Positions 1 through 64,000 of a DNA stretch of 64,000 nucleotides are shown one piece after another. How positions within the stretch are numbered: the first letter of the stretch is position 1; each line of letters starts with the position of its first letter. This DNA is from Methanothrix harundinacea 6Ac. Its GTDB lineage: Archaea; Halobacteriota; Methanosarcinia; Methanotrichales; Methanotrichaceae. The notes beneath the pieces are model-generated. The model saw nothing but the letters and a program-made list of their open reading frames with translations, made no database searches and was not told the DNA's origin. Location: NCBI RefSeq assembly GCF_000235565.1, contig NC_017527.1, forward strand, positions 1,116,001-1,180,000, written 5' to 3'. The position numbers and the translations under genes were made by a program.

Positions 1-463
1 TGTAGGTCCTGTCGTCTAAGTCTGCTCCTTCCCGAGAGGGCTCCACCACGGCAGAATCGACGACTGCACCGCCCCTCATCAGCTGGACGAAGACCTTGTT
101 GCCGTCGAGGTCGATGGACTGGATCGCAAGCTCGTACCCCTCCTCCAGCTCCAGGGGCATGCCCGAAGTGAAGACGCGATCTTCGACTTCGTCGATCAGC
201 ACCCGCGATAGTCGGCCGGATTTCGTCAGGTCGGTATCTATCGAGCTTTCCCAGAGATGGCCTACTTCAGCATAGGCGGCAAAGAGCCTCTCCCCTTGGA
301 GGTCGACGGTCCAGAAGGAGCCCCACTCCTCCAGCTGAAAGGGCTCCATTGAGGCGATTTGTGTAACGTTGCTGGTCGATGAGTCCGCGCCGAAAGCTGT
401 GCAGACAAACAGCACCCCAATGGCAAGAAAGGCCGGAATTACTTCTTTGGTGGCGATATCAAT
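1..463 (-). CDS. S-layer-type surface protein, N-terminal part (runs off the window)
   Basis: Reading the minus strand from about 463 gives a hydrophobic signal segment (PAFLAIGVLFVCTAFGA) and then a domain with the run LEEGYELAIQSIDLDGNKV, the signature of the Methanosarcinales S-layer (DUF1608-type) domain. It would be exported to the cell surface. The C-terminus lies outside the window. The start is odd: the frame has no ATG, GTG or TTG before the signal segment. A GGAGGA ribosome site lies just upstream of ATT/ATC codons at about 463-455, so either a rare start codon is used or the 5' end carries a frameshift. The family is clear; the start is not. Confidence 0.7.
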   Translation of the reverse strand, partial: MDIATKEVIPAFLAIGVLFVCTAFGADSSTSNVTQIASMEPFQLEEWGSFWTVDLQGERLFAAYAEVGHLWESSIDTDLTKSGRLSRVLIDEVEDRVFTSGMPLELEEGYELAIQSIDLDGNKVFVQLMRGGAVVDSAVVEPSREGADLDDRTY

Positions 464-818
464 TCCTCCTTTATCAACTGTTATATCTCTCGATTTAAAA
501 GGCTTTTCATCTCCTGATTAAAAGATTGACTGTTTATGATCGATTATGCGATATGGTTCGGCATCCAGTTCGAAGAGAACCTTTGAGATGGCCTTCAGGC
601 TGCTACCATATTATTTTAAGCCGTCCTGATAGCTGGACTGCGAACCGATTTTTGCTCCAACTCAAAAACGAATCATCCAGCAGCATCCCTTCCATCCGGC
701 GCCGCCCGGGTGCCCGGCACCCGCGCCCCCAGGCCGCGACAGCGCCCTCCGCCGAGATCGCGCCATCGGTACCGCGGATGGGGAGAGGTCCCCGCCACCC
801 CTTCGAGAGACCGGCTTC
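464..818. other. Gene-poor stretch with leader and GC-rich repeat
   Basis: No gene is supported here. The part near 464-525 is the A/T-rich leader of the minus-strand S-layer gene. From 691 the sequence turns very GC-rich and is a copy of a 106-bp repeat also present at 2621-2726. Short open frames here lack ribosome sites and family resemblance. Confidence 0.5.
691..796 (+). repeat. 106-bp GC-rich repeat, copy 1
   Basis: Nearly identical to 2621-2726, beginning TCCATCCGGCGCCGCCCGGG and ending near GAGAGGTCCCCGCC. Both copies lie directly upstream of decayed MNT nucleotidyltransferase fragments. Weaker relatives are seen near 985-1055 and 4140-4235. It appears to have travelled with the MNT-type modules. 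Confidence 0.75.
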
Positions 819-945
819 TTGATGGCCGCCCTCCTTCGGTCCGATCAACCGGGGCGTGGTGACCTGCGAGGGCGACGGAGAGATCCTGGCGAATTTTGCG
901 GGGCGAATGAGCCCGACGGACCTTCTGGTCTGGCGAAACGCGGGC
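819..945 (+). pseudogene. Decayed MntA-type nucleotidyltransferase fragment
   Basis: The DNA aligns with the intact MNT gene at 1144-1431: the stretch around 828-920 matches the part encoding the GSIVRGEM..SDVDILVEF region, with substitutions that remove the GS-X10-DXD catalytic pattern. There is no usable full-length frame. It is best read as a relic of an earlier MNT-HEPN module next to the intact one. Confidence 0.55.
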
Positions 946-1055
946 TTTCGGGGGGCGATCGAGCGGGAGAGCGGCCGCCCCTCATCCCGCGCCCCCCCCG
1001 CGCCCTTCGCCTCCAGGCTGCGACAGTGCCTCCGCCAAGACTGCCTCCATCCCCA

Positions 1056-1245
1056 AAAGGAGCGCGGCGGAAAAGGTGATATCATATCACCGCCCTCTTC
1101 TCAAAATTAGCCGGAGACCGGAGACAAATTTGAGGCGGAAGATATGACCGACCAGATCGAAGAGCTGCGCGAGAAGGTCCTCGCCGTCCTGCGGAGAAAC
1201 GACGTTAAGAGGGCCGCCTTCTTCGGGTCGATCGTCCGAGGCGAG
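1056..1245 (+). repeat. Duplicated promoter/operator and 5' end of mntA, copy 1
   Basis: This stretch holds the leader with a 17-bp palindrome and the first ~100 bp of mntA. It is nearly identical to 4228-4411, so the control region and gene start were duplicated together. Confidence 0.8.
1075..1091. promoter_or_regulatory. 17-bp palindrome upstream of mntA-hepT, candidate operator
   Basis: GGTGATATCATATCACC is a perfect inverted repeat with 8-bp arms around one central C, 53 bp before the mntA start. The same palindrome is kept at 4247-4263 before a truncated mntA copy. Antitoxin autoregulation through such sites is common in TA modules; the binding protein here is inferred. Confidence 0.5.
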
Positions 1246-1431
1246 ATGACCGAAGAAAGCGACGTGGACATCCTGGTGGAGTTTGAGGGGCGAAAGAGCC
1301 TGATGGACCTCTCGGGCCTCAAGATCGAGCTGGAGGAGGCGATCGACCGGGAGGTGGATGTCCTCACCTACGCTTCTCTTCACCCTCTCCTCAAAGAGAG
1401 AATCCTGAACGAGCAGGTCCCGATACTATGA
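1144..1431 (+). CDS. mntA: MntA-type minimal nucleotidyltransferase antitoxin
   Basis: A 95-residue MNT-fold protein. The GS-X10-DXD motif is intact (G28-S29, D40, D42) and a third acidic residue lies near D72 in REVDVLTY. In characterised MntA/HepT systems the MNT protein AMPylates the HEPN ribonuclease on a tyrosine and silences it. The next gene is the matching HEPN partner and starts inside this stop codon (ATGA overlap). The start follows a GAGGCGGA ribosome site. A palindrome at 1075-1091 may be its operator. Truncated or decayed relatives lie at 819, 2727 and 4310, so this module has multiplied locally. Confidence 0.88.
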   Translation: MTDQIEELREKVLAVLRRNDVKRAAFFGSIVRGEMTEESDVDILVEFEGRKSLMDLSGLKIELEEAIDREVDVLTYASLHPLLKERILNEQVPIL

Positions 1432-1769
1432 GGAAAGATCCCGAAGTATTTCTCGCCCACATTCTGGAGTCGATAGACCTGATCGAGGGTTATTCAGCGG
1501 GCAAAACTCGAGAGGAGTTCGTAGAATCGCGCCAGCTCCAGGACGCCATAATTCGCAGAATCGAGATCATCGGCGAGGCCGTCAAAAACCTCCCCGAAGA
1601 TTTCAAAAGAAATCATCCTGAGATCGCATGGCAGAAGGTCGCCGGCATGAGGGACGTGCTGATTCATCAGTACTTCGGAGTCGATCTCGCCCTCACCTGG
1701 GACGTCATCCAGAGCGACATACCAGATCTGAAGAGGTACATCTCCAGGATAAGAGAGGGGAGGAAATAG
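1428..1769 (+). CDS. hepT: HepT-type HEPN ribonuclease toxin
   Basis: A 113-residue all-helical HEPN protein with the RX4HXY catalytic motif at R75, H80 and Y82 (RDVLIHQY). In the family this motif forms an RNase site, and the tyrosine is the target of the MNT antitoxin. It overlaps mntA by ATGA, the usual order for this TA type. Nothing in the reading frame suggests damage. Whether it is active as a toxin is inferred from family knowledge. Confidence 0.88.
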   Translation: MRKDPEVFLAHILESIDLIEGYSAGKTREEFVESRQLQDAIIRRIEIIGEAVKNLPEDFKRNHPEIAWQKVAGMRDVLIHQYFGVDLALTWDVIQSDIPDLKRYISRIREGRK

Positions 1770-1884
1770 AAGATCTCTATTTTCATCGGAAGAACCTTTC
1801 AGCTCCGCCCCTGGCCAGTGATAGAGGGTTTTTCGAAGAGCTTCATCCTCGGTGCTATTGATATTTTTATTATTAGGCCAGACT

Positions 1885-2133
1885 TCATGCTCGATTCTTC
1901 GTCCCGAACCGCTTGGCAACGTTGAGGAAGGTCATCCCCACCACCTCGCCCTTCTCGCGCCGGATGATGATGTCGTCGTCGGTCAGCTCGGAGTCGTCGG
2001 CACGGCTAGGCCTCTTGAAGTTCACATAGAGGACGTCCGCCTCCTCGTCGTATTCGACCCAGATCTTCTTATGGGGGATGGTGAGCAGGTGGGGGACCAG
2101 CGCCGATACCTTCTCTACCTCTGCCGCGCCCAT
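1885..2133 (-). CDS. DUF2283 protein, probable antitoxin partner
   Basis: An 82-residue protein whose core (IWVEYDEEADVLYVNFKRP, then DDDIIIRREKGEVVGMTFLN) is the DUF2283 pattern of a small beta-rich domain. It is translated after the 2115-2426 gene and overlaps it by 19 bp. DUF2283 genes commonly pair with small RelE/PBECR-like or DUF4258-like proteins in toxin-antitoxin-like cassettes, and this arrangement fits. The exact function is not established. Confidence 0.75.
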   Translation of the reverse strand: MGAAEVEKVSALVPHLLTIPHKKIWVEYDEEADVLYVNFKRPSRADDSELTDDDIIIRREKGEVVGMTFLNVAKRFGTKNRA

Positions 2134-2426
2134 ATCTTTGACCTCCTTTCAAGCTGCTTTGACCTTCTCGTGAGAAACGCCGTGATTACGAAGCCACCCT
2201 CTCGGCTTACCTCTTTATAAACCACGACCAGATATTTATCGCTTTGCACCTCTTTTGTCGCCAGAAGCTCCCCGGACTCGGCTTCATAGATCGCATCAGG
2301 GTCCTCTACGGTCTCCAGGACGTCGGAATAGAGGCCCGCCATCTCGGTGTGAGATTCTATTATGTGCAGCCATCTTTCATCCGGCAGCCGGATCTGCACG
2401 TCGTTCTTCGATCTGACCGTCTCCAT
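2115..2426 (-). CDS. Small PBECR/RelE-like nuclease-fold protein, probable toxin
   Basis: A 103-residue protein with a pattern typical of barnase-EndoU-ColicinE5/D-RelE-like (PBECR) domains: DERWLHIIESHTEM near the N-terminus, a GELLATK strand, KYLVVVYKEV, and a C-terminal GFVITAFLTRR. It lies immediately upstream of the DUF2283 gene on the same strand with a short overlap, a pairing usually read as a TA-like cassette. A minus-strand TATA-like element (TTTATAAGG) lies near 2508-2517. The specific family is assigned from pattern only. Confidence 0.65.
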   Translation of the reverse strand: METVRSKNDVQIRLPDERWLHIIESHTEMAGLYSDVLETVEDPDAIYEAESGELLATKEVQSDKYLVVVYKEVSREGGFVITAFLTRRSKQLERRSKIWARQR

Positions 2427-2620
2427 TCAAGCGCCCCCGGTAACCACAGTTCTGTTGAGGATACTTACGGCGTATAGGCACTACATCAGATGATGGTGGT
2501 CCAATCCTTATAAAAGAATCTGCATACGATCACAGATTCGGCGAACGCAAAAGCTCTTCGAATCGATCCCTCCCCGCATCTTGCAACTTTAGCACCAACC
2601 CAACGCTTCTGGCCGCCCCC

Positions 2621-2726
2621 TCCATCCGGCGCCGCCCGGGTGCCCGGCGCCCGCGCCCAGGCTGCGACAGCGCCCTCCGCCGAGATCGCGCCATCGGTAC
2701 CGCGGATGGGGGAGAGGTCCCCGCCG
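2621..2726 (+). repeat. 106-bp GC-rich repeat, copy 2
   Basis: Near-identical copy of 691-796. It is followed directly by a decayed MNT fragment, as is copy 1, so repeat and MNT were duplicated as one unit. Confidence 0.75.
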
Positions 2727-2951
2727 CCCTCCTTCGGTCCGATCCACCGGGGCGAATTGACCCGCGAGGGCGACGTCGAAATCGTGGCGGAGTCATCGGG
2801 TCGGATGAGCCCGACGGACCTTCCGGAGCAGGAGGATCGCGGGCTTTCGGGTGCCGATCGGCAGAGGAGGCGGCCGCCCCTCGCCCGGCGCCGCCCGCCG
2901 TCCCCTGGTGAAAGAGAGGATTGTCGGCGAGCAGGTACTGATATAATGAGG
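2727..2951 (+). pseudogene. Decayed full-length MntA-type gene
   Basis: The region follows the mntA pattern from the CTTCGGTCCGATC block to a tail (GAAAGAGAGGAT, GAGCAGGTACTGATATAATGAGG) that matches the end of the intact gene at 1390-1435. It even keeps the ATGA where a hepT would begin. Internal substitutions and indels destroy the frame and the catalytic motif, and no HEPN gene follows. Confidence 0.6.
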
Positions 2952-3029
2952 GGTGACCCAGGCTAACTGCTTTCGGCTCCAAAGATCCTGAAAAATTTTC
3001 TTTTGACGCAACCCGTGAGCGTTCACCCT

Positions 3030-3377
3030 CTAATCATTCTCCTCCTCATCCATTATCTGATCGAGCTTGTCGAGGAGGGGGCGGACCTCATTTTGAAGGA
3101 TATCCCAAATTATCTCCTCGTCCAGGCTGAAGTAACGATGAACAGAGATATCCCTCAGACCTGCGATCTTACGCCACTGAACCTCAGGATAGCGCTTCCT
3201 TATATGAGGCGGGACCTGCTTGGCCGCCTCACCCAGGACTACGAGGTTGTAAACGACGGCATCATGGAAGACTTCATCTGAAGCGAACAGGTCAAAGTCC
3301 AGGTTCTCTGCATACCGCAAAAGCTTCCTGCAGGAGATCTGTATATCCTCAAGATAGAGCCTGTAGTCCCTGGACAT
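3030..3377 (-). CDS. hepT: HepT-type HEPN ribonuclease toxin (second module)
   Basis: A 115-residue HEPN protein with RX4HXY at R75, H80 and Y82 (RDISVHRY), at the same residue numbers as the first HepT. It is translated after the MNT gene at 3349-3657 and overlaps it by 29 bp, so the two are almost certainly co-expressed. Sequence divergence from the 1428-1769 HepT shows an independently acquired module rather than a recent duplicate. Confidence 0.88.
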   Translation of the reverse strand: MSRDYRLYLEDIQISCRKLLRYAENLDFDLFASDEVFHDAVVYNLVVLGEAAKQVPPHIRKRYPEVQWRKIAGLRDISVHRYFSLDEEIIWDILQNEVRPLLDKLDQIMDEEEND

Positions 3378-3657
3378 ATCGGGCCTCGCTCTCGATCCGC
3401 GCCTTCAACCCCGGCCGGATAGACCTCCTGGTGACGAGATCGACAGGACGGCCCAGAAGATCCTCCAGGAAGAACTTCAAGTCCATGTAGCCGTTGAAGG
3501 TGGCAGGGCCAGAAAACTCCACCAGGACGTCCACGTCGCTCTCCGGCCCTGCCTCGTCCCTGGCGGTGGACCCGAAGATGGCGAGGCTCTTCACCCCCAT
3601 CTTGAGCAGATCATCCCTGCGGGCTTCCAGGATCTGGAGGATCTCGGACCTTCTCAT
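3349..3657 (-). CDS. mntA: MntA-type nucleotidyltransferase antitoxin (second module)
   Basis: A 102-residue MNT protein with intact GS-X10-DXD (G29-S30, D41, D43; FGSTARDEAGPESDVDVLVEF read around these residues). It is the upstream partner of the HEPN gene at 3030-3377. A minus-strand TATA-like stretch (CTTTATATT) lies about 30 bp upstream near 3690. A truncated copy of this gene's 5' end, with its leader, is present at 5305-5458. Confidence 0.87.
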   Translation of the reverse strand: MRRSEILQILEARRDDLLKMGVKSLAIFGSTARDEAGPESDVDVLVEFSGPATFNGYMDLKFFLEDLLGRPVDLVTRRSIRPGLKARIESEARYVQGLQALS

Positions 3658-3767
3658 GGTTACTCAGAGATTATTAAGCAGTTCTCAATATAAAGGGCTT
3701 TTGAGGCCTCTATCCTTGATCTTCATGAACAGGATCAAGAACAAGGATTTCCAAAATGCGTCTTGAA

Positions 3768-4043
3768 TCACCGCTCTCGCTGCGAGAGATCCGAGAACGG
3801 AGACCTATCAAGCGGGAAGTCGATCTTCTGCCCGCCCATCGGCGGGATCGGAAGGCCTCTCTGGAGCCTTGCCACGATCCACTCCTCGATGACCTCGATC
3901 AGCTCCTTTCTGCACTCCTCGACCGTCCTGCCCGATGCCCAGACGCCGGGCAGCTCGGGGACCGAGGCGAAGTACGGATCATCGTCCTCGATAACCTTGT
4001 ATTCGGCTCTGGCTAGCGCCGTCTCCACATACTCCGAGAACAT
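3768..4043 (-). CDS. hicB: Solitary HicB-family antitoxin-like protein
   Basis: A 91-residue protein with the HicB pattern: VIEDDDPYFASVPELPGVWASGRTVEE, then ECRKELIEVIEEWI. HicB proteins have a degenerate RNase H-like fold and neutralise the HicA mRNA interferase. No hicA is seen on either side: only about 110 bp separate this gene from the mntA at 3349, and the upstream DNA is non-coding. It is therefore an orphan antitoxin, perhaps the survivor of a broken pair. Confidence 0.75.
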   Translation of the reverse strand: MFSEYVETALARAEYKVIEDDDPYFASVPELPGVWASGRTVEECRKELIEVIEEWIVARLQRGLPIPPMGGQKIDFPLDRSPFSDLSQRER

Positions 4044-4227
4044 GCTATCAGTAGTTTTGACTCTAAAGGGATTTAACGCTTGGGGAGGAGAGTTCCTCCT
4101 CCGGCCTCAAGATGCTCCTCCCTACTGCTGCCTCCGGCAGCATCCCCCACTCCAGCGCCGCCCGGTCGCCCGCGCCTCTCGCCTCCTGACCGCAAATCTT
4201 CCACCCTCCGAAATTGCGCCATCCTCG

Positions 4228-4411
4228 AAAGGAGCGCGGCGGAAAAGGTGATATCATATCACCGCCCTCTATTCAAAAATAGCCGAAAGAGGGATTTGAG
4301 GCGGTATATATGACCGACCAGATCGAAGAGCTGCGCGAAAAGGTCCTCGCCGTCCTGCGGAGAAACGACGTTAAGAGGGCCGCCTTCTTCCGGTCGATCG
4401 TCCGGGGCGAG
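4228..4411 (+). repeat. Duplicated promoter/operator and 5' end of mntA, copy 2
   Basis: Nearly identical to 1056-1245 across leader, palindrome and the first ~100 bp of mntA. Identity stops shortly after the codons for the catalytic GS dipeptide. Confidence 0.8.
4247..4263. promoter_or_regulatory. 17-bp palindrome, second copy
   Basis: GGTGATATCATATCACC again, identical to 1075-1091, in front of the truncated mntA at 4310. If the palindrome is an operator, this copy may place the downstream methyltransferase under antitoxin control. Confidence 0.45.
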
Positions 4412-4519
4412 GTGATCCGCGAGGGAGAGGGAGAGATCCTGGTGGAGCTTTCGGGCCGTCCCTCCGGGGTCGCCAGGACCGGAGCGATGGACGAAATCTC
4501 TTTTGACATGTCATGCTAG
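4310..4519 (+). pseudogene. Truncated mntA (first half of an MNT antitoxin)
   Basis: The first ~34 codons match mntA at 1144 (MTDQIEELREKVLAVLRR...). A G-to-C change turns the catalytic glycine into arginine (FFRSIV instead of FFGSIV), and the following part diverges and stops within 70 codons, before any HEPN gene. The stop overlaps the region where the methyltransferase begins. It is a dead antitoxin fragment that still has its promoter. Confidence 0.65.
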
Positions 4520-4541
4520 ATTCGGGTCTGGTGAGAGGCGA

Positions 4542-5300
4542 ATGGAAAGATCACGGTGGGCAGCCTACGGCGATCTCGCCTGGACGGATACGGTGGTCTC
4601 ATCTCCCGAGGATGCGAGGCAAGAGACCGAGTATTTCTGTGAGCTGATCCGGTCAAACTCCCGGATCGAGGTCAAAACGCTCCTTCATCTCGGCTGTGGG
4701 GCCGGGATGAATGATTTCACATTCAAGAGAGAGTTCTATGTTACTGGGGTCGACATCAGCGAGGGGATGCTGGAGATAGCCCGGAAGCTCAACCCCGAGG
4801 TTCGATATATCCGCGGCGAGATGCGAGATCTCTCCCTTGAGGAGACCTTCGACGCCGTCGTCATCCCCGACAGCATCGGATATATGACGACGGAACGAGA
4901 CCTCGAAAGGGCGATCTCGACGGCGAACGGACACCTCAAGCCGGGCGGGGTCCTCCTGATCGTCGCCCTCGTCAGCGAAGATTTCATGGAGAACAATTTC
5001 GCATATGCTGGATCAGCAGGAGACCTCGAAGTCACCATATTCGAGAACAATCAAAGGTGCTGGTCTAATCCGGCGATGTATGAAGCCGTCCTCGTCTATC
5101 TGATCCGCCGCCAGGGCGAGCTGGAAGTGATCACTGACCGCCATGAGCAAGGCCTCTTTCCATCGACCGCCTGGTTCTCTCTATTGGCAGATCTCGGACT
5201 TGAAGTCCGGGAGTCGGTGATGAAAGACTCCTACGACGACTTCATCCTCGGCGATGGAAGATACCATCTCAGGGTGTTTATATGCAGAAAACCGCTCTGA
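4542..5300 (+). CDS. Class I SAM-dependent methyltransferase
   Basis: A 252-residue Rossmann-fold methyltransferase. Motif I is LHLGCGAGMNDFTF, the motif II acid is in VTGVDISEGML, the motif IV region is DAVVIPDSIGYM, and HLKPGGVLLIVAL follows. I chose ATG 4542 because of the GGTGAGAGGCG ribosome site just before it. The substrate is unknown. The gene sits behind the truncated mntA and its promoter copy. The first ~110 bp of this gene recur at 5464-5577, showing that the locus has recombined. Confidence 0.8.
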   Translation: MERSRWAAYGDLAWTDTVVSSPEDARQETEYFCELIRSNSRIEVKTLLHLGCGAGMNDFTFKREFYVTGVDISEGMLEIARKLNPEVRYIRGEMRDLSLEETFDAVVIPDSIGYMTTERDLERAISTANGHLKPGGVLLIVALVSEDFMENNFAYAGSAGDLEVTIFENNQRCWSNPAMYEAVLVYLIRRQGELEVITDRHEQGLFPSTAWFSLLADLGLEVRESVMKDSYDDFILGDGRYHLRVFICRKPL

Positions 5301-5304
5301 TATC

Positions 5305-5438
5305 CAGGACGCCCACTTCGCTCACCGCCCGGTCCTCTTCCCTGGCGGCGGACCCGAAGATGGCGAGGCTCTTCACCCCATCTTGAGCAGATCATCCCTG
5401 CGGGCCTGGAGCCTCTGGAAGATCTCGGATCGTCTCAT
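5305..5438 (-). pseudogene. 5' fragment of the second-type mntA
   Basis: On the minus strand this repeats the first ~130 bp of the mntA at 3349-3657, including start codon, the FGS motif region and the leader up to about 5458, with small indels. It stops before the DXD motif and has no HEPN partner. Confidence 0.6.
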
Positions 5439-5463
5439 GGTATCTCGGAGATTATTACGCTGG

Positions 5464-5577
5464 GGCGAATGGAAAGATCCCGGTGGGCAGCCTGCGGCGA
5501 TCTCGCCTGGACGGATACGGTGTTCTCATCTCCCGAGGAGGCGAGGCAAGAGACCGGGTATTTCTGTGAGCTGATCC
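5464..5577 (+). pseudogene. Duplicated 5' fragment of the methyltransferase gene
   Basis: Nearly identical to 4537-4650 (GCGAATGGAAAGATC onwards), the ribosome site and first ~36 codons of the methyltransferase. It is joined directly to the mntA fragment leader and ends without a methyltransferase body. Confidence 0.7.
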
Positions 5578-5668
5578 ATCGCCCATCGGGGGCCGGTCGG
5601 ATTTTATGGCAGTAAATATAATAAATTAGGATTAAAAAGACGGGGGAGGCCCCCCGGCGGATCGTACC

Positions 5669-6421
5669 CTAGCCGGTCAGCAGGTCCGCGAGCCCCTCCA
5701 CCTCCGCAACTGCAAAGTCGAACTCGTCACCTGCGAGCCCCGCCCTGAAGATCTCCTTCTTCTCGGGGATCGCCGCCGCCACCCTCTCTTTCTCCAGAAA
5801 CTCGAGCATGGCGGCTTTCCGCTCCTCATCGACTCGGTTGAGGACGAAGTAGAGGGGCTTATTTATCTTCTTGGAGATCTCGGCGATCTTCTTCGATAAG
5901 AGGAGGGATTCGTAGGAGGGGTCCAGGACCGCCAGAATGGCGTCGCACCCCGCCTCGATCCCGCGGCCGAAGTGCTCTATCCCCGCCTCGGTGTCGACGA
6001 TCACCATCTCCTTATTCCCCACTGCGAGGTTGTCGAGGAACTTTCTGGAGAGGGCCCCCATGGGACAGGCGCACCCCTCCCCGAAGTCGTGGATCTTCCC
6101 GATGGCGAGAAGCCTGATCCCGTCCTTCTCCGTCGTCGCCTCGGCGGGGATGGAGGCGAAGGTCCACTTTTCGTCGAAGAGGGAGGCCTCCTCGCCCCCG
6201 GCGAAGGACCTTCTCATCTTCCCCATCATCTCCTTCTTTCCCCCGAAGTGGTCCATGAGGGTGGACGGAAGCTCCATCCCCAGCTGCCGGTGGAGGCCGT
6301 AGTTCGACTCGTCGCTGTCCACCACCAGAACGTTGAATCCTCTCTTTGCCATGCTCTTCGCCAGGAGCGCCGCAACGGTGCTCTTGCCGCTCCCGCCTTT
6401 TCCGCATACCAGAACTTTCAT
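5669..6421 (-). CDS. cooC: CooC-type Ni-insertion ATPase for CO dehydrogenase
   Basis: A 250-residue MinD/CooC-family ATPase. The deviant P-loop GKGGSGKST is at residues 8-16 and the VVDTEAG switch follows. The CXC metal motif is C117-X-C119 in GEGCACPMG. CooC proteins use ATP to load nickel into carbon monoxide dehydrogenase, a key enzyme of acetoclastic methanogens as part of CODH/ACS. The gene is last in a minus-strand run with a FecCD-type ABC transporter, 55 bp after the ATPase gene, which suggests the transporter supplies nickel (inference). Confidence 0.85.
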   Translation of the reverse strand: MKVLVCGKGGSGKSTVAALLAKSMAKRGFNVLVVDSDESNYGLHRQLGMELPSTLMDHFGGKKEMMGKMRRSFAGGEEASLFDEKWTFASIPAEATTEKDGIRLLAIGKIHDFGEGCACPMGALSRKFLDNLAVGNKEMVIVDTEAGIEHFGRGIEAGCDAILAVLDPSYESLLLSKKIAEISKKINKPLYFVLNRVDEERKAAMLEFLEKERVAAAIPEKKEIFRAGLAGDEFDFAVAEVEGLADLLTG

Positions 6422-6476
6422 CCTTTTTCACATCCCTTATGATATAACGATCATCAGTCCCCTTCCTCCCCCGGAT

Positions 6477-7313
6477 CTAAAGGGGGAGGATGATCCTGCG
6501 GCCGTCGATCTCGAGGATCTCCACCTTCATCCCGTAGGCATCCTCTATATTCTCTGGGGTCATCACCTCTTCGGGGCGGCCGTAAGCCACCACGTTCCCC
6601 CCGGAGGGGGCGTCTCTCCTCAAAGCCGGATGATGTACTGCCCCATCTCCTCCCTTCGGGAGGCGTCGCATCAGGACCACCCGGTCGGAGTAGGCGAGGG
6701 CGTGGTTTGGGTCATGGAGGGTCATTATCACCGTCACCCCCTCGGTTGCGGCTATAGAGGTGACGGTCTTGAGGACCCTCACCTGATTTTTGAAGTCCAG
6801 GTAAGACGTCGGCTCGTCCAGGAGGAGGAACCTCGGCTCCTGGGCGAGGGACCTGGCGATCATCACCATCTGCCTCTCTCCGCCGCTGATCTGGGTGTAG
6901 GGCCGGTCCGAGAGATGGCCCGCCCCCACCAGCTCCAGGGCTCGGCGGGCCACCTCGAAGTCCCTGGCCCCGGGGGACGAGAAGTTGGAGATGTGGGGGA
7001 GCCTCCCGGTGAGGACTATCTCGAAGGAGGTGAAGGGAAAGGAAGATCGGTGCCCCTGGGGGACGTATCCGATAACCTGCGCCAGCTCCCTCGCCCCCAT
7101 CTGGGAGGCGATCTTTCCGTCGATGACCACCGACCCCGAGGCTGGCTTCAGGAGGCGGTTTATCGTCTTGAGAAGGGTGGTCTTGCCGCAGCCGTTCGGC
7201 CCCAGGAGGGTCACCTTCGACCCCCGATCTATGGAGAGGTCTATCCCGGCGAGGATCGGCATCCCGTTGTAGCCGAAGCTCAGATCCCGCACCTCTATGC
7301 CGCTCATTCCCAT
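6477..7313 (-). CDS. ABC transporter ATPase, FecE/BtuD type
   Basis: A 278-residue nucleotide-binding subunit with Walker A GPNGCGKTT, signature ISGGERQMV, Walker B FLLLDEP and the switch histidine in TLHDPNHAL. It energises import of a metal complex or corrinoid by the permease encoded just upstream, which it overlaps by 10 bp. The C-terminal extension after the core (YGRPEEVMTPENIEDAYGMKVEILEIDGR) is typical of the iron-siderophore/B12 branch. The substrate cannot be read from sequence; cooC downstream favours nickel. Confidence 0.88.
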   Translation of the reverse strand: MGMSGIEVRDLSFGYNGMPILAGIDLSIDRGSKVTLLGPNGCGKTTLLKTINRLLKPASGSVVIDGKIASQMGARELAQVIGYVPQGHRSSFPFTSFEIVLTGRLPHISNFSSPGARDFEVARRALELVGAGHLSDRPYTQISGGERQMVMIARSLAQEPRFLLLDEPTSYLDFKNQVRVLKTVTSIAATEGVTVIMTLHDPNHALAYSDRVVLMRRLPKGGDGAVHHPALRRDAPSGGNVVAYGRPEEVMTPENIEDAYGMKVEILEIDGRRIILPL

Positions 7314-8365
7314 CCCCCCGCCCTGGTCCGTCTCAGGAGATATGCGAAGAAGGGAGCCCCGATGAGGGTGGTGATGATCCCTACGGGGACCTCAAATCCG
7401 AGGGCAGCCCGGGCCAGGTCGTCGACCAGGACCATGAAGGTCGCCCCGAAGGTTATGGAGAGGGGTATGAGGGTCCTGTGATCCGGCCCGAAGATCATCC
7501 GGAGGATATGGGGGACTATAAGACCCAATAGGCCGATGATCCCTGCCACCGCCACGGCCGAGGAGGAGGCGAGGGCGGCAGAGATTACAAAAATGCCCTT
7601 GTACCTTTCAGGGTCCATCCCCACCGACCGGGCCTCCTCATCCCCCAGGGCGAGGACGTTCAGCCTCCAACGGAGGGAGAGGATGCCTAGACACCCCAGG
7701 AGGGCGAGGGGAAAAGAGCTTTCAAGCTTCGACCAGCTCGCGGTGTTCATGCTCCCCATCATCCAGTAGACTATGCTCTGGAGAGCCCTCTCGTCGACGG
7801 CTATCTGGACGATGGCCAGGAGGGACGAGAAGACCGCCGAGACGATCACTCCTGATAAGACCAGAGAGACGACCGGAGTCCTCCCTTCGGTCCTAGCCAT
7901 GGAGCAGGCGACGGCCACGGCGAGGAGGCTGAAGATGAAAGCGGAAAGCTGCACCGGAATCCAGGAGACCACCCCCAGGGAGAGGGCAGCCCCGAAGGCA
8001 GCCCCGGAGGAGAGGCCGAGGATGTATGGGTCGACGAGGGGATTTCGGAAGATCCCCTGAAAGGCAGCCCCGGAGGCCGATAAGGCGGAGCCGACCATCA
8101 TCGACAGGAGGACCCTGGGGAGCCTCACCTGGAATATCACCGTCTCGTATACGGAGGGGTGTCCCATATCCATCCCGATCCGTGAGACGATCACCCCCGC
8201 AATCTCCCCCGTTGTTATAGGAAAGGTCCCGATGGTCATCGATATCAGGAAGGCCGGGATCGGCATCAGGAGGAAGAGGAGGACGAGGACCCTCTTTCCG
8301 ATAAAAGAATAATTATGGACTGCGTCCAATTTGCGCCGTCCATAATCGATATTCATCAGCGCCAC
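7304..8365 (-). CDS. FecCD/BtuC-family ABC permease
   Basis: A 353-residue permease with about ten membrane segments. It carries family motifs LPRVLLSMMVGSALSASGAAFQGIFRNPL, the glycine-rich GLSSGAAFGAAL, and GLIVPHILRMIFGPDHR near the C-terminus that docks the ATPase. It begins one base after the binding-protein stop and overlaps the ATPase gene, so the three are one transport operon. An internal ATG gives a slightly shorter form (MNIDYGRR). Confidence 0.9.
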   Translation of the reverse strand: MALMNIDYGRRKLDAVHNYSFIGKRVLVLLFLLMPIPAFLISMTIGTFPITTGEIAGVIVSRIGMDMGHPSVYETVIFQVRLPRVLLSMMVGSALSASGAAFQGIFRNPLVDPYILGLSSGAAFGAALSLGVVSWIPVQLSAFIFSLLAVAVACSMARTEGRTPVVSLVLSGVIVSAVFSSLLAIVQIAVDERALQSIVYWMMGSMNTASWSKLESSFPLALLGCLGILSLRWRLNVLALGDEEARSVGMDPERYKGIFVISAALASSSAVAVAGIIGLLGLIVPHILRMIFGPDHRTLIPLSITFGATFMVLVDDLARAALGFEVPVGIITTLIGAPFFAYLLRRTRAGGWE

Positions 8366-9400
8366 CTATAGAGCGGCGTATCCGGGATAGTGGACCGAGT
8401 ACATCTCCCCAAAGAAGCCGTCGAGCCTCTCGTCTATGCTCATATCGGCGAAGAGCTCGGGCTGGATGTTCCTGGCGAGGTGCATCAGGGCCATGGGCAT
8501 CCGGGGAGAGAAGGCGTCGAAGAGGAAGGGGTTCTCGATCTCGTAGACCCTCCCGTTCTTGACGGCGTTTATATCCTTCCAGCCCGCGAACTCCGTCCCG
8601 CTGATGACGTCCTCGGGGTCCAGCTTCTCGTTGTACCACATGTATATGACGTCGGGGTTGAGGCTGATCAGGGTCTCCAGGGGGACGGTGGGGTGCTCCA
8701 TCCGGCTCGCATCGTTCTCCCAGAAGTTCATCACGTTGATCCCGCCAGCCTGGTATATCAGGTCGTCAAAGCCGCTCTCCCTCCCGGCGGTCCCCAGGAC
8801 GTCGCTCCACATCCAGTAGACCTTCGGCCTATCCTCGTCGGATATCCCCTCCGTTGCCGAGGTGACCTCTTCCACGTAGCTCTTCATGATGGCCTCCACC
8901 TCGGCGGCCCTGTCAGCCCTCCCGGAGATGGTCCCCATCTCCCTCACCTGTTTGTACATGTCCTCGATGGAGGTTATGAAGACGGCGTAGACGGGTATCC
9001 CCAGGGTCTCCGTGATCGCCTTCAGGTTCTCGTCCTCCGGGGACGTCGCCCAGAGGACGACGAGGTCCGGCCCCTCGGCCGCCAGGGTCTCGAGGCTGAC
9101 GAGGCCGGAATCGAAGCCGATCCTCACCTTATCGTCGAACTTCGGGTCCACCGCCCGGAAGAAATCCTCTTTCAGCTCCCTCTTCCAGATGTTGTCGCCT
9201 ATGGCGAGGACCGTCTCGGGATCAGCTATCGAATAGTAGGTGTTGAGGGCGTTCTCCACCAGAAAGACGACCTTCTGGCAGGGCTGGTCTATGATGACAG
9301 TCCGCCCCAGGTCGTCTTCCAGCTCCACCGGCGCCCCCAGGGCGGGGATCGCCAGAAGAAGGCAGAGGGCGATCCTGGCCATATATCGAGATATCTTCAA
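8366..9400 (-). CDS. Metal-complex/corrinoid substrate-binding protein (TroA/BtuF fold)
   Basis: A 344-residue exported binding protein. A signal peptide (MARIALCLLLAIPALGA) is followed by DDLGRTVIIDQPCQKVV, the opening strand of Fe-siderophore/B12 binding proteins. LAAEGPDLVVLW and SLNPDVIYMWY are the lobe-closing strands. It is the first gene of the operon with permease, ATPase and cooC. It resembles the two dockerin-carrying paralogues at 9790 and 11068 in its core and its C-terminal YPG/YPA ending. A minus-strand TATA-like element (CTTATATAT) lies near 9487-9496. Confidence 0.88.
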   Translation of the reverse strand: MKISRYMARIALCLLLAIPALGAPVELEDDLGRTVIIDQPCQKVVFLVENALNTYYSIADPETVLAIGDNIWKRELKEDFFRAVDPKFDDKVRIGFDSGLVSLETLAAEGPDLVVLWATSPEDENLKAITETLGIPVYAVFITSIEDMYKQVREMGTISGRADRAAEVEAIMKSYVEEVTSATEGISDEDRPKVYWMWSDVLGTAGRESGFDDLIYQAGGINVMNFWENDASRMEHPTVPLETLISLNPDVIYMWYNEKLDPEDVISGTEFAGWKDINAVKNGRVYEIENPFLFDAFSPRMPMALMHLARNIQPELFADMSIDERLDGFFGEMYSVHYPGYAAL

Positions 9401-9508
9401 AGGAACTCCTCCTCCTCTATGAGCCGCTCCCCTTGGGGGAAGGCCCAGAGGCCATTCTCACTGGATCTTCCGGATTGGCGAATTAGGATATATAAGTTTT
9501 GGATTTGG

Positions 9509-9542
9509 TATAACAATACGAGACTTAAATCAATTTGTTATA
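9509..9542. promoter_or_regulatory. Long-spacer dyad TATAACAA-N18-TTGTTATA
   Basis: Exact 8-bp inverted arms at 9509-9516 and 9535-9542. NikR-type metalloregulators bind dyads with long spacers of this kind, and the site lies upstream of the operon containing cooC. The regulator is an inference. Confidence 0.35.
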
Positions 9543-9722
9543 AGATAATTGACCATATATCTGACGAATCCGTGAGCTTTCAACTCGTCCACGGATTTAT
9601 CAAATATAAAAGATATATATCCGCTGTATTTGCAGGAGGATCATGCCGTGACTTATTTCATTCATCTGAATGAATTATATTCAATAATCTCTTTATAGCA
9701 AAAAAGATAACTTAATATGAAA

Positions 9723-9735
9723 CTAGTGTCACTAA
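9723..9735. promoter_or_regulatory. Palindromic box CTAGTGTCACTAA, candidate metalloregulator site
   Basis: Contains the perfect palindrome TAGTG-T-CACTA and lies 55 bp before the first dockerin binding protein. It matches the box at 18677-18689 at 11 of 13 positions. Confidence 0.4.
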
Positions 9736-9789
9736 TTGCGAATAATGTCTCCAATAAGATCGAACCCCTGGAGACGCGGAGGATCGGTT

Positions 9790-11067
9790 ATGAAAGGGAA
9801 GATGCTGGCATCAATCTTGGCGCTATGCCTGATGGTGGGGATATCGGCAGCCGATTTCACCCTCCACATCTACGGCAACGCCAACATGGACGACGTCATC
9901 GACGAGAGAGATATCGAATACGCCCGCGGCATCATCGACGGGACGGAAAGGATGACGGATCTCGCCGACGTCAACGGCGATGGCAATGTCGACGAAGAGG
10001 ACATAAGGCTGACAGAGGAGATCATCGACGGCACGGCAGCGGAGATCAAGGTGATCGACTCCGACGGTAACAGCGTCTCAGTAAAGGTGCCGGTGGAGAG
10101 GATCGTCATCTACAACCACCAGTGCGCAGAGATCCTCCAGATCCTGAACGCCGACGATAGGGTGGCCGGGGTTAGAGACACCTTCGAGACGCAGGAGAAC
10201 AGGTTCCCGCAGATCAGCAAGAAGAAGAACATCGGAAGCGGTGTCGACTTGGACATCGAGGCGATCATCTCCGTGGATCCTGATCTGATAATAGCCTACA
10301 CCTTCTACCCGACCAAGGAGGACCTGGAAGCGGAGCTCCCCTCGAAGATCCCCATCCTCCGGATCGACTGCGCCGGAGGGGGTCCCTGCGGGATCGACTC
10401 CATCAGGGACGGCGTATCGATCCTCGGATACCTCCTGGACGCGAGGGACGAGGCCGCAAGATACCAGGAGTGGCACGACAGGTACGTCGGTCCCGTGGAG
10501 GCCAGGACCTCCGCAATCCCTGAAGGGGAGAGGGTGAGGGTCTACCTGGAGTCCACCCCGGAGGGGTCCGAGACGATCTCCTCCAGGACCGCCATCGGAA
10601 AGAACCACCCGGCAGGAAACCTCATTGAGCTGGCGGGCGGGGTGAACATCGCCGCTGGCCACCTACCCCTCTACATGGATACCGACAATGAGTACGGCGA
10701 GATCGAGACGGAGTGGGTCCTGGAAGAGAACCCGGAGGTGATCGTCGGCAGGGCCATGGGAGCTGGGGTTAGGCCCTACGAGAACGAGGACGACTCCCTC
10801 CTGAGGGCCTACTCCGATCAGATCAAAGGCCTTCCTGGGTTCGACGGCGTCGACGCCGTTAAGAACGACCGGGTCTACATCATCACCAACGATCACGCCG
10901 TCACTCCCAACTATCCTTCGGCGCTCCTCCTCCTGGCGAAGTGGTTCTACCCGGAGATCTTCCAGGACCTCAACCCGAGAGAGGCCCACCTGGAGTACCT
11001 GGAGATGATGGGGATCTCAAAGGAGGTCGCGAGTAAGAACACCTACTACTATCCGGCGGTGGCCTGA
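9790..11067 (+). CDS. Dockerin-module metal/corrinoid-type substrate-binding protein
   Basis: A 425-residue exported protein starting at ATG 9790, seven bases after GGAGG. A signal peptide is followed by two dockerin-type EF-hand repeats: GNANMDDVIDERDIEYARGI and ADVNGDGNVDEEDIRLTEEI. The calcium ligands D/N1, N3, D5, D9 and D12 are present, with Asn replacing Asp at position 1 of the first. After a linker comes a TroA/BtuF-type binding domain (VPVERIVIYNHQCAEILQIL, SVDPDLIIAYT). Dockerins bind cohesins or mediate assembly, so a solute-binding protein with a dockerin is unusual. No permease follows; it may feed the divergent FecCD-type permease. Confidence 0.82.
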   Translation: MKGKMLASILALCLMVGISAADFTLHIYGNANMDDVIDERDIEYARGIIDGTERMTDLADVNGDGNVDEEDIRLTEEIIDGTAAEIKVIDSDGNSVSVKVPVERIVIYNHQCAEILQILNADDRVAGVRDTFETQENRFPQISKKKNIGSGVDLDIEAIISVDPDLIIAYTFYPTKEDLEAELPSKIPILRIDCAGGGPCGIDSIRDGVSILGYLLDARDEAARYQEWHDRYVGPVEARTSAIPEGERVRVYLESTPEGSETISSRTAIGKNHPAGNLIELAGGVNIAAGHLPLYMDTDNEYGEIETEWVLEENPEVIVGRAMGAGVRPYENEDDSLLRAYSDQIKGLPGFDGVDAVKNDRVYIITNDHAVTPNYPSALLLLAKWFYPEIFQDLNPREAHLEYLEMMGISKEVASKNTYYYPAVA

Positions 11068-12441
11068 ATGACCCTGAAGCTTCCGATCGATGGGTTTGGT
11101 ATCGTCTTTGTCGCCCTGGCGCTGGCAGCGATGCCGGCGTCCGCGGCCCTGGGGATCTTCGGCAACACCAACATGGATGATACCATAGACCAGCTTGACA
11201 TAGAGCACGTCCGGGGGATCATAGACGGCAGATACGAGAAGACCGATCTCGCCGACGCCAATCGAGACGGCGCCATCGACGAGGAGGACATAGCCCAGAT
11301 CGAGGCGATCATCGCCGGAGAGGAGACGGTCCTCAACATCTTGGACGGAAACGGCGAGCCCGTCGCCGTCCACAAGCCCGTGGAGAGGATCGTCGTCGAG
11401 TACCTGGACAACGCGGAGCTCGTCTCCATCCTCAACTCAAAGGATAAGGTGGTGGGGGTCGACTACGCCGTCGCCAAGAGCGAGGCACAGTTCCCGGACC
11501 TCGCCAGGAGGAAGAACGTCGGCCAGATGAACGAGCCGGACTACGAGGCGGTCCTCAGCACAGACCCGGACCTCCTCCTCACCTTCTCGCCCATGAACAT
11601 CAAGACCAAGGCCGATAACCTTCCCGGGGTGGACGTCGTCTTCCTCGGCCTCTACTTCCCGGATATAAGCGACCCCGCAGGCTCGAAGTACGTCGACGGG
11701 GTGAGGAAGCTCGGCTACATCCTCGACGAGGAGGAGAGGGCGGAGGAGTTCATCCGCTGGAACCTCGGATGGGTGGAGGAGATAAGATCCAGGGCAGCCG
11801 GAGTCCCCGAAGAAGAACGGCCGAAGGTCCTCATCTCTGCCTACCCTTACGCCCACCTGGACACCGGGACCTTCCGGACCTACTCCATGATCGACACCCT
11901 CACCCAGATGGCGGTCCTCACCGGCGTCAGGGTGATGGCGGAGGACCTCCCCGAGTTCTTCGGATCTTCCTACAACATCCAGGTCGATCCGGAGTGGGTG
12001 ATAGAGTCGGACCCCGACTTCATATACCTCCATCTGGTAGCCCACACCTACAGCGGCCTCTCCCTGGAACCGGCGAACGGCTACGATGCCACCGACCCTG
12101 CGGGGATCAGAGCAGCAAGGGACGCCTTCACCAGCCGGCCGGAGCTCGCCGAGATGAGGGCGGTGAAGGATGGAAGGGTCTACCTCGGGAGCGGCTCCTT
12201 CAGAAATGACGCCACCGGCGGCCTCATCGGCGCCGCCTACATGGCAAAGGCCTTCCTCCCCGAGGTCTTCGCCGACCTCGACCCCGAGGCGATCCACCAG
12301 GAGTACATCGAAAGGTTCCTGGGTGAAGACTTCGACCTCGATCAGGGCGGAGTCTTCCTCTATCCGGCGGTAGAGAAGGGCGACGGCCGGCTGGCGGGTA
12401 TTCCCGAAGAGGATAGCGAGAGCTTCTATACCGCCTCCTGA
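11068..12441 (+). CDS. Second dockerin-module substrate-binding protein
   Basis: A 457-residue tandem paralogue of the previous gene, starting directly after its stop. It has the same order: signal peptide, two dockerin repeats (GNTNMDDTIDQLDIEHVRGI and ADANRDGAIDEEDIAQIEAI), then a TroA/BtuF-type domain starting with VHKPVERIVVEYLDNAEL. It carries a longer C-terminal tail than its neighbour. The two proteins are diverged enough to have different ligands. Their co-translation with no membrane partner suggests they serve one shared permease (inference). Confidence 0.82.
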   Translation: MTLKLPIDGFGIVFVALALAAMPASAALGIFGNTNMDDTIDQLDIEHVRGIIDGRYEKTDLADANRDGAIDEEDIAQIEAIIAGEETVLNILDGNGEPVAVHKPVERIVVEYLDNAELVSILNSKDKVVGVDYAVAKSEAQFPDLARRKNVGQMNEPDYEAVLSTDPDLLLTFSPMNIKTKADNLPGVDVVFLGLYFPDISDPAGSKYVDGVRKLGYILDEEERAEEFIRWNLGWVEEIRSRAAGVPEEERPKVLISAYPYAHLDTGTFRTYSMIDTLTQMAVLTGVRVMAEDLPEFFGSSYNIQVDPEWVIESDPDFIYLHLVAHTYSGLSLEPANGYDATDPAGIRAARDAFTSRPELAEMRAVKDGRVYLGSGSFRNDATGGLIGAAYMAKAFLPEVFADLDPEAIHQEYIERFLGEDFDLDQGGVFLYPAVEKGDGRLAGIPEEDSESFYTAS

Positions 12442-12477
12442 AGGTAGCGGGCCCTTCTGCCATCGGAGGGGGTGAGG

Positions 12478-13212
12478 TCACCTCCCGGCCTTCCCCTCCT
12501 CTCCGCCCTCGATGCGGAGAAGTCGCCCTCCCCGGAGGAGCGCCACCTCCTGGGCCAAGAAGCCCACCACCTCGGGATGGTGGGAGATGAGGAGGTAGCC
12601 GATCCCCCTCTCCCTCTGGAGATCCCGGAGGAGGTGGAGGATCTGGGCCTGGACGGAGACGTCGAGGGCCGACGTCGGCTCGTCGAGGACGAGGACCTCC
12701 GGCTCCAATATGAGGGCCCTTGCCAGGGCTATCCTCTGGTTCTGCCCCCCGGAGAGCTGCGAGGGGAGGCGGTCCAGGACCTCCGCCTCCATGCCCACCA
12801 CCTCCAGGACCTCCCGAACCTCTTGCCTCCCGCCCCCCTGGACACCCCTCAGGTCCAGCACCTCCTCTAGGCTTCTCCTGATGGTCTTTCTCGGGTTGAG
12901 GGAGCCCTCAGGATCCTGAAATATCATCTGGACCCTCCGGCGGAAAGCCTTCCGCTCCCCGCCCCTCAGATCCCGGAGGTCCCGGCCTCTATAGAGGACC
13001 CGGCCGGCGGTGGGGGTCTCGAGCCCGGCTACGATCCGGGCGAGGGTGGTCTTCCCGGAGCCCGACGGCCCCACCAGCCCCAGGGTCCTCCCCTCCCCGA
13101 TCTCCAGGGTCACATCCTCCAGGACGACCCTCGTCCTCCTCCGGACGATCCCCCTGGAGAAGGCCTTGCCTATCCCCACCCCCCTCAACAGCGTTCCCAG
13201 CACCTCCACCAT
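12478..13212 (-). CDS. Opp/Dpp/Nik-type ABC ATPase (OppF-like)
   Basis: A 244-residue nucleotide-binding subunit with Walker A GPSGSGKTT, signature LSGGQNQR and Walker B VLVLDEPTSALDVSVQAQ. It is the last gene of the Opp/Nik-type operon and overlaps the OppD-like gene by 28 bp. It lacks the C-terminal peptide-transporter Cys-rich extension, as NikE-type subunits do. The substrate is either an oligopeptide or a nickel complex; the metal-rich neighbourhood favours a metal (inference). Confidence 0.87.
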   Translation of the reverse strand: MVEVLGTLLRGVGIGKAFSRGIVRRRTRVVLEDVTLEIGEGRTLGLVGPSGSGKTTLARIVAGLETPTAGRVLYRGRDLRDLRGGERKAFRRRVQMIFQDPEGSLNPRKTIRRSLEEVLDLRGVQGGGRQEVREVLEVVGMEAEVLDRLPSQLSGGQNQRIALARALILEPEVLVLDEPTSALDVSVQAQILHLLRDLQRERGIGYLLISHHPEVVGFLAQEVALLRGGRLLRIEGGEEGKAGR

Positions 13213-14228
13213 CTCCTGCCGTCGGACCTCAGGGGCGGCGGCCCCGATCTGCAGCCCGGCTCAGCCCAGGAGCACCGGGGATGGAAGAGACAGCCCGGGG
13301 GTCGGCGGACCGCCGAGGGGGAGGAGCCGGGGATGGGATGAAACCCCTGCCCAGGGAGGGACTTGAGGAGGGCCAGAGAGTAAGGGTGGCGGGGCCGCTC
13401 CAGGACGTCGGCCACCGGCCCCGTCTCCACCACCTCCCCGGCGTACATCACCGCCAATCGATCGGCTGTCCTGCGGGCCACCTCCAGGTCGTGAGTTATC
13501 AGGAGCATCGACGAGCGGTTCAGATCCTTTATGATATCGATCTCCCGGCAGACCTCCCAGACCAGCTCCTGATCCAGCCCCTTCGTCGGCTCATCGGCGA
13601 TGATCAGCCTGGGCCCCGCCACCCCGGCGGCGGCTATCATCGCCCGCTGGTTCATCCCCCCGGAGAGCTGGAAGGGGTACATCCCCCCCCGGCCTGCGAG
13701 CCCCAGCCTCGATAGGATCGAATCCGCCATAGACCGCGCCCCGGCCGGTGAGGCCCGGCCGCCTATGAGGGCCGATTCTGCTACCTGATGGCCTATGGTG
13801 TAGACGGGGTTAAGGGAGAGGGACGGATTCTGGAATATCATCGAGATCTCCCTCCCCCGGACTCTCGCCATCTCCCTCTCCCCCAGCCCCAGGAGGTCGC
13901 GCCCCCCAAAGAAGATCTCCCCCTTTACCTCCGCATAGCTGGGGAGGAGCTGAAGTACCGAGGCTGCAACCACCGATTTTCCGCATCCTGTCTCCCCCAC
14001 CAGGGCCAGGGTCTCCTCCCTTCTGATATCCAGGCTCACATCCACAGCGGCATGGACCGTCCCAGCCTCCGTGGGAAACTTCACAGAGAGCCCGCGGATG
14101 GAGAGGAGCGCCTCCCCTTGGAGCTTCTCACCGGGACGCGACACCCCTCTCCTCTCACCATCACCGTTTACAGCCGAACTGCTCGATGCCATCTCTTCCA
14201 CCCTAGATCTGTTAATGCCTCCAGCCAA
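13185..14228 (-). CDS. Opp/Dpp/Nik-type ABC ATPase (OppD-like)
   Basis: A 347-residue ATPase with Walker A GETGCGKS, signature LSGGMNQR and Walker B LIIADEPTKGLD. The C-terminal oligopeptide-transporter extension is CLFHPRCSWAEPGC. The first ~40 residues before LLSIRGLSVKFPT are low-complexity and may be overcalled; a later start (ATG at residue 13) is possible. It sits between the OppC-like permease and the OppF-like ATPase. Confidence 0.87.
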   Translation of the reverse strand: MAGGINRSRVEEMASSSSAVNGDGERRGVSRPGEKLQGEALLSIRGLSVKFPTEAGTVHAAVDVSLDIRREETLALVGETGCGKSVVAASVLQLLPSYAEVKGEIFFGGRDLLGLGEREMARVRGREISMIFQNPSLSLNPVYTIGHQVAESALIGGRASPAGARSMADSILSRLGLAGRGGMYPFQLSGGMNQRAMIAAAGVAGPRLIIADEPTKGLDQELVWEVCREIDIIKDLNRSSMLLITHDLEVARRTADRLAVMYAGEVVETGPVADVLERPRHPYSLALLKSLPGQGFHPIPGSSPSAVRRPPGCLFHPRCSWAEPGCRSGPPPLRSDGRRWWRCWERC

Positions 14229-14299
14229 GATCAGCTCGTACCCGTGAATCCGTCAAAGATGCCGGCCACCCCTCCAAACAGCATCCTCCAAACAGCATC

Positions 14300-15145
14300 T
14301 CACCCCTTCATTCCGGCATGCACCTCTTCCTTTTCCAGGTCCATGCTCATCAGGACCAGAGAGAGGACGAAGAGGGTTATGCAGATCCCCGGCGGGAGGT
14401 ACCACCACCAGTAGCCGTTGATGAATCCACCTCTGGCGAAGGCGAAGCTGATGGTCGTCCCCCAGCTCCGGGCTGTGGGGTCCACAAGCCCCAGAAAGCT
14501 TATGGACGCCTCCGCGATCATCGCCGAGGCGACGGTGAGCATGAACTTGGGGAGGATGACGTGGACGGTGTTGGGGAGGACGTCCGTCAGGATTATGTGG
14601 CGGTGGGGAAAGCCGAGGCACCGGGCCGCCTCCACAAAGCTCATCTCCCTCACCTGGATCGCCCGGGACCTGACCACCCGGGCCATGGAGGGCCACCATA
14701 AAAGCCCCATCAAGAGGGCGATCATCCAGAAGCTGGGGCGGAGGAAGGCGGCCAGGGTTATTATCAGGGGGATCTGGGGTATCATCAGGACGACATCCGT
14801 CAGCCCCATCAGCACCTCGTCGGCCCAACCCCGATAGTACCCGGCGACGAGCCCCACCATCGTCCCCAGGAGGGTGGCCAGAAGGGCTGCGCCAAACCCG
14901 ACGGATATGGAGATCCTGGACCCGTGGAGGAGCTCCGAGAGGAGGTCGTTGCCCATATCGTTGGTTCCCAGAGGGCGGCTCCAGGAGGGGGGCTGGTAAG
15001 GGTCGAACCGCGCCCTGGGGTCGGCCGGAGAGATCACCGGAGCGAGGATCGCCGCCGCCAGAAATCCCGTAAGCAACAACACGCCGATCCATCTCATGGG
15101 GCTGGCGACCGCCCCGGCCCTGCCGAAGGGTCCGGGAATTACCAT
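14300..15145 (-). CDS. Opp/Nik-type ABC permease (OppC/NikC-like)
   Basis: A 281-residue permease with about six membrane segments. It has the N-terminal PLGTNDMGNDLLSELLHGSR loop of OppC/NikC proteins and the EAA motif around FVEAARCLGFPHRHIILTDVLPN. It overlaps the upstream OppB-like gene by 7 bp, as expected for an operon. Confidence 0.88.
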   Translation of the reverse strand: MVIPGPFGRAGAVASPMRWIGVLLLTGFLAAAILAPVISPADPRARFDPYQPPSWSRPLGTNDMGNDLLSELLHGSRISISVGFGAALLATLLGTMVGLVAGYYRGWADEVLMGLTDVVLMIPQIPLIITLAAFLRPSFWMIALLMGLLWWPSMARVVRSRAIQVREMSFVEAARCLGFPHRHIILTDVLPNTVHVILPKFMLTVASAMIAEASISFLGLVDPTARSWGTTISFAFARGGFINGYWWWYLPPGICITLFVLSLVLMSMDLEKEEVHAGMKG

Positions 15146-16098
15146 CCTCCGCCTCCCCCGGATCTGACCCTGGGGTCTACGACTCCGTATATCAGGTCCG
15201 CCAGGATGTTAGCGATGATCACCATCACCGTTATGATCAGCATGGCTCCCTGGAGGACGGGGTAGTCCCGGCAGAGGACCGCATCGTAGATCAATAGCCC
15301 CATCCCGTTCATGGAGAAGACTATCTCTATGAAGAGGGCGCCGCTGAATATGAAGCCGAAGTCGAGGGCTATGAGGGTTATGATCGGGAGGATGGCGTTC
15401 TTGAAGACGGAGGCGAAGAGGATCTCGTCCCGATAGAGACCCTTGGCCCTGGCGTAAGAGACGTAGAGGGACCTCTTCTCCTGGATGACGCTCCCCCTCA
15501 TGATCATGAAGTTTCTGGAGGCGGCAAAGAGGGTCATGATGAAGACGGGAAGAAATAGGTGATGGAGGACGTTCAGGGGGTCTCCGGTGAGGTAGACCCC
15601 CTTCAGGGGAAACCAACCCAGCTTAAAGCCCAGGATATAAACCGCCACCAGGGATATGAAGTAGGGAGGGGAGCTGTAGATGGCGATGGCGGCCAGGGTC
15701 TGAAGCCTCCGGGACCCCCTCCCCTCGTCCCAGCCGGCGAGGGCCCCGAGGTACGTCCCCAAAAGGGCCCCCATGACGATGGAGGGCAAGACCAACAACA
15801 GGGTCCACCGCATCCTGCTCCAAAGAAGGTCTGTCACCGGAGAGCGGAAGTGATAGGAATAGCCGAGGTCCAGCCGTCCGAGGGCCTTCATGTAGCCTAT
15901 GTACTGGGTGGAGAGGGGCTGGTCGAGGCCCATCTTCTCCCGCATGGCTTCGGCGGCGGCCCCCGAGAAGTATACGACGTCCTCTCCCAGGAGGTTCGTC
16001 ATGGTGTCCCCAGGCATCATCCGCGGGATGGCGAAGTTGAGGGAGAGGATCAGGAAGAGGGCGAGAAAGTACCTGGCCAGCTTGACCTTATAGACCAT
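15139..16098 (-). CDS. Opp/Nik-type ABC permease (OppB/NikB-like)
   Basis: A 319-residue permease: N-terminal membrane anchor, MPGDTMTNLLGED, the large loop with LGYSYHFRSPVTDLLWSRM, and the EAA motif YVSYARAKGLYRDEILFASVFKN. It forms the heterodimeric channel with the OppC-like protein. About 170 bp separate it from the methyltransferase gene upstream, so it may have its own promoter there. Confidence 0.88.
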   Translation of the reverse strand: MVYKVKLARYFLALFLILSLNFAIPRMMPGDTMTNLLGEDVVYFSGAAAEAMREKMGLDQPLSTQYIGYMKALGRLDLGYSYHFRSPVTDLLWSRMRWTLLLVLPSIVMGALLGTYLGALAGWDEGRGSRRLQTLAAIAIYSSPPYFISLVAVYILGFKLGWFPLKGVYLTGDPLNVLHHLFLPVFIMTLFAASRNFMIMRGSVIQEKRSLYVSYARAKGLYRDEILFASVFKNAILPIITLIALDFGFIFSGALFIEIVFSMNGMGLLIYDAVLCRDYPVLQGAMLIITVMVIIANILADLIYGVVDPRVRSGGGGGW

Positions 16099-16268
16099 GC
16101 CCGTAATCCCTCCCTCAGCATTTCAGGATCCATTTCGCAGAATCTATTTAACCGTTAGAGGTCCCGGATTGTTCCGGACCTGATGACCCTCCCCCCCCCT
16201 GAATCCTCCATAGGGGATGAGATGGCCTTCCGCCTGTGAGAAGTCTTGGGTTCGCAGAAACGTCAGAG

Positions 16269-17084
16269 TCACCCCAGCCTGTAGAGGAGGGCGTCATCGC
16301 TCTTGACCCTGACCCAGGGCTCTTCTCCTTCGGCGATCCCGTCCATCGATGACCCCTTCTGAGGGGCGGCGATCCTCCCCCCATCCTCAAGATAGCGCAT
16401 GATCTCTTCCGGGCTCCTGGCAGATGAACAGAGCCCGTGAAGGATGCAATGGAGGGGCAATACGTAATCCCGGGAGAAGATCTCCACCTGGAAATCGTAA
16501 CCCATCTCCTCCAGGATCTGAATCAGACAGGAGTAATCCACCTGTAGCCTCGGACCATAAACGAACTCCTGGAGGGGGTCCATCCTTCCTGCCCTGAAGA
16601 CCAGGAGCACCCCTCTGGAGGATACATCTATCATCTTTTTTAGAAAAGAGTAAACGTCCTCCTCGAAGATGCTGTAGGCGGCAAGGGAAAAATCCAGATC
16701 AACCAGCTGACGGGGATCGACCTCCCCCCAGCGGGAGCTGATGATCTCGATGTTATATATCCCTCTGGAGCGGGCCTTCTCTTCCAGAACCCTCAGCTGA
16801 TGGGTGGAAGGGTCCAGGGCCAGAACCCTTCGCATCCTCGGTGCCAAGGGTATGGCGAAGGCCCCGGTCCCCGCCCCGACATCCAGGAGAGAGCTTCCGG
16901 GGGGGATGAGGGAAGAGACCCTCTCCAGGATCTCCCCCGGATATCCGGACCGCGCCAGAACCTCCTCATAGACGGGGGCGTACTCCCTCCAGAACTGGTC
17001 GTTTGTGATCCCCCGCTCCTGCAGTATCCGCTGGTAGCTGGTGGATTTTACATATTCCCTCCAGAGGTCCCTCCACCGGCTCAT
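16269..17084 (-). CDS. Class I SAM-dependent methyltransferase within the Opp/Nik-type operon
   Basis: A 271-residue methyltransferase. Motif I is SLLDVGAGTGAFAIPL, motif II is VLALDPSTHQL, and an SLAAYSIFEEDVYSFLKK region follows. It starts 4 bp after the stop of the family-5 binding protein and precedes the permease genes. A methyltransferase between the binding protein and permeases is not part of the standard peptide/nickel operon. It might modify a small chelator imported or used with the metal; that is a hypothesis from position only. Confidence 0.78.
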   Translation of the reverse strand: MSRWRDLWREYVKSTSYQRILQERGITNDQFWREYAPVYEEVLARSGYPGEILERVSSLIPPGSSLLDVGAGTGAFAIPLAPRMRRVLALDPSTHQLRVLEEKARSRGIYNIEIISSRWGEVDPRQLVDLDFSLAAYSIFEEDVYSFLKKMIDVSSRGVLLVFRAGRMDPLQEFVYGPRLQVDYSCLIQILEEMGYDFQVEIFSRDYVLPLHCILHGLCSSARSPEEIMRYLEDGGRIAAPQKGSSMDGIAEGEEPWVRVKSDDALLYRLG

Positions 17085-17088
17085 CTCC

Positions 17089-18666
17089 TCAAGCCCTCTC
17101 CACGTTCAGGAAGTTGTCCAGGTTGTATATCCCATAGAGGGGGTCTGAAACCCATTCCTGCCAGCGGGAGTTGTAAGGCGTCTCCACCTTGTTCCAGTAG
17201 AGGGCGATCCCGGGAAGGTTCTCTGCGTAGTAGTCCTGAACCTGGTGGGCGTACATCTCCAGCTCCTCCCCGCTGGTGGCGGCCAGGATGTCATCACAGA
17301 TCTGGTGGAAAGACGGATCGTCCAGGACGTGGAGGACCCCCTCACCGGTCCGCCGGGAGTCGAAGTATCCCGTCCCCCAGTTGGCGTGCATCATCATCCC
17401 CCAGGGGGTGGTGCGGGTGACGGTCAGATCGTACTGGTAATCGTCCTTCATCGTTATCCAGGTACTCTGGTCTGCCGTCTTTATCCCCGTCTTGATCCCA
17501 ATATCGGCGAGGTACTCCTGGAGCAGCTCCGTTATCCGCTGGTAGTCTGCCCGGGTCAGGAAGGTGAGGTCGATCATCTCTCCGTCTGGGGTCTCCAGGA
17601 ACCCGTCCCCATTGACGTCCGTGTAGCCGGCCTCCTCCAGCAATCTTCGAGCCTCCTCGGCGTCGTAGATGAGCTTTTCCGTCTCCTTGAAGTATCCCAT
17701 GCTGGGGGGCACAAATCCCCGGTTGGGGACGGAGCCGTAGTCGAGAGCGTCCAGCTTAAGAATCTCCTGGTAGTCTATAGCGCTGGCGAGAGCCTCCCGG
17801 AAGGCGGGGTCGGACATGGGGGCCTCTCTCAGGTTGAGGCCGAGGAAGATGAGGCCGGTGTTGTCCGTCTCCACCACGTCGAAGCCTCCGGCGCTATCGA
17901 GGGCGGCGAGGTTGGCGTAGGGATAGGTGCCCGCATACTTGTAGTATGCATCCACATCCCCCTTCATCAGGGCCATGGAGAGGACGTCCATATTTGCATA
18001 CATGTGGATCTCCACCCCCCCAATCTTTGCGGCCTCGCCTTCCCAGTAGGGATTTTTCTCGAAGTATAGGACGCCTGCAGCAAGGTCGGTCCTGGAGATG
18101 ACGAAGGGACCGAAGCCCACCACGGGACCCTCATCCACATGGACCATGGGATCTTCGACATCCTTCCAGACGTGCTCCGGGAGGATGTTGTAGGTGGCAA
18201 ACTCCAGGTTGAGGCGGGAGTAGGGCTTGTTTAAGGCAAAGACGACCGCATCCCCCTCCACGGCGATCTCCTCCACGGTGTCCTTGATCCATCCTGCGGG
18301 AGGATATTTCTCCCCTAGGTACTCGAAGGTGAACCTCACGTCCTCAGGGGTCAACTTCTCCCCATCGCTCCAATAGAGGTCATCTCGGATCTGGAAACGC
18401 CAGGTTTTCCCATCCTCCGAGACCTCATAGCTCTCCGCCGTCTGACCCACCACCAGACCGCTGGGGTCCATCTTCATCAAGGGCGGGTTGGATAGATGGG
18501 CAAATAGGCTCATGAAAGTGTCACCGACAACGCTTGGGGACTTGATGACGTTGGGCGTTCCGATCTTCAATACCGTTTCCCCTGATCCTGCCGAGACGCC
18601 TGTAAAGGCGACCAGGAGGAGGGCCAGGAGAAGGATAGATGAAATCCTTCTGATGTCGTCTCTCAT
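17089..18666 (-). CDS. Family-5 (Opp/Nik-type) extracellular solute-binding protein
   Basis: A 525-residue exported binding protein with signal peptide (ISSILLLALLLVAFTGVSAG). The family-5 core includes PPLMKMDPSGLVVGQTAESYEVSEDGKTW, DDLYWSDGEKLTPEDVRFTF and AIDYQEILKL. It is the first gene of the operon with the methyltransferase, two permeases and two ATPases. A 13-bp palindromic box lies 11 bp before its start codon. Peptide or nickel-chelate are both possible ligands. Confidence 0.87.
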   Translation of the reverse strand: MRDDIRRISSILLLALLLVAFTGVSAGSGETVLKIGTPNVIKSPSVVGDTFMSLFAHLSNPPLMKMDPSGLVVGQTAESYEVSEDGKTWRFQIRDDLYWSDGEKLTPEDVRFTFEYLGEKYPPAGWIKDTVEEIAVEGDAVVFALNKPYSRLNLEFATYNILPEHVWKDVEDPMVHVDEGPVVGFGPFVISRTDLAAGVLYFEKNPYWEGEAAKIGGVEIHMYANMDVLSMALMKGDVDAYYKYAGTYPYANLAALDSAGGFDVVETDNTGLIFLGLNLREAPMSDPAFREALASAIDYQEILKLDALDYGSVPNRGFVPPSMGYFKETEKLIYDAEEARRLLEEAGYTDVNGDGFLETPDGEMIDLTFLTRADYQRITELLQEYLADIGIKTGIKTADQSTWITMKDDYQYDLTVTRTTPWGMMMHANWGTGYFDSRRTGEGVLHVLDDPSFHQICDDILAATSGEELEMYAHQVQDYYAENLPGIALYWNKVETPYNSRWQEWVSDPLYGIYNLDNFLNVERA

Positions 18667-18676
18667 ATATATCCTC

Positions 18677-18689
18677 TTAGTGTTACTAA
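18677..18689. promoter_or_regulatory. Palindromic box TTAGTGTTACTAA, candidate metalloregulator site
   Basis: Arms TTAGT and ACTAA around GTT, directly upstream of the family-5 binding protein start on the minus strand. Related boxes occur at 9723-9735 and 19730-19742, each before a metal-uptake gene. Confidence 0.4.
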
Positions 18690-18838
18690 ATAGATATTTA
18701 AGCTTAAATATGTATTGCTATCAAGGCGGCGGTGAAGCCTGGGCTTCTGATATGTCCATCAGGGGAGGCAAATAATAGAAAAGGCCGCCCGGGGTTTGAG
18801 GCGGCATAGATCATGAAGCCTTTTTTCGCTTTCGATCT

Positions 18839-19720
18839 TCAGAGGACCAGGTTCTTATTGTAGTCGAGGACCTCTGCTATCGTATTGACCCCTGATACCG
18901 ATCGAGGGAAGTTGGTGAATATGACCCTCTCCGCGTTTATTCCCCTGTCCCGGAGCGCCTCTTCGATCCCCTTTGCCAGCTCCCCGGACTGCATATTCTC
19001 GATGACATAGGCGACGTCCTGATACTTCTCAGGGGTGGCGATGATCTCGTCGACGATCTTGTCGGCGGTCTTGGTCCCGTTCATGGCGAACTCAGGGGCG
19101 AAGAAGTTGACGACCTCCATCCCCAGCCAGTTCTCGACCGGCTCCCTCTGCCAGAGCATGACGATGACTTTCGTCTCCTGCAGGCGAGACCTCTCTGTCT
19201 CCGTGGGCTCCACGGCGTCGAAGGTCATCAGATATTCATCGTAACGCCCTTGATAATATGCCTCCCCCGCCGGATCTTCCTCGATCAGCCAACCCAATAC
19301 CTCCGCCGCCAGGAGCTTGGCGGTCGTCGGGGTGTTCCAGCCCCGGGAGGGATCGGAGACCTTCTTCCATTTGACGGCTCCGAAGTTGTTCGCCGCCATG
19401 AAGTTCTCGACGGCGGGGATGTTGAAGTTCTTGTCGTTGTTGTCGTTGTAGGCCATGAAGACGTCGGCGTCCCTGATGAAGGCCATATTCAGCTGTATCC
19501 GGTTGGGGATGATATCCGCCTGGAGGTGGGGGCAGAGGGTCGGGTCGGCGATGGATATCGCCTCGACCCTCTCGCCGCCGATGAAGGTGGCCGGGTCCAT
19601 GAGAACGCTGGTGGTAGCTACGATCTTCATCTTCTCCGGGGCCTGATCTGCGATGGATGGAGCGATCAGAAAGATCGCCAGGATCAGCATGATCAGGCAC
19701 CAGGATCTCTTTGAATACAT
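18839..19720 (-). CDS. ZnuA/TroA-type metal-binding protein of an ABC transporter
   Basis: A 293-residue exported protein with signal peptide and the TroA-type core: KIVATTSVLMDPATFIGG, PHLQADIIPNRIQLNMAFIRDADVFMAYN. The usual central His-rich loop is absent. Its permease and ATPase lie upstream at 19828-21431 on the same strand, but about 100 A/T-rich bases with a palindromic box and TATA-like element intervene, so it probably has its own promoter. Zn, Mn or another divalent metal is likely. Confidence 0.8.
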   Translation of the reverse strand: MYSKRSWCLIMLILAIFLIAPSIADQAPEKMKIVATTSVLMDPATFIGGERVEAISIADPTLCPHLQADIIPNRIQLNMAFIRDADVFMAYNDNNDKNFNIPAVENFMAANNFGAVKWKKVSDPSRGWNTPTTAKLLAAEVLGWLIEEDPAGEAYYQGRYDEYLMTFDAVEPTETERSRLQETKVIVMLWQREPVENWLGMEVVNFFAPEFAMNGTKTADKIVDEIIATPEKYQDVAYVIENMQSGELAKGIEEALRDRGINAERVIFTNFPRSVSGVNTIAEVLDYNKNLVL

Positions 19721-19729
19721 GATGGCTTT

Positions 19730-19742
19730 TTAGTATTACGAT
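19730..19742. promoter_or_regulatory. Box TTAGTATTACGAT, weaker relative of the palindromic box
   Basis: Ten of 13 positions match TTAGTGTTACTAA. It lies just before the ZnuA-like gene start on the minus strand and next to a TATA-like stretch (ATATATTTAA). Confidence 0.3.
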
Positions 19743-19827
19743 ATATTTAACAATTTTGTATCTTTCACAACGATTGAATATATTTTTATATGATGTTCCC
19801 TCCCTCCCACGGTGTCAGTAACATTTT

Positions 19828-20658
19828 TTAATCTTTTTTGTAGTTGATCCGCCTCTTGAAGGAGACGAGGACAGATACTCCGAAGGCGGAGGTGAGGAGG
19901 AGGGCCACCAGGGGGGCGATGGGGAGGGTGTACTCAAACCCGGCCCAGACGCCGAAGGCGCTGATCGATAGGGCGACGAGGGGTGCTGCAACGAACATGC
20001 TCCTGACGTTGAAGCAGAACTGACCCGCCGTGGAGGCGGGGGTAACCAACAGAACGAATATCAGAAGCCCCCCGACGATGTTGAGGGTCAATGATACGGA
20101 TATGGCGACGATGAAGAGGAGGATGTAATATACCAGCTTCACCCGGACGCCGGCCGCCTCGGCGATCTTCATATTGAACATTATGGCGGTTATCTCTTTG
20201 TAGAACGCCAGAACGAATATGATGGTGAGGGCCGATACGGCGGCAAGGGCGTATATATCTTCCCGGTAAAGGGAGATGACGTTTCCGAAGAGGAGGTTCC
20301 CCGCCGAGAGGCCCCTCCCCGAATACTGCATGAAGGAGACGAGGAATATGGCCACCGCCATCGACATGGCGAAGAGGACCCCCAGGGTGGCGTCGGCAGC
20401 CATCTTCGCCTTGTCGGAGACAGGGCCAATCAGGGCGGCGACTCCGACGCTGAAGATTATCGCCGCCATCTGGGGGTTGATCTCCAGGAACATCCCGATG
20501 GCGGCCCCGGCGAAGGCGGCGTGGGACATGGTGAACCCTATGGAGGAGAGGTTCATCCTGGAGATGATGACTCCGAGGATGCTGCAGGCTACGGAGGCGA
20601 AGACCATCGCCTCGACTGCCCTGCAGACGACGTTGTTCTCGATCAGAAACTCGAGCAT
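19828..20658 (-). CDS. ZnuB/MntB-type metal ABC permease
   Basis: About 276 residues with eight or so membrane segments; the family motif SIGFTMSHAAFAGAAIGMFLEINP contains the conserved SHAAFAG. I start at the ATG for MLEFLIENN (20658), preceded by GGGGGGCTC, instead of a longer frame from 20715 whose first residues are unlike the family. With this start it overlaps the ATPase gene by 16 bp. It forms the channel for the metal delivered by the ZnuA-like protein. Confidence 0.85.
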   Translation of the reverse strand: MLEFLIENNVVCRAVEAMVFASVACSILGVIISRMNLSSIGFTMSHAAFAGAAIGMFLEINPQMAAIIFSVGVAALIGPVSDKAKMAADATLGVLFAMSMAVAIFLVSFMQYSGRGLSAGNLLFGNVISLYREDIYALAAVSALTIIFVLAFYKEITAIMFNMKIAEAAGVRVKLVYYILLFIVAISVSLTLNIVGGLLIFVLLVTPASTAGQFCFNVRSMFVAAPLVALSISAFGVWAGFEYTLPIAPLVALLLTSAFGVSVLVSFKRRINYKKD

Positions 20659-21431
20659 CTGAGCCCCCCGCCGCTCTCCTTCCTGATGATCGACTCCACC
20701 TCTCCCGCCTCGCATATGCCGTCGTAGGTGATCCGGCCTTTATTCATCACCACCAGGTGGACCCGGATGTCGGGGAGGCCATCGAAGGCGTGGGATACCA
20801 GGAGGATGGGGGTCCCTTTTTTGGCAACGGATTTGAAGACCCCCTGGAGGTACTCCCTCGCGCTGAAGTCGAGGTTGCTGAAGGGCTCGTCGAGCATCAG
20901 AACCTCGGGCTCCTTGGCGATGTTGTGGGCGATCATCGTCTTCTGCTGCTGGCCCCCGCTTAGGGTACCTATCGTCTTGGAGGCGAGATCCTCTATCCCC
21001 AGGAGGCGGATCGCCTCGGAGGCCGCCTCCCGGTCTGACCTCGAAGGCCTCTTCAAAAGGCCCATCTTCCCATACCTGCCCATCATCACCACCTCCTCAA
21101 CGGTGAAGGGGGTGAAGGGGTCGAAGTAAAAGTTCTGGATGACGTAGCCAACCTTCCTTCTGACTTCGTTTCCGTAGCGTCGGAGATCGAGGCCGCAGAC
21201 GGTCGCGCTCCCGTGGGTGATCCTGACAAGGGCGTTGATAGACTCCAGCAGAGTCGTCTTGCCGGCGCTGTTGGGCCCTCCGATCACCAAGTACTCCCCC
21301 GACTTAACCGATAGGGATAACCCCCTTATCACCGGCTTATCCCCGCCCTCGTACGCTGTATAGATCCCTTCAAGGTCAATTATGCTCAATCGCTCCCTCC
21401 ATCGGGAATCGGATGGAAGATATGGAGGCAA
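20643..21431 (-). CDS. ZnuC/MntA-type metal ABC ATPase
   Basis: A 262-residue ATPase: Walker A GPNSAGKTT, Q-loop YVIQNFYFDPFTPFTVEEVV, signature LSGGQQQK and Walker B LMLDEPFSNLDFSA. The start at 21431 places about 15 extra residues before the conserved LSIIDLEGIYTAYEG; a shorter form is possible. First gene of the permease/ATPase pair. Confidence 0.86.
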   Translation of the reverse strand: MPPYLPSDSRWRERLSIIDLEGIYTAYEGGDKPVIRGLSLSVKSGEYLVIGGPNSAGKTTLLESINALVRITHGSATVCGLDLRRYGNEVRRKVGYVIQNFYFDPFTPFTVEEVVMMGRYGKMGLLKRPSRSDREAASEAIRLLGIEDLASKTIGTLSGGQQQKTMIAHNIAKEPEVLMLDEPFSNLDFSAREYLQGVFKSVAKKGTPILLVSHAFDGLPDIRVHLVVMNKGRITYDGICEAGEVESIIRKESGGGLRCSSF

Positions 21432-21814
21432 TATCCAGGGAATGCCCTCCGATCTAGGGAGGCGGAAGAGGGTGGCAAGACCCGGTAAACCGCCCCCATG
21501 ATATCAGCATCACATCCGGCGTCCCATTTCAGAGGCTGAAGAGAATATCGCAGATCGTAATAAGGATTTCGATAGATTATGACTATAACCAATTTAGCTA
21601 TGATTATTTTCACAGCTATTCATATTTCCATCTATTGATATAAGTTATAAAGCCGCCTCTTCGCTATTCGTTCCTCCCATATCAAGGGCAATATCTACTG
21701 ATTCAAGATGCAAGAGATCCCATCCCCTGAGGGAAGGGATAGTTTGATGGCAACCGGAACAACAGTTAAATATCTAGCCATATAAAAGCGATATTTGTAA
21801 GAGAATCTGTAATA
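21432..21814. other. A/T-rich intergenic region
   Basis: Divergent spacer between the ZnuC-like gene and the fmdE-like gene. It becomes A/T-rich after about 21540. TATA-like stretches (e.g. ATATAAAAGCG near 21779) can serve the fmdE-like gene. No gene is supported. Confidence 0.5.
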
Positions 21815-22259
21815 ATGGTGATCATTTTGGAGATGAAGACCATCGATCCGGAGAACGTCCCCCTGAAGGAGCTGATAGAGCGCGGGACCGAGTTCCACGG
21901 ACATCTGGGCCCCTTCCTGGTCTTGGGGATCAGGATGGGGCTTTTGGCCCTGAAAGACCTCGGATCATCCGGCCATAAAGAGATCGGGGCCACGGTCAGG
22001 ACCGGGACGACCCCCCCCCATCTCCTGCCTCGTCGACGGGATCCAGATATCCACCGGCTGCACCATGGGGAAGGGGAACATCGAAACCGTCGACCTGGGG
22101 AGGGCGGAGGCGACCTTCTCCGCCGGAGGAGAGAGGGTGACCCTGAAGGTGAAGGACGGGGTGATGGCGGAGATAAAGGCAGGAGGATACGCCTCGTTGG
22201 AGGAGTTCGCCTGGGAGGTATCGAAGAGGCGGGATGAGGAGCTCTTCGACCGGCTCTGA
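21815..22259 (+). pseudogene. fmdE: FmdE-family protein gene with a frameshift in a C9 tract
   Basis: The first frame gives LKELIERGTEFHGHLGPFLVLGIRMGLLAL, the FmdE N-terminal motif with the conserved HGH. After a run of nine C at 22011-22019 the protein continues only in another frame (ISCLVDGIQISTGCTMGKGN, then VDLGRAEATFSAGG). Removing one C restores one continuous ~147-residue protein ending at 22259. FmdE is the protein of the molybdenum formylmethanofuran dehydrogenase operon. This copy lacks the zinc-ribbon tail. The shift could be real, slippage-prone or a sequencing error. Confidence 0.72.
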
Positions 22260-22563
22260 AGGTTCATGACCCGGGCCATCTCCACGGTGGTCTTTAGACG
22301 GGATACCAGGGTGGGGGCTGGAGGCCTGCCCGCCGATCCGGCCAGGGCCCGGGAGGGCTGTGCTGAGGGAGATATCCGCCTTGAGCCATCCTCCAGATTT
22401 ACTTTCACCGGCAGCTCGATTCATTTAAGAAATTTTTTATAATGCTTCAAACGGCGCGGGATTCGGAATTACTATAAATAGTATCTAAAATTTCTCATAC
22501 AACCTGTGGGTCGAAATCCTTATCCATTAATAAGTTTACATAGGACCTACAGGAGGAATCTTC
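22260..22563. other. Intergenic stretch with small dyad
   Basis: No gene is supported. The first part is GC-rich without a usable frame; the end is A/T-rich and contains TACTATAAATAGTA, a short inverted repeat near 22470, upstream of the membrane-protein gene. Confidence 0.4.
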
Positions 22564-23070
22564 ATGAAGGACTTTTCTCCTTTTAATGAAGAGGAATCTT
22601 GGACCGAGGGGCCTTCGATCAACCGATCCGATGGAAAGGAGATCCACATCGAAAGGATCGTTTCTCTTCTGCCAGTCCGCCATTACTGGGGGTGGACGAT
22701 ATTCGCGGTAGCATATCTGTTAGTTTCTAATGTATTTATAGCATATTTCGAAAAATCTTCAACATATTTCATATCTTCTTTAATCCTCTCCATTCTACTG
22801 GCCCAACAGACGATAATTATTATTTGGGCAAAAAATAAGCTGAATACAATAGAAAAAGTTTTATTAGAAATTGTCGACCTGCCGCAGGAGGAGATCCGGA
22901 TCCTTTGGAGGGGGCTGAAGGCCAGAATATTTGATGATAAAAAAATGATATTAATGGGCCTCCTTATGAACGTCTTGGCTCATGTTTTCCATCTGGACGA
23001 CCTTGGATACTCGTACGAATCCGCCTACTCGAGGATTTCGAAAAACCTAACCATAGCAATATTTAAATAG
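22564..23070 (+). CDS. Membrane protein of unknown function, probably the N-terminal part of an interrupted gene
   Basis: A 168-residue protein with a charged N-terminus, two membrane helices (WTIFAVAYLLVSNVFIAYF and FISSLILSILLAQQTIIII) and a soluble part ending abruptly at NLTIAIFK just before an IS5-type transposase. I do not recognise the family. After the element, 24211-24744 encodes more membrane helices with similar A/T-rich codon use, so the two may be one gene of about 350 codons split by insertion. The start follows CAGGAGGAATCTTC. Confidence 0.6.
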   Translation: MKDFSPFNEEESWTEGPSINRSDGKEIHIERIVSLLPVRHYWGWTIFAVAYLLVSNVFIAYFEKSSTYFISSLILSILLAQQTIIIIWAKNKLNTIEKVLLEIVDLPQEEIRILWRGLKARIFDDKKMILMGLLMNVLAHVFHLDDLGYSYESAYSRISKNLTIAIFK

Positions 23071-24180
23071 TATTACTAATAATTAAGTATCATGAATACA
23101 TTTGCAGCCTGGGCTTTCCGAGAAGTTTACAGTAACCAGAAATCTGGGAACCGGCTCTTGCAGATAGTTGATATCATAGACTGGAAGCCCATTCGCGAGC
23201 TACTTGAGGAGATGTACAAAAACAAAAGCGAGAAAGGTGGCCGGCCTAATTGCGACGTCCTGATGATGTTTAGAATTCTGATACTTGAGGAGTGGTACGG
23301 TCTAAACGATCTTGAAGTTGTGAGACAGATCAAGGATCGAGTATCGTTTATGGGATTTCTTGGTTTTCCGGAGCAGGTTCCTGATTCTAGCACGATATGG
23401 CTTTTCAAGGAGCGGATGATAGAGACAGGAACGCACGATCGAGTCTGGGATGAGTTCAGACGTCAATTGTATTCTAAGGGACTAACTGTGAAACGTGGAA
23501 CGATCCAGGATGCCACGTTCATCGAAGCTGATCCTGGTTCATCGAAAAAACCACGGGAGGATCAGGCTAAAACTCGCCGAAGCAGAGATGGCACATGGAC
23601 CAAGAAGGGTGATGAGTTTCATTTTGGATATAAACTTCATTCTAAAGTAGATATAGACTATGCACTGATCCGTGAGATAGATACGACAACGGCAAAAGTT
23701 CACGATAGCAGGGTCGATCTTTCTGTCCCGGGAGAGGTGGTGCTGAGAGATAAGGGATATTTTGGCGTGCCTGCGAGGGGTGAAGATTTCACCATGAAGA
23801 GAAGGACGACAGAAAGGCCGTTGGATGATCTCGAAAATGAACGGAATCGGCTGATAAGCAAGCTGAGATCACCTGGAGAAAGGCCCTTCGCGGTTATAAA
23901 ACGGGTCTTTGGAGCTGGCAGGGTTCTTGTTACTACTCTGAAACGAGTTTATGGTAAAATGATAGTTGCAGCCATCTCATACAATCTGTATCAGTTATAT
24001 ACACTAAAAAAGGAGAATGTAATTTGAGAATAGCGGATGCTATCTAAAATCGTTGAGAAAAGAACGCAAACTGAGAAAATTTGGAGCCTGGCAGGGAAAA
24101 ATGATCCTGATAATTGGATTTAGGGATAAAAAGTGCTCTGGAAATGAGTTAATCGAAATCCTCACTCATATATTTTTATA
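23065..24180 (+). mobile_element. IS5-type insertion element (approximate limits)
   Basis: The transposase gene plus A/T-rich flanks lie between two membrane-protein fragments. I could not find convincing terminal inverted repeats, so the limits are estimates. ATATTT occurs on both sides (about 23059 and 24168) and could be part of a target duplication. Confidence 0.5.
23092..24027 (+). CDS. IS5-family transposase
   Basis: A 311-residue DDE transposase. The N-terminal IS5 domain includes GGRPNCDVLMMFRILILEEW and FLGFPEQVPDSSTIWLFKERM. The catalytic acids lie in IQDATFIEADP, LRDKGYFGVPA and the ERPFAVIKRVFG block. It has full family length and no internal stop, so it may be active. Codon use is more A/T-rich than the housekeeping neighbours. 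Confidence 0.9.
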   Translation: MNTFAAWAFREVYSNQKSGNRLLQIVDIIDWKPIRELLEEMYKNKSEKGGRPNCDVLMMFRILILEEWYGLNDLEVVRQIKDRVSFMGFLGFPEQVPDSSTIWLFKERMIETGTHDRVWDEFRRQLYSKGLTVKRGTIQDATFIEADPGSSKKPREDQAKTRRSRDGTWTKKGDEFHFGYKLHSKVDIDYALIREIDTTTAKVHDSRVDLSVPGEVVLRDKGYFGVPARGEDFTMKRRTTERPLDDLENERNRLISKLRSPGERPFAVIKRVFGAGRVLVTTLKRVYGKMIVAAISYNLYQLYTLKKENVI

Positions 24181-24210
24181 CAATACGTATATTACGGCGT
24201 CCATTATTTC

Positions 24211-24744
24211 ATGGGAGCCGGACTGTATCTATTGGCAGCAACTCTTTCAGCTATATATTCATTAAGTAAAATTCCGCTTAATATAAATTCGTTGATATCA
24301 AGGCACGTCCATTTCAAGGGTCTGCTCTACTCCGAGCTGACGATCTGTGCCATCAGCGTCTATCTGTCCTGGGGGATTTTCTATATGACTACCCCCAGTA
24401 GATTGACGGATAAGCTGAGCATAATCTGGTTCTCCAGTTTCGCCGTCATCTTACTTTTATACTTCATCCTATCTCAATATATAATTCATAGAATGATGAC
24501 TAAGGCCAAAAGGGACAATTTGGGCACCTTCTCGGCGATATTGAGATCAACAGCCCAGGAAGCCCTTAAGAACCCAACGAGGCAGAACATCATCTGTCTG
24601 AGAGCCATAATCGATATTCAGAGGCAAATAGATGATATGTGTCAATGGCCCTTTGGCATCTACGAGATCCTGCATATCGTATTGATCGTCATAATACCCC
24701 TGGTGGTGGTACTCTTAGAGATAATATTCGAAGTAGTGAGGTGA
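24211..24744 (+). CDS. Membrane protein fragment, probable C-terminal part of the gene interrupted by the IS
   Basis: A 177-residue frame with membrane helices at the start (LYLLAATLSAIYSL), middle (SELTICAISVYLSWGIFYM, IWFSSFAVILLLYFILS) and end (IYEILHIVLIVIIPLVVVLLEIIF). The same frame stays open upstream of this ATG to about 24157, as expected if the true start lies before the IS. No family recognised. A simple join with 22564-23070 is not in frame with the limits I can propose, so extra bases were lost or the pieces are separate genes. Confidence 0.55.
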   Translation: MGAGLYLLAATLSAIYSLSKIPLNINSLISRHVHFKGLLYSELTICAISVYLSWGIFYMTTPSRLTDKLSIIWFSSFAVILLLYFILSQYIIHRMMTKAKRDNLGTFSAILRSTAQEALKNPTRQNIICLRAIIDIQRQIDDMCQWPFGIYEILHIVLIVIIPLVVVLLEIIFEVVR

Positions 24745-24872
24745 TCTCTATCCTGTGGCAGAAACGACGGAATCAGAGGGGCCCTTTCCCTCGGTCTGGG
24801 GGCTATGTCCATCAATATCCCAGTCAACAAAAATAACAGGAGAAAAAAAGAACGATGAGGCCCTGGAAGAGG

Positions 24873-25202
24873 TCACTTCTGGGGTTTCAGCTCCTCTATC
24901 CTGGCCTTTATGCTCTTCAGCTGGGCCTCGAGGCTCTCCGCCATCACTTCCAGATCTGCCATCTCCACCTCAGGGGATGGGGCCCCCGGCGGATAAGGCC
25001 CTAGGGAAGCAAGGGGCGTCGGCATCCTGTACCAGAAGCATAGGCCCCGGCCGCGGCCGCGGATGCCACCTCTGCCGGACCCAAAGGGCCTTCCATAGCC
25101 TCCTCTCGCGTATCCTGGGGCTTCGAACCCCGAGCAGTATCCCATGCCCCTCCCGGTCCGCGGTCCGAATCCGGCAGGGCCCGTTCCATCTCCACCTGGC
25201 AT
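24873..25202 (-). CDS. DUF5320 glycine-rich protein
   Basis: A 109-residue protein with the DUF5320 signature at the start (MPGGDGTGPAGFGPRTGRGMGYC), a Gly/Arg-rich middle, and a C-terminal coiled coil (VMAESLEAQLKSIKARIEEL). Such genes are common in methanogens beside DUF134 regulators and dinitrogenase-cofactor or Mrp/NBP35-type proteins, and a DUF134 gene is divergently placed here. Function unknown. Confidence 0.8.
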   Translation of the reverse strand: MPGGDGTGPAGFGPRTGRGMGYCSGFEAPGYARGGYGRPFGSGRGGIRGRGRGLCFWYRMPTPLASLGPYPPGAPSPEVEMADLEVMAESLEAQLKSIKARIEELKPQK

Positions 25203-25347
25203 TTATTATTCACCTCCTTCCTCTGGGAGGGCGGCCGAGACGCCGTCCAGCCAGAGGCTGCAAATAATTCTCTTATGAGATCTAATATTTAATCATTTCC
25301 CTAAAGGGGAGAAATTTTCATATATATCATCCCATATACGACCTTCC

Positions 25348-25794
25348 ATGAGCCCGAGGAGAGGGAGGCGTCGCGGCCCGCGATGGATCACGGAGATCCC
25401 CGAAACGAGGCGCTTTGAGCCGGTGGGGGGGGCGGAGGGGGTGGAGGTGAAGGTCACCCTGGAGGAGCTGGAGGCGATCCGCCTCGTCGACTTTCTGGAT
25501 CTTCAGCAGCAAGAGGCTTCCCTCTACGTCGGGGTCTCCCGGAAGGCCCTCTGGAACGACCTTCGGAGCGGGAGAAAGAAGGTGGCTTCGGCCCTCATCT
25601 GCGGCCTGGGGATCGTCATCGAGGGCGGAAGCTACCTCCTCCGAGAGGAAGGGTCGGAGAGCCCCCCCTCCCCCGAGGAGAGGCCCCCGGTGGAGGATCA
25701 GATCCGGCTCCTGGAGCTGGAGATGATCGCCCTGGAGGAGAGGCTCCGCCTGATGAGGGCGAGGATGGAGGCGCTGGAGGGAAAGGTTGGCTGA
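25348..25794 (+). CDS. DUF134 helix-turn-helix protein
   Basis: A 148-residue protein with the DUF134/UPF0251 core: a basic N-terminus, VTLEELEAIRLVDFLDLQQQEASLYVGVSRKALWNDLRSGRKKVASAL, which is a sigma-like helix-turn-helix, and a C-terminal coiled coil. It is probably a transcription regulator. It is divergent from the DUF5320 gene, which is a likely target. A TATA-like stretch (TTTTCATATATATC) lies about 20 bp upstream. Confidence 0.82.
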   Translation: MSPRRGRRRGPRWITEIPETRRFEPVGGAEGVEVKVTLEELEAIRLVDFLDLQQQEASLYVGVSRKALWNDLRSGRKKVASALICGLGIVIEGGSYLLREEGSESPPSPEERPPVEDQIRLLELEMIALEERLRLMRARMEALEGKVG

Positions 25795-25912
25795 GGACTG
25801 GATCGCTGGGCTGCTGGGCCCAAAAATCTTCGGGCTGGGGAGGATTATGGGGGTGGGCCCCTGGGATCCCCCTCTCGGCTCAGATCCGCCTCCGTCCTCA
25901 GCTCCGGCGGGT

Positions 25913-26395
25913 CTATTCTATCGGCTCAAAATCCGGCTGAGCCCCTCCCGGATAAATCGAGAGGTTCTGCCCTCATCCAGGGGCGGGGTTCATGAACTCC
26001 TCTAAGGCCGGAGAGTACTGGCTGAGGTTCGTTCTCAAAGGGCTCTCGCTCTCATTAAGAAACCTTCTTAGCCCCTCCGGATAAGCCGAGAGGCTCTGTC
26101 TCCATCCGGCGGTGATATTCATGAACTCCTCGAAGGCCGGAGAATAGTGGCTGAGGTTCGCCCTGGCGAGCCCCGAATCCCTCTCCAGAAAGTCCGCGAG
26201 GTATTCAGGATAAGCCGACAGGTTCCGCTCTCCTGGACCTTTGGCGACAAACTCCTGGAGGCCACGGCCGTATTCGGAGTAGTTGGCGCCAGATATCGTC
26301 CCAGATGGCCCGATCACCCCCAGGTAGTCGTCAACGCCTCCGGCGGGGGGGGAGATGAGGAGGGCTGGGACGAGAAGAATATACCACGACCTCAT
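25913..26395 (-). pseudogene. Secreted repeat protein truncated by a TGG-to-TGA stop
   Basis: The open part (26395 to a TGA at 25973-25975) encodes 140 residues: signal peptide, then five ~21-residue repeats of the type LSxYpxxLxxFLnxxxxxxR (ANYSEYGRGLQEF, NLSAYPEYLADFL, NLSHYSPAFEEFM, SLSAYPEGLRRFL, NLSQYSPALEEFM). Reading through the TGA continues with GQNLSIYPGGAQPDF, a sixth repeat, up to a TAG at 25913. The TGA falls where the parallel repeat has a Trp (ITAGW versus NPAPG-stop). The function of the repeats is unknown; export to the surface is likely. Confidence 0.65.
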
Positions 26396-26564
26396 AATAT
26401 CGCATACATTTAAAGTTTAAGATATATAAGTTCTCCCCGGATAAGACGGGCTGCTCCGGCCGGAGGGGTTTGGGAACGGCTCGGGGATCTGGACGCCGAG
26501 ATTCGAAAAGGTAGATAAGGGATTACGGAAATCGAGTCCTTTCATCCGGGGAGAGAGACAAGAG

Positions 26565-27452
26565 ATGATCGATTACCTGAAGATGCTGCGCATAGGAGAC
26601 TGGATCAAGTTCTACCCGTTATTTCCCCTGGCAGGGGCTCTCCTGGCTGGAGGGGGGGCGGACAGGGTTCTATTAGTTCTGATCGCGTACCTCTTTCTCA
26701 TAAGCTACGCCTTCGTCGTCAACAACTTTTTTGATGCAGATATCGATAGGCAGCACCGCCTGAAGGTGGCTTCGGGAAAGAACCCCCTGGCGGCTGGAAG
26801 GGTGGAGGAGAGGCGGGTCATCCTGATGATGCTCCTCCTCATCTCCATCCCCCTCCTCCTCTCCCTCCGCCTGAGCACCGCCGGCGCCGTCTTCGTCCTC
26901 ATCAACCTGGTGGTCATGACCGCCTACTCCACCAGCCGGATCCGGCTGAAGGAGAGGTACCTCTGGGATGCCGCAAGCCACGGCCTGATGTTCGGCGCCC
27001 TCCCCTTCCTCGCGGGTTTCCTCCTCTGTGGAGGCGAGGTATCCCGGGGGATAATCTTGATATCCATCCTTCTCTTTATAGTCGGATGCGAGGCCCTTAT
27101 AGCTCATCAGATAGTGGATTACGCAGAAGATCTGGGGTCGACCACCACCACGGTGACCAGGGTGGGACAGAAGAACGGCCTATTGATGCTCGGGGGACTC
27201 GCCGCCCTCTCCGTGGTATTCGCCCTCGCAGCATCACGGCTGTATCAGCCATCTCTGGCGGTGGCGGCGGCTTCGGCCCTTTATCTCGTGGCCTATCCGA
27301 CCTATTCGGTCCGAGGTATGTTCAATGATATCAGTCATCGTTCCCGCGTTGAACGAGGCGGAGGAGATAGAGGCGACCCTGAGGTCCCTTGCAAGTCAAT
27401 CTCTGGGAAGAGAGAACTTCGAGATAGTGGTAGTCGATGGGGGTTCCGATGA
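26565..27452 (+). CDS. UbiA-family prenyltransferase, possibly with a frameshifted C-terminus
   Basis: A 295-residue membrane protein with about eight helices. The first Asp-rich motif is NNFFDADIDRQH, with the Mg-pyrophosphate-binding NxxxDxxxD pattern, and the second is DYAEDLGSTTTTVTRVG. UbiA proteins attach prenyl chains to acceptors such as glycerol phosphate or quinones. The last ~40 residues (after YPTYSVRG) are charged, unlike the family, and run 128 bp into the next gene. In another frame a stop at 27326-27328 overlaps the GT2 start as ATGA, so the natural end was probably near 27328. Confidence 0.75.
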   Translation: MIDYLKMLRIGDWIKFYPLFPLAGALLAGGGADRVLLVLIAYLFLISYAFVVNNFFDADIDRQHRLKVASGKNPLAAGRVEERRVILMMLLLISIPLLLSLRLSTAGAVFVLINLVVMTAYSTSRIRLKERYLWDAASHGLMFGALPFLAGFLLCGGEVSRGIILISILLFIVGCEALIAHQIVDYAEDLGSTTTTVTRVGQKNGLLMLGGLAALSVVFALAASRLYQPSLAVAAASALYLVAYPTYSVRGMFNDISHRSRVERGGGDRGDPEVPCKSISGKRELRDSGSRWGFR

Positions 27453-28104
27453 CGCGACCGTCGAGATCGCTGAAAAGTACGCAGACCGGGTGATCTCCCA
27501 GACCCACCCCGGGATCGGGGGAGCGAGGAGGGACGGCGCCCAGGCCGCCACCGGCGGCGCCCTCGCCTTCACCGATGCCGACACCGCCTTTCCCAAGGTC
27601 TGGCTTGAGGTGGTCAGCCGGAACCTGGAGGTCCGCGAGGCGAGCACAGGTCCCGTGATATTCCAGGATAGAGACCTCAGGACCGAGATCCTGAGGGCCT
27701 GGAGGAGCTCCTACAAGCTCCTCAAAGCCTTCAACTTCTGCTACATGATCGGCTCCAACATGGCCATGAGGAGGGAGACGTACCAGCGGGCGGGGGGCCA
27801 CCGGGACATCTCCTTACTCGACGACTACGACCTCTCGGTGAGGCTCTTCAGGATCGGGGCGGACGCGGTCTACGACCCCCGGCAGGCGGTCTACACCTCG
27901 TCCCGGCGGGCCCACAAGCTCCTCACCTACGGCGTAACGGTCGCCTACGGCCATTACAACTACGCCGTCACCAAGGACTACGAGAAGCTCCTCAACTACC
28001 CGAAGGTTGAGGAGATGACGGTCAAGGACCTCCTGAACGGCATCCGCTGGGGGAGGCCCGTAGTATCGGCGATGGAGACGTTCCAGTCCACCCTGAGGAG
28101 GTAG
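27325..28104 (+). CDS. Family-2 glycosyltransferase
   Basis: A 259-residue GT-A-fold enzyme: VIVPALNEAEEIEATLRSL, the nucleotide-binding VVDGGSDDAT, the metal-binding DADTAF, and a DDYDLSVRLFRIG segment near the acceptor site. There is no membrane helix. It follows UbiA and probably shares its transcript. The sugar donor and acceptor are unknown; a lipid-linked product is possible given the neighbour. Confidence 0.82.
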   Translation: MISVIVPALNEAEEIEATLRSLASQSLGRENFEIVVVDGGSDDATVEIAEKYADRVISQTHPGIGGARRDGAQAATGGALAFTDADTAFPKVWLEVVSRNLEVREASTGPVIFQDRDLRTEILRAWRSSYKLLKAFNFCYMIGSNMAMRRETYQRAGGHRDISLLDDYDLSVRLFRIGADAVYDPRQAVYTSSRRAHKLLTYGVTVAYGHYNYAVTKDYEKLLNYPKVEEMTVKDLLNGIRWGRPVVSAMETFQSTLRR

Positions 28105-28177
28105 CTTTTTGCGGCCGGCCTCGCGGCCCCGCTTACCGACATCTTTATTTGATAGGTCTGCGTATGCCCCGCCCAGC

Positions 28178-28249
28178 GGGCCGGTAGATCAGGGGTAGAT
28201 CGCTACCTTGGCATGGTAGAGGCCTCGGGTTCAAATCCCGACCGGTCCA
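28178..28249 (+). tRNA. tRNA-Ala (anticodon GGC)
   Basis: A 72-nt cloverleaf: acceptor GGGCCGG pairs with CCGGTCC (one G-T pair), discriminator A73 at 28249, anticodon stem CTACC/GGTAG with loop TTGGCAT (GGC), and T-arm TCGGGTTCAAATCCCGA. CCA is not encoded. A TATA-like TCTTTATTTGAT lies about 30 bp upstream. Confidence 0.95.
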
Positions 28250-28419
28250 TAGGGGCTTATCGTTTATCCACCTGGGATATCAATCTCCCTTCCTCGACTT
28301 TTCGCTCTCTGGTCCGGCTCAACCCTTTCCCTTCGGCAGGCTTACTCCTCCTAGGCCGGGCCTGTCGGCCGCCTCCAGGTCGAAAGGTTCAGATACCTTG
28401 GAAGGGGTGGTTTAGGGGT

Positions 28420-29037
28420 ATGGAAGGGGCTCTTCAGACCTTGATCCTGGCCTTCACCATAGGGCTGACCGGAGCCCTCGCTCCGGGGCCGACCCTCGTC
28501 GCCACCATAAACACCTCCCTCCAGCGAGGGTGGACGATGGGTCCGAAGGTGGCGACGGGCCACGCCCTCGCCGAGGTGGTGGTCTTCCTCCTGATAGTGG
28601 TGGGGCTGGCATCGGTGGCGGAGAGGCATACCGCCGTCGTCGCCGCCGTCGGGGGGACGGCCCTCATCCTCTTCGGCCTTATGACCTTGAGGGGGAGCAG
28701 AACCGCCACCATGGAGTTCTCTCCCGAGGGCGCCTCGTCGAACCCTTACCTGGCAGGAGCTCTCACCAGCGTCGCAAACCCCTACTTCTGGGTCTGGTGG
28801 CTATCCGTCGGGTCTGCCCTGGTCCTGGCGGAGCTTCGGGAGGGTATCCTCCTGGCGATGATCTTCATGATCGGTCACTGGGGGGCGGATTATGGGTGGT
28901 ACACCTTCGTATCGACGAGCCTCCACCGGGGGAGGAACTTCCTATCCGAGGTGAACTACCGGCGGACCCTCGCCCTCTGCGGAGCCTTCCTCGTCCTCTT
29001 CGGGGCAAGCTATCTGGCGGGGGCGTGGGCCGGCTAG
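28420..29037 (+). CDS. LysE/RhtB-family exporter
   Basis: A 205-residue membrane protein with about six helices. It opens with LTGALAPGPTLVATINTSLQRGW, the LysE-family N-terminal signature, and has NPYFWVWWLSVG in the middle. The family exports amino acids or other small cationic solutes. ATG 28420 is chosen because the longer upstream frame includes the tRNA region and has no family likeness. Confidence 0.82.
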   Translation: MEGALQTLILAFTIGLTGALAPGPTLVATINTSLQRGWTMGPKVATGHALAEVVVFLLIVVGLASVAERHTAVVAAVGGTALILFGLMTLRGSRTATMEFSPEGASSNPYLAGALTSVANPYFWVWWLSVGSALVLAELREGILLAMIFMIGHWGADYGWYTFVSTSLHRGRNFLSEVNYRRTLALCGAFLVLFGASYLAGAWAG

Positions 29038-29118
29038 GCGGATCCAGGACCATCCCCCATCGATAAAATCGCCAGAATCTTATACGATGTCGGAGGGTGA
29101 TGGAGGTGGAGGTCTCGA

Positions 29119-29742
29119 TTGAACTGGAAAGAAGATGCCTCATACCTCAGGTCCATCCGACCCTACATCCTCCTCTCGGTCTCTCTCTTCTTCGGGGCGG
29201 CCGTCCTGGGATTCGCCGTCTCGGCCAGGGATCCGACCCTAGGGGCCGCCTACGTAGGAGAGGTGGCAGATAAGCTGGAGTGGATCCTGGATCTGAGCCC
29301 GGCGAAGATGATGCTGGCGATATTCCTGAACAACCTCTTCGCTTCGGCGCTCGCCCTCCTCCTGGGGGTGGGGTTTGGGATCGTCCCCGCCGTCGTCGTC
29401 GTCCTGAACGGGGCCGTAGTAGGCCTCGTCGTCCATCAGGCTGTAATGGCCGGAGGAGCCACCTTCGTCCTCGTCGCCATAATCCCCCACGGAATCATCG
29501 AGCTTCCCACCGTCCTCGTCGCCATAGGGGTGGGGTTTCGGCTCGGCCATCTCATGATCCTCACCCTCCTGGGGAGGAGGGTCGACCTGGAAGGAGAGCT
29601 TCTGGCTGGGATCCGCCTCCTCCGATGGGTCGCCCTCCTCCTCTTCATCGCCGCGGCGATCGAGGCCTTCATAACTCCAGCCATCGTCCAGCCCTTCATC
29701 CAACCCATTGTAGATTCGCAATCGTTATCGGTGATCGAATGA
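29119..29742 (+). CDS. SpoIIM-family (DUF95) membrane protein
   Basis: A 207-residue protein with about five helices and the family core [30 protein letters not shown] followed by [21 protein letters not shown]. The archaeal role is unknown. It starts at TTG 29119 after GGAGGTGGAGGT. Its stop overlaps the proS start (ATGA), so the two genes are co-translated. Confidence 0.82.
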
Positions 29743-31160
29743 CCGAGGCCAAACTACCGGGAAAAGAGAACTTCAGCGAATGGTATCACGAGCTGTTGAA
29801 GGCGGGGGAGATCATCGACGTCCGTTATCCCGTCAAGGGGATGTGCGTCTGGTATCCCTTCGGCTTCGCCCTCCGGAGGAACGTCTACGACCTGATGAGA
29901 GAGCTCCTGGACCCCGACCATCAGGAGACCCAGTTTCCCCTCCTGATCCCGGAGACGGAGTTCATGAAGGAGGCTGAGCACATCAAGGGCTTCGAGGACG
30001 AGGTCTACTGGGTCACCCACGGTGGGACCTCCCCCCTCGAGATCAAGCTCGCCCTCAGGCCGACGAGCGAGACGGCGATATACCCCATCTTCAAGCTCTG
30101 GGTGAGGAGCCACGCCGACCTCCCCCTCAAGATATACCAGATCGTCAACACCTTCCGGTACGAGACGAAGCACACCCGGCCCCTCATCAGGCTCCGGGAG
30201 ATCACCTCCTTCAAGGAGGCCCACACTGTCCACGCGACCTGGGATGAGGCGGCGGAGCAGGTGGAGGCGGCCCTCAACATCTACGCCGAGTTTTACCGGC
30301 GCCTGGCCATCCCCTTCCTCTTCGCGAGGAGGCCCTCCTGGGACAAGTTCCCCGGCTCCGACTACTCCATCGCCCTGGACACGGTGATGCCGGACGGGAG
30401 GACGCTCCAGATCGGGACCGCCCACCTGCTGGGGACGAACTTCGCCACCACCTACGGGATCACCTTCGAGAACGAGGGCGGCGAGCAGGAGTTTGCAAAC
30501 CAGACCTGCTACGGCGTCTCCGAGAGGTGCATCGCCGCCCTCATCTCCGTCCACGGCGACGACAAAGGCCTCGTCCTCCCCTGGTCGGTCGCCCCCGTCC
30601 AGGTGGTCATCGTCCCGATCCTCTTCAAGGATAAGGAGAGGACCCTGGAGGTCTCTCGGGAGATCAAAGCGAGGCTAGCCGCCGCCGGGATCCGGGCGGC
30701 CATCGACGAGAGCGACGAGCGGCCCGGCGCCAAGTTCTACAAGTGGGAGATGAAGGGGGTCCCCATCCGGATCGAGATCGGGCCCCGGGACATCGAAAAC
30801 GGGGTCGCGGTCCTGGCAAGAAGGGACGGCAAAAAATTGACCGTCCCCCTGGACGGTCTCCTCGCCTCCATCGAGGAAGAGGCCGCCGACCTCCAAGAGG
30901 CGATGCTCGCCCGGGCCCAGGCCTTCCTCGCGAGCAAGGTGAAGGACTGCGAGACGGCAGAGGAGGCGAGGGTCCAGACCGCGGCCGGGGTCGCCCGGGT
31001 TGCTTGGTGCGGCTCGGAGGAGTGCGGCCACAGAATCGAGGAGGAGGTCGGGGCGGCCGTCCTCGGCGAGCCATGGCGGTCCTCTGAGAAGGGTGAGAGA
31101 AGCTGCATCGTCTGCGGCGCCAGGACCGAGAAGTGCGCCCTCCTCGCGAGGCAGTACTGA
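29739..31160 (+). CDS. proS: Prolyl-tRNA synthetase, archaeal type
   Basis: A 473-residue class II synthetase. Motif 2 lies around [27 protein letters not shown], motif 3 around [22 protein letters not shown], and an anticodon-binding domain begins at [16 protein letters not shown] zinc-type C-terminal domain (CGSEECG, CIVCG) ends in the conserved Tyr. It charges tRNA-Pro in the cytoplasm. ATG 29739 overlaps the SpoIIM-like stop. Confidence 0.95.
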
Positions 31161-31195
31161 ATAACCGACTAGAAATTCCGGCAGAAGAGAAGATC

Positions 31196-32110
31196 ATGAA
31201 GGTTCTGATCGCCGAGTACGCCGTAGCCACGGATCTGCCGGGGACCTACGCCGTCGAGGGGAGGGCGATGCTCTCGATCCTCGCCCGGAGCTTCGAGCGG
31301 CTCGGCCACGAGGTCATCTACCCGACGGCGGGGCCTGAAGTTGGTGCTGGTAGGCCAATCGTCCTCGAAGGCAAAAGCGATGAGCACTTCGAGGATTTTC
31401 TCGCCGGTTCCGGCGCGGATGCGGGGCTGGTGATAGCTCCCGACGAGCTTCTCCCCGGATTTCTTGAGATCCTGGAAAAAGGGACCGCAAACCTCGGCTG
31501 CTCCCCCGCCGCCGCGAGGCTCTCCGCCGACAAGCTCGCCTGCACCCGCCGCCTCCAGGAAGAGGCCGTTCCCGTCGTCGAGATCGCCGATCCCGACGAC
31601 CCCGGAACCGGCCCCTTCGTCCTGAAGCCCCGGTTCGGCTGCGGCTCTGAGAGGATGGAGCTCGTCGACGAGCTCCCGGAAGATCTGGGCGATCGGATCG
31701 CGACCAGGTTCTGCCAGGGCGAGGCCCTCAGCGTCAGCCTCATCGCCTCCGGCGACCGGGTCCTACCCCTGACGGTCAATAAGCAGCTCGTCTCCGTCGA
31801 GGCGGGCTTCGAGTACCGGGGCGGGATCGTCCCCTACCGCTCGGACCGGGAGGAGGAGATCCTGAAGGCGGCGAAGATGGCGGCCCGCGCCCTCGACCTA
31901 TCGGGCTACGCCGGGATCGACCTCGTCGTCGGAGACCTTCCCCGGGTCGTGGACGTCAACCCCCGGCCCACCACCTCCATCGTGGGGATCGCGAAGGTGA
32001 TGCGCGAGGAGCTGGCGGACCTGATCCTGAGGGCGAGGTTTGCGACGCTGCCGGGGAGGGTGACGGTGGAGGGGAGCTGTGAGTTTCGGAAGGGAGAGCT
32101 GGAACTGTAG
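31196..32110 (+). CDS. mfnD: Tyramine-glutamate ligase of methanofuran biosynthesis
   Basis: A 304-residue ATP-grasp protein. KVLIAEYAVA at the start, LACTRRLQEEAVPV, PFVLKPRFGCGSERM (ATP-grasp lysine loop) and the Mg-binding VDVNPRPTTSIVGIAKVM near the end fit MfnD, which joins tyramine to glutamate in making the methanofuran side chain. The last ~200 bp are repeated at 32871-33070 and 33902-34095, each separated by a toxin-antitoxin module, so this 3' end has been a repeated insertion or duplication point. Confidence 0.83.
   Translation: MKVLIAEYAVATDLPGTYAVEGRAMLSILARSFERLGHEVIYPTAGPEVGAGRPIVLEGKSDEHFEDFLAGSGADAGLVIAPDELLPGFLEILEKGTANLGCSPAAARLSADKLACTRRLQEEAVPVVEIADPDDPGTGPFVLKPRFGCGSERMELVDELPEDLGDRIATRFCQGEALSVSLIASGDRVLPLTVNKQLVSVEAGFEYRGGIVPYRSDREEEILKAAKMAARALDLSGYAGIDLVVGDLPRVVDVNPRPTTSIVGIAKVMREELADLILRARFATLPGRVTVEGSCEFRKGELEL
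31910..32110 (+). repeat. mfnD 3'-end repeat, copy 1 (within the intact gene)
   Basis: From GCCGGGATCGACCTCGTCGT to the stop of mfnD. It is the parent-like copy of the triplicated ~200-bp unit. Confidence 0.85.
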
Positions 32111-32237
32111 GGGAATGGGCTATCGTCGGGCCGAGGATGATGCGGGCTGGCCCGGCCAGTTCTCGAAGTCTCTATGGTAATCGCGGAGTTTCTGGCTCGA
32201 TTTTGTCGCCCTGTTAGAACGGCTAAAGACAGATCTT

Positions 32238-32471
32238 TCATCTCCTGCCGCCGTCGCCCCGCACGAGCTTCCAGAAGTCCTCTTCAGAGATGCCCAGCTG
32301 CTTGAGGATCTCATAAAATGGCCATCCGCCAATCTCGCTGTTGGCGTGGATGGGGATGGTCGTCGCCCGTCCATCCGGATGCTTCCAACGGGCGTGGCCG
32401 CCTTTCTGTCGGATCTTTTGAAATCCAAGCTTTGCGGCTGCCTTTTCTCGGTCCTTAGCTCTGGCAGACAT
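32238..32471 (-). CDS. hicA: HicA-type mRNA interferase toxin (module 1)
   Basis: A 77-residue dsRBD-fold HicA: KLGFQKIRQKGGHARWKHPDGR, with the catalytic histidine in KGGH, then TTIPIHANSEIGGWPFYEILKQLGIS. It lies downstream of and overlaps its hicB by 17 bp. The module sits between mfnD and the second copy of the mfnD 3' end. Confidence 0.86.
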   Translation of the reverse strand: MSARAKDREKAAAKLGFQKIRQKGGHARWKHPDGRATTIPIHANSEIGGWPFYEILKQLGISEEDFWKLVRGDGGRR

Positions 32472-32682
32472 GGACCGACTCCAGGTCGACGTCCTGGGGC
32501 AATTGCCTTCCTTCTTCTCTGTATTCCTCTTTGATCATCTCGAAGACGTTGACGATCTCGGCCTGCGCCTCTTCGGGAGTTTCCCCCCAGGCGTGGCACC
32601 CTGGGATGGCGGGGACGTAGGCTACAAAGGTGCCGTTATCGTCCGGACGAAGGACGATGGTATAGTCGTGAAGGCGCTTCAT
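32455..32682 (-). CDS. hicB: HicB-type antitoxin (module 1)
   Basis: A 75-residue HicB with the partial RNase H fold pattern: YTIVLRPDDNGTFVAYVPAIPGCHAWGETPEEAQAEIVNVFEMIKEEY. No added DNA-binding domain is visible. It is translated first, with hicA overlapping its end. An A/T-rich stretch near 32690-32720 can act as promoter. Confidence 0.86.
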   Translation of the reverse strand: MKRLHDYTIVLRPDDNGTFVAYVPAIPGCHAWGETPEEAQAEIVNVFEMIKEEYREEGRQLPQDVDLESVHVCQS

Positions 32683-32870
32683 CGAGGTTATTTTTGCTTT
32701 TCAGAATATAAATCTTCTCTGCAAAAGGATGGGTGGTGCCAGTTGCCGGGGGCGGCGAGGGTGGCGCCGCCCCCGGTGGTGGTCCGTTGGGCTCGCCTCG
32801 GCCGAACGCCACGGCGCCATCTCGCGGTACGCTCCGGGCGAATTGCGCCCCCTGGGCCTTTTGGGCCCCC

Positions 32871-33070
32871 GCCGGGATCGACCTCGTCGTCGGCGACCTC
32901 CTCAGGGTGGTGGACGCAAACCCCCGGCCCACCACCTCCATTGTCGGGATATCGAAGGTGATGCGCGAGGAGCTGGCGGACCTGATCTTGCGGGCGAGGT
33001 TCGCGACTCTGCCGGAGGGGGTGACGGTGGAGGGGGAATGCGAGTTTTGGAAGGGGGAGCTGGAACTTTA
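32871..33070 (+). repeat. mfnD 3'-end repeat, copy 2 (degenerate)
   Basis: Matches 31910-32110 along its whole length, from GCCGGGATCGACCTCGTCGT to GAGCTGGAACTT, with scattered substitutions. The stop codon position is changed (GAACTTTAC instead of GAACTGTAG). It is not preceded by the rest of mfnD. Confidence 0.85.
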
Positions 33071-33150
33071 CAGCGGTATTCCGCCAACCGTGACTGGTTA
33101 AAAGAGGCATAATTAGCTGCCAGGTCTGTACAGGTGACACCCTTCACAAG

Positions 33151-33522
33151 TCAAGAGGGAACGGCGCTCTCAAGTCTGATGATGGCCTCCATCTCGTTGA
33201 GCACGTACCCAATGAGAACTTCCTGGCACTCCGAGACGTTCTTATTGCTCTCGACATGAAGATGATGCGGGAATGTCTTCATATCCGGCCAGTGGGGAGC
33301 GTTGTCCCACCTTCGGACCATCTTCGCCTCTTTTTGTACGTGGTAGGAATAACGCCTGAAGTCCCTGCCCAGTGCTTCGTTGATGAAGAGGACGTATCCA
33401 CCCTTGAGCTTTGCAGCGGCCCGAAGCGCCTGTCTCCCTGGCTCTTGGACCAATACCATTACTTCCATCTCCTCGACGATCTCGCTGGAAGAGAGGGCGT
33501 CGAGGATATCCTGGACCTTCAT
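33151..33522 (-). CDS. tumE: TumE-type (DUF6516) toxin
   Basis: A 123-residue protein whose second half has the DUF6516/TumE signature: RRYSYHVQKEAKMVRRWDNAPHWPD, then FPHHLHVE. The start (MKVQDILDAL) overlaps the antitoxin stop by ATGA. TumE proteins are proposed toxins paired with small upstream antitoxins. This copy is intact; a frameshifted near-copy lies at 35561-35934. Confidence 0.8.
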   Translation of the reverse strand: MKVQDILDALSSSEIVEEMEVMVLVQEPGRQALRAAAKLKGGYVLFINEALGRDFRRYSYHVQKEAKMVRRWDNAPHWPDMKTFPHHLHVESNKNVSECQEVLIGYVLNEMEAIIRLESAVPS

Positions 33523-33848
33523 TTCCCGACGCCTTTGAGATTTGCCTGGACGCCCGCCCAGTATTTGCGGGCCGACTCGTAGCTCTCCCAGATGATGAAG
33601 TCGTCCCACTCGTCGAAGGACTCGTCTCCCTTCCTCGATCTGATCCGCTCTTCGAACTCCTCAAAGCTCATATCGTACTTGGCGCGCATCTCTTCGATCA
33701 GGGAGTCGAAGTGACGGATCTTCGATCCGGCCTGATCCAGAACGAGGCTTCTCAGGGCGTCTTTCTCGTCCTTGAAGAGGCCATCTCGAACGAGCATGGA
33801 GATAGGCTCGAAGACCTCCCTGGATACCTCAACCGTCTCGCTCATCAT
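33519..33848 (-). CDS. tumA: TumA-type antitoxin
   Basis: About 109 residues starting MSETVEVSREVFEPISMLVRDG, a putative ribbon/helix N-terminus, with a helical acidic C-terminus (FEEFEERIRSRKGDESFDEWDD). It is upstream of and overlaps tumE. I start at about 33848; the longer open frame runs back into the third mfnD repeat copy and is not part of the gene. Confidence 0.75.
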   Translation of the reverse strand: MMSETVEVSREVFEPISMLVRDGLFKDEKDALRSLVLDQAGSKIRHFDSLIEEMRAKYDMSFEEFEERIRSRKGDESFDEWDDFIIWESYESARKYWAGVQANLKGVGK

Positions 33849-33901
33849 CTTCACCGACCTGGAAAATAAGGCCTTCAAGAGATATAAATGCGGCGAAGAT
33901 C

Positions 33902-34095
33902 CGCCGGGATCGACCTCTTCGTCGGCGACCTCCTCAGGGTGGTGGACGCGAATCCCCCCGCCCATCACCTCCATCGTTGGGATCGCCAAGGTGATGCGCA
34001 AGGAGCTGGCGGACCTCATCCTGGGGCGTGGGTTACGACGCTGCCGGAGAGGGTGACGGTGGAGGGGAGTTGCAGGTTCATGAAGGCGAGGCTTA
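33902..34095 (+). repeat. mfnD 3'-end repeat, copy 3 (degenerate)
   Basis: Third copy of the unit. It shares GGCGACCTCCTCAGGGTGG with copy 2, so the two are closer to each other than to mfnD. It has small deletions (for example near 34020-34030). Confidence 0.85.
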
Positions 34096-34372
34096 GAGAA
34101 TGTAGGTCATAGCGAAAAAATATAGCAGGGAAAACATCACCATCTAACCCACATCACCAATTAAAAGTCGATTCTAGACGAGTATATAGTCCTCAGAAGT
34201 CCCATTGATTGAGTATCGTGGATGAGAACTGCCACAGCATATTGTAACAAAATCACTAGTAAAGACTTTTATTTATCATATTATGGCCAAACATAATCAC
34301 GAATACATAGCAAAAACGATAAATTCATATACTATTAGAGATACTAGAATATTATAACATGCAGATGAAAAC
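34096..34372. other. A/T-rich intergenic stretch
   Basis: No gene is supported. The base composition drops sharply to A/T after 34100 and stays so through the hypothetical ORF at 34373, unlike the flanking GC-rich repeats, which suggests a separately acquired segment. Confidence 0.4.
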
Positions 34373-34663
34373 TTGAAAACCGAAGCGGAGATGATTGAAA
34401 TGAGCCAGACGGATGGATGGGTTGAAAATGAAGGCGTTTGGACCAAACAGATTGATATTTCCGATAATTTATCGGCAAAGATGATAGTGAATCCAAGTAC
34501 CGGCGTTGCTGACGGATTCATAGTCGAGAAGAAATTGACGCCTGCAGGCGAAGAATCCACTGAAATTCGGAACTTTGCAAGATACGATTTCAGATCATAT
34601 GGAAAAAGTTCGCTGCAGTTCCATATGAAGCAGATAGAAGATGTAACCCTTAGTTGCATTTAG
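34373..34663 (+). CDS. Hypothetical small protein in A/T-rich DNA
   Basis: A frame of up to 96 residues from a TTG at 34373. A start at ATG 34400, nine bases after GGAG, is more likely and gives about 87 residues. The sequence (SQTDGWVENEGVWTKQIDIS...) has no family I recognise, no membrane segment and no signal peptide. Low GC suggests acquired DNA. It may or may not be expressed. Confidence 0.4.
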   Translation: MKTEAEMIEMSQTDGWVENEGVWTKQIDISDNLSAKMIVNPSTGVADGFIVEKKLTPAGEESTEIRNFARYDFRSYGKSSLQFHMKQIEDVTLSCI

Positions 34664-34921
34664 CTATGGCGTCACGACGGATAAAACACACAAAGTCACC
34701 GCCGCCCATCCTCTTCCGCCTTGCGGTTCGGGCGCATCATCTCCACCCTCCCGAAACCCACGCCGCCGATCTCCCAGGCGATCGATCCTCGGCCGCCCTC
34801 GACCGCGGGCGGCGGGAGTAAGTCCGAAAGGTCCGCGATCGCCGCCGCCCACCATTATCGCGGTTTTCGAAATCCTATTAAGGTATTAGACCAGAATCTG
34901 ATGAGCACGAATGGTGAAGGC
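34664..34921. other. Non-coding stretch before hicBA module 2
   Basis: GC-rich degenerate sequence (34690-34860) loosely resembling 35400-35480, followed by an A/T-rich promoter-like part (AATCCTATTAAGGTATTAG near 34871-34889) for the next hicBA pair. Confidence 0.4.
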
Positions 34922-35146
34922 ATGAAGAATTATCGCTTCTCCGTGGTGATCGAGAAGGACAGGGACGGGTACTTCGCCTTCTGTCCCGAGCTTCAGGGCT
35001 GCTACACTCAGGGAGATACTTATGAGGAGGCCCTCGAGAACGTGGAGGACGCGATATCACTCCACGTGAAGGATATCCTGGAGGCGGGTGAAGAGCTTCC
35101 AGAGGTCGAATTCATCAGCCTGACCTCGCTTGAAGTGGCCGTATGA
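34922..35146 (+). CDS. hicB: HicB-type antitoxin (module 2)
   Basis: About 74 residues starting MKNYRFSVVIEKDRDGYFAF, with CPELQGCYTQGDTYEEALENVEDAISLHVKDI. ATG 34922 follows GGTGAAGG; an in-frame ATG at 34901 would add seven residues. It overlaps hicA by ATGA. Confidence 0.87.
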   Translation: MKNYRFSVVIEKDRDGYFAFCPELQGCYTQGDTYEEALENVEDAISLHVKDILEAGEELPEVEFISLTSLEVAV

Positions 35147-35373
35147 CGGATAAGCTTCCACGAGTCACCGCCGATGACGCCATCAGAGCCTTAGAAAGGG
35201 CTGGCTTCTACCTGGCGAGACAGAGTGGAAGCCATAAGATCTTCAAGAATGAAGCGGGGACGAGGATAACCATCCCGTACCGCTCAGGAAAGATCCTCCA
35301 TCCAAAAATCCTGAAAAGCATCCTCAAAGACGCGGACTTGACTGCGGACGAATTTATCGACCTTATGAGATAA
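35143..35373 (+). CDS. hicA: HicA-type mRNA interferase toxin (module 2)
   Basis: A 76-residue HicA with RALERAGFYLARQSGSHKIFKNEAGTRITIPYRSGKILHPKILKSIL. The catalytic histidine is in GSH. It is longer and distinct from the other HicA proteins here, so the modules are not recent copies of one another. Confidence 0.88.
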   Translation: MTDKLPRVTADDAIRALERAGFYLARQSGSHKIFKNEAGTRITIPYRSGKILHPKILKSILKDADLTADEFIDLMR

Positions 35374-35560
35374 AGGTCAGGTTCATCTTTTTCAACGACA
35401 CCGCCGCCCCGAACCCAGCCGCGCGCCTCCCTGCCGATCGAGCCCGGGCCGCCCCTCTACCCCGCGGGCGCGGTCCCCGGCCACGAAATGACCTGAAAAC
35501 GGACGAAAGTGCAGAAGAGGACTCTGAGAGGATGCCAAAAAATGGGGCACTTTTCTCAAG
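35374..35560. other. Non-coding GC-rich spacer
   Basis: No gene is supported. Part of it (35400-35480) resembles the degenerate GC-rich stretch near 34770-34850. Confidence 0.35.
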
Positions 35561-35934
35561 TCAAGAGGAATCTGGTCCCTCAACTCTGATAATGGCCTCC
35601 ATCTCGTTGAGCACGTCCTCAACGAAGACTTCCCGACACTCCGAGACTTTCTTCTCGCTCTCGATATGAAGATGATGCGGGAAGGTCTTCACATCTGGCC
35701 AGTGGGGAGCGTTGTCCCACCTTCGCACCATCTTCGCCTCTTTTTGTGCGTGGTAGGAATAACGCCTGAAGTCCCTGCCCAGTGCTTCGTTGATGGAGTG
35801 GACGTATCACCCTTGAGCTTTGCAACGGCCCGAAGCGCCTGTCTTCCGGGCTCCTGGACCAACACCATTACTTCAATCTCCTCGACGATCTGGCTGGAAT
35901 AGAGGGCGTCGAGGATATCCTGGACCTTTTTCAT
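35561..35934 (-). pseudogene. Frameshifted tumE copy
   Basis: Closely matches tumE at 33151-33522 along the whole gene. One C is missing near 35809 (GTATCACCC instead of GTATCCACCC), which moves the signature part out of frame. Translating in two frames gives MKKVQDILDALYSSQIVEE and later RRYSYHAQKEAKMVRRWDN. The start still overlaps the antitoxin relic stop as ATGA. Confidence 0.75.
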
Positions 35935-36128
35935 TTCCCGACGCCTTCGAGATTGGCCTGGACGCCCGCCCAGTATTCGCGGGCCGCCTCGCGGCTCTCC
36001 CAGATTATGACGTCATCCCCCTCGTCGAAGGACTCAGCGCCCTTACGCGATCTGATCCGCTCTTGAAAGTCCTCAAAGCCCATATCTAACTTGGCGCCCA
36101 TCTCTTCGATCAGGGGGTCGAAGTCCCC
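35931..36128 (-). pseudogene. Truncated tumA antitoxin copy
   Basis: The frame on the minus strand reads DFDPLIEEMGAKLDMGFED and on to REYWAGVQANLEGVGK, matching the C-terminal two thirds of TumA at 33519-33848. The N-terminal, presumably DNA-binding, part is missing upstream of about 36128, where an unrelated sequence (CCCCAAGAAGGGGG) begins. Confidence 0.7.
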
Positions 36129-36172
36129 AAGAAGGGGGACATTCCCTATCCATCACCGAAAGTTTGTATGTC

Positions 36173-36367
36173 TCATCTCAGGAGATCATCGACCTCTAGG
36201 CCCGACTGGCTCAAGATCGCCTTCAATGTGACTTTCTTAAGTTCATCATGGAGAGGGACTGAAGAAACGATCTCTCCTTTTTGAAGGACAACGTGGCTTC
36301 CCGCCCGCCTTTTTACAGAAAAGCCCTTTCTGGCGAGGATCCTTATCAGCCGTTCTCCCGAGATCAC
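36173..36367 (-). CDS. hicA: HicA-type mRNA interferase toxin (module 3)
   Basis: A 64-residue HicA: LARKGFSVKRRAGSHVVLQKGEIVSSVPLHDELKKVTLKAILSQSGL, with the catalytic histidine in AGSH. It follows its hicB by 7 bp. It is shorter than modules 1, 2 and 4 but covers the full domain. Confidence 0.87.
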   Translation of the reverse strand: MISGERLIRILARKGFSVKRRAGSHVVLQKGEIVSSVPLHDELKKVTLKAILSQSGLEVDDLLR

Positions 36368-36374
36368 CGGGGGC

Positions 36375-36587
36375 TCAGCGGAGATCTGCCAGCTCCACCT
36401 TCAGGACCTCGGCGTTCTCAACCAGAAGCTCTTGCCTGAGAACCTCAAAAACGAGCCCGATCGCCTCCTTGATCTTCATCAGGGCCTCCTCTTTCGTCTC
36501 GCCCTGACTTATGGCTCCCGGCAGTTCGAGGCACCGAACAGTATAACCTCCCTCTTCCTGAGGCTCGAGGACGACTGTGTACTTCAT
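36375..36587 (-). CDS. hicB: HicB-type antitoxin (module 3)
   Basis: A 70-residue HicB: YTVVLEPQEEGGYTVRCLELPGAISQGETKEEALMKIKEAIGLVF. First gene of the pair. It is divergent from module 4 with a 258-bp A/T-containing promoter region between them. Confidence 0.87.
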   Translation of the reverse strand: MKYTVVLEPQEEGGYTVRCLELPGAISQGETKEEALMKIKEAIGLVFEVLRQELLVENAEVLKVELADLR

Positions 36588-36845
36588 CGTGATTATGGTT
36601 GATGACGGGTATATTTATAACAGGATTACAGCGGAACTTTTCATCATACAGAGCAGCATAAAGCGGTTCCGTACATATCGTCGCAGTGGGCGCAGGCATA
36701 AACTGCTGATAAGTCAGCGATCAAGAATCCCCATGAATCTTTTGATCCAGGAGGTCGAGGGCGGCGCCAACGGGTGCCATGGCATTATGAAGGAGCAGAA
36801 TGATCTTTATACTTCAGATACTACATTTAATTGGTTGGACCGATC
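36588..36845. promoter_or_regulatory. Divergent promoter region between hicBA modules 3 and 4
   Basis: Holds TATA-like stretches for each direction (TATATTTATAAC near 36610 for the minus strand, TCTTTATACTTC near 36805 for the plus strand). No coding frame with support. Confidence 0.45.
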
Positions 36846-37082
36846 ATGGAGAAGCTGCATCTGCCCATAATTGTGGAGATCGACGAGGACGGATACTACA
36901 TCGTGAGCTGCCCGCTCCTCAAGGCCTGTCACACCTTCGGGGAGACGATCGAAGAGGCGATGGAGAAGATAAAGGAGGTCATCGAGATGTGCCTGGAAGA
37001 TACGCCCATCGAAGACCTCAAAACCTTCGTCGGATATAGAGAGCTGGAAGTCGTTTGCGATGCAGAAGCTTCCTACGATTGA
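36846..37082 (+). CDS. hicB: HicB-type antitoxin (module 4)
   Basis: A 78-residue HicB: LPIIVEIDEDGYYIVSCPLLKACHTFGETIEEAMEKIKEVIEMCLED. I use ATG 36846, giving MEKLHLPI; upstream alternatives are weak. It overlaps hicA by 23 bp. Confidence 0.85.
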   Translation: MEKLHLPIIVEIDEDGYYIVSCPLLKACHTFGETIEEAMEKIKEVIEMCLEDTPIEDLKTFVGYRELEVVCDAEASYD

Positions 37083-37305
37083 CGGCCAAGAACTCCTTAA
37101 ATTTCTCTCTAGCCTGGGATTCGTGGTGGTCAGAACCAGGGGATCTCATCTCCAGCTGAGGGCGGAGGACGGCAGGAGCACCACTATTCCCCTCCACGCC
37201 AAAAGAGAGGTTCCCAAAGGCCTCCTTCGAAAGATAATCCGCGATGATCTGGAGATGAGCCTGGAAGAGTTCCTGGATCTATTTTCAGAATACAGAGGGC
37301 GATGA
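37060..37305 (+). CDS. hicA: HicA-type mRNA interferase toxin (module 4)
   Basis: An 81-residue HicA: LLKFLSSLGFVVVRTRGSHLQLRAEDGRSTTIPLHAKREVPKGLLRKIIRD, with the catalytic histidine in RGSH. Full length and undamaged. Confidence 0.88.
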   Translation: MQKLPTIDGQELLKFLSSLGFVVVRTRGSHLQLRAEDGRSTTIPLHAKREVPKGLLRKIIRDDLEMSLEEFLDLFSEYRGR

Positions 37306-37424
37306 AGATCCATCCTTCAACGTTCCGGCGGCCCAGAGCGCCTCTCTCCTCGAAGCTGGGATAAGTTTTTAGGGTTATCCTCCAAAAGGTAAGCCATCAC
37401 AGTCGATCTCCCGAGGCGCATGGA

Positions 37425-37901
37425 ATGACGAAGGACGCGATCATCACCCTCTCCATCGACGAGGCGGGAACACCTCCCGAGGCCACCTTCCTCTTTAGCG
37501 TCATGGTGGATGGCACGGTCGTCGCCAGCAACCAGAGCCTATCGCCCGAGGATTCCAAAGCGGTCCGTGAGATCTCCCGCCGCTACAACGGACTCTTCGA
37601 AGCCGGATGCATGCCAAAATTGGCCGCGGAGAAGCTAGCCGCCCTCAGCGCGGAGCTCTTCGCCCTCTGGCTCGCTGGGTCCTGGGAGAAGATCAAAGAT
37701 ATGGTGAAGCCCGGCTCTCAACGCCTCCTGGTGATCGCCTCGGATCTGCCGGACGTTTTGAACCTGCCCTGGGAGCTTCTCCGCCCGCCAGGGGGGCATT
37801 TTCTGGGCGTGGATTCCAAGTTCAGCATACGCCGATTTCTCCGAGCTGGAGGGCAGATCCCGGCCTTCGATGGAGAGCTTCGCCCCCGACCCCGACCCTG
37901 A
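37425..37901 (+). pseudogene. N-terminal fragment of a CHAT-domain protein
   Basis: A 158-residue frame whose last part (LLVIASDLPDVLNLPWELLRPPGGHFLGVDSKFSIRRF) matches the segment leading into a CHAT caspase-like domain. The catalytic His-Cys part that should follow is absent: the frame ends after DGELRPRPRP and thrC starts 40 bp on. CHAT proteins are proteases used in several defence or signalling systems; here only the leading part remains. It could also be a small protein in its own right. Confidence 0.55.
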
Positions 37902-37940
37902 CAAAGTTTAAGGACGATCCCTCCCTATCCCCCAGCGACT

Positions 37941-39296
37941 ATGAAGAAGATCCAATACTACAGCACCAACGGCCACCCCGAGCGCCTCGACTTCAAGGAG
38001 GCGCTCCTCCGGGGCCAGGCCCCCGACAAGGGGCTCTACGTCCCCGACTCGATCCCCCGGATCCCAAAAGAGGAGCTCGCCCGCTTCTCGGGGATGGAGT
38101 ACCCCGAGATCGCCCTCTCCGTGATGCGCCGCTACATCGGCGACCTCATCCCCGAGGATGACCTCGTCGCAATCCTGAAAGATGCCTACGACTTTCCCGT
38201 CCCCATCGAGAAGGTCTACGACGAAAAGTACGTGATGCGCCTCGACCGCGGCCCCACCTTCTCCTTCAAGGACTTCGCCGCCCGGCTGATGGGCCGGCTG
38301 ATGCAGCACTTCCTAAAAGAGGAGGGCCGCTCGATGGTGATCCTGACGGCGACCTCCGGGGACACGGGAAGCGCCGTCGCCCACGCCTTCTACGGCCTGG
38401 ATAACATCCGGGTCGTGGTCTTGTTTCCGGAGGGAGAGGTGACCGGAAGGCAGAGAAAGCAGATGACCACCCTCGGCAAAAACGTCCACGTGATGGCCGT
38501 CGACGGCAAGTTCGATGACTGCCAGGCGATGGTGAAAGAGGCCTTCGTCGACCCCGACTTCGCTGACCTCAATTTGTCGTCCGCCAACTCCATCAACATC
38601 GGCCGGTTGATTCCGCAATCGATCTACTACTTCTACGCCTGGTCCCGGACAGCGGCCCCCGACCGGGAGGTCGTCTTCTCCGTTCCTTGCGGCAACTTCG
38701 GAAATGTCATGGCGGGGCTCCTCGCCATGAGGATGGATCTACCCGTCCATCGTTTCGTCATCGCCACCAACGAGAACGACGAGTTCCCCCGTTTCCTCTC
38801 CACCGGGGACTACCGGCCGATCCGGCCCTCGGTCAAGTGCATCTCCAACGCCATGAACGTCGGCCACCCCTCCAACCTCGCCCGGATCTTCTGGCTCTAT
38901 GGCGGAGAGATGGACGAGACCGGCCGGGTCGTCCGGGCGCCCCAGATCGAGGCGATGAGGCGGGATATATTCGCCGTCTCCGTCACCGACGCCGAGACGC
39001 GGGAGACGATCTCCGAGGCGTACAACAGGTACGACGTCCTCCTGGAGCCCCACGGCGCCGTCGGCTGGGCGGGCCTCGCCCGCTACCTGAAGGAGGTCGA
39101 GGACTGGAGGCCTTCCGTCTCCCTGGAGACCGCCGACCCCGCCAAGTTCCCCGAGGAGGTGGTCCGGGCCGTCGGCCTCGAGCCGCCGGTGCCAGAGAGC
39201 ATGGCCCGCCTCGACGGCATGGAGGAGAGGTTCGACCTCATCGCCGGGGAGTACGGCTCCTTCAAGGAGAGGCTCTCTGAGCTCTTCCGGGGATAG
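37941..39296 (+). CDS. thrC: Threonine synthase
   Basis: A 451-residue PLP enzyme converting O-phosphohomoserine to threonine. The N-terminus (YYSTNGHPERLDFKEALLRGQAPDKGLYVP) is the ThrC signature, the PLP lysine is in FSFKDFAARLMGRL, and TATSGDTGSAVAHAF binds the cofactor phosphate. A methionine synthase-like gene follows after 12 bp, consistent with an aspartate-family amino acid operon. Confidence 0.94.
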   Translation: MKKIQYYSTNGHPERLDFKEALLRGQAPDKGLYVPDSIPRIPKEELARFSGMEYPEIALSVMRRYIGDLIPEDDLVAILKDAYDFPVPIEKVYDEKYVMRLDRGPTFSFKDFAARLMGRLMQHFLKEEGRSMVILTATSGDTGSAVAHAFYGLDNIRVVVLFPEGEVTGRQRKQMTTLGKNVHVMAVDGKFDDCQAMVKEAFVDPDFADLNLSSANSINIGRLIPQSIYYFYAWSRTAAPDREVVFSVPCGNFGNVMAGLLAMRMDLPVHRFVIATNENDEFPRFLSTGDYRPIRPSVKCISNAMNVGHPSNLARIFWLYGGEMDETGRVVRAPQIEAMRRDIFAVSVTDAETRETISEAYNRYDVLLEPHGAVGWAGLARYLKEVEDWRPSVSLETADPAKFPEEVVRAVGLEPPVPESMARLDGMEERFDLIAGEYGSFKERLSELFRG

Positions 39297-39308
39297 GGGG
39301 GTGAGAGG

Positions 39309-40319
39309 ATGGATTACGGGCCAGAGATCATCTTTGACGACATAGGAAGCTACCCCCTCCCGGCGGGGATGAGCCGGGAGAGCCTCCCTCAGGGGGGATC
39401 TTACCTCGCCGTCGTCGAGGAGGCCATGGTCCAGAAGGTCGAGGCCGGGGTCCAGCGCCCCACCTACCCCCAGTTCCGGGACATGATCCGGATGTTCATG
39501 GACCCGATCGAGGACCCCAAAAGGTCGGAGAGCCCCTACCTCGTCCGGGCGGAGGAGGCCCGGATCCTGGAGCTATCGGCCCTGGAGGCCCTGGGGAGGA
39601 GGATGGAAGGGGCTGGAGGGAGGCTTGAAGCCCGGGTCTGCGTCACCGGCCCCGTGGAGCTCTACATATCCCGGTTCGGTGCCACCGACTACCGGGACAT
39701 CCTCGATAACCTCGCCAGAAGCGTCGGAAGGTTCGTCGAGATGGCGAAACTGAGCCGCCACTTCCAGGTCGCCGTCATCTCCATAGACGAGCCGAGCCTC
39801 GGGATCAGTCCCAACGTCATCTTCGACGATGACGAGATAAAAAAAGCCCTGGAGATCGCAGCCCGTCCCTGCGGGGGGATCGACTGCGAGGTCCACCTCC
39901 ACTCCCCCCTGATGGCGGAGGCGTGCTCCAGCGTCCCCGGGATCAACGTCATCGGGGTCGAGTCGGCAGCAAATCCCGACTACCTCAGCCTCGTCGACCG
40001 GCGGGTCCTGGAGGATCACGGAGCCTTCCTCCGGGTCGGGATCGCGAGGACCGACATCGACGGAATGGTGGCAAGGCTGAACGACCGGCTCGAGACGAAC
40101 CTCTGGCTCGACCCCCAGAGGCTGGCAAGGGAGGTCTCCGCCTCCGAGGCCGCGGAGCTGATGGAGAAGAGGCTCGCCGATGCGTGCCGCCTCTTCGGAG
40201 ACCGGGTGAGGTACGCGGGGCCCGACTGCGGCCTCGGCTCCTGGCCGAGCCAGAGGATGGCGAAAGATTGCCTCGCCCGCTGCGCGAGGGCCATCGCCTC
40301 CTTCGCCTCCAGGGGGTAG
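39309..40319 (+). CDS. Core MetE-type methionine synthase (Mes family)
   Basis: A 336-residue protein resembling the C-terminal catalytic barrel of cobalamin-independent methionine synthase: an N-terminal FDDIGSYPLP, a central SIDEPSLG, and zinc-site blocks EVHLHSP, GVESAANPDYL and GPDCGLGSWPSQRM. Archaeal and some bacterial core enzymes of this kind take methyl groups from corrinoid proteins instead of folates. The first zinc block reads HLH where MetE has HxC, so the metal ligands may differ. Neighbouring thrC supports a role in amino acid synthesis. Confidence 0.78.
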   Translation: MDYGPEIIFDDIGSYPLPAGMSRESLPQGGSYLAVVEEAMVQKVEAGVQRPTYPQFRDMIRMFMDPIEDPKRSESPYLVRAEEARILELSALEALGRRMEGAGGRLEARVCVTGPVELYISRFGATDYRDILDNLARSVGRFVEMAKLSRHFQVAVISIDEPSLGISPNVIFDDDEIKKALEIAARPCGGIDCEVHLHSPLMAEACSSVPGINVIGVESAANPDYLSLVDRRVLEDHGAFLRVGIARTDIDGMVARLNDRLETNLWLDPQRLAREVSASEAAELMEKRLADACRLFGDRVRYAGPDCGLGSWPSQRMAKDCLARCARAIASFASRG

Positions 40320-40508
40320 CTGGAGGGGATCGGCAGAAGATGGCCGGCCGAGGGGTCTTGGCCGGCCGGGCTGTCGAGGCCGGATCCCCCTCCTCGGGGG
40401 AGGACTGCCGGGATAATTTCTCCCGATACCCGGTATACGGGGTTATTATCTAAAATCCGTCCTTCCTCCCGAAGAGGAGGGGATTTTCGGGGAAATCATA
40501 ACCACTAT

Positions 40509-40517
40509 GTATAAATA
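40509..40517 (+). promoter_or_regulatory. TATA box of the DUF1699 gene
   Basis: TATAAATAT lies about 25 bp before the ATG at 40540 in otherwise GC-rich DNA. This spacing predicts a transcript starting at or very near the start codon, i.e. a leaderless mRNA. Confidence 0.5.
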
Positions 40518-40539
40518 TTTTAAGATCATTCTATGCACC

Positions 40540-40947
40540 ATGAGATTGAGGGTTGTTAGTTCTAAAGAGGAGATCCCGGAGCTTAACCCCAACGAGCAGA
40601 TGATCCATCTCGCATTCAGGCCGTCGAATATGGACGTGATGACCCTGATCCAGAGGTGCCCCCGGATCCGAACCGTCCAGACCCCCCCATCCTACTACAG
40701 GACGATGTCCAAGGCGGCGAGGCAGTTTCTGGAGATCCAGGGGGTGGAGCTGCTGCGGGGCGACGTCTGGGGCCACAGAAAGGACATCGACGAGTACTAC
40801 GAGATCGACGAGGGGGTCATCGAGAGGATATCCAAACTGATCTCGGAGGGTCGGAAGATCGATGAGGTCGTAACTCTGGTAAAAAGAGAGACGAAGCTCT
40901 CGGAAGATATGATCAAGTACATCCTCAAGACGAGCGTCATCATCTGA
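40540..40947 (+). CDS. DUF1699 family protein
   Basis: A 135-residue protein with the DUF1699 pattern found in Methanosarcinales: RLRVVSSKEEIPELNPNEQMIHLAFRPSN, QTPPSYYRTMSKAARQFLEIQGVELLRGDVWGHRKDIDEYYEI. Function unknown. I start at ATG 40540, the first Met of the conserved part. Confidence 0.85.
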   Translation: MRLRVVSSKEEIPELNPNEQMIHLAFRPSNMDVMTLIQRCPRIRTVQTPPSYYRTMSKAARQFLEIQGVELLRGDVWGHRKDIDEYYEIDEGVIERISKLISEGRKIDEVVTLVKRETKLSEDMIKYILKTSVII

Positions 40948-41268
40948 GGGGCCCTCGGGGGAGCCTCCATCGGCGGGCGCCCCCCCCCGCGTCCGTCGGG
41001 CCCCTCAGGCCCCGGAGTCCACACCATCACGATTTTATCTCATAAGAGTTGACTCAAAGGCCGAGGATTGAAATGAAGCCTTAGATCGGCGATCTGATTT
41101 CGGTAGGGCTTGCCTGGGGGACGTCAGGATCGGAAGATCGTCTCCCGGATGGTGGATGAGGATCATTCCCGGCCGTCGAAGAATCTAGCGCCGATCGATG
41201 GCGATCAAGCGGCCCGATCCTCGAAGCTGGCCGTTGGGCATCGACGATTGCGGCCTTCGGTGATGATC

Positions 41269-41937
41269 ATGACAAAGGTTGTGCTTAACTTCAAGACCTA
41301 CTCGGAGGCTACGGGGGCTGAGGCCCTGAAGCTCTCCCGGATTTGTGAGGAGGCAAAAGATCAGTACGACGTCGAGATCGCCGTGGCGGTTCAGGCCCCG
41401 GATATCCGGCTGATATCGGAGAACGTATCGATACCCGTCTACGCCCAGCACGTCGACGGGGTCGGGTTCGGCGGCTTCACCGGCTCCATCACCGCCGCCG
41501 CCGTCAAGGCTGCGGGAGCCACCGGGACCCTCATAAACCATTCGGAGAGGAGGCTCCGGCTCGCCGAGATCGAGGCCTCTATTTCGGCCTGCCGGGCCGC
41601 CGGGATCTCCGCCATAGTCTGCACCAACAACGTCCCCACCACCCGGGCCGCCGCCTCCCTCAAGCCCGATTACGTGGCGGTGGAGCCCCCCGAGCTGATC
41701 GGTAGCGGCATCCCCGTCTCCAAGGCCGACCCCGGCATTGTAACGGGGTCGGTAGAGGCGGTGAAGAGGATCGAGCCCTCCGTCGGGGTTCTCTGTGGAG
41801 CCGGGATCAGCCGGGGCGAGGACCTCCGGGCGGCCCTCGATCTCGGGTCGGAGGGGGTCCTCCTCGCCTCGGGGATCGTCAAGGCGAAGGATCAGAAGGC
41901 GGCCCTGGAGGACCTCCTCTCCGGGATCCGGAGGTGA
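41269..41937 (+). CDS. tpiA: Triosephosphate isomerase, archaeal type
   Basis: About 222 residues, the shorter archaeal form. VVLNFKTYSEATG holds the Asn-Lys pair of the active site, INHSERRL the catalytic His, AVEPPELIGSG the catalytic Glu, and LCGAGIS the phosphate loop. It interconverts dihydroxyacetone phosphate and glyceraldehyde 3-phosphate. ATG 41269 follows GGTGATGAT; ATG 41263 is in frame. Confidence 0.93.
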   Translation: MTKVVLNFKTYSEATGAEALKLSRICEEAKDQYDVEIAVAVQAPDIRLISENVSIPVYAQHVDGVGFGGFTGSITAAAVKAAGATGTLINHSERRLRLAEIEASISACRAAGISAIVCTNNVPTTRAAASLKPDYVAVEPPELIGSGIPVSKADPGIVTGSVEAVKRIEPSVGVLCGAGISRGEDLRAALDLGSEGVLLASGIVKAKDQKAALEDLLSGIRR

Positions 41938-41941
41938 CCCC

Positions 41942-42211
41942 ATGATCTGCGTCAGGGTCCGGGTCTCCGGGAGGGTCCAGGGCGTAAGCTACAGGAATTT
42001 CACCCGGAGCCACGCCGCGGAGCTGGGGGTGAAGGGCTGGGTCCAGAACCTTCCTGGGGGCGGCGTGGAGGCCCTCCTCCAGGGGGAGAGGAAGAAGGTG
42101 GGGGAGCTGTTGAGCCTGATGAAGGAGGGGCCCGCCGGGGCCCTCGTCTCCGGGATGGAGGTATCCGAGGTGCCTTGCCGGGAGATCGAGGAGTTCAAGG
42201 TGGTCCGCTGA
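41942..42211 (+). CDS. acyP: Acylphosphatase
   Basis: An 89-residue acylphosphatase. The catalytic Arg lies in GRVQGVSYRNFTRSHA and the catalytic Asn in VKGWVQNLPGG. It hydrolyses acyl phosphates. It starts 4 bp after tpiA and leads into the ferredoxin gene. Confidence 0.93.
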   Translation: MICVRVRVSGRVQGVSYRNFTRSHAAELGVKGWVQNLPGGGVEALLQGERKKVGELLSLMKEGPAGALVSGMEVSEVPCREIEEFKVVR

Positions 42212-42225
42212 GGAGGGATGGTCCA

Positions 42226-42408
42226 ATGCTTTCGGTCAACAGATACAAATGCGGCTACTGCGGGGCCTGCGTCGGGGTATGTCCCGTCGCCGCCCTGGAG
42301 CTGGTGGAGACCTGGATCGAGGTCGGCGACGACTGTACGGAATGCGGCCGGTGCACCAAGATCTGTCCCCTGGGCGCCCTGGAGCTTAAAAAAGAGGCGA
42401 AGGCATGA
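42226..42408 (+). CDS. 2x[4Fe-4S] ferredoxin, partner of geranylgeranyl reductase
   Basis: A 60-residue ferredoxin with two complete clusters: CGYCGACVGVCP and CTECGRCTKICP. Its stop overlaps the reductase start (ATGA). In Methanosarcina acetivorans a ferredoxin encoded with geranylgeranyl reductase is required for full saturation of archaeal lipid chains, and this arrangement fits that role. Confidence 0.92.
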   Translation: MLSVNRYKCGYCGACVGVCPVAALELVETWIEVGDDCTECGRCTKICPLGALELKKEAKA

Positions 42409-43580
42409 GGTGCGACCTGGTGGTGGTGGGGGCGGGGCCCGCCGGCTCGATGACCGCCAAGGCCGCGGCCGAGGCGGGGCTGGACGTTGTATTGCTGGAG
42501 AAGAGGCAGGAGATCGGCGACCCCGTCCGGTGCGCCGAGGGCGTCAGCAAGGCCGCCCTCAAGAAGCTCGTCGACCCGGACCCCACCTGGATCTCCGCCG
42601 AGGTGAAGGGGGCGAGGATCCGGGGGCCCGACGGGACGGAGATCGTCATATCCGAGGATCGGGCAGGGGCGGAGGTGGGCTACGTCCTGGAGAGGAAGGT
42701 CTTCGACCGGGCCCTGGCGCAAGAAGCGGCGGAGGCCGGAGCGAAGGTGATGGTCAAGACGAGGGCGCTGGATCTCCTCTGGGAGGGAGGCGTCCCCGCT
42801 GGGGTCACGGCGCAGTTCATCGGCGAGAGCCTCAGGATCGAGGCTCCCCTCGTCGTCGGAGCCGACGGGGTCGAGTCGAAGGTGGGCCGCTGGGCGGGGA
42901 TCGATACCGCCCTCAAACCCAAGGACATCGAGACCTGCGCCCAGTTCCTCGTCCAGGACGATAAAATCGACGACGACTACTGCGTGTTTTACCTCGGAAA
43001 CGAGATCGCCCCCGGCGGGTACGTCTGGTCCTTCCCCAAGGGCCCCTCTCTCGCCAACGTCGGGATCGGCGTCCTCGGCTCAAAGGCCGACTCCGGGACC
43101 CCCATCAGGCTTCTGAGGGAGTTTATGAAGAAGAACTTCCCCGACGGGAAGGTTCTGGAGATGATGGCGGGCGGGGTTCCGGTCTCCGGCCCCATCGAGG
43201 CGACGGTCGCCGACGGGGTGATCCTCGTCGGGGACGCGGCCCGGCAGTCCGACCCCATCACCGGCGGCGGGATCATCAACGGGATGAGGGCCGGGGTGAT
43301 GGCGGGGGAGATCGCCGCAGACCTGGTCCCCAAGGGGGAGGTGGACAAGAGATCCCTCCAGGTCTACGAGAAGGGGTGGAGGGAGACGATCGGAAAGTCG
43401 ATCACCAGGAACTTCGCCGTCAAGGAGTTCTTCGTCGACCTCACCGACGACGACCTCAACCGGCTGATCCACTCCCTCGACGGGATCGACGTCGCAGAAT
43501 TGGACCTGAGGGGGCTATTGAAGGTCCTGGTCCGGCAGAACCCGAAGCACCTCCTGAAGCTCCGCCACCTCATCGTCTAG
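42405..43580 (+). CDS. Digeranylgeranylglycerophospholipid reductase
   Basis: A 391-residue flavoprotein. The FAD-binding GAGPAGS is at residues 9-15, RCAEGVSKAALKKL is the family's substrate-side loop, and VGDAARQSDPITGGGIINGM is the second FAD motif. It reduces the double bonds of geranylgeranyl chains in ether lipids, using reduced ferredoxin from the preceding gene. Confidence 0.93.
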   Translation: MRCDLVVVGAGPAGSMTAKAAAEAGLDVVLLEKRQEIGDPVRCAEGVSKAALKKLVDPDPTWISAEVKGARIRGPDGTEIVISEDRAGAEVGYVLERKVFDRALAQEAAEAGAKVMVKTRALDLLWEGGVPAGVTAQFIGESLRIEAPLVVGADGVESKVGRWAGIDTALKPKDIETCAQFLVQDDKIDDDYCVFYLGNEIAPGGYVWSFPKGPSLANVGIGVLGSKADSGTPIRLLREFMKKNFPDGKVLEMMAGGVPVSGPIEATVADGVILVGDAARQSDPITGGGIINGMRAGVMAGEIAADLVPKGEVDKRSLQVYEKGWRETIGKSITRNFAVKEFFVDLTDDDLNRLIHSLDGIDVAELDLRGLLKVLVRQNPKHLLKLRHLIV

Positions 43581-43624
43581 CCGCCGTCTTCCCCGCTCCT
43601 CCGACGGCTCCGCCCTCCGGCGGC

Positions 43625-44155
43625 TCAGCCGCCGGATAGGCCGGGGAGGCGGTCGAGGTCGAACTCGATCCGAACGCAATCGCGGTCGGCGCCGATGGAG
43701 ACGACGGTGGTGTGAAAGACGTATCGGAGGGTCCGCCGCCCCCCCGGCACCCTCACCCCGTGGTCGCGAGCGAGCCTCGATAGGGTGCAGGCCTGGAGGA
43801 CGGGGCCGGACTGGAGGAAGAGGAGGCCCGGAAGGTTGAGGCTCTGGTGGGATAAGGTCGGAAACTTCTCCTCCAGGATCGCCGCCAGCTCGGTCCGGGT
43901 GATCTCGACCGCCCTTCCCTCGCTCTCGACCCGGAGGTGATCCTCGTCGGCCTCGACGGCGTCGACGTGGGCCTTGAGGGTCGAGGAGATGTAGTTGGCC
44001 CCCCTCCCCCTCTTCTCGGGCGGGAGGAGCTCTTCGAGCCTGGGGAGGAAGGGGCGGAGGAGGGGTCCGCTCCCGCCGAATAGGGCGCCCGGCAGGTTTT
44101 TCACCTCCGCCGAGAGGTCTCTTACGTCCTGCTTTGTCACTTCGACATGGACCAT
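43625..44155 (-). CDS. Hypothetical protein with two similar halves
   Basis: About 176 residues starting MVHVEVTKQDVRDLSAEVKNLPGALFGG; a frame start 21 bases further up is possible. The segments NLPGALFGGSGPLLRPFLPRLEELL and NLPGLLFLQSGPVLQACTLSRLARD look like a repeated helical motif. No signal peptide or membrane segment. I do not recognise the family. Confidence 0.6.
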   Translation of the reverse strand: MVHVEVTKQDVRDLSAEVKNLPGALFGGSGPLLRPFLPRLEELLPPEKRGRGANYISSTLKAHVDAVEADEDHLRVESEGRAVEITRTELAAILEEKFPTLSHQSLNLPGLLFLQSGPVLQACTLSRLARDHGVRVPGGRRTLRYVFHTTVVSIGADRDCVRIEFDLDRLPGLSGG

Positions 44156-44292
44156 GCTTCTTTTTCGGGGGGTCAAAGGGCATGTAGTTGTCGGGCTGTT
44201 AGCTTACTTCGTGCTCCTAACCGATGCTTTTATCATTTCTTCTATAAATCTCACAGTTAGAGGGAAAAAGCGAATTGGGAGCATCGCAGTAG

Positions 44293-44412
44293 TTCACAGA
44301 GCTAGTTAGAAAATTCGATAACAAAGTCAAATCCGATAAGTTCGGCCATTACAACGATACCTGGCTCCTACAAGAGTCTATCAACACCCTCTTTAGAACC
44401 CCGAAATGTTAA
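44293..44412 (+). pseudogene. Short A/T-rich C-terminal coding relic
   Basis: An open frame after a TAG at 44290 reads FTELVRKFDNKVKSDKFGHY and ends LLQESINTLFRTPKC. It is protein-like but too short and has no start codon, so it may be the tail of a lost gene at the left edge of the restriction locus. The rest of 44156-44502 is A/T-rich with no gene. Confidence 0.25.
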
Positions 44413-44502
44413 CTGGACAACGAAAAGAGATATTTTAAGGTTTAGTACGGGAGCATTCATATAGGCACTTCAGGCCCATGGATAGAGTAAAATGGAGCTA
44501 GT

Positions 44503-45552
44503 ATGCCACAACTGGAACATATCGAAGCCATCGAAAAACGCCTCTGGAACGCGGCAGACACGCTCCGCGCCAACTCTAATTATGCTAGCAATGAGTATTT
44601 CTTGCCCGTTATGGGTCTCGTATTTCTGCGGCACGCCTACAGCCGCTATCTGGCAGTGCCCAAGACCGAGTATCAGGAGCTGGACAACGTCCTCCTCGGA
44701 CAGCTACTGTGCACGCTCAACCCTGACGAGCTGAAGAAGGTCTCTGGCGACATCTTCGGTCGCATCTACGAGTTCTTCCTCACCCAGTTCGCCGATCAGA
44801 AGGCTCACGACGGCGGCGAGTTCTTCACCCCCATCTCATTAGTATCCCTGATAGCCCATGTGCTCGACCCGGCCACAGGCTCTGGCGGCATGTTTGTGCA
44901 GAGCGCCCGCATCGTCGAGGAACAAGGCCAGAATCCAACAGACCGGCTAACCTTCCGAGGTCTCGAAAAGAACGCCACCACCATCCGCCTTGCCAAGATG
45001 AACCTGGCCGTCCACGGCCTCGAAGGCGACATCCAGAGGGCGATCACCTACTACGAAGACCCTCACGAGCAGGTGGGCAAGGCCGACAAGGTCAAGACCG
45101 ATCCTCGCCTTCCTTTCGGACTTCCCGGAGTCAACAAGAAGGATAAGGTCTCCAACGGAAATTACATCTGGATCAGCTACTTCTACAGCTACCTGAACGA
45201 GGGGGGGAGGGCCGGCTTTGTCATGTCGTCCCGGGCCTCCAGCGCCGGGGGCGGCGAGGCGAAGGTGCGATACTTCTGGAAGCAGGCCCGCTGGCCCGCC
45301 GAGCGGTTTCCCGAGGCGAAGCTCTGCGACGTGGAGGGGCTGGGAAAGCTGGTGGACCGGGCCGAGATCGCCGCCAACGACTGGAGCCTGACCCCCGGCC
45401 GCTACGTCGGCGTTGCGCCCGAAGAGGAGGATGAGGACTTCGATTTCGAGGAAGCCCTGCGCGAAATTCACGTGGAGCTGGAGGACCTCAACGCCGAGGC
45501 GGTGAAGCTGGCGGCGACGATCAAGAATAACTTCGAGGAGCTGGGGATATGA
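44503..45552 (+). CDS. hsdM: Type I restriction methylase HsdM, internally deleted and lacking motif IV
   Basis: A 349-residue HsdM-like protein, far shorter than the usual 500 or more. The N-terminal part (EYFLPVMGLVFLRHAYSRY), FGRIYEFFLTQFADQKAHDGGEFFTPISLVSLI and SAM motif I (DPATGSGGMFVQSA) are present. The expected catalytic NPPF motif is missing: the sequence jumps from EQVGKADKV to KTDPRLPFGLPGVNKK. A further jump after GGGEAKVR joins a typical C-terminal end (DRAEIAANDWSLTPGRYVGVAPEEED). All deletions keep the frame. It is unlikely to methylate. Confidence 0.75.
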   Translation: MPQLEHIEAIEKRLWNAADTLRANSNYASNEYFLPVMGLVFLRHAYSRYLAVPKTEYQELDNVLLGQLLCTLNPDELKKVSGDIFGRIYEFFLTQFADQKAHDGGEFFTPISLVSLIAHVLDPATGSGGMFVQSARIVEEQGQNPTDRLTFRGLEKNATTIRLAKMNLAVHGLEGDIQRAITYYEDPHEQVGKADKVKTDPRLPFGLPGVNKKDKVSNGNYIWISYFYSYLNEGGRAGFVMSSRASSAGGGEAKVRYFWKQARWPAERFPEAKLCDVEGLGKLVDRAEIAANDWSLTPGRYVGVAPEEEDEDFDFEEALREIHVELEDLNAEAVKLAATIKNNFEELGI

Positions 45553-46577
45553 AAGGACTCTCGGAGCGATTGCCTGATGATTACGCCGCGCTTCTGGCTG
45601 AAGTGAAGGAACGCGTCTATTCAGCCCAGTACGAAGCCCTCAAGGCGGTCAACAGGGAGCTTGTCGCGCTTTACTGGGACATTGGCAAGCTGATTGCCGG
45701 ACGGCAAGAGAGGGAGGGTTGGGGCAGATCCGTCGTCGAGCGGTTGGCCGATGACCTGCAAAACGAGTTTCCAGGAGTGAGGGGGTTCTCGGTCCAGAAT
45801 CTGTGGTATATGCGGCAGTTTTACCTGGAATATCGTGGCGACGAGAAACTCCAACCGCTGGTTGGAGAAATTAGCTGGAGCAAGAATCTGATCATCATGG
45901 CTCGCAGCAAAGACCCTCTTGAGCGCGAGTTCTACATCCGGATGACCCGGAAGTTCGGTTGGTCGAAGAATGTATTGATTCACCAGATCGAGAATCAGAG
46001 CTACGAAAAGACCCTCCTCGGCCAGACCAACTTCGACAAGACGCTGACGCCCGACCAGCGCACACAGGCTAAACTTGCTGTGAGAGATGAATATACCTTC
46101 GACTTTATTGAGATGGGCGAAGAGCACTCGGAACGCGAGCTGGAACGCGCCCTCATCGCCCGCATCGAGGACTTTCTTCGCGCCATGGGTGGGTTATTTG
46201 CCTTTGTCGGCAGCCAGTTCCGGCTTGAGGTGGACGATAAGGAGTACTTCATCGATCTGCTCCTCTACCATCGCCGCCTCAAATGCCTCGTCGCCATCGA
46301 ACTCAAGATTGGCGAGTTTCAGCCGGAGTTCGTGGGCAAGATGCAGTTTTATCTGACGGCCCTGGACCGACAGGTGCGCGAGGAGGGTGAAAATCCGTCC
46401 ATCGGCATCATCCTCTGCAAGGAGAAGAGCCGCACCGTTGTCGAATACGCCCTGCACGATGCTCGAAAGCCCATCGGCGTTTCGACCTATCGCATGGTCA
46501 AGCGCCTGCCCAAGGAGCTCAAAGGGCAGCTGCCCTCACCTGCTGAGATCTCTCAGCTCCTGGAGGACGCTGAATGA
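45549..46577 (+). CDS. YhcG-type PDDEXK nuclease-domain protein (DUF1016)
   Basis: A 342-residue protein with the helical DUF1016 N-terminal domain (SVQNLWYMRQFYLEY, ISWSKNLIIMARSKD) and a C-terminal PD-(D/E)XK fold: DKEYFIDLLLYHRRLKCLVAIELKIGEFQPEFVGKMQFYL, with the Asp of FID and the ELK pair. Such genes often sit within type I restriction loci. It overlaps hsdM by ATGA. Unlike its neighbours it looks intact. Confidence 0.87.
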   Translation: MKGLSERLPDDYAALLAEVKERVYSAQYEALKAVNRELVALYWDIGKLIAGRQEREGWGRSVVERLADDLQNEFPGVRGFSVQNLWYMRQFYLEYRGDEKLQPLVGEISWSKNLIIMARSKDPLEREFYIRMTRKFGWSKNVLIHQIENQSYEKTLLGQTNFDKTLTPDQRTQAKLAVRDEYTFDFIEMGEEHSERELERALIARIEDFLRAMGGLFAFVGSQFRLEVDDKEYFIDLLLYHRRLKCLVAIELKIGEFQPEFVGKMQFYLTALDRQVREEGENPSIGIILCKEKSRTVVEYALHDARKPIGVSTYRMVKRLPKELKGQLPSPAEISQLLEDAE

Positions 46578-46687
46578 ACGGTCTTCAATCACGATTGCAT
46601 CTCCACGCCGAGCCGGAACGCCTCAATGCCGGGGCGGCATCGCTGGCGTTGGCCATTCGGGAGGACGTCGGGGAGGTGGGGGCATGA
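46574..46687 (+). CDS. 37-residue small ORF between yhcG and hsdS
   Basis: ATG 46574 overlaps the yhcG stop, and the TGA at 46685-46687 overlaps the hsdS start: ATGA on both sides. It reads MNGLQSRLHLHAEPERLNAG and ends REDVGEVGA. Translational coupling on both ends argues for real translation, but it may equally be the stub of a deleted gene. Confidence 0.45.
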   Translation: MNGLQSRLHLHAEPERLNAGAASLALAIREDVGEVGA

Positions 46688-47106
46688 GTTGGCCGCGCCA
46701 GAAGCTTGAATTGCTTGCTTCCGATGAGCCGTACTCATTTATTGGTGGACCATTCGGCTCGAAGCTTACTTCTCGTGACTATGTCGAAGATGGTGTCCCA
46801 GTCATTCGAGGATCAAATCTCAACAATGGCCGTTTCCTTGACATTGATGATTTCGTCTTCGTCTCCGAGTCAAAGGTCCGCAAGGACCTGTCTAGCAATC
46901 TTGCGAAACCATGCGACCTAGTTTTCACACAACTTGGCATGCTTGGCCAAGTAGCACTCATTCCTGAGGTGGGAATCTCAGATCGGTATGTAGTCTCCCA
47001 GAGTCAAATGAAACTTACTGTTGACGATTCAAAAGCAGATAGGCTCTTTCTCTACTATTACTTTTCCAGTCGTGAAGCCGTTGAGCGGATTATGAATTTT
47101 ACATAA
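46684..47106 (+). pseudogene. Truncated hsdS specificity subunit (first target domain only)
   Basis: About 140 residues. The first target-recognition domain is recognisable (FIGGPFGSKLTSRDYVEDGVPVIRGSNLNNG, CDLVFTQLGMLGQVALIP). It stops after FSSREAVERIMNFT, losing the conserved helical spacer and second domain. The next 15 bp run into the tail of hsdR. Confidence 0.75.
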
Positions 47107-47337
47107 GTTGCTGTCGATTTGCTGAAGACGCTGAAGGATGAGAAACTCAGGGTCGATCAATGGCGCGAAAAAGAGACAACCAGGGATGCTGTGCGCGTGA
47201 CCATTCGGGACTTTCTCTGGAGTGATGAGACCGGCCTTCCGGTGGACCTCTATACGGAAGATGATGTCGCCCAAAAGGCGGAAGACGTGTTCCGCCACGT
47301 TTTCAGGGCATACCCCAAAGTTCCGTCGCCCTACTAA
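47107..47337 (+). pseudogene. C-terminal tail of HsdR restriction subunit
   Basis: Reading in frame from 47107: VAVDLLKTLKDEKLRVDQWREKETTRDAVR, then YTEDDVAQKAEDVFRHVFRAYPKVPSPYY. This is the typical end of HsdR. The ATPase and nuclease parts are gone; a deletion joined the middle of hsdS to the last ~75 codons of hsdR. Confidence 0.75.
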
Positions 47338-47640
47338 GAAGCTGCTTCGACATAATAGTTATGAAAATTTCAACGCCTTAAGACTGAGAGCCCGGGGGCG
47401 GAGATGTGGGCTTTACGGACGGTCGGCGAGGGCGGTAATTTTGCAGAAGTGTAAAGCCGCTCCGATTTTCCATCTCAATGGGTTTGGTGGCGCGAATCCC
47501 ATCTCCCCAAATCACGCCCCCGGCCCGCGCCGCCCCATCGCCCTCTTCGCCAGCTTTATAAAATGAGAGGACGGCCCCTTTCATCGTCATAATCGGAGGC
47601 GAGAGAGAGTTGCAGAAAGATCGATGGGGGGTGAAATGAC
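47338..47640. other. Intergenic stretch before the MFS gene
   Basis: No gene is supported. A TATA-like GCTTTATAAAATG near 47551-47563 and GGGGGGTGA just before 47641 fit expression of the MFS gene. Confidence 0.5.
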
Positions 47641-48882
47641 GTGACTATCCCCTCCTCCGCCCGGAGACAGAAGTATCTCGGAGATAAGGGGCTCGTCGCC
47701 CTCATCACCTTCCTCAGCGCCTTCGTCCCCCTCTCGACCGACCTCTACCTTCCCGCCCTCCCCGGGATGGCCCTCTACTTCGGCGTCTCCGCAGACCTCG
47801 CAAACCTCACCCTAATTTTGTTCTTCGTATTCTTCGGTGCGGGGACGCTCTTCTGGGGCCCCCTCAGCGACAGGTACGGCCGAAGGCCCGTCCTTCTCGC
47901 GGCCCTCTCGATATATACGGCGGCGAGCCTCGGCTGCGCCCTCTCCGGCGACATTCATCAGCTGATAGCCTTCCGGATCTTCCAGGCGGTCGGGGCGAGC
48001 GGCGCCTTCGCCGTCGCCACCGCCATGGTCAAGGACGTCTACGAGAGCAAGAGGAGGGAGCCGATCCTGGCGATGGTCCAGTCGATGGTTCTTATATCGC
48101 CGGTGGCGGCCCCCGTCCTCGGGGCGATCCTCCTCAGGTTCGTCTCCTGGAGGGGGGCGTTCTGGGCCCTCGCCCTCATCGGCCTCCTCGCCCTTCTGGG
48201 AGGCCTGGCCCTGGTGGAGACGATCGGCGAGCGGAGCGGGGGCTCCCTCCTCGGGGCCCTCGGCCGGATCTTCCGCGTGGCGAAGAACCCCGGCTTCTCC
48301 ACCCTCCTCCTCCTCTTCTCCCTCCCGGGGATATCCTCGATGGCCTTCATAGCGGCGTCCTCCTACATCTACATAAACGGCTTCGGCGTCAGCCCCCAGG
48401 TCTACAGCTACTACTTCGCCGCAAACGCCGTCGGGATGATCTCCGGCCCCATGATCTACATGCGGGTCTCCAGGAGACTCCGGCGGAGGTCGATCATCGC
48501 CGCCTCCTTCGGAGCGATCGCCGGAAGCGGCCTCTTGATCTCGATCTTTGGAGAGAGAGCCCCCTGGCTATTGGCGGCGGCCCTCCTCCCGGCGACGATC
48601 TCCGCAAGCCTGGTCCGAACCCCGGCAACGAACCTGATGCTGGAGCAGCAGAGGGGGGATACGGGGTCGGCGGCCGCCCTCATGAGCTTCTTTGGGATCT
48701 TCGCCGGCAGCCTAGGGATGACGGTGATCTCCCTGGATTGGACCGATCCGATCCCCGTCCTGGGGATGATGAACCTCCTCGTCGGCCTCGCCTCCGGCGG
48801 TCTCTGGCTCCTGATCGGAAATAAATCGTACGTCGTCGCCGTCCCGGAGAGGTATCTCCCCCGGGGAAGCGCGCGGCGCTGA
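47641..48882 (+). CDS. MFS drug-efflux transporter, Bcr/CflA type
   Basis: A 413-residue, about 12-helix transporter. The N-terminus (FLSAFVPLSTDLYLPALPGM) is the Bcr/CflA signature, and motif A is GPLSDRYGRRPVLL. Likely a proton-driven exporter of toxic compounds or sulfonamide/bicyclomycin-type drugs. GTG 47641 follows GGGGGGTGA. Confidence 0.87.
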   Translation: MTIPSSARRQKYLGDKGLVALITFLSAFVPLSTDLYLPALPGMALYFGVSADLANLTLILFFVFFGAGTLFWGPLSDRYGRRPVLLAALSIYTAASLGCALSGDIHQLIAFRIFQAVGASGAFAVATAMVKDVYESKRREPILAMVQSMVLISPVAAPVLGAILLRFVSWRGAFWALALIGLLALLGGLALVETIGERSGGSLLGALGRIFRVAKNPGFSTLLLLFSLPGISSMAFIAASSYIYINGFGVSPQVYSYYFAANAVGMISGPMIYMRVSRRLRRRSIIAASFGAIAGSGLLISIFGERAPWLLAAALLPATISASLVRTPATNLMLEQQRGDTGSAAALMSFFGIFAGSLGMTVISLDWTDPIPVLGMMNLLVGLASGGLWLLIGNKSYVVAVPERYLPRGSARR

Positions 48883-48988
48883 TCCGCCGGCTTCCTAGGA
48901 TCTGAGGGGAGGGTTAAAGCGGCATAGACCTCCGAGAAGCGGCTGATTTTTAAACCTGGAGGAGAATAAGTTAAGGGGGTTAAAGAAT

Positions 48989-49642
48989 ATGAGATCAAAA
49001 TGGTTTATCGTTCCGTTCCTCGCCGCTCTCCTCCTCTCGCCGGGGGCGGCCCTGGGGCTCCAGGACGGGTCGGAGGGCCCCTCCTCCGGCCCCCTCGCCG
49101 GTCCGGCCACCCCGGCGACCTCAGCGGAGGCCCAACCGGCCGCCGTCGCCGGTATCTGGAGCCTCGTGCTGATGGACGGAGCCACCGGGAGGTCCCAGCC
49201 TGCAGAGGTAGAGATCATCCAGATCGGCGAGGTGGTCTTCGGCCGGGGCACCTCCGGGGGCGCCGGAGCCCCTCCAGCCTTCCTCCCCGTGGAGGCGGGG
49301 CCGAGGCCGACGAGGGATGAGGGGATAAAGTCGATGGTCTGGTGGCTCCACCAGGACCCGCCACCGGCGGCGGGGGCGGCCGCCTCGACCCGATATCTGA
49401 CGATCGGTGCGAGCGGCATCGTCAACGGCCCGCGGGTGAGCCTCGATCTTATCTTCCTCGATCAGAACGTCCTCTGCCGGCTGGACCTCCAGGTCTTCGG
49501 AAGCTTCCTCTCCGGGAGGTACATCGCCTACGACTCCCGGGGGGCTGTCGGGACGGGGAGCTGCAGCGGATCGATCCGGCCGGGGTACGCCCTCCCCCTC
49601 GATTCATCCCCCCAGATCCTCCACCTCGGGAGGTCAAGGTGA
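48989..49642 (+). CDS. Secreted protein of unknown function
   Basis: A 217-residue protein with a clear signal peptide (FIVPFLAALLLSPGAALG), a Pro/Ala/Ser-rich linker, and a beta-rich domain (AGIWSLVLMDGATGRSQPAEVEIIQIGEVVFGRG; later GSFLSGRYIAYDSRGAVGTGSCSGS). The pattern resembles small cell-envelope proteins of methanogens, but no family is recognised. Confidence 0.7.
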   Translation: MRSKWFIVPFLAALLLSPGAALGLQDGSEGPSSGPLAGPATPATSAEAQPAAVAGIWSLVLMDGATGRSQPAEVEIIQIGEVVFGRGTSGGAGAPPAFLPVEAGPRPTRDEGIKSMVWWLHQDPPPAAGAAASTRYLTIGASGIVNGPRVSLDLIFLDQNVLCRLDLQVFGSFLSGRYIAYDSRGAVGTGSCSGSIRPGYALPLDSSPQILHLGRSR

Positions 49643-49719
49643 GGGAGATCCGGTTTGAGAGCCGGTCCGGCTGAAAAGCAAAGCGGTGGAGAAGTCCTCC
49701 GGCCGGGGGATCGGAGGGC

Positions 49720-50583
49720 CTACTTCCCCGTCACGGGGACGTACTCGACGCCGGGCCTCCGCCGCGCCACCTCCATCCGGTAGAGCTTCATCAGGTCGTA
49801 GACCTCGGGGGGGACGTCGGTATTGACGCACTCCCCCAGAAGCCGCCTCGCGTCCTCGGCGATGAAGGGGTGGTCGTGGGTGTACTTCCCCGAGACGAAC
49901 TCTTCGATGATCAGGTCCACCTTCTCGCCATCGCACCTGCCGTCCAGGATCGTCCTCACCAGGCCGTCCATCTGCCGGAGGGCCTTCTCGGCCTGGTCGG
50001 CGAGGACGATCGTCTTGTCGTCCACCTCATCGATCTTCTTCTTCTCCAGGAGCTTTACGAGGGAGGTGGCGGGGTAGGAGCCGGTATGGTCTCCGAGCTG
50101 GGGATCGACGGGGCCGAGGGCGGCGTGGGGGTCCATGATGATCTCGTCGACGGCGAGGGCGATGAGGGTTCCGCCGCTCATGGCGTAGTGGGGGATGATC
50201 ACCGTCTTTCGGGCCGGGTGGGCCTTCAGGGCTAGGGCGATCTGGGTCGCGGCGAGGGCGAGCCCCCCGGGGGTGTGGAGGATGAGGTCGATGGGAACGT
50301 CCTTGGGGGTGGTCCTTATCGCCCTGAGGACCTGCTCGCTGTCGTCGATGTCGATGTACCTCGCCAGGGGTATCCCGAGGAAGGTCAGGACCTCCTGCCG
50401 GTGGATGAGGGTCACCACTACAGACCTCCTCCTCTTGCCCATCTTGACGAGGAGCCTCCTCCTGCTCTGCTCCAGGAACCTCCTCTGGAGCATGGGGACG
50501 AGGAAGAGGAAGAGAAAGAGGAGGACCCAGACGTTGCTGAAGAGGGATTCGGATCCGATCTGGAGGAGGAGGGGGTCGTACAT
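49720..50583 (-). CDS. SDH-type Clp-fold serine protease (DUF114)
   Basis: A 287-residue membrane-anchored protease: N-terminal helix (VWVLLFLFLFLVPML), then a ClpP/SppA fold with IDLILHTPGGLALAA, the nucleophile serine in HYAMSGGTLIALA, and DPHAALGPVDPQLG. The Ser-Asp-His-type archaeal family is thought to act on membrane proteins. It is alone on the minus strand next to a TnpB element. Confidence 0.88.
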   Translation of the reverse strand: MYDPLLLQIGSESLFSNVWVLLFLFLFLVPMLQRRFLEQSRRRLLVKMGKRRRSVVVTLIHRQEVLTFLGIPLARYIDIDDSEQVLRAIRTTPKDVPIDLILHTPGGLALAATQIALALKAHPARKTVIIPHYAMSGGTLIALAVDEIIMDPHAALGPVDPQLGDHTGSYPATSLVKLLEKKKIDEVDDKTIVLADQAEKALRQMDGLVRTILDGRCDGEKVDLIIEEFVSGKYTHDHPFIAEDARRLLGECVNTDVPPEVYDLMKLYRMEVARRRPGVEYVPVTGK

Positions 50584-50865
50584 CCGATAAGATGGATAGT
50601 CGGAATTCTATTTAACATTTGTCAGGGCTCTTCGATGATGGCCCCCCAGGGAGGGAGAATGGTCCCGCCGGGGGCCTCTCAGCCCTCTTACGCTTCCGAG
50701 GAGCCTCCTTCTGTCGACTACCTCCGACCAGGTGGACCCCAGATGATAAGGGTTTATAGAGTCGGGGTGCAGGGGTAGAGAAAACCCCGGTCTTTAGGCC
50801 GGGGATGAATCGTACCCCGCCTTATGTCATGAATCTTAAATACTTTAACAGCATAAGTGAGTGTA

Positions 50866-51996
50866 ATGCTTAAAGCCTTCAAATATAGGATCTATCCGAC
50901 AAAAGCACAGCGGTCTAAGATGGAACAGACCTTGGAGCTGTGTAGATGGACCTATAACGAGACTTTAGCATATCGAAAAAACTCTTTCGAACAAGAAGGC
51001 AAATCCGTATCTAAGTATGAGACTCACAACTTGCTGCCAGAGTGGAAGAAAAACAAACCAGAACTAAAGGAGGTATTCTCTCAGACCCTCCAGAACGTCC
51101 AAGAACGGGTAGATCTGGCCTTTAAAGCGTTCTTCCGAAGGGTCAAAGCAGGAGAGACCCCAGGGTATCCCAGGTTCAAAGGGAAAGGATGGTACGATTC
51201 GTTCACCTATCCACAGCTGGGATTCAAACTGTCTTTCGGGAAGCTGCGTCTCTCCAAGATCGGAGATATCAAGATCAAGCTCCACCGACCCATCGAAGGT
51301 AAAATCAAGAGGTTAACCGTTCGGAGATCATCGACCGGAAAATGGTTTGCCTGCTTCTCAGTGGAGATCGACGATCCTCAGAAGCCTCCCTGGAAAGATG
51401 GGTTGATGGCGGGCATCGATGTGGGGCTGGAGAGTTTCGCTACACTGTCCAACGGAGAGAAGATCGATAACCCACGGTTCTTTCGATCTGAGGAGAAGGC
51501 GTTGGCCAAAGCTCAAAGACGACTATCCAAATATGAGAAAGGAACTCCTGAGAGGTGGAAAGCTCTCAAAGTCGTCCAGCGGACCCATGAGCGGATTGCC
51601 AACCGCAGATACGATTTTGCTCATCAAGTCAGTCACAACCTGGTCGAAAGGTTCGGACTGATTGCTTTCGAGGATCTGAGCATCACGAACATGCTTGAGA
51701 ACCACTGCCTGGCTAAAAGCATATCAGACGCTGCCTGGAGGATGCTAGTAATAACCACATCGTACAAGGCTGAGAGCGCCGGTTCGATGGTGGTTCTAGT
51801 AGATCCTAGGAACACAAGTCAGCTATGTTCCAGGTGCGGTCTTAAAGTCAACAAGTCGCTATCGGATCGGGTCCATGAATGTCCTCAATGCGGGCTAGTC
51901 ATGGACCGTGATGAGAATGCGGCGATAAACATTTTGAGACTGGGGCTACAGTCTCTGCCAAAAGCTAGAAGCTCCGCCCTTCAGGGCGGGGAGTAG
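50866..51996 (+). CDS. tnpB: TnpB RNA-guided endonuclease (element 1)
   Basis: About 376 residues. The N-terminal helix-turn-helix is followed by RuvC motifs GIDVGLESFATL (Asp), LIAFEDLSI (Glu) and MDRDENAAINIL (Asp), with a zinc finger CSRCG...CPQCG between. All catalytic residues are present. TnpB cuts DNA guided by an RNA made from the element's 3' end. ATG 50866 opens the conserved MLKAFKYRIYP. Confidence 0.92.
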   Translation: MLKAFKYRIYPTKAQRSKMEQTLELCRWTYNETLAYRKNSFEQEGKSVSKYETHNLLPEWKKNKPELKEVFSQTLQNVQERVDLAFKAFFRRVKAGETPGYPRFKGKGWYDSFTYPQLGFKLSFGKLRLSKIGDIKIKLHRPIEGKIKRLTVRRSSTGKWFACFSVEIDDPQKPPWKDGLMAGIDVGLESFATLSNGEKIDNPRFFRSEEKALAKAQRRLSKYEKGTPERWKALKVVQRTHERIANRRYDFAHQVSHNLVERFGLIAFEDLSITNMLENHCLAKSISDAAWRMLVITTSYKAESAGSMVVLVDPRNTSQLCSRCGLKVNKSLSDRVHECPQCGLVMDRDENAAINILRLGLQSLPKARSSALQGGE

Positions 51997-52000
51997 TCAC
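51900..52000 (+). ncRNA. Predicted omega-RNA region of TnpB element 1
   Basis: The 3' end of tnpB and the right hairpin at 51974-51989 are where the guide scaffold of TnpB elements lies. The guide part would be copied from the DNA after about 52000 (TCGTCGGGATGGCG). The 5' limit is not visible. Confidence 0.4.
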
Positions 52001-52053
52001 TCGTCGGGATGGCGTAGATGAGAGGGGATGTCAGAAGATCTGGTGGTATAGAT

Positions 52054-52545
52054 ATGGCCGATGAAAAAAAGACGATCGAAGGAGGAGATGCTGCGCCGGG
52101 GTTCTGCCTTCCGGACCAGGATGAGCAGGAGGTATGCCTGGCGGAGCTCTCGGGAAGATGGGTCGTCCTCTACTTCTATCCCAAGGACAACACCTCAGGA
52201 TGCACCCGGGAGGCCCTCGACTTCACCGAGAGGCTGAAGGATTTTAGGGATCTGGGGGCGGAGGTCTTCGGGGTGAGCCCCGACTCGCCGAAGAGCCACA
52301 GGAGCTTCCGGGAGAAGCACCGGCTCGAGGTGACCCTCCTCAGCGACCCCGACCACGGGGTCCTGGAGGCGTACGGCGCCTGGGGGAAGAAGAAGATGTA
52401 CGGGAAGGAGTACGATGGAGTCCTCCGGAGCACGGCGATCGTAGATCCTGATGGCAAGGTCGCCCGAATCTGGCGGAGGGTCCGGGTGAAGGGCCACGTC
52501 GAGGAGGTCCTGGAGGCCCAAAGATCCCTCTCCTCGGAGAGGTGA
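52054..52545 (+). CDS. bcp: Peroxiredoxin, BCP/PrxQ type
   Basis: About 163 residues from ATG 52054, after GGTGG. WVVLYFYPKDNTSGCTREALDF holds the peroxidatic Cys, with Thr/Ser before it. The usual second Cys five residues on is replaced (ALDF), but two other Cys lie near the N-terminus (GFCLP, EVCLAEL). It reduces peroxides in the cytoplasm. Confidence 0.9.
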   Translation: MADEKKTIEGGDAAPGFCLPDQDEQEVCLAELSGRWVVLYFYPKDNTSGCTREALDFTERLKDFRDLGAEVFGVSPDSPKSHRSFREKHRLEVTLLSDPDHGVLEAYGAWGKKKMYGKEYDGVLRSTAIVDPDGKVARIWRRVRVKGHVEEVLEAQRSLSSER

Positions 52546-52692
52546 AGGAGCCGGGATGGGAGGGGGCTATCGAGGCGTCGGAGAAGGCGGGCTCTTTGGT
52601 CGGGGATAGAAGGGAGCTATCGGCCTGAGGCCCGGGGAAGCGGCAGAAAATAGAAGAAAATTTTGGGATGGGGGTCCTCGGACCCCCTCCCT

Positions 52693-54153
52693 TCAGGTCT
52701 CATCCTCCCGGACCCAGAACCGGACGGCATCGCTTTCAGAGCAGGCGGGGTCCTCGACGTCCGTTGCTGTGACGAAGAAGACGTATAGGCCGCTGTAGAA
52801 GGTCTCCAGCACCTTGAAGTCGCCGGAGAAGCCGTAGGAGTCCCCGGGGTATATCTCCGGGACGAAGGTCCCTATGACGTGGGTTTTGGGCGTCGGGTCG
52901 ACGTAGCCGTAGGAGATGGCGATCCTCCTCTTCTCGTCCATATCGTTTCTCACCGAGACGTTGTAGAAGATGGAGTCGCCGTAGCTGTAGATCTCCTGGC
53001 TCAGGGACGAGGTGACGTTGAGGCAGGGCTTGGGGCACTGGTCCCCGCCGCAGGTCGCCTCGAAGATCTCGACGGCGCTCCAGCCGCAGACCCGGCCATA
53101 TACCGTCACCTCGATCTCCCCACCATATCCGGAGCAGACGGGGTCGATGACGGCGTGGTAGGCGTCGAGGTCGGGGTCGTAGACCAGGTCGTACCTCTCG
53201 CTCAGCTCTTCAGAGCAGGTGACGTAGATCCAGGCGTCGGTGTAGCCGGGCCGGTAGGGTATCGTGGTGCCGTCTCTCCCCTTCAGCTCGACGGCGACCT
53301 CCAGGGCCCCTTCATCGCAGAGGACGATCCCATCGATGCCGAAGGTGCAGCTGATGATCCCCGCAATATCCTCCAGGATCGGCTCCAGGGTGAGGCCCGA
53401 CCTGATGAGGTAGAACTTTCCTCCCGTCTCGAAGGCCATCTTCTGGATCGACTCCTCCTCGGGGCCGATGGCGTAGACCTTCACGCCGTTGGCGGCCAGG
53501 TAGGAGATGGCGCCCCCGAGGGTCTCTCCCTCCTGGTTGCAGCAGTCGCCGTCGGGGTGGGCGGGGGCGTCGGTGATCAGGACGATGACCTTAGCCGCGT
53601 CCCCTCCCCGCCACTGCTGGTCGTCGACGGTGTGGATCATCGCCGCCAGGACCGCCTCGGGCTCGTCCCCTCCCCAGCCGAGGCCGAGGCCGTCGATCCA
53701 GGCCTTGAAGGTGGCGGAGTTCCCCGTCAGGACCCCCTCGTTGTAGACCTTATACGGGAAGTCCTCAGACCCTCCGCAGGCGCTGTCGCCGCCGCAGTCG
53801 AGGTCATAGTCCCGATACTCCGTCAGCCCCAGCCTGTAATCTATCCCCGAGGAGGTGAGGCGGTCGGCGAACTCCTTCGCGATCGACTTCATCTCGTCGA
53901 TCTCCCCTCCCATGCTCCCGGTGGTGTCGAAGACGAAGACGATGTCCGCCTTCTTCCCGGAGACGCAGTCGAGGTACCCCGCCAGCTCCTGGCATTCCCC
54001 GGTGGGAGCCGCCGTCAGGGACTCGGGGGTCGTCACCAGCAGAAAGCCCGCCTCCTCCGGAGAAACTTCCGGAGTCGGCTGCGATGCGGCCAGGGAGGCC
54101 GATAGAATGAAGATCATCGTCGCCGCGATGAAAATCGTTAATTTTTTTATCAT
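52693..54153 (-). CDS. Secreted von Willebrand factor A domain protein
   Basis: About 486 residues starting MIKKLTIFIAATMIFILSASLAAS, a signal peptide, preceded by GAAGGGA. The VWA domain has the metal-site DTTGSMGG, a variant of DxSxS, and VIVLITDAPAHPDGD. The rest is Cys-rich and beta-rich, ending in a domain with NVTSSLSQEIYSYGDSIFYNVSV, typical of surface adhesin-type modules. Exported; binding partner unknown. A longer frame from 54210 is less likely. Confidence 0.8.
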   Translation of the reverse strand: MIKKLTIFIAATMIFILSASLAASQPTPEVSPEEAGFLLVTTPESLTAAPTGECQELAGYLDCVSGKKADIVFVFDTTGSMGGEIDEMKSIAKEFADRLTSSGIDYRLGLTEYRDYDLDCGGDSACGGSEDFPYKVYNEGVLTGNSATFKAWIDGLGLGWGGDEPEAVLAAMIHTVDDQQWRGGDAAKVIVLITDAPAHPDGDCCNQEGETLGGAISYLAANGVKVYAIGPEEESIQKMAFETGGKFYLIRSGLTLEPILEDIAGIISCTFGIDGIVLCDEGALEVAVELKGRDGTTIPYRPGYTDAWIYVTCSEELSERYDLVYDPDLDAYHAVIDPVCSGYGGEIEVTVYGRVCGWSAVEIFEATCGGDQCPKPCLNVTSSLSQEIYSYGDSIFYNVSVRNDMDEKRRIAISYGYVDPTPKTHVIGTFVPEIYPGDSYGFSGDFKVLETFYSGLYVFFVTATDVEDPACSESDAVRFWVREDET

Positions 54154-54337
54154 TCCCTTCGCTCCAGTATATTGATATGCGGCGGAAAGCCGCAAAATTA
54201 TATTGGACATTCATCTCTTAAAAATCTATCCTGAGGGCGGATTTGGGGATCGGACCGATAAGGATCGGACCGGCCGCAGCCACAACATTTAAGCTCCGTC
54301 CCCGGGCTCTTTAGGTCACGGTACGGAGGATTTGGCA

Positions 54338-54892
54338 ATGCTTGAAAGGCTGAAGAGATCCCTCTTGGAGGCGCCCATCTACAAGCGCGGAGATTACAAC
54401 TACTTCATCCACCCGATCACCGACGGCGTCCCCGAGGTGAGGCCCGATCTGATCAGGGAGGTGGTGACCCACATCATCAGGACCGCAAACCTGGACGTCG
54501 ACAAGATCGTCACCATCGAGGCGATGGGGATCCACATCGGGACCGCCCTCTCCCTCTCTACGGACATCCCCCTGGTGATAATCCGGAAGAGGAGGTACGG
54601 CCTGCCGGGGGAGATCGAGGTGAGCCAGGTCACGGGCTACTCCAAGGGGCAGCTCTACCTCAACGGCATCTCCCCCGGGGACAGGGTGATCGTCGTCGAC
54701 GACGTCATCAGCACCGGGGGTACAGCCCTCGCCACCCTGGAGGCGCTGAAGGCCGCCGGCGCCCAGGTGGTGGACGTCGTCGCGGTGATAGAGCGGGGGT
54801 CGGGGGCGGAGAGGCTGAAGGGGCAGGGCTACCAGATCAAGACGATGCTGAGGGTCGATGCTGACGAGGGCGGGGTCAGGATCCTCGATTAG
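54338..54892 (+). CDS. hpt: Hypoxanthine/guanine phosphoribosyltransferase
   Basis: A 184-residue type I phosphoribosyltransferase. The PRPP-binding motif is [16 protein letters not shown], and [17 protein letters not shown] is typical of the archaeal HGPRTase/APRTase-like branch. It salvages purine bases. ATG 54338 is eight bases after GGAGG. Confidence 0.9.
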
Positions 54893-54988
54893 GCCCCCGG
54901 ATGCGGACCCGGGGGCAGCCTCTCCATCGGGCGATTTCGACCAAACTCGGATCTATCGATCCGGTTCCGGCCGGCTGGGGAGGTGGCC

Positions 54989-55246
54989 ATGAGCCTGGAG
55001 GAGGATCTCAGGGCCGAGACTGAGAAGTGGCTGAAGAGGGCCGAGGAGGCGAGGGAGAGGGTCTCCCCCCGGGGGGAGGAGGGGGAGGGGTTTTCTGCCA
55101 ACATCGAGGCCTACCTCTCCGACTGCCGCTACTTCCTTGAGAGGGGAGACCTGATCCGGGGCTTTGAGGCGGTGATCTGGGCCTGGGCCTGGATCGAGAT
55201 CGGAGCCCGGGTGGGGGTCCTCCAGGAGGGCGAAGCCCCCCTCTGA
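54989..55246 (+). CDS. DUF357 family protein
   Basis: An 85-residue helical protein: SLEEDLRAETEKWLKRAEEA, then SDCRYFLERGDLIRGFEAVIWAWAWIEIGARVGVL, the DUF357 pattern. Function unknown. ATG 54989 follows GGGGAGGTG. Confidence 0.82.
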   Translation: MSLEEDLRAETEKWLKRAEEARERVSPRGEEGEGFSANIEAYLSDCRYFLERGDLIRGFEAVIWAWAWIEIGARVGVLQEGEAPL

Positions 55247-55266
55247 AGGGGTGGTCGGGACCGGGG

Positions 55267-57486
55267 TCAGAAGTTCACCTCTATCGTCATCCCCTCCAAG
55301 ACCTCCGCCTCCCTCACCTCCACCTCCCTCGAGTCGCCCCCGGGGACGTCCTTCAGGGGACCGACCAGGTAGGGTCCGATCGAATGGACCCCTTCCCTCC
55401 CTTCCGTCGAATAGGGGACGACGATCTCGTAGCGGCCGTCGACAGGAGTCGCCGAGGCGAAGTACTGGAACCTTCTCCCCTGGTTTGAGGTCAGCTCCAG
55501 GATCACCCCCACCGGCTCATCGTAAGGGGTAGTCCCGGCGATCTTCGCCCCGGCGACCCGCTCGAAGACCTTCACCTCGCTGACGGGGATCTTCAAACCC
55601 CGGAGGGTCTCCGACTCGTAGACCAGCCGGAAGTGGCCGAGGTCGGAAGAGTCCCGGAGGTGGAGCCTCGCGAGAAGGGTTCTAAGAAACTTGGGGGTGT
55701 GGGCATAGACGACCGCCTCCGGATCCGCGGTGATCTGGACGTACCCCGCAGGATCTTCGCCGATCCATCGGGCGATGGCAGGGAGCTTTCCGTAGAGCAT
55801 CTTCTGGTCGGTTATGATGTATTTTACGTCCCTCGCCTCGGCGATGGCCAGGGCCTCCTCTTCGGACTCTGCGAGGAAGAAACGCGCCGCATCTTCCGCC
55901 CCGGCCTGGAAGTTGTTCGCCACCACCGGCCTCTTTGATTTGTACAAAATCCAGTTGCCGTAATCCCACCAGCTGAGGATGCCGTATTCTGCAGCCTCGA
56001 CGGGCCTATCGAACCCCGCCGTCGGGGGGGTCTTCTCGCCGACCCATTCCAGGGAGTCGCTCCAGTCTCCGGAGATCTCCGGCTGGTACCTGGCGACGGC
56101 CGGAAGGTTGACGGCGGCGGGGAGGAGGAGGAGGAGGAGGAAGGCGGCGGTGCCGGCCCTGGCCAGCCCGGGATCGGCCCTCAGGGGGAGCTGCGACGGG
56201 CCGATCCTCTCCGTCCCCCAGAAGAAGAGGAGGGAGACGAGGACCGATCCAATGACGGAGAAGAGGAAGAGGAACCTCGCCTGGGAGATCATGAGGGCGG
56301 TGGAGAGGAGAGCCCAGAGGAGGAAGAGGAGATGATCCCTCCTCCAGCCCTCCTCCCTCATCCTCAGGATCAGGATCCAGAGCCCCGCCAGGGCGAATAC
56401 AAGCCCCAGGACCGGGAGGGATGCGATCTCGTATACTCTGAATATCGGCATCGTCTCCTCCACCCCCACCCTCGCGAGATCGCTTCCGAAGAAGTAGCGG
56501 ATCCCCTCCGCGAGGAGCGAGCCGACCTTTCGGCCCTCCTCGGTGGAGCTGCTCAGGATCGCTCCGAAGTAGCTCAAAAAGGCCACCGTGGGGACGAAGG
56601 CCTGCCACGGGAGCCGCCTTGCCGCAAAGAGGAGGAAGAGACCATAAAATACACCGAGAGCCACCAGGGACCCCAGGGCTCCGATGAAGGATGGGATGAG
56701 CCACGCCTCGTTCCGGAAGGGGAGGATGAGGAGGAGGGCGGCCCCGAAGGCTGCCGCCAGGGGGGCGATCGTCTCGCAGACGTCGGCCCCCTCCCGGAGG
56801 TCCAGGGTGATCTGGATCGTGGCGTAGATCAGGACGCCGATCATGTAGATCGGAGCCCCCAGCCAGGAGTAGGCGACGGCGGCCATCATGACTCCTGCGG
56901 CGGCCCCATACCAAGCCCACCGGTCTCGGTCGGTGAGGGCGTGAGCGAGGAGGAGGATCACCCCCAGCATGAGGAGGAGCTCCAGGGGGTCGTGATCCGG
57001 CAGGCCGAAGAGGGTCCTGGCGATGTGCTTTGAGTCGATGGCGAGGAGGAAGGCGGAGAGGAGGGCCACCCTCATCCCGAAGAGCTTCTTTGTGAGGAGA
57101 TAGAGGATGAGGATCATCGAGGTTCCCAGGAGGGGGGGGAAGGCCGCCGCCGCCGCCTCCACCGCTCCGGGGGACCCGCCGAGGAGGAGGGCCGCCCCCG
57201 CCACCATCTGGTCGAAGAGGGGGGGCCAGGTGATGGGATGGCCTAGGGGGTGGTGGAGGTAGGAGTCGAACCAGAGGGTATGAGGGAAGTTCTCGGCGGT
57301 GTATAGGATCCTTCTCGCGTGATAGAACGAGTCGTAACCGTAGAATTGGACCCCTCCTCCTGCCAGGGCGTTTCTTGCGGGAGCCAGCCTCAACGAGAGC
57401 CCCAGGATCAGGGCGGCCAGGACTCCCAGAAGCTCGTAAGATCTCACCCTCTCCATGCTGGGGAATGGGTCGCCATCGCCGTTCAT
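55267..57486 (-). CDS. aglB: Oligosaccharyltransferase AglB (STT3 family)
   Basis: A 739-residue protein with about 12 membrane helices and a C-terminal extracellular domain. The first acidic motif is in FYGYDSFYHARR, and the catalytic WWDYG is in LSWWDYGNWILYKSKRPVVANN. It transfers a lipid-linked glycan to Asn residues of exported proteins, such as the S-layer. A second Met (residue 11) is an alternative start. The glycan-building genes follow on the other strand, with a TnpB element in between. Confidence 0.93.
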   Translation of the reverse strand: MNGDGDPFPSMERVRSYELLGVLAALILGLSLRLAPARNALAGGGVQFYGYDSFYHARRILYTAENFPHTLWFDSYLHHPLGHPITWPPLFDQMVAGAALLLGGSPGAVEAAAAAFPPLLGTSMILILYLLTKKLFGMRVALLSAFLLAIDSKHIARTLFGLPDHDPLELLLMLGVILLLAHALTDRDRWAWYGAAAGVMMAAVAYSWLGAPIYMIGVLIYATIQITLDLREGADVCETIAPLAAAFGAALLLILPFRNEAWLIPSFIGALGSLVALGVFYGLFLLFAARRLPWQAFVPTVAFLSYFGAILSSSTEEGRKVGSLLAEGIRYFFGSDLARVGVEETMPIFRVYEIASLPVLGLVFALAGLWILILRMREEGWRRDHLLFLLWALLSTALMISQARFLFLFSVIGSVLVSLLFFWGTERIGPSQLPLRADPGLARAGTAAFLLLLLLPAAVNLPAVARYQPEISGDWSDSLEWVGEKTPPTAGFDRPVEAAEYGILSWWDYGNWILYKSKRPVVANNFQAGAEDAARFFLAESEEEALAIAEARDVKYIITDQKMLYGKLPAIARWIGEDPAGYVQITADPEAVVYAHTPKFLRTLLARLHLRDSSDLGHFRLVYESETLRGLKIPVSEVKVFERVAGAKIAGTTPYDEPVGVILELTSNQGRRFQYFASATPVDGRYEIVVPYSTEGREGVHSIGPYLVGPLKDVPGGDSREVEVREAEVLEGMTIEVNF

Positions 57487-57660
57487 ATAAGTTTCCTTCT
57501 GCCGTCTTCCTGGGGGAGGTATCGAGGTCGATTCCTCGCGGGATTGCGAAGGGCGGAGCGGGAAGGCCCCACCCTTCAGGGTGGGGATGAAAGCGGAGCC
57601 CTTTGCCCACGGATCCGTCTATGGATAACTATTTAAGCTATGTAGACAACCTATGTTTAA

Positions 57661-58782
57661 ATGCTTAAAGCTTACAAGTTCAGGCTCTTTCCAACAAAAA
57701 CACAGAGAAGCAAGATGGAGCGAACGCTGGACTTGTGCAGATGGGTCTACAATCAAACCCTAGCATATCGGAAAGATGCGTGGGAGAAGGAAGGCAGATC
57801 AACCTCAAAATATGAAACCAACAACCTTCTACCCAATTGGAAGGTTGAGAAGCCAGATCTTAATGAGGTATTTTCCCAGGTTCTTCAGAACACTCAGGAG
57901 AGAGTAGATCTTGCCCTGAAAGCCTTCTTCCGCAGAGTTAAGGCCGGAGAGAAACCCGGCTATCCCAGGTTCCGAGGAAGTGGGTGGTATGATTCGTTCA
58001 CCTATCCTCAATTTGGTTTCAAGCTGCTCTGCGGCAAGCTTCGACTCTCTAAGATCGGAGATATCAAGATCAAGCTCCACAGACCCATCGAAGGTAAGAT
58101 CAAGAGGTTAACCGTTCGGAGATCTTCGACCGGAAAATGGTTTGCCTGCTTCACCGTGGAGATCGACGATCCGCCTAAGCCTCCGTGGAAAGACGGATTA
58201 TCGGTAGGCATTGACGTAGGGCTCGAAAGTTTCGCTACGATTTCCAACGGAGAGAAGATCGGTAACCCCCGGTTCTTCAGATCTGATGAGACGGCATTGG
58301 CCAAAGCTCAGAGAAGGCTATCAAAATGCGCCAAAGGAACTTCACAGAGAAGGGCAGCCGTTAAGGTAGTACAGCGTGTTCACGAAAGGATCGCTAACAG
58401 AAGATACAATTTCGCTCATCAGATGAGCAATCAGTTAGTCTCGAAATATGGGCTGATTGTTTTCGAAGATCTAAATATCAAGAACATGCTCAAAAACCAC
58501 TGCGTAGCTAAAAGCATATCTGACGCTGCTTGGAGAATGCTAGTAACAACCACATCATACAAGGCTGAGAGTGCCGGTTCGAAGGTGGTACTGGTAGATC
58601 CCAGGAATACGAGTCAGTTATGCTCTAGGTGTGGAGTGAAGGTTCCGAAGTCACTATCGGATCGTGTCCATGAATGTACTCAGTGTGGGCTTGTCATGGA
58701 CCGTGACGAGAATGCAGCGATCAACATCCTGAGATTGGGGATGCAATCTCTTCGCAAAAGCGATAGAAGCCCCTCCCTTTAG
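57661..58782 (+). CDS. tnpB: TnpB RNA-guided endonuclease (element 2)
   Basis: A 373-residue paralogue of the first TnpB. RuvC motifs are GIDVGLESFATI, LIVFEDLNI and MDRDENAAINIL; the zinc finger CSRCG...CTQCG is intact. The block GDIKIKLHRPIEGKIKRLTV and its DNA are almost identical to element 1, while flanking parts have diverged. Confidence 0.92.
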   Translation: MLKAYKFRLFPTKTQRSKMERTLDLCRWVYNQTLAYRKDAWEKEGRSTSKYETNNLLPNWKVEKPDLNEVFSQVLQNTQERVDLALKAFFRRVKAGEKPGYPRFRGSGWYDSFTYPQFGFKLLCGKLRLSKIGDIKIKLHRPIEGKIKRLTVRRSSTGKWFACFTVEIDDPPKPPWKDGLSVGIDVGLESFATISNGEKIGNPRFFRSDETALAKAQRRLSKCAKGTSQRRAAVKVVQRVHERIANRRYNFAHQMSNQLVSKYGLIVFEDLNIKNMLKNHCVAKSISDAAWRMLVTTTSYKAESAGSKVVLVDPRNTSQLCSRCGVKVPKSLSDRVHECTQCGLVMDRDENAAINILRLGMQSLRKSDRSPSL

Positions 58783-58798
58783 GGAGGGGAGCATTCAC
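58690..58798 (+). ncRNA. Predicted omega-RNA region of TnpB element 2
   Basis: The 3' end of tnpB plus the right hairpin at 58770-58789. The guide would start after about 58798, in the spacer before the next glycosyltransferase gene. The 5' limit is not visible. Confidence 0.4.
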
Positions 58799-58840
58799 GG
58801 AACCGGAAAAGCTTAAGAGAGGGAACCCTGGTGTTGATTT

Positions 58841-59971
58841 GTGCCTCTAGTGAGCCTGGTCATCCCCGCGATGGACGAGGAGGAGACGATAGGAGAGTGC
58901 ATCCGCCGGGCGAGGGCGGTCTTCGAGGAGATGGGGATCGAGGGGGAGGTGATCGTGGCGGACAGCTCCAGGGACGAGACCCCCGAGATCGCCCGGTCCC
59001 TCGGAGCGGAGGTGGTCAGGCCGGAGAAGCTCGGATACGGGAACGCCTACCTCGCGGGGTTTTCGAGGGCCCGGGGGAGGTACATCGTCATCATGGACGG
59101 CGATCTCACCTACGATCCCCTCGAGATCCCCGAGTTCATAAGGGTCCTCGAGAGCGGCAGGGCCGACCTCGTCATCGGAACGAGGCTTAAAGGCCGGATC
59201 GAGGAAGGGGCGATGCCCGCCCTCCACCGGTACTTAGGAAACCCCCTCCTGACGGGGATCCTAAACCTCCTCTTCGGGGCTGGGATCTCCGACGCCCACT
59301 CCGGGATGAGGGCGATAACCCGGGAGGCCCTCGACCGGCTCCACCTCCGGGCGGGGGGGATGGAGTTCGCCTCGGAGATGCTGATCGAGGCCTCGCGGAA
59401 GGGGCTCTCGATGGAGGAGATCCCCATCACCTACCATCGCCGGCGGGGGACCTCGAAGCTCCGCTCCTTCACCGACGGATGGAGGCACCTCCGGTTCATG
59501 ATCCTCTACAGGCCCGGCCCCTTCCTCCTCGGCCCCGGGGCCGTCGCCCTCCTCCTCGGCCTCGCCCTCACCCTCTTCGTCCTGATGCAGGAGCCCTCCA
59601 GGGACCTCAGGGCCCACTCCCTCATCCTGGGGAGCATGCTCCTCATCATGGGGTATCAGACCCTTCTGTCGGGGTTCTACATCGCAGCCTTCGGCAAAGC
59701 CTACGGGGTGGAGGATCCGGGCCGGCTTGCGAGGATCCTGACGAGCTACCACTCCCTGGAGAAGGAGCTTCTGGCGGGGTTGGCCTTCCTCGGAGGGGGG
59801 GTGGTCCTGGGGCTGGACGTCGTCCTCCGCTGGATGGAGGCGGGTTACGGTTCGATCCAGGAGATGCAGGAGTCGGTGATGGCGATGATCCTCGTCGTCA
59901 TCGGAGTCCAGACGATCTTCTCGGCGGTCTTCATCAGCCTCCTCCTCCTCAACTCCGGGGAGGAGGATTAG
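58841..59971 (+). CDS. Dolichyl-phosphate-type GT2 glycosyltransferase with membrane domain
   Basis: A 376-residue protein: an N-terminal GT-A domain (SLVIPAMDEEETIGECI, VADSSRDETPEIA, IMDGDLTYD, GTRLKG) and about four membrane helices at the C-terminus. It resembles polyprenol-phosphate sugar synthases such as AglJ/AglD-type enzymes. It probably loads the first sugar onto the lipid carrier used by AglB (inference from context). GTG 58841 is the start. Confidence 0.85.
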   Translation: MPLVSLVIPAMDEEETIGECIRRARAVFEEMGIEGEVIVADSSRDETPEIARSLGAEVVRPEKLGYGNAYLAGFSRARGRYIVIMDGDLTYDPLEIPEFIRVLESGRADLVIGTRLKGRIEEGAMPALHRYLGNPLLTGILNLLFGAGISDAHSGMRAITREALDRLHLRAGGMEFASEMLIEASRKGLSMEEIPITYHRRRGTSKLRSFTDGWRHLRFMILYRPGPFLLGPGAVALLLGLALTLFVLMQEPSRDLRAHSLILGSMLLIMGYQTLLSGFYIAAFGKAYGVEDPGRLARILTSYHSLEKELLAGLAFLGGGVVLGLDVVLRWMEAGYGSIQEMQESVMAMILVVIGVQTIFSAVFISLLLLNSGEED

Positions 59972-60065
59972 AGGTGGAGCCCGAAAGGTCGAGGGGGGGC
60001 AGGAGGATGAGGATGGAGCTCCCGATGCCTCTGCCCGGACCCGCCAAGACGGGGGGGCGGTCGCC

Positions 60066-61193
60066 ATGAAGATCGCCTACGTCCACGACGTCATATACCC
60101 CTACGTCAAAGGAGGCGCCGAGAGGAGGGTCTGGGAGGTCTCCCGGAGGCTGGCGAAAGGGGGGCACGAGGTCCACATCTTCGGGATGAAGCATTGGGAG
60201 GGGGACGATCTGATCGAGAGGGAGGGGGTCGTCCTCCACGGGGTCTCTCCTGCGGGGAGCCTTTACTCCGGGGGGAGGAGGTCGATTTCGGCCGCCGTCC
60301 GGTTTTCGGCCCGGCTCCTTCCAAAGCTCCGGGGGGATTTCGACGTCATCGACGCCCAGCAGTTCCCCTACCTCCCCTGCTTCTCCGCCAAGCTCCATGC
60401 CCTCCGCCGGGGGGCGCCCCTGGTCATAACCTGGCACGAGGTCTGGGGAGAGTACTGGCGGGAGTACCTGGGGAGGATGGCGCCCTTCGGGATTCTGGCG
60501 GAGCGGGGGGCCCTGAGGCTCCCCGAGAGGATCATCCCCGTCTCCGAGAGGGTGAGGGCCGACCTTTTGGGGATGGGGGTGGGAGCCGATCGGATGGAGG
60601 TGGTCAATAACGGCGTAGACCTGGATCGGTTCGGGGCGGTCGGGGCGGGGGAGGCCCTCTACGACCTCATCTACGTCGGGAGGCTCTCGGCCCACAAGAG
60701 GGTCGACCTCCTCATCGAGGCGGTGGGGCTCCTCCGGGAGGAGGTCCCCGGGATCCGGTGCGGGATCGTGGGGAACGGCCCGGAGATGGCGGCGCTCAGC
60801 AGGCTCGTCCAGGATAGGGGTCTGGAGGGGAGGGTCGAATTTCTTGGCTTTCTGGACGGGGAGGATGAAGTGGTTGCGAAGTTTAAGGCCGCGAGGATCT
60901 TCGTCCTCCCCTCGACGAGGGAGGGGTTCGGGATGAGCGTTCTCGAGGCTAACGCCTGTGGCCTTCCAGCCGTCGTCGTCGATGCAAAGAGGAGCGCCGC
61001 CGCCGACCTGATCACCGAGGGGAAGAACGGGGTCTTGTGCCGACCTTCGGCATCGTCCATCGCCTCGAAGGTGGCGGGGCTTCTCGCGGGTGGCAGCTAT
61101 GAGAGGATGGCGGGACCGGCGAAGGAGTTTGCGAAGGGGTACGACTGGTCCCTCATCGCTGGAAAGCTCGAAAGGGTCTATGAGGGGCTTTGA
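60066..61193 (+). CDS. Family-4 glycosyltransferase
   Basis: A 375-residue GT-B enzyme. VKGGAERRVWEVSRRLAKGGHEVHIFGM at the start, VVNNGVDLDRFG in the middle, and the E-X7-E type motif STREGFGMSVLEANACGLPAVV near the end, which binds the nucleotide sugar. First of two GT4 genes in tandem. Confidence 0.88.
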   Translation: MKIAYVHDVIYPYVKGGAERRVWEVSRRLAKGGHEVHIFGMKHWEGDDLIEREGVVLHGVSPAGSLYSGGRRSISAAVRFSARLLPKLRGDFDVIDAQQFPYLPCFSAKLHALRRGAPLVITWHEVWGEYWREYLGRMAPFGILAERGALRLPERIIPVSERVRADLLGMGVGADRMEVVNNGVDLDRFGAVGAGEALYDLIYVGRLSAHKRVDLLIEAVGLLREEVPGIRCGIVGNGPEMAALSRLVQDRGLEGRVEFLGFLDGEDEVVAKFKAARIFVLPSTREGFGMSVLEANACGLPAVVVDAKRSAAADLITEGKNGVLCRPSASSIASKVAGLLAGGSYERMAGPAKEFAKGYDWSLIAGKLERVYEGL

Positions 61194-61206
61194 TGTTGGT
61201 GGTGGG

Positions 61207-62325
61207 ATGAAGATCCTCCATACCCCGCCCCGCTACCCCCCCGCCGTCGGCGGGGTGGAAAATTACGTCCGATCCCTGAGTGGAGAGCTGGTGAAGCTGG
61301 GGCACGAGGTGACCGTCCTCTGTGCCAACGAGCCAAAGTCGGCAGCCGAGGAGATCCTCCAGGGGGTCAAGGTCCGGAGGGTCCCCTATGTCGGCAAGGT
61401 CGCGAATACCAACATCACCCCGGGGCTTCCCATAGCGATCCTCCGGGAGGAGTTCGACCTCCTCCACACCCACCTCCCGACCCCCTGGTCCGCCGACGTC
61501 AGCGGGTTTGCGGCGGCGGCGAAGAGAAAGCCCCTGGTCTTGACATACTATAACGAGATCGTCGGCGAGGGGTCAGCGGGACGGATAGCCCGCCTCTACA
61601 ACGGTACGGGTTTGAGGCTCCTCCTCCGCCTGGCCGCGAGGATCACCATCATCCAGCCGGAGTACCTCAAATCTCCCCACCTCCGGGGGTTTGAGGAGAA
61701 GGTCGAGGTGATACCCGTCGGGGTCGACCTTGCGCGGTTCAGGCCCCAGAGGGCGGCTGCCGACGGGAGGACCCTCTTCTTTTTGAGCCTCCTGGACAGG
61801 CATCACCGGTACAAGGGGCTGGAGGTCCTCCTCTCGGCCCTGGCGGTGGTGAAGGAGGAGGTCAGCGACGTCCAGCTCCTCGTCGGGGGCGGCGGGGAGC
61901 TCCTAGATCATTATCGGAGGGCTTCGGCCCGCCTGGGGCTGGAGGAGAACGTCCAGTTCCTAGGCTTCGTCCCCGAAGAGATGGTGGCGAAGCATTATAA
62001 CAGATGCGACATCTTCATCCTCCCGTCCACCTCCCGGTCCCAGGAGGGGTTCGGGATGGTCGCCCTGGAGGCGTTGGCCTGCGGAAGACCGGTGATCTGC
62101 ACCAGGATCGTCGGGGTCGCGGAGGACGTCGAGCGGGTCGGGGCAGGCCTCGTCGTCGAGCCGAATGACCCTGAAGGGCTGGCCAGGGCGATAGCCCGCC
62201 TCCTCCAGAGCGGGCCGGAGGCCCGGAGGATGGGGGCGGCGGGAAGGAGGCTTGCCGAGGAGAGGTACGGCTGGAGGAAGGTGGCGGAGAGGTTCGAGGG
62301 GCTGTACCAGGATCTGGTTGGATAG
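61207..62325 (+). CDS. Family-4 glycosyltransferase
   Basis: A 372-residue GT-B enzyme starting MKILHTPPRYPPAVGGVENYV, with IPVGVDLARFRP and PSTSRSQEGFGMVALEALACGRPVI. ATG 61207 is 13 bp after the previous stop. Together with its neighbour it would extend the lipid-linked glycan. Confidence 0.88.
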   Translation: MKILHTPPRYPPAVGGVENYVRSLSGELVKLGHEVTVLCANEPKSAAEEILQGVKVRRVPYVGKVANTNITPGLPIAILREEFDLLHTHLPTPWSADVSGFAAAAKRKPLVLTYYNEIVGEGSAGRIARLYNGTGLRLLLRLAARITIIQPEYLKSPHLRGFEEKVEVIPVGVDLARFRPQRAAADGRTLFFLSLLDRHHRYKGLEVLLSALAVVKEEVSDVQLLVGGGGELLDHYRRASARLGLEENVQFLGFVPEEMVAKHYNRCDIFILPSTSRSQEGFGMVALEALACGRPVICTRIVGVAEDVERVGAGLVVEPNDPEGLARAIARLLQSGPEARRMGAAGRRLAEERYGWRKVAERFEGLYQDLVG

Positions 62326-62384
62326 GTGGCACCGGATCGATAGATATAAAAAAAAGTCATCGATGAGAATCCAGGAGGCGTCAA

Positions 62385-63623
62385 ATGGACCTGAAAGATA
62401 AGAGAGTCCTCGTCACCGGTATCAGCGGCTTTGTCGGCTCGAAGCTCGGAAAGCGGCTGGTGGACGAGGGGGCGGAGGTCTTCGGACTTTTGAGGAGGAG
62501 GGCCGACGGGATCCTCCCCCACAACCTGAAGAGGGAGGGGGTGGGACCCCAGGTGAGGCTTCTGGAGGGGGACCTGGCCGAGATCTCCAGCCTGGGGGCG
62601 GCGCTGACGGCCAGCGATCCGGACCTGGTCTTCCACCTCGCGGCCCAGTCCTTCGTCCCCCGCTCCTTTGCCAGCCCCCTGGAGACGGCGGAGGCGAACT
62701 GCCTGGGGACCGCAAACCTCCTGGAGGCGATCAGGATCAAGGAGGTCGATCCCGTATTCGTCTTCGCCGGGTCGAGCGAGGAGTACGGCCTCGTCATCTC
62801 CTCCGAGGAGCAGCTCCAGAGGGCGCGGGATAAGTATGGGACGGTCTTCCCCGAGCCCGCAGAGGTCCCGGAGCTCCCCATTAAGGAGACGAACCCGCTG
62901 CGGCCCATGTCCCCCTACGCCGCGAGCAAGGTCTACGGGGACTTTTTGACGAGGAACTACTGCCACTCCTACGGCCTCAAAACCGTAGTATCGAGGGCCT
63001 TCAACCACGAGGGGGCAGGTCGAGGCGGGATCTTCGTCACCTCCGTCGTCACGAGCCAGGTGATGAGCCTCGTGATGGGGGAGGCGGATAAGATCCGAAT
63101 AGGAAACGTCAACGCCTTCCGGGACTGGTCCCACGTCGACGACGTCATCGACGGCTACCTCCTCCTCGCCGATAAGGGGCGGTTCGGGGACGTCTACAAC
63201 CAGGGGTCGATGAGGACGAACTCCGTCCTCAGCTACCTCCTCCTCAGCCTGGAGAGGGCGGGCTACCCCATCGACGGGATCGAGACCTTCCGGGGTGAGA
63301 AGGCGGTGGCCAGCCCCACGGAGCAGGACCCCTCGGAGATCTTCGGATCGAAGTTTGAGAAGACGAAGGTCGACGGGATGCTCCTCCGGGGGGAGGTGGA
63401 GTTCGGGGCCGAGGACGGCGGGGTCGTCGCCCTCTCAGGGGCGGATAGGGTCCCGATCGAGTTTGATCCCGAGAGGTTCAGGCCCGCCGAGGTCCCGATC
63501 CTCTTCTCGGAGACCGCCAAGATATCCGGCCTCGGGTTCGTCGCGAGGAGGAGCCTCGGGGATATCATCGAGGACCAGCTGAACCACTACCTCTCCGAGG
63601 CCGAGAGGAAGGGGTGGGGTTGA
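62385..63623 (+). CDS. NAD-dependent nucleotide-sugar epimerase/dehydratase (GDP-mannose 4,6-dehydratase-like)
   Basis: A 412-residue extended short-chain dehydrogenase. The NAD site is VTGISGFVGSKL, the catalytic Ser region FAGSSEEYG, and the catalytic YxxxK is in PYAASKVYG. GRGGIFVTSVVTSQV resembles the GDP-mannose dehydratase branch. About 60 extra C-terminal residues (LGFVARRSLGDIIEDQLNHYL) lie beyond the common fold. It makes an activated deoxy- or epimerised sugar for the glycan. Confidence 0.82.
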   Translation: MDLKDKRVLVTGISGFVGSKLGKRLVDEGAEVFGLLRRRADGILPHNLKREGVGPQVRLLEGDLAEISSLGAALTASDPDLVFHLAAQSFVPRSFASPLETAEANCLGTANLLEAIRIKEVDPVFVFAGSSEEYGLVISSEEQLQRARDKYGTVFPEPAEVPELPIKETNPLRPMSPYAASKVYGDFLTRNYCHSYGLKTVVSRAFNHEGAGRGGIFVTSVVTSQVMSLVMGEADKIRIGNVNAFRDWSHVDDVIDGYLLLADKGRFGDVYNQGSMRTNSVLSYLLLSLERAGYPIDGIETFRGEKAVASPTEQDPSEIFGSKFEKTKVDGMLLRGEVEFGAEDGGVVALSGADRVPIEFDPERFRPAEVPILFSETAKISGLGFVARRSLGDIIEDQLNHYLSEAERKGWG

Positions 63624-63737
63624 AGGTGAGGGGAACCTTCTGCCGGATCGGGGCCGCTCCTGGGGGCGAGGCGGTCGCCTTCGCCTCACACCGGCGGCAG
63701 CGGCTCTCTCTTGAGAAGAGGTCTTACAGGTGGTCCC

Positions 63738-64000
63738 ATGCCGTTTGAGTTCGAAGAGCTGGGCCTTCCGGGCGTTCTTCTGATAAAGCCGAGGATCTTT
63801 CGGGACGACCGGGGGTACTTCCTTGAGACGTACAAGAAGGAGGATCTTGCGAGGGCCGGGATCGAGGGCGAGTTCGTCCAGGACAACTGCTCCAGGTCCG
63901 CGTACGGGGTCCTGAGGGGGATGCACTTCCAGCGAGAGCCCTGCGCCCAGGCGAAGATCGTCCAGTGCGTCAGGGGCGTCGTCTACGACGTCGCCGTCGA
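63738..64000 (+). CDS. rmlC: dTDP-4-dehydrorhamnose 3,5-epimerase, N-terminal part
   Basis: The frame starts at ATG 63738 after AGGTGG and runs off the window. It reads FEELGLPGVLLIKPRIFRDDRGYFLETY, FVQDNCSRSAYGVLRGMHFQ and AKIVQCVRGVVYDVAV, the RmlC cupin pattern with the catalytic His of GMHFQ. It is a step of dTDP-rhamnose synthesis. Confidence 0.92.
   Translation, partial: MPFEFEELGLPGVLLIKPRIFRDDRGYFLETYKKEDLARAGIEGEFVQDNCSRSAYGVLRGMHFQREPCAQAKIVQCVRGVVYDVAV

Follow-up and report, generated by a model that had tools for sequence, protein, structure and literature searches.

Dockerin-fold modules on secreted substrate-binding proteins of Methanotrichaceae in which no cohesin is detected

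Introduction

What does a dockerin do on a substrate-binding protein (SBP) when no cohesin can be detected in the same genome? The question is raised by two adjacent genes, P1 and P2, in a window of 64,000 nucleotides, the whole stretch of DNA analysed here. The host is an archaeon with a genome of 2.57 Mb (chromosome of 2,559,043 bases), whose nearest named relatives are Methanothrix and Methanocrinis; these hosts are acetate-using methanogens, highly important for methane production. To our knowledge, no role is established for those dockerins of archaea that lie outside cellulosomes.

Dockerin-bearing ABC substrate-binding proteins have been published for ANME archaea (PMC9012536) and, therefore, the architecture as such is not new. 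Like P1 and P2, the ANME proteins join a dockerin to TroA-like or NikA/OppA-like SBPs; however, several ANME groups encode many cohesins, whereas none is detectable in the source genome or in the module-bearing members of its family. New here are the family-wide expansion without cohesin and the rewritten contact face, neither of which was found in the literature searched; searches for dockerins in Methanothrix likewise returned nothing relevant. Relatives that carry cohesin, dockerin-SBP and importer in one operon make the surface tethering of capture proteins directly testable, and the cohesin-less Methanotrichaceae provide the contrast case, in which either the receptor was swapped or the dockerin outlived its partner.

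Two tandem SBPs with an N-terminal module of predicted dockerin fold

P1 and P2 are adjacent on the plus strand, the ATG of P2 following directly on the stop codon of P1 (Table 1). In both proteins a signal peptide is followed by about 60 residues with two EF-hand loops and then by an SBP domain, so that the open reading frames, the intact loops and the Peripla_BP_2 matches bear out an earlier note on this DNA, which had described two EF-hand repeats joined to a binding domain in each protein. Both the Peripla_BP_2 domain and the fold place P1 and P2 among the class III SBPs. In a PDB structure search the SBP domain matches YiuA, FepB, CeuE and BtuF, and this fold is common to FecCD-type class III SBPs, heme binders included; the YiuA/FepB/CeuE/BtuF-type proteins, in contrast, lack a dockerin, and here the SBPs outnumber the permeases. 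The AF2 model of whole P1 has a pLDDT of 87 and a pTM of 0.87, with most of the module at pLDDT 94-98. The start of P1 was placed at the ATG at 9790, which is conserved among relatives; a longer reading frame with a TTG start at 9736 is not conserved in them and was rejected. The AT-rich block 5' of the gene is likely the promoter/TATA region of P1.

By Pfam alone, the modules are not dockerins, since their Dockerin_1 (PF00404) scores, 16.4 bits for P1 and 15.7 bits for P2, do not reach the cut-off of 22.9; matches to PF00404 at E <= 0.001 occur in 23 other genomes of Methanotrichaceae. Neither loop of P1 or of P2 lacks a calcium-ligand position, and the module consensus of 20 aligned relatives is tight (xTLxIFGNANMDDxIDExDI...LADANxDGxIDExDI). 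With a family profile, which includes the P1 and P2 rows themselves, homologous modules reach E of about 1e-27. The module of P1 modelled on its own has a mean pLDDT of 93 (five models span 93 to 72), and the top 29 PDB matches of this model in Foldseek are all solved dockerins (best E 5e-3, TM about 0.7); the modest E-values reflect the shortness of the domain. The alternative of a generic calmodulin-like EF-hand was rejected, as Foldseek ranks dockerins first. The predicted fold of the P1/P2 module is that of a dockerin, with two F-hand calcium loops and their helices in dockerin topology; the dockerin call of the earlier note thus holds for the AF2 model and the loops, but not for PF00404. 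As compared with the type I cellulosomal dockerins of Clostridium thermocellum (1ohz, 2ccl, 8x39), the modules share the two-loop fold in the predicted model, the calcium ligands and the length of about 60 residues; they differ in scoring under the Pfam cut-off, in their N-terminal position on an SBP, in their acidic or variable contact positions and in having no cohesin.

Table 1. Features at and around the P1-P2 locus (positions in the window)
Feature	Position	Strand	Evidence
CooC/MinD-like P-loop NTPase	5669..6421	-	CbiA E=1.4e-14
ABC ATPase, same operon as FecCD	6477..7313	-	ABC_tran E=4.9e-32
FecCD permease, candidate shared permease	7304..8365	-	FecCD E=2.7e-87
SBP without dockerin, divergent	8366..9400	-	Peripla_BP_2 E=2.7e-19
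AT-rich block 5' of P1, consensus TTTGATAATCTATTTATAGC	9655..9720	+	conserved in four relatives
P1, secreted class III SBP with N-terminal dockerin module, 425 aa	9790..11067	+	Peripla_BP_2 E=2.5e-23
P1 dockerin module, immediately behind the signal peptide	9853..10041	+	module-only AF2 model, PDB matches
P1 EF-hand loop 1, NANMDDVIDERD	9877..9912	+	sequence; ligand positions 1, 3, 5, 9, 12 intact
P1 EF-hand loop 2, DVNGDGNVDEED	9967..10002	+	sequence; ligand positions intact
P2, second SBP with N-terminal dockerin module, 457 aa	11068..12441	+	Peripla_BP_2 E=6.8e-18; module E=6.4e-28
P2 dockerin module	11146..11319	+	sequence, family profile
P2 EF-hand loops, NTNMDDTIDQLD and DANRDGAIDEED	11164..11199 and 11254..11289	+	sequence

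Search for a cohesin in the Methanotrichaceae

A search of the genome for cohesins had been named beforehand as the check on anchoring. In the source genome, which is 99.9% complete, neither PF00963 nor an archaeal cohesin profile detected a cohesin, an absence in terms of profile searches; the archaeal profile was positive in five of five cohesin-positive controls from other families. A cohesin encoded in the same genome, as expected of a cohesin-dockerin system, was thus not detected for P1 and P2. The pattern extends to the family: PF00963 cohesins occur in 117 of the 238 genomes of the class and in only one of 50 Methanotrichaceae genomes (G235), where the match is weak, the module is missing and the archaeal profile gave no match. 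With the latter profile, no cohesin was found in any of the 34 module-bearing Methanotrichaceae genomes, the source genome included. Among the 36 genomes from other families that carry the module, 32 also encode a cohesin (Fisher test applied). Independently, Table 2 of PMC5244752 credits Methanosaeta concilii, a member of this family, with 17 dockerin domains and 0 cohesin domains; the pattern is thus already present in that table.

The mechanism as literally proposed earlier could be rescued if the genome did encode a cohesin that has diverged beyond the reach of sequence profiles, and if P1 and P2 docked on it. We consider this distinctly unlikely. Cohesin sequences do change fast, and relatives pair a cohesin with the same SBP architecture; however, the archaeal profile, which picks up cohesins in several families, drops to zero in the 34 genomes, the contact positions of the dockerin changed in parallel (see below), and no secreted anchored gene recurs beside these SBPs besides a CARDB-type candidate. 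The latter, a secreted anchored protein encoded near P1/P2 in two relatives and missing from the window, was rejected as a receptor: it is of the CARDB/NEW3 exporter-associated kind and has no similarity to cohesins.

Cohesin-bearing relatives and the contact positions of the loops

The situation is different in relatives outside the family. Four genomes of Methanosarcina type (G151, G154, G161 and G171), which share one genus label and which we take to be Methanosarcina, encode, beside a dockerin-SBP gene, a small secreted one-cohesin protein whose C-terminus is of the archaeosortase type, and the two genes abut or overlap by a few bases. The dockerin-SBP gene is followed by genes for a methyltransferase and for FecCD, and in three of these genomes FecE was read as well. 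Pfam confirmed cohesin and PGF-CTERM in both Methanosarcina-type proteins tested. Dockerin-SBP clusters lie beside cohesins in two other lineages as well. In G313 an SBP array adjoins a PGF-CTERM protein with one cohesin and a second protein with four; G259 has, beside its dockerin-SBPs, a membrane protein with one cohesin and a protein that combines four cohesins with a dockerin of its own. These gene orders strongly support the view that, in cohesin-bearing relatives, surface cohesins tether dockerin-SBPs beside an ABC importer. No earlier account of an operon with cohesin, dockerin-SBP and importer was found in the literature searched; the comparison covers those searches, with the 2009 review of noncellulosomal dockerins (Peer et al.) standing outside it.

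Among the main residues through which a cellulosomal dockerin contacts its cohesin are those at positions 10 and 11 of each loop. In the cohesin-adjacent lineages these positions are fixed as [VM][KR] in one loop and [IVMP]L in the other, namely M-R and P-L in G313 and its relative G341, M-R and V-L in G259, and [VM]K and [IM]L in the Methanosarcina types. Two genomes of the same genus as the latter (G164 and G175) have the module without a cohesin and are also off the [VM]K/[IM]L pattern. In Methanotrichaceae, positions 10/11 are occupied by E and a variable residue, and in 71 nonredundant paralogs position 11 is, in either loop, among the most variable of the module; recognition residues conserved in both repeats, as a cohesin-dockerin pair would have them, are not found. 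Several residues that do not bind calcium are specific to the family and almost invariant, namely A at position 2, M at position 4 and E at position 10 of loop 1, together with Q and E in helix 2. The anchoring to a cohesin proposed in the earlier note thus finds support in the operons of the cohesin-bearing relatives, but not in the present organism, where cohesin is undetected and the contact positions are rewritten.

Spread, constraint and possible role of the module

The module was detected in 34 of 50 Methanotrichaceae genomes, in at least 241 copies; module-bearing genomes have from one to at least 27, two of them reaching the latter figure. In every family locus that was read it sits on an SBP, close behind the signal peptide, and the protein continues after it for a median of 331 residues. 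The mean identity among the 71 paralogs is 63% for the module and 34% for the SBP domain, and nearly all of them, as P1 and P2, have both loops intact. For the orthologs of P1 and P2 the dN/dS of the module is mostly 0.13-0.5 (62 codons, noisy), which argues that the module is maintained; by these substitution rates it is under purifying selection. The likeness among modules follows lineage. Within genomes, the identity of module and SBP domain amounts to 91% and 39% in G313 and to 97% and 37% in G259; for the module in Methanotrichaceae it ranges from 51% to 87%, so that one strict receptor is not required.

These observations could be explained as follows. Our leading though tentative reading, held at a little under even confidence, is that of an archaeal cohesin-anchored uptake system in which the cohesin was lost and the dockerin was kept, most likely because it serves another calcium-dependent contact at the surface, common to these SBPs. 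P1 and P2 would be secreted SBPs for a metal chelate or a metallo-tetrapyrrole, each with a true dockerin fold at the N-terminus. In the ancestor, lipid- or membrane-anchored cohesins would have tethered dockerin-SBPs to the cell surface, next to a FecCD/ATPase importer. For the Methanotrichaceae, we infer that the cohesin was lost rather than never present; the calcium-binding dockerin would have been retained under purifying selection while its cohesin-contact positions were rewritten. Most probably it would still bind in a calcium-dependent way, now to another surface partner that the SBPs have in common, such as the sheath, the S-layer, a permease or another SBP, and the SBPs would hand their ligand to a few shared FecCD importers. 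That the dockerin set of the family switched as a whole from cohesin to a different shared receptor on the importer, the sheath or the S-layer, and so assembles many SBPs into one uptake hub, appears possible but doubtful.

The main rival to a receptor contact is that the module is a calcium-stabilised N-terminal spacer or a vestige, which after the loss of cohesin binds nothing and aids folding or secretion or caps its own SBP. The variability of position 11 in both loops would fit this explanation, as would the modules of G203, G205 and G234, only 51-59% alike within each genome. Furthermore, in close orthologs the module does not evolve more slowly than the SBP domain, and its conserved residues are largely those required by the EF-hand fold. 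Three loci of the source genome (L001, L005 and L007) encode SBPs with a degenerate one-loop N-terminal module (e.g., PGDGDGDLIVSDGEL), which fits a loss of function in part of the set. On the other hand, the near-fixed family-specific residues are not calcium ligands, both loops persist in nearly all paralogs, and the module-bearing SBPs expanded instead of vanishing; on balance a spacer or vestige seems rather unlikely.

Alternatively, the likeness of modules among tandem paralogs could result from gene conversion or copying and say nothing about a common partner. Tandem-copy arrays do exist: in G200, contig 78 (L089:15479-20000 and L090:1-15010) carries a run of 14 module-SBP genes, all on one strand, over about 20 kb, their SBP domains being divergent, and further arrays are found on contig 23 of the same genome, in G205 and in G237. 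The near-identity of the modules within G313 and G259 would also be expected. However, in G259 similar modules sit on two unrelated SBP families, Peripla_BP_2 and SBP_bac_5, and modules are alike across genera of Methanotrichaceae in genes whose downstream domains have diverged to the low identity given above, which makes this explanation highly improbable. Two loci encode fused double dockerin-SBP proteins, L043:3244-5748 (834 residues) and L046:5501-8266 (921 residues). A further array, in a contig labelled Bacteroidales (L042), is near-identical to the archaeal SBP array of L040, from a Methanosarcinales MAG; the contig is probably mis-binned.

Neighbouring genes, importer and ligand

As remarked earlier, the P1-P2 operon itself contains no permease gene; a complete SBP-FecCD-ATPase operon (6477-9400, minus strand) lies divergently about 390 bp upstream of P1. 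This operon has its own SBP; it adjoins P1 also in L036, but in two close relatives (L033 and L034) it is missing from the interval that separates P1 from the CooC-like gene. The CooC/MinD-like NTPase gene is found near P1 in all three of these loci, and a 61% identical homologue lies within the dockerin-SBP cluster of G259. Module-bearing genomes have about 2.8 Peripla_BP_2 SBPs per FecCD, as against 27:31 in module-free genomes, the SBP counts being lower bounds in three genomes.

In relatives, dockerin-SBP arrays have genes for CobN-type chelatases, for NifH and NifDK-like proteins and for a HutW-like radical SAM enzyme among their neighbours, which points to metals or tetrapyrroles as ligands; from this gene context and from the fold matches of the SBP domain, a metal or corrinoid ligand class is plausible for P1 and P2. 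CobN-type chelatase genes stand beside genes for dockerin-SBPs or half-dockerin SBPs in L091, L092, L093, L094 and L100, and likewise in the source genome (L104:8133-11909); some of these loci also have NifH/NifDK-like operons and a HutW-like radical SAM gene. Literature searches on methanogens in which CobN occurs together with SBPs and nitrogenase-like genes returned nothing relevant.

Other genes recur in these surroundings. A membrane protein of about 315 residues is found in dockerin-SBP loci with and without cohesin (L092:14530-15474 and L120:3040-3978), both copies matching Pfam Gate, weakly in L092; L114:9833-10780 is likely a further copy. In the window, a Dpp/Nik-type importer operon (12478-18666, minus strand) encloses a SAM methyltransferase gene, and methyltransferase genes recur near dockerin-SBP loci in many genomes.
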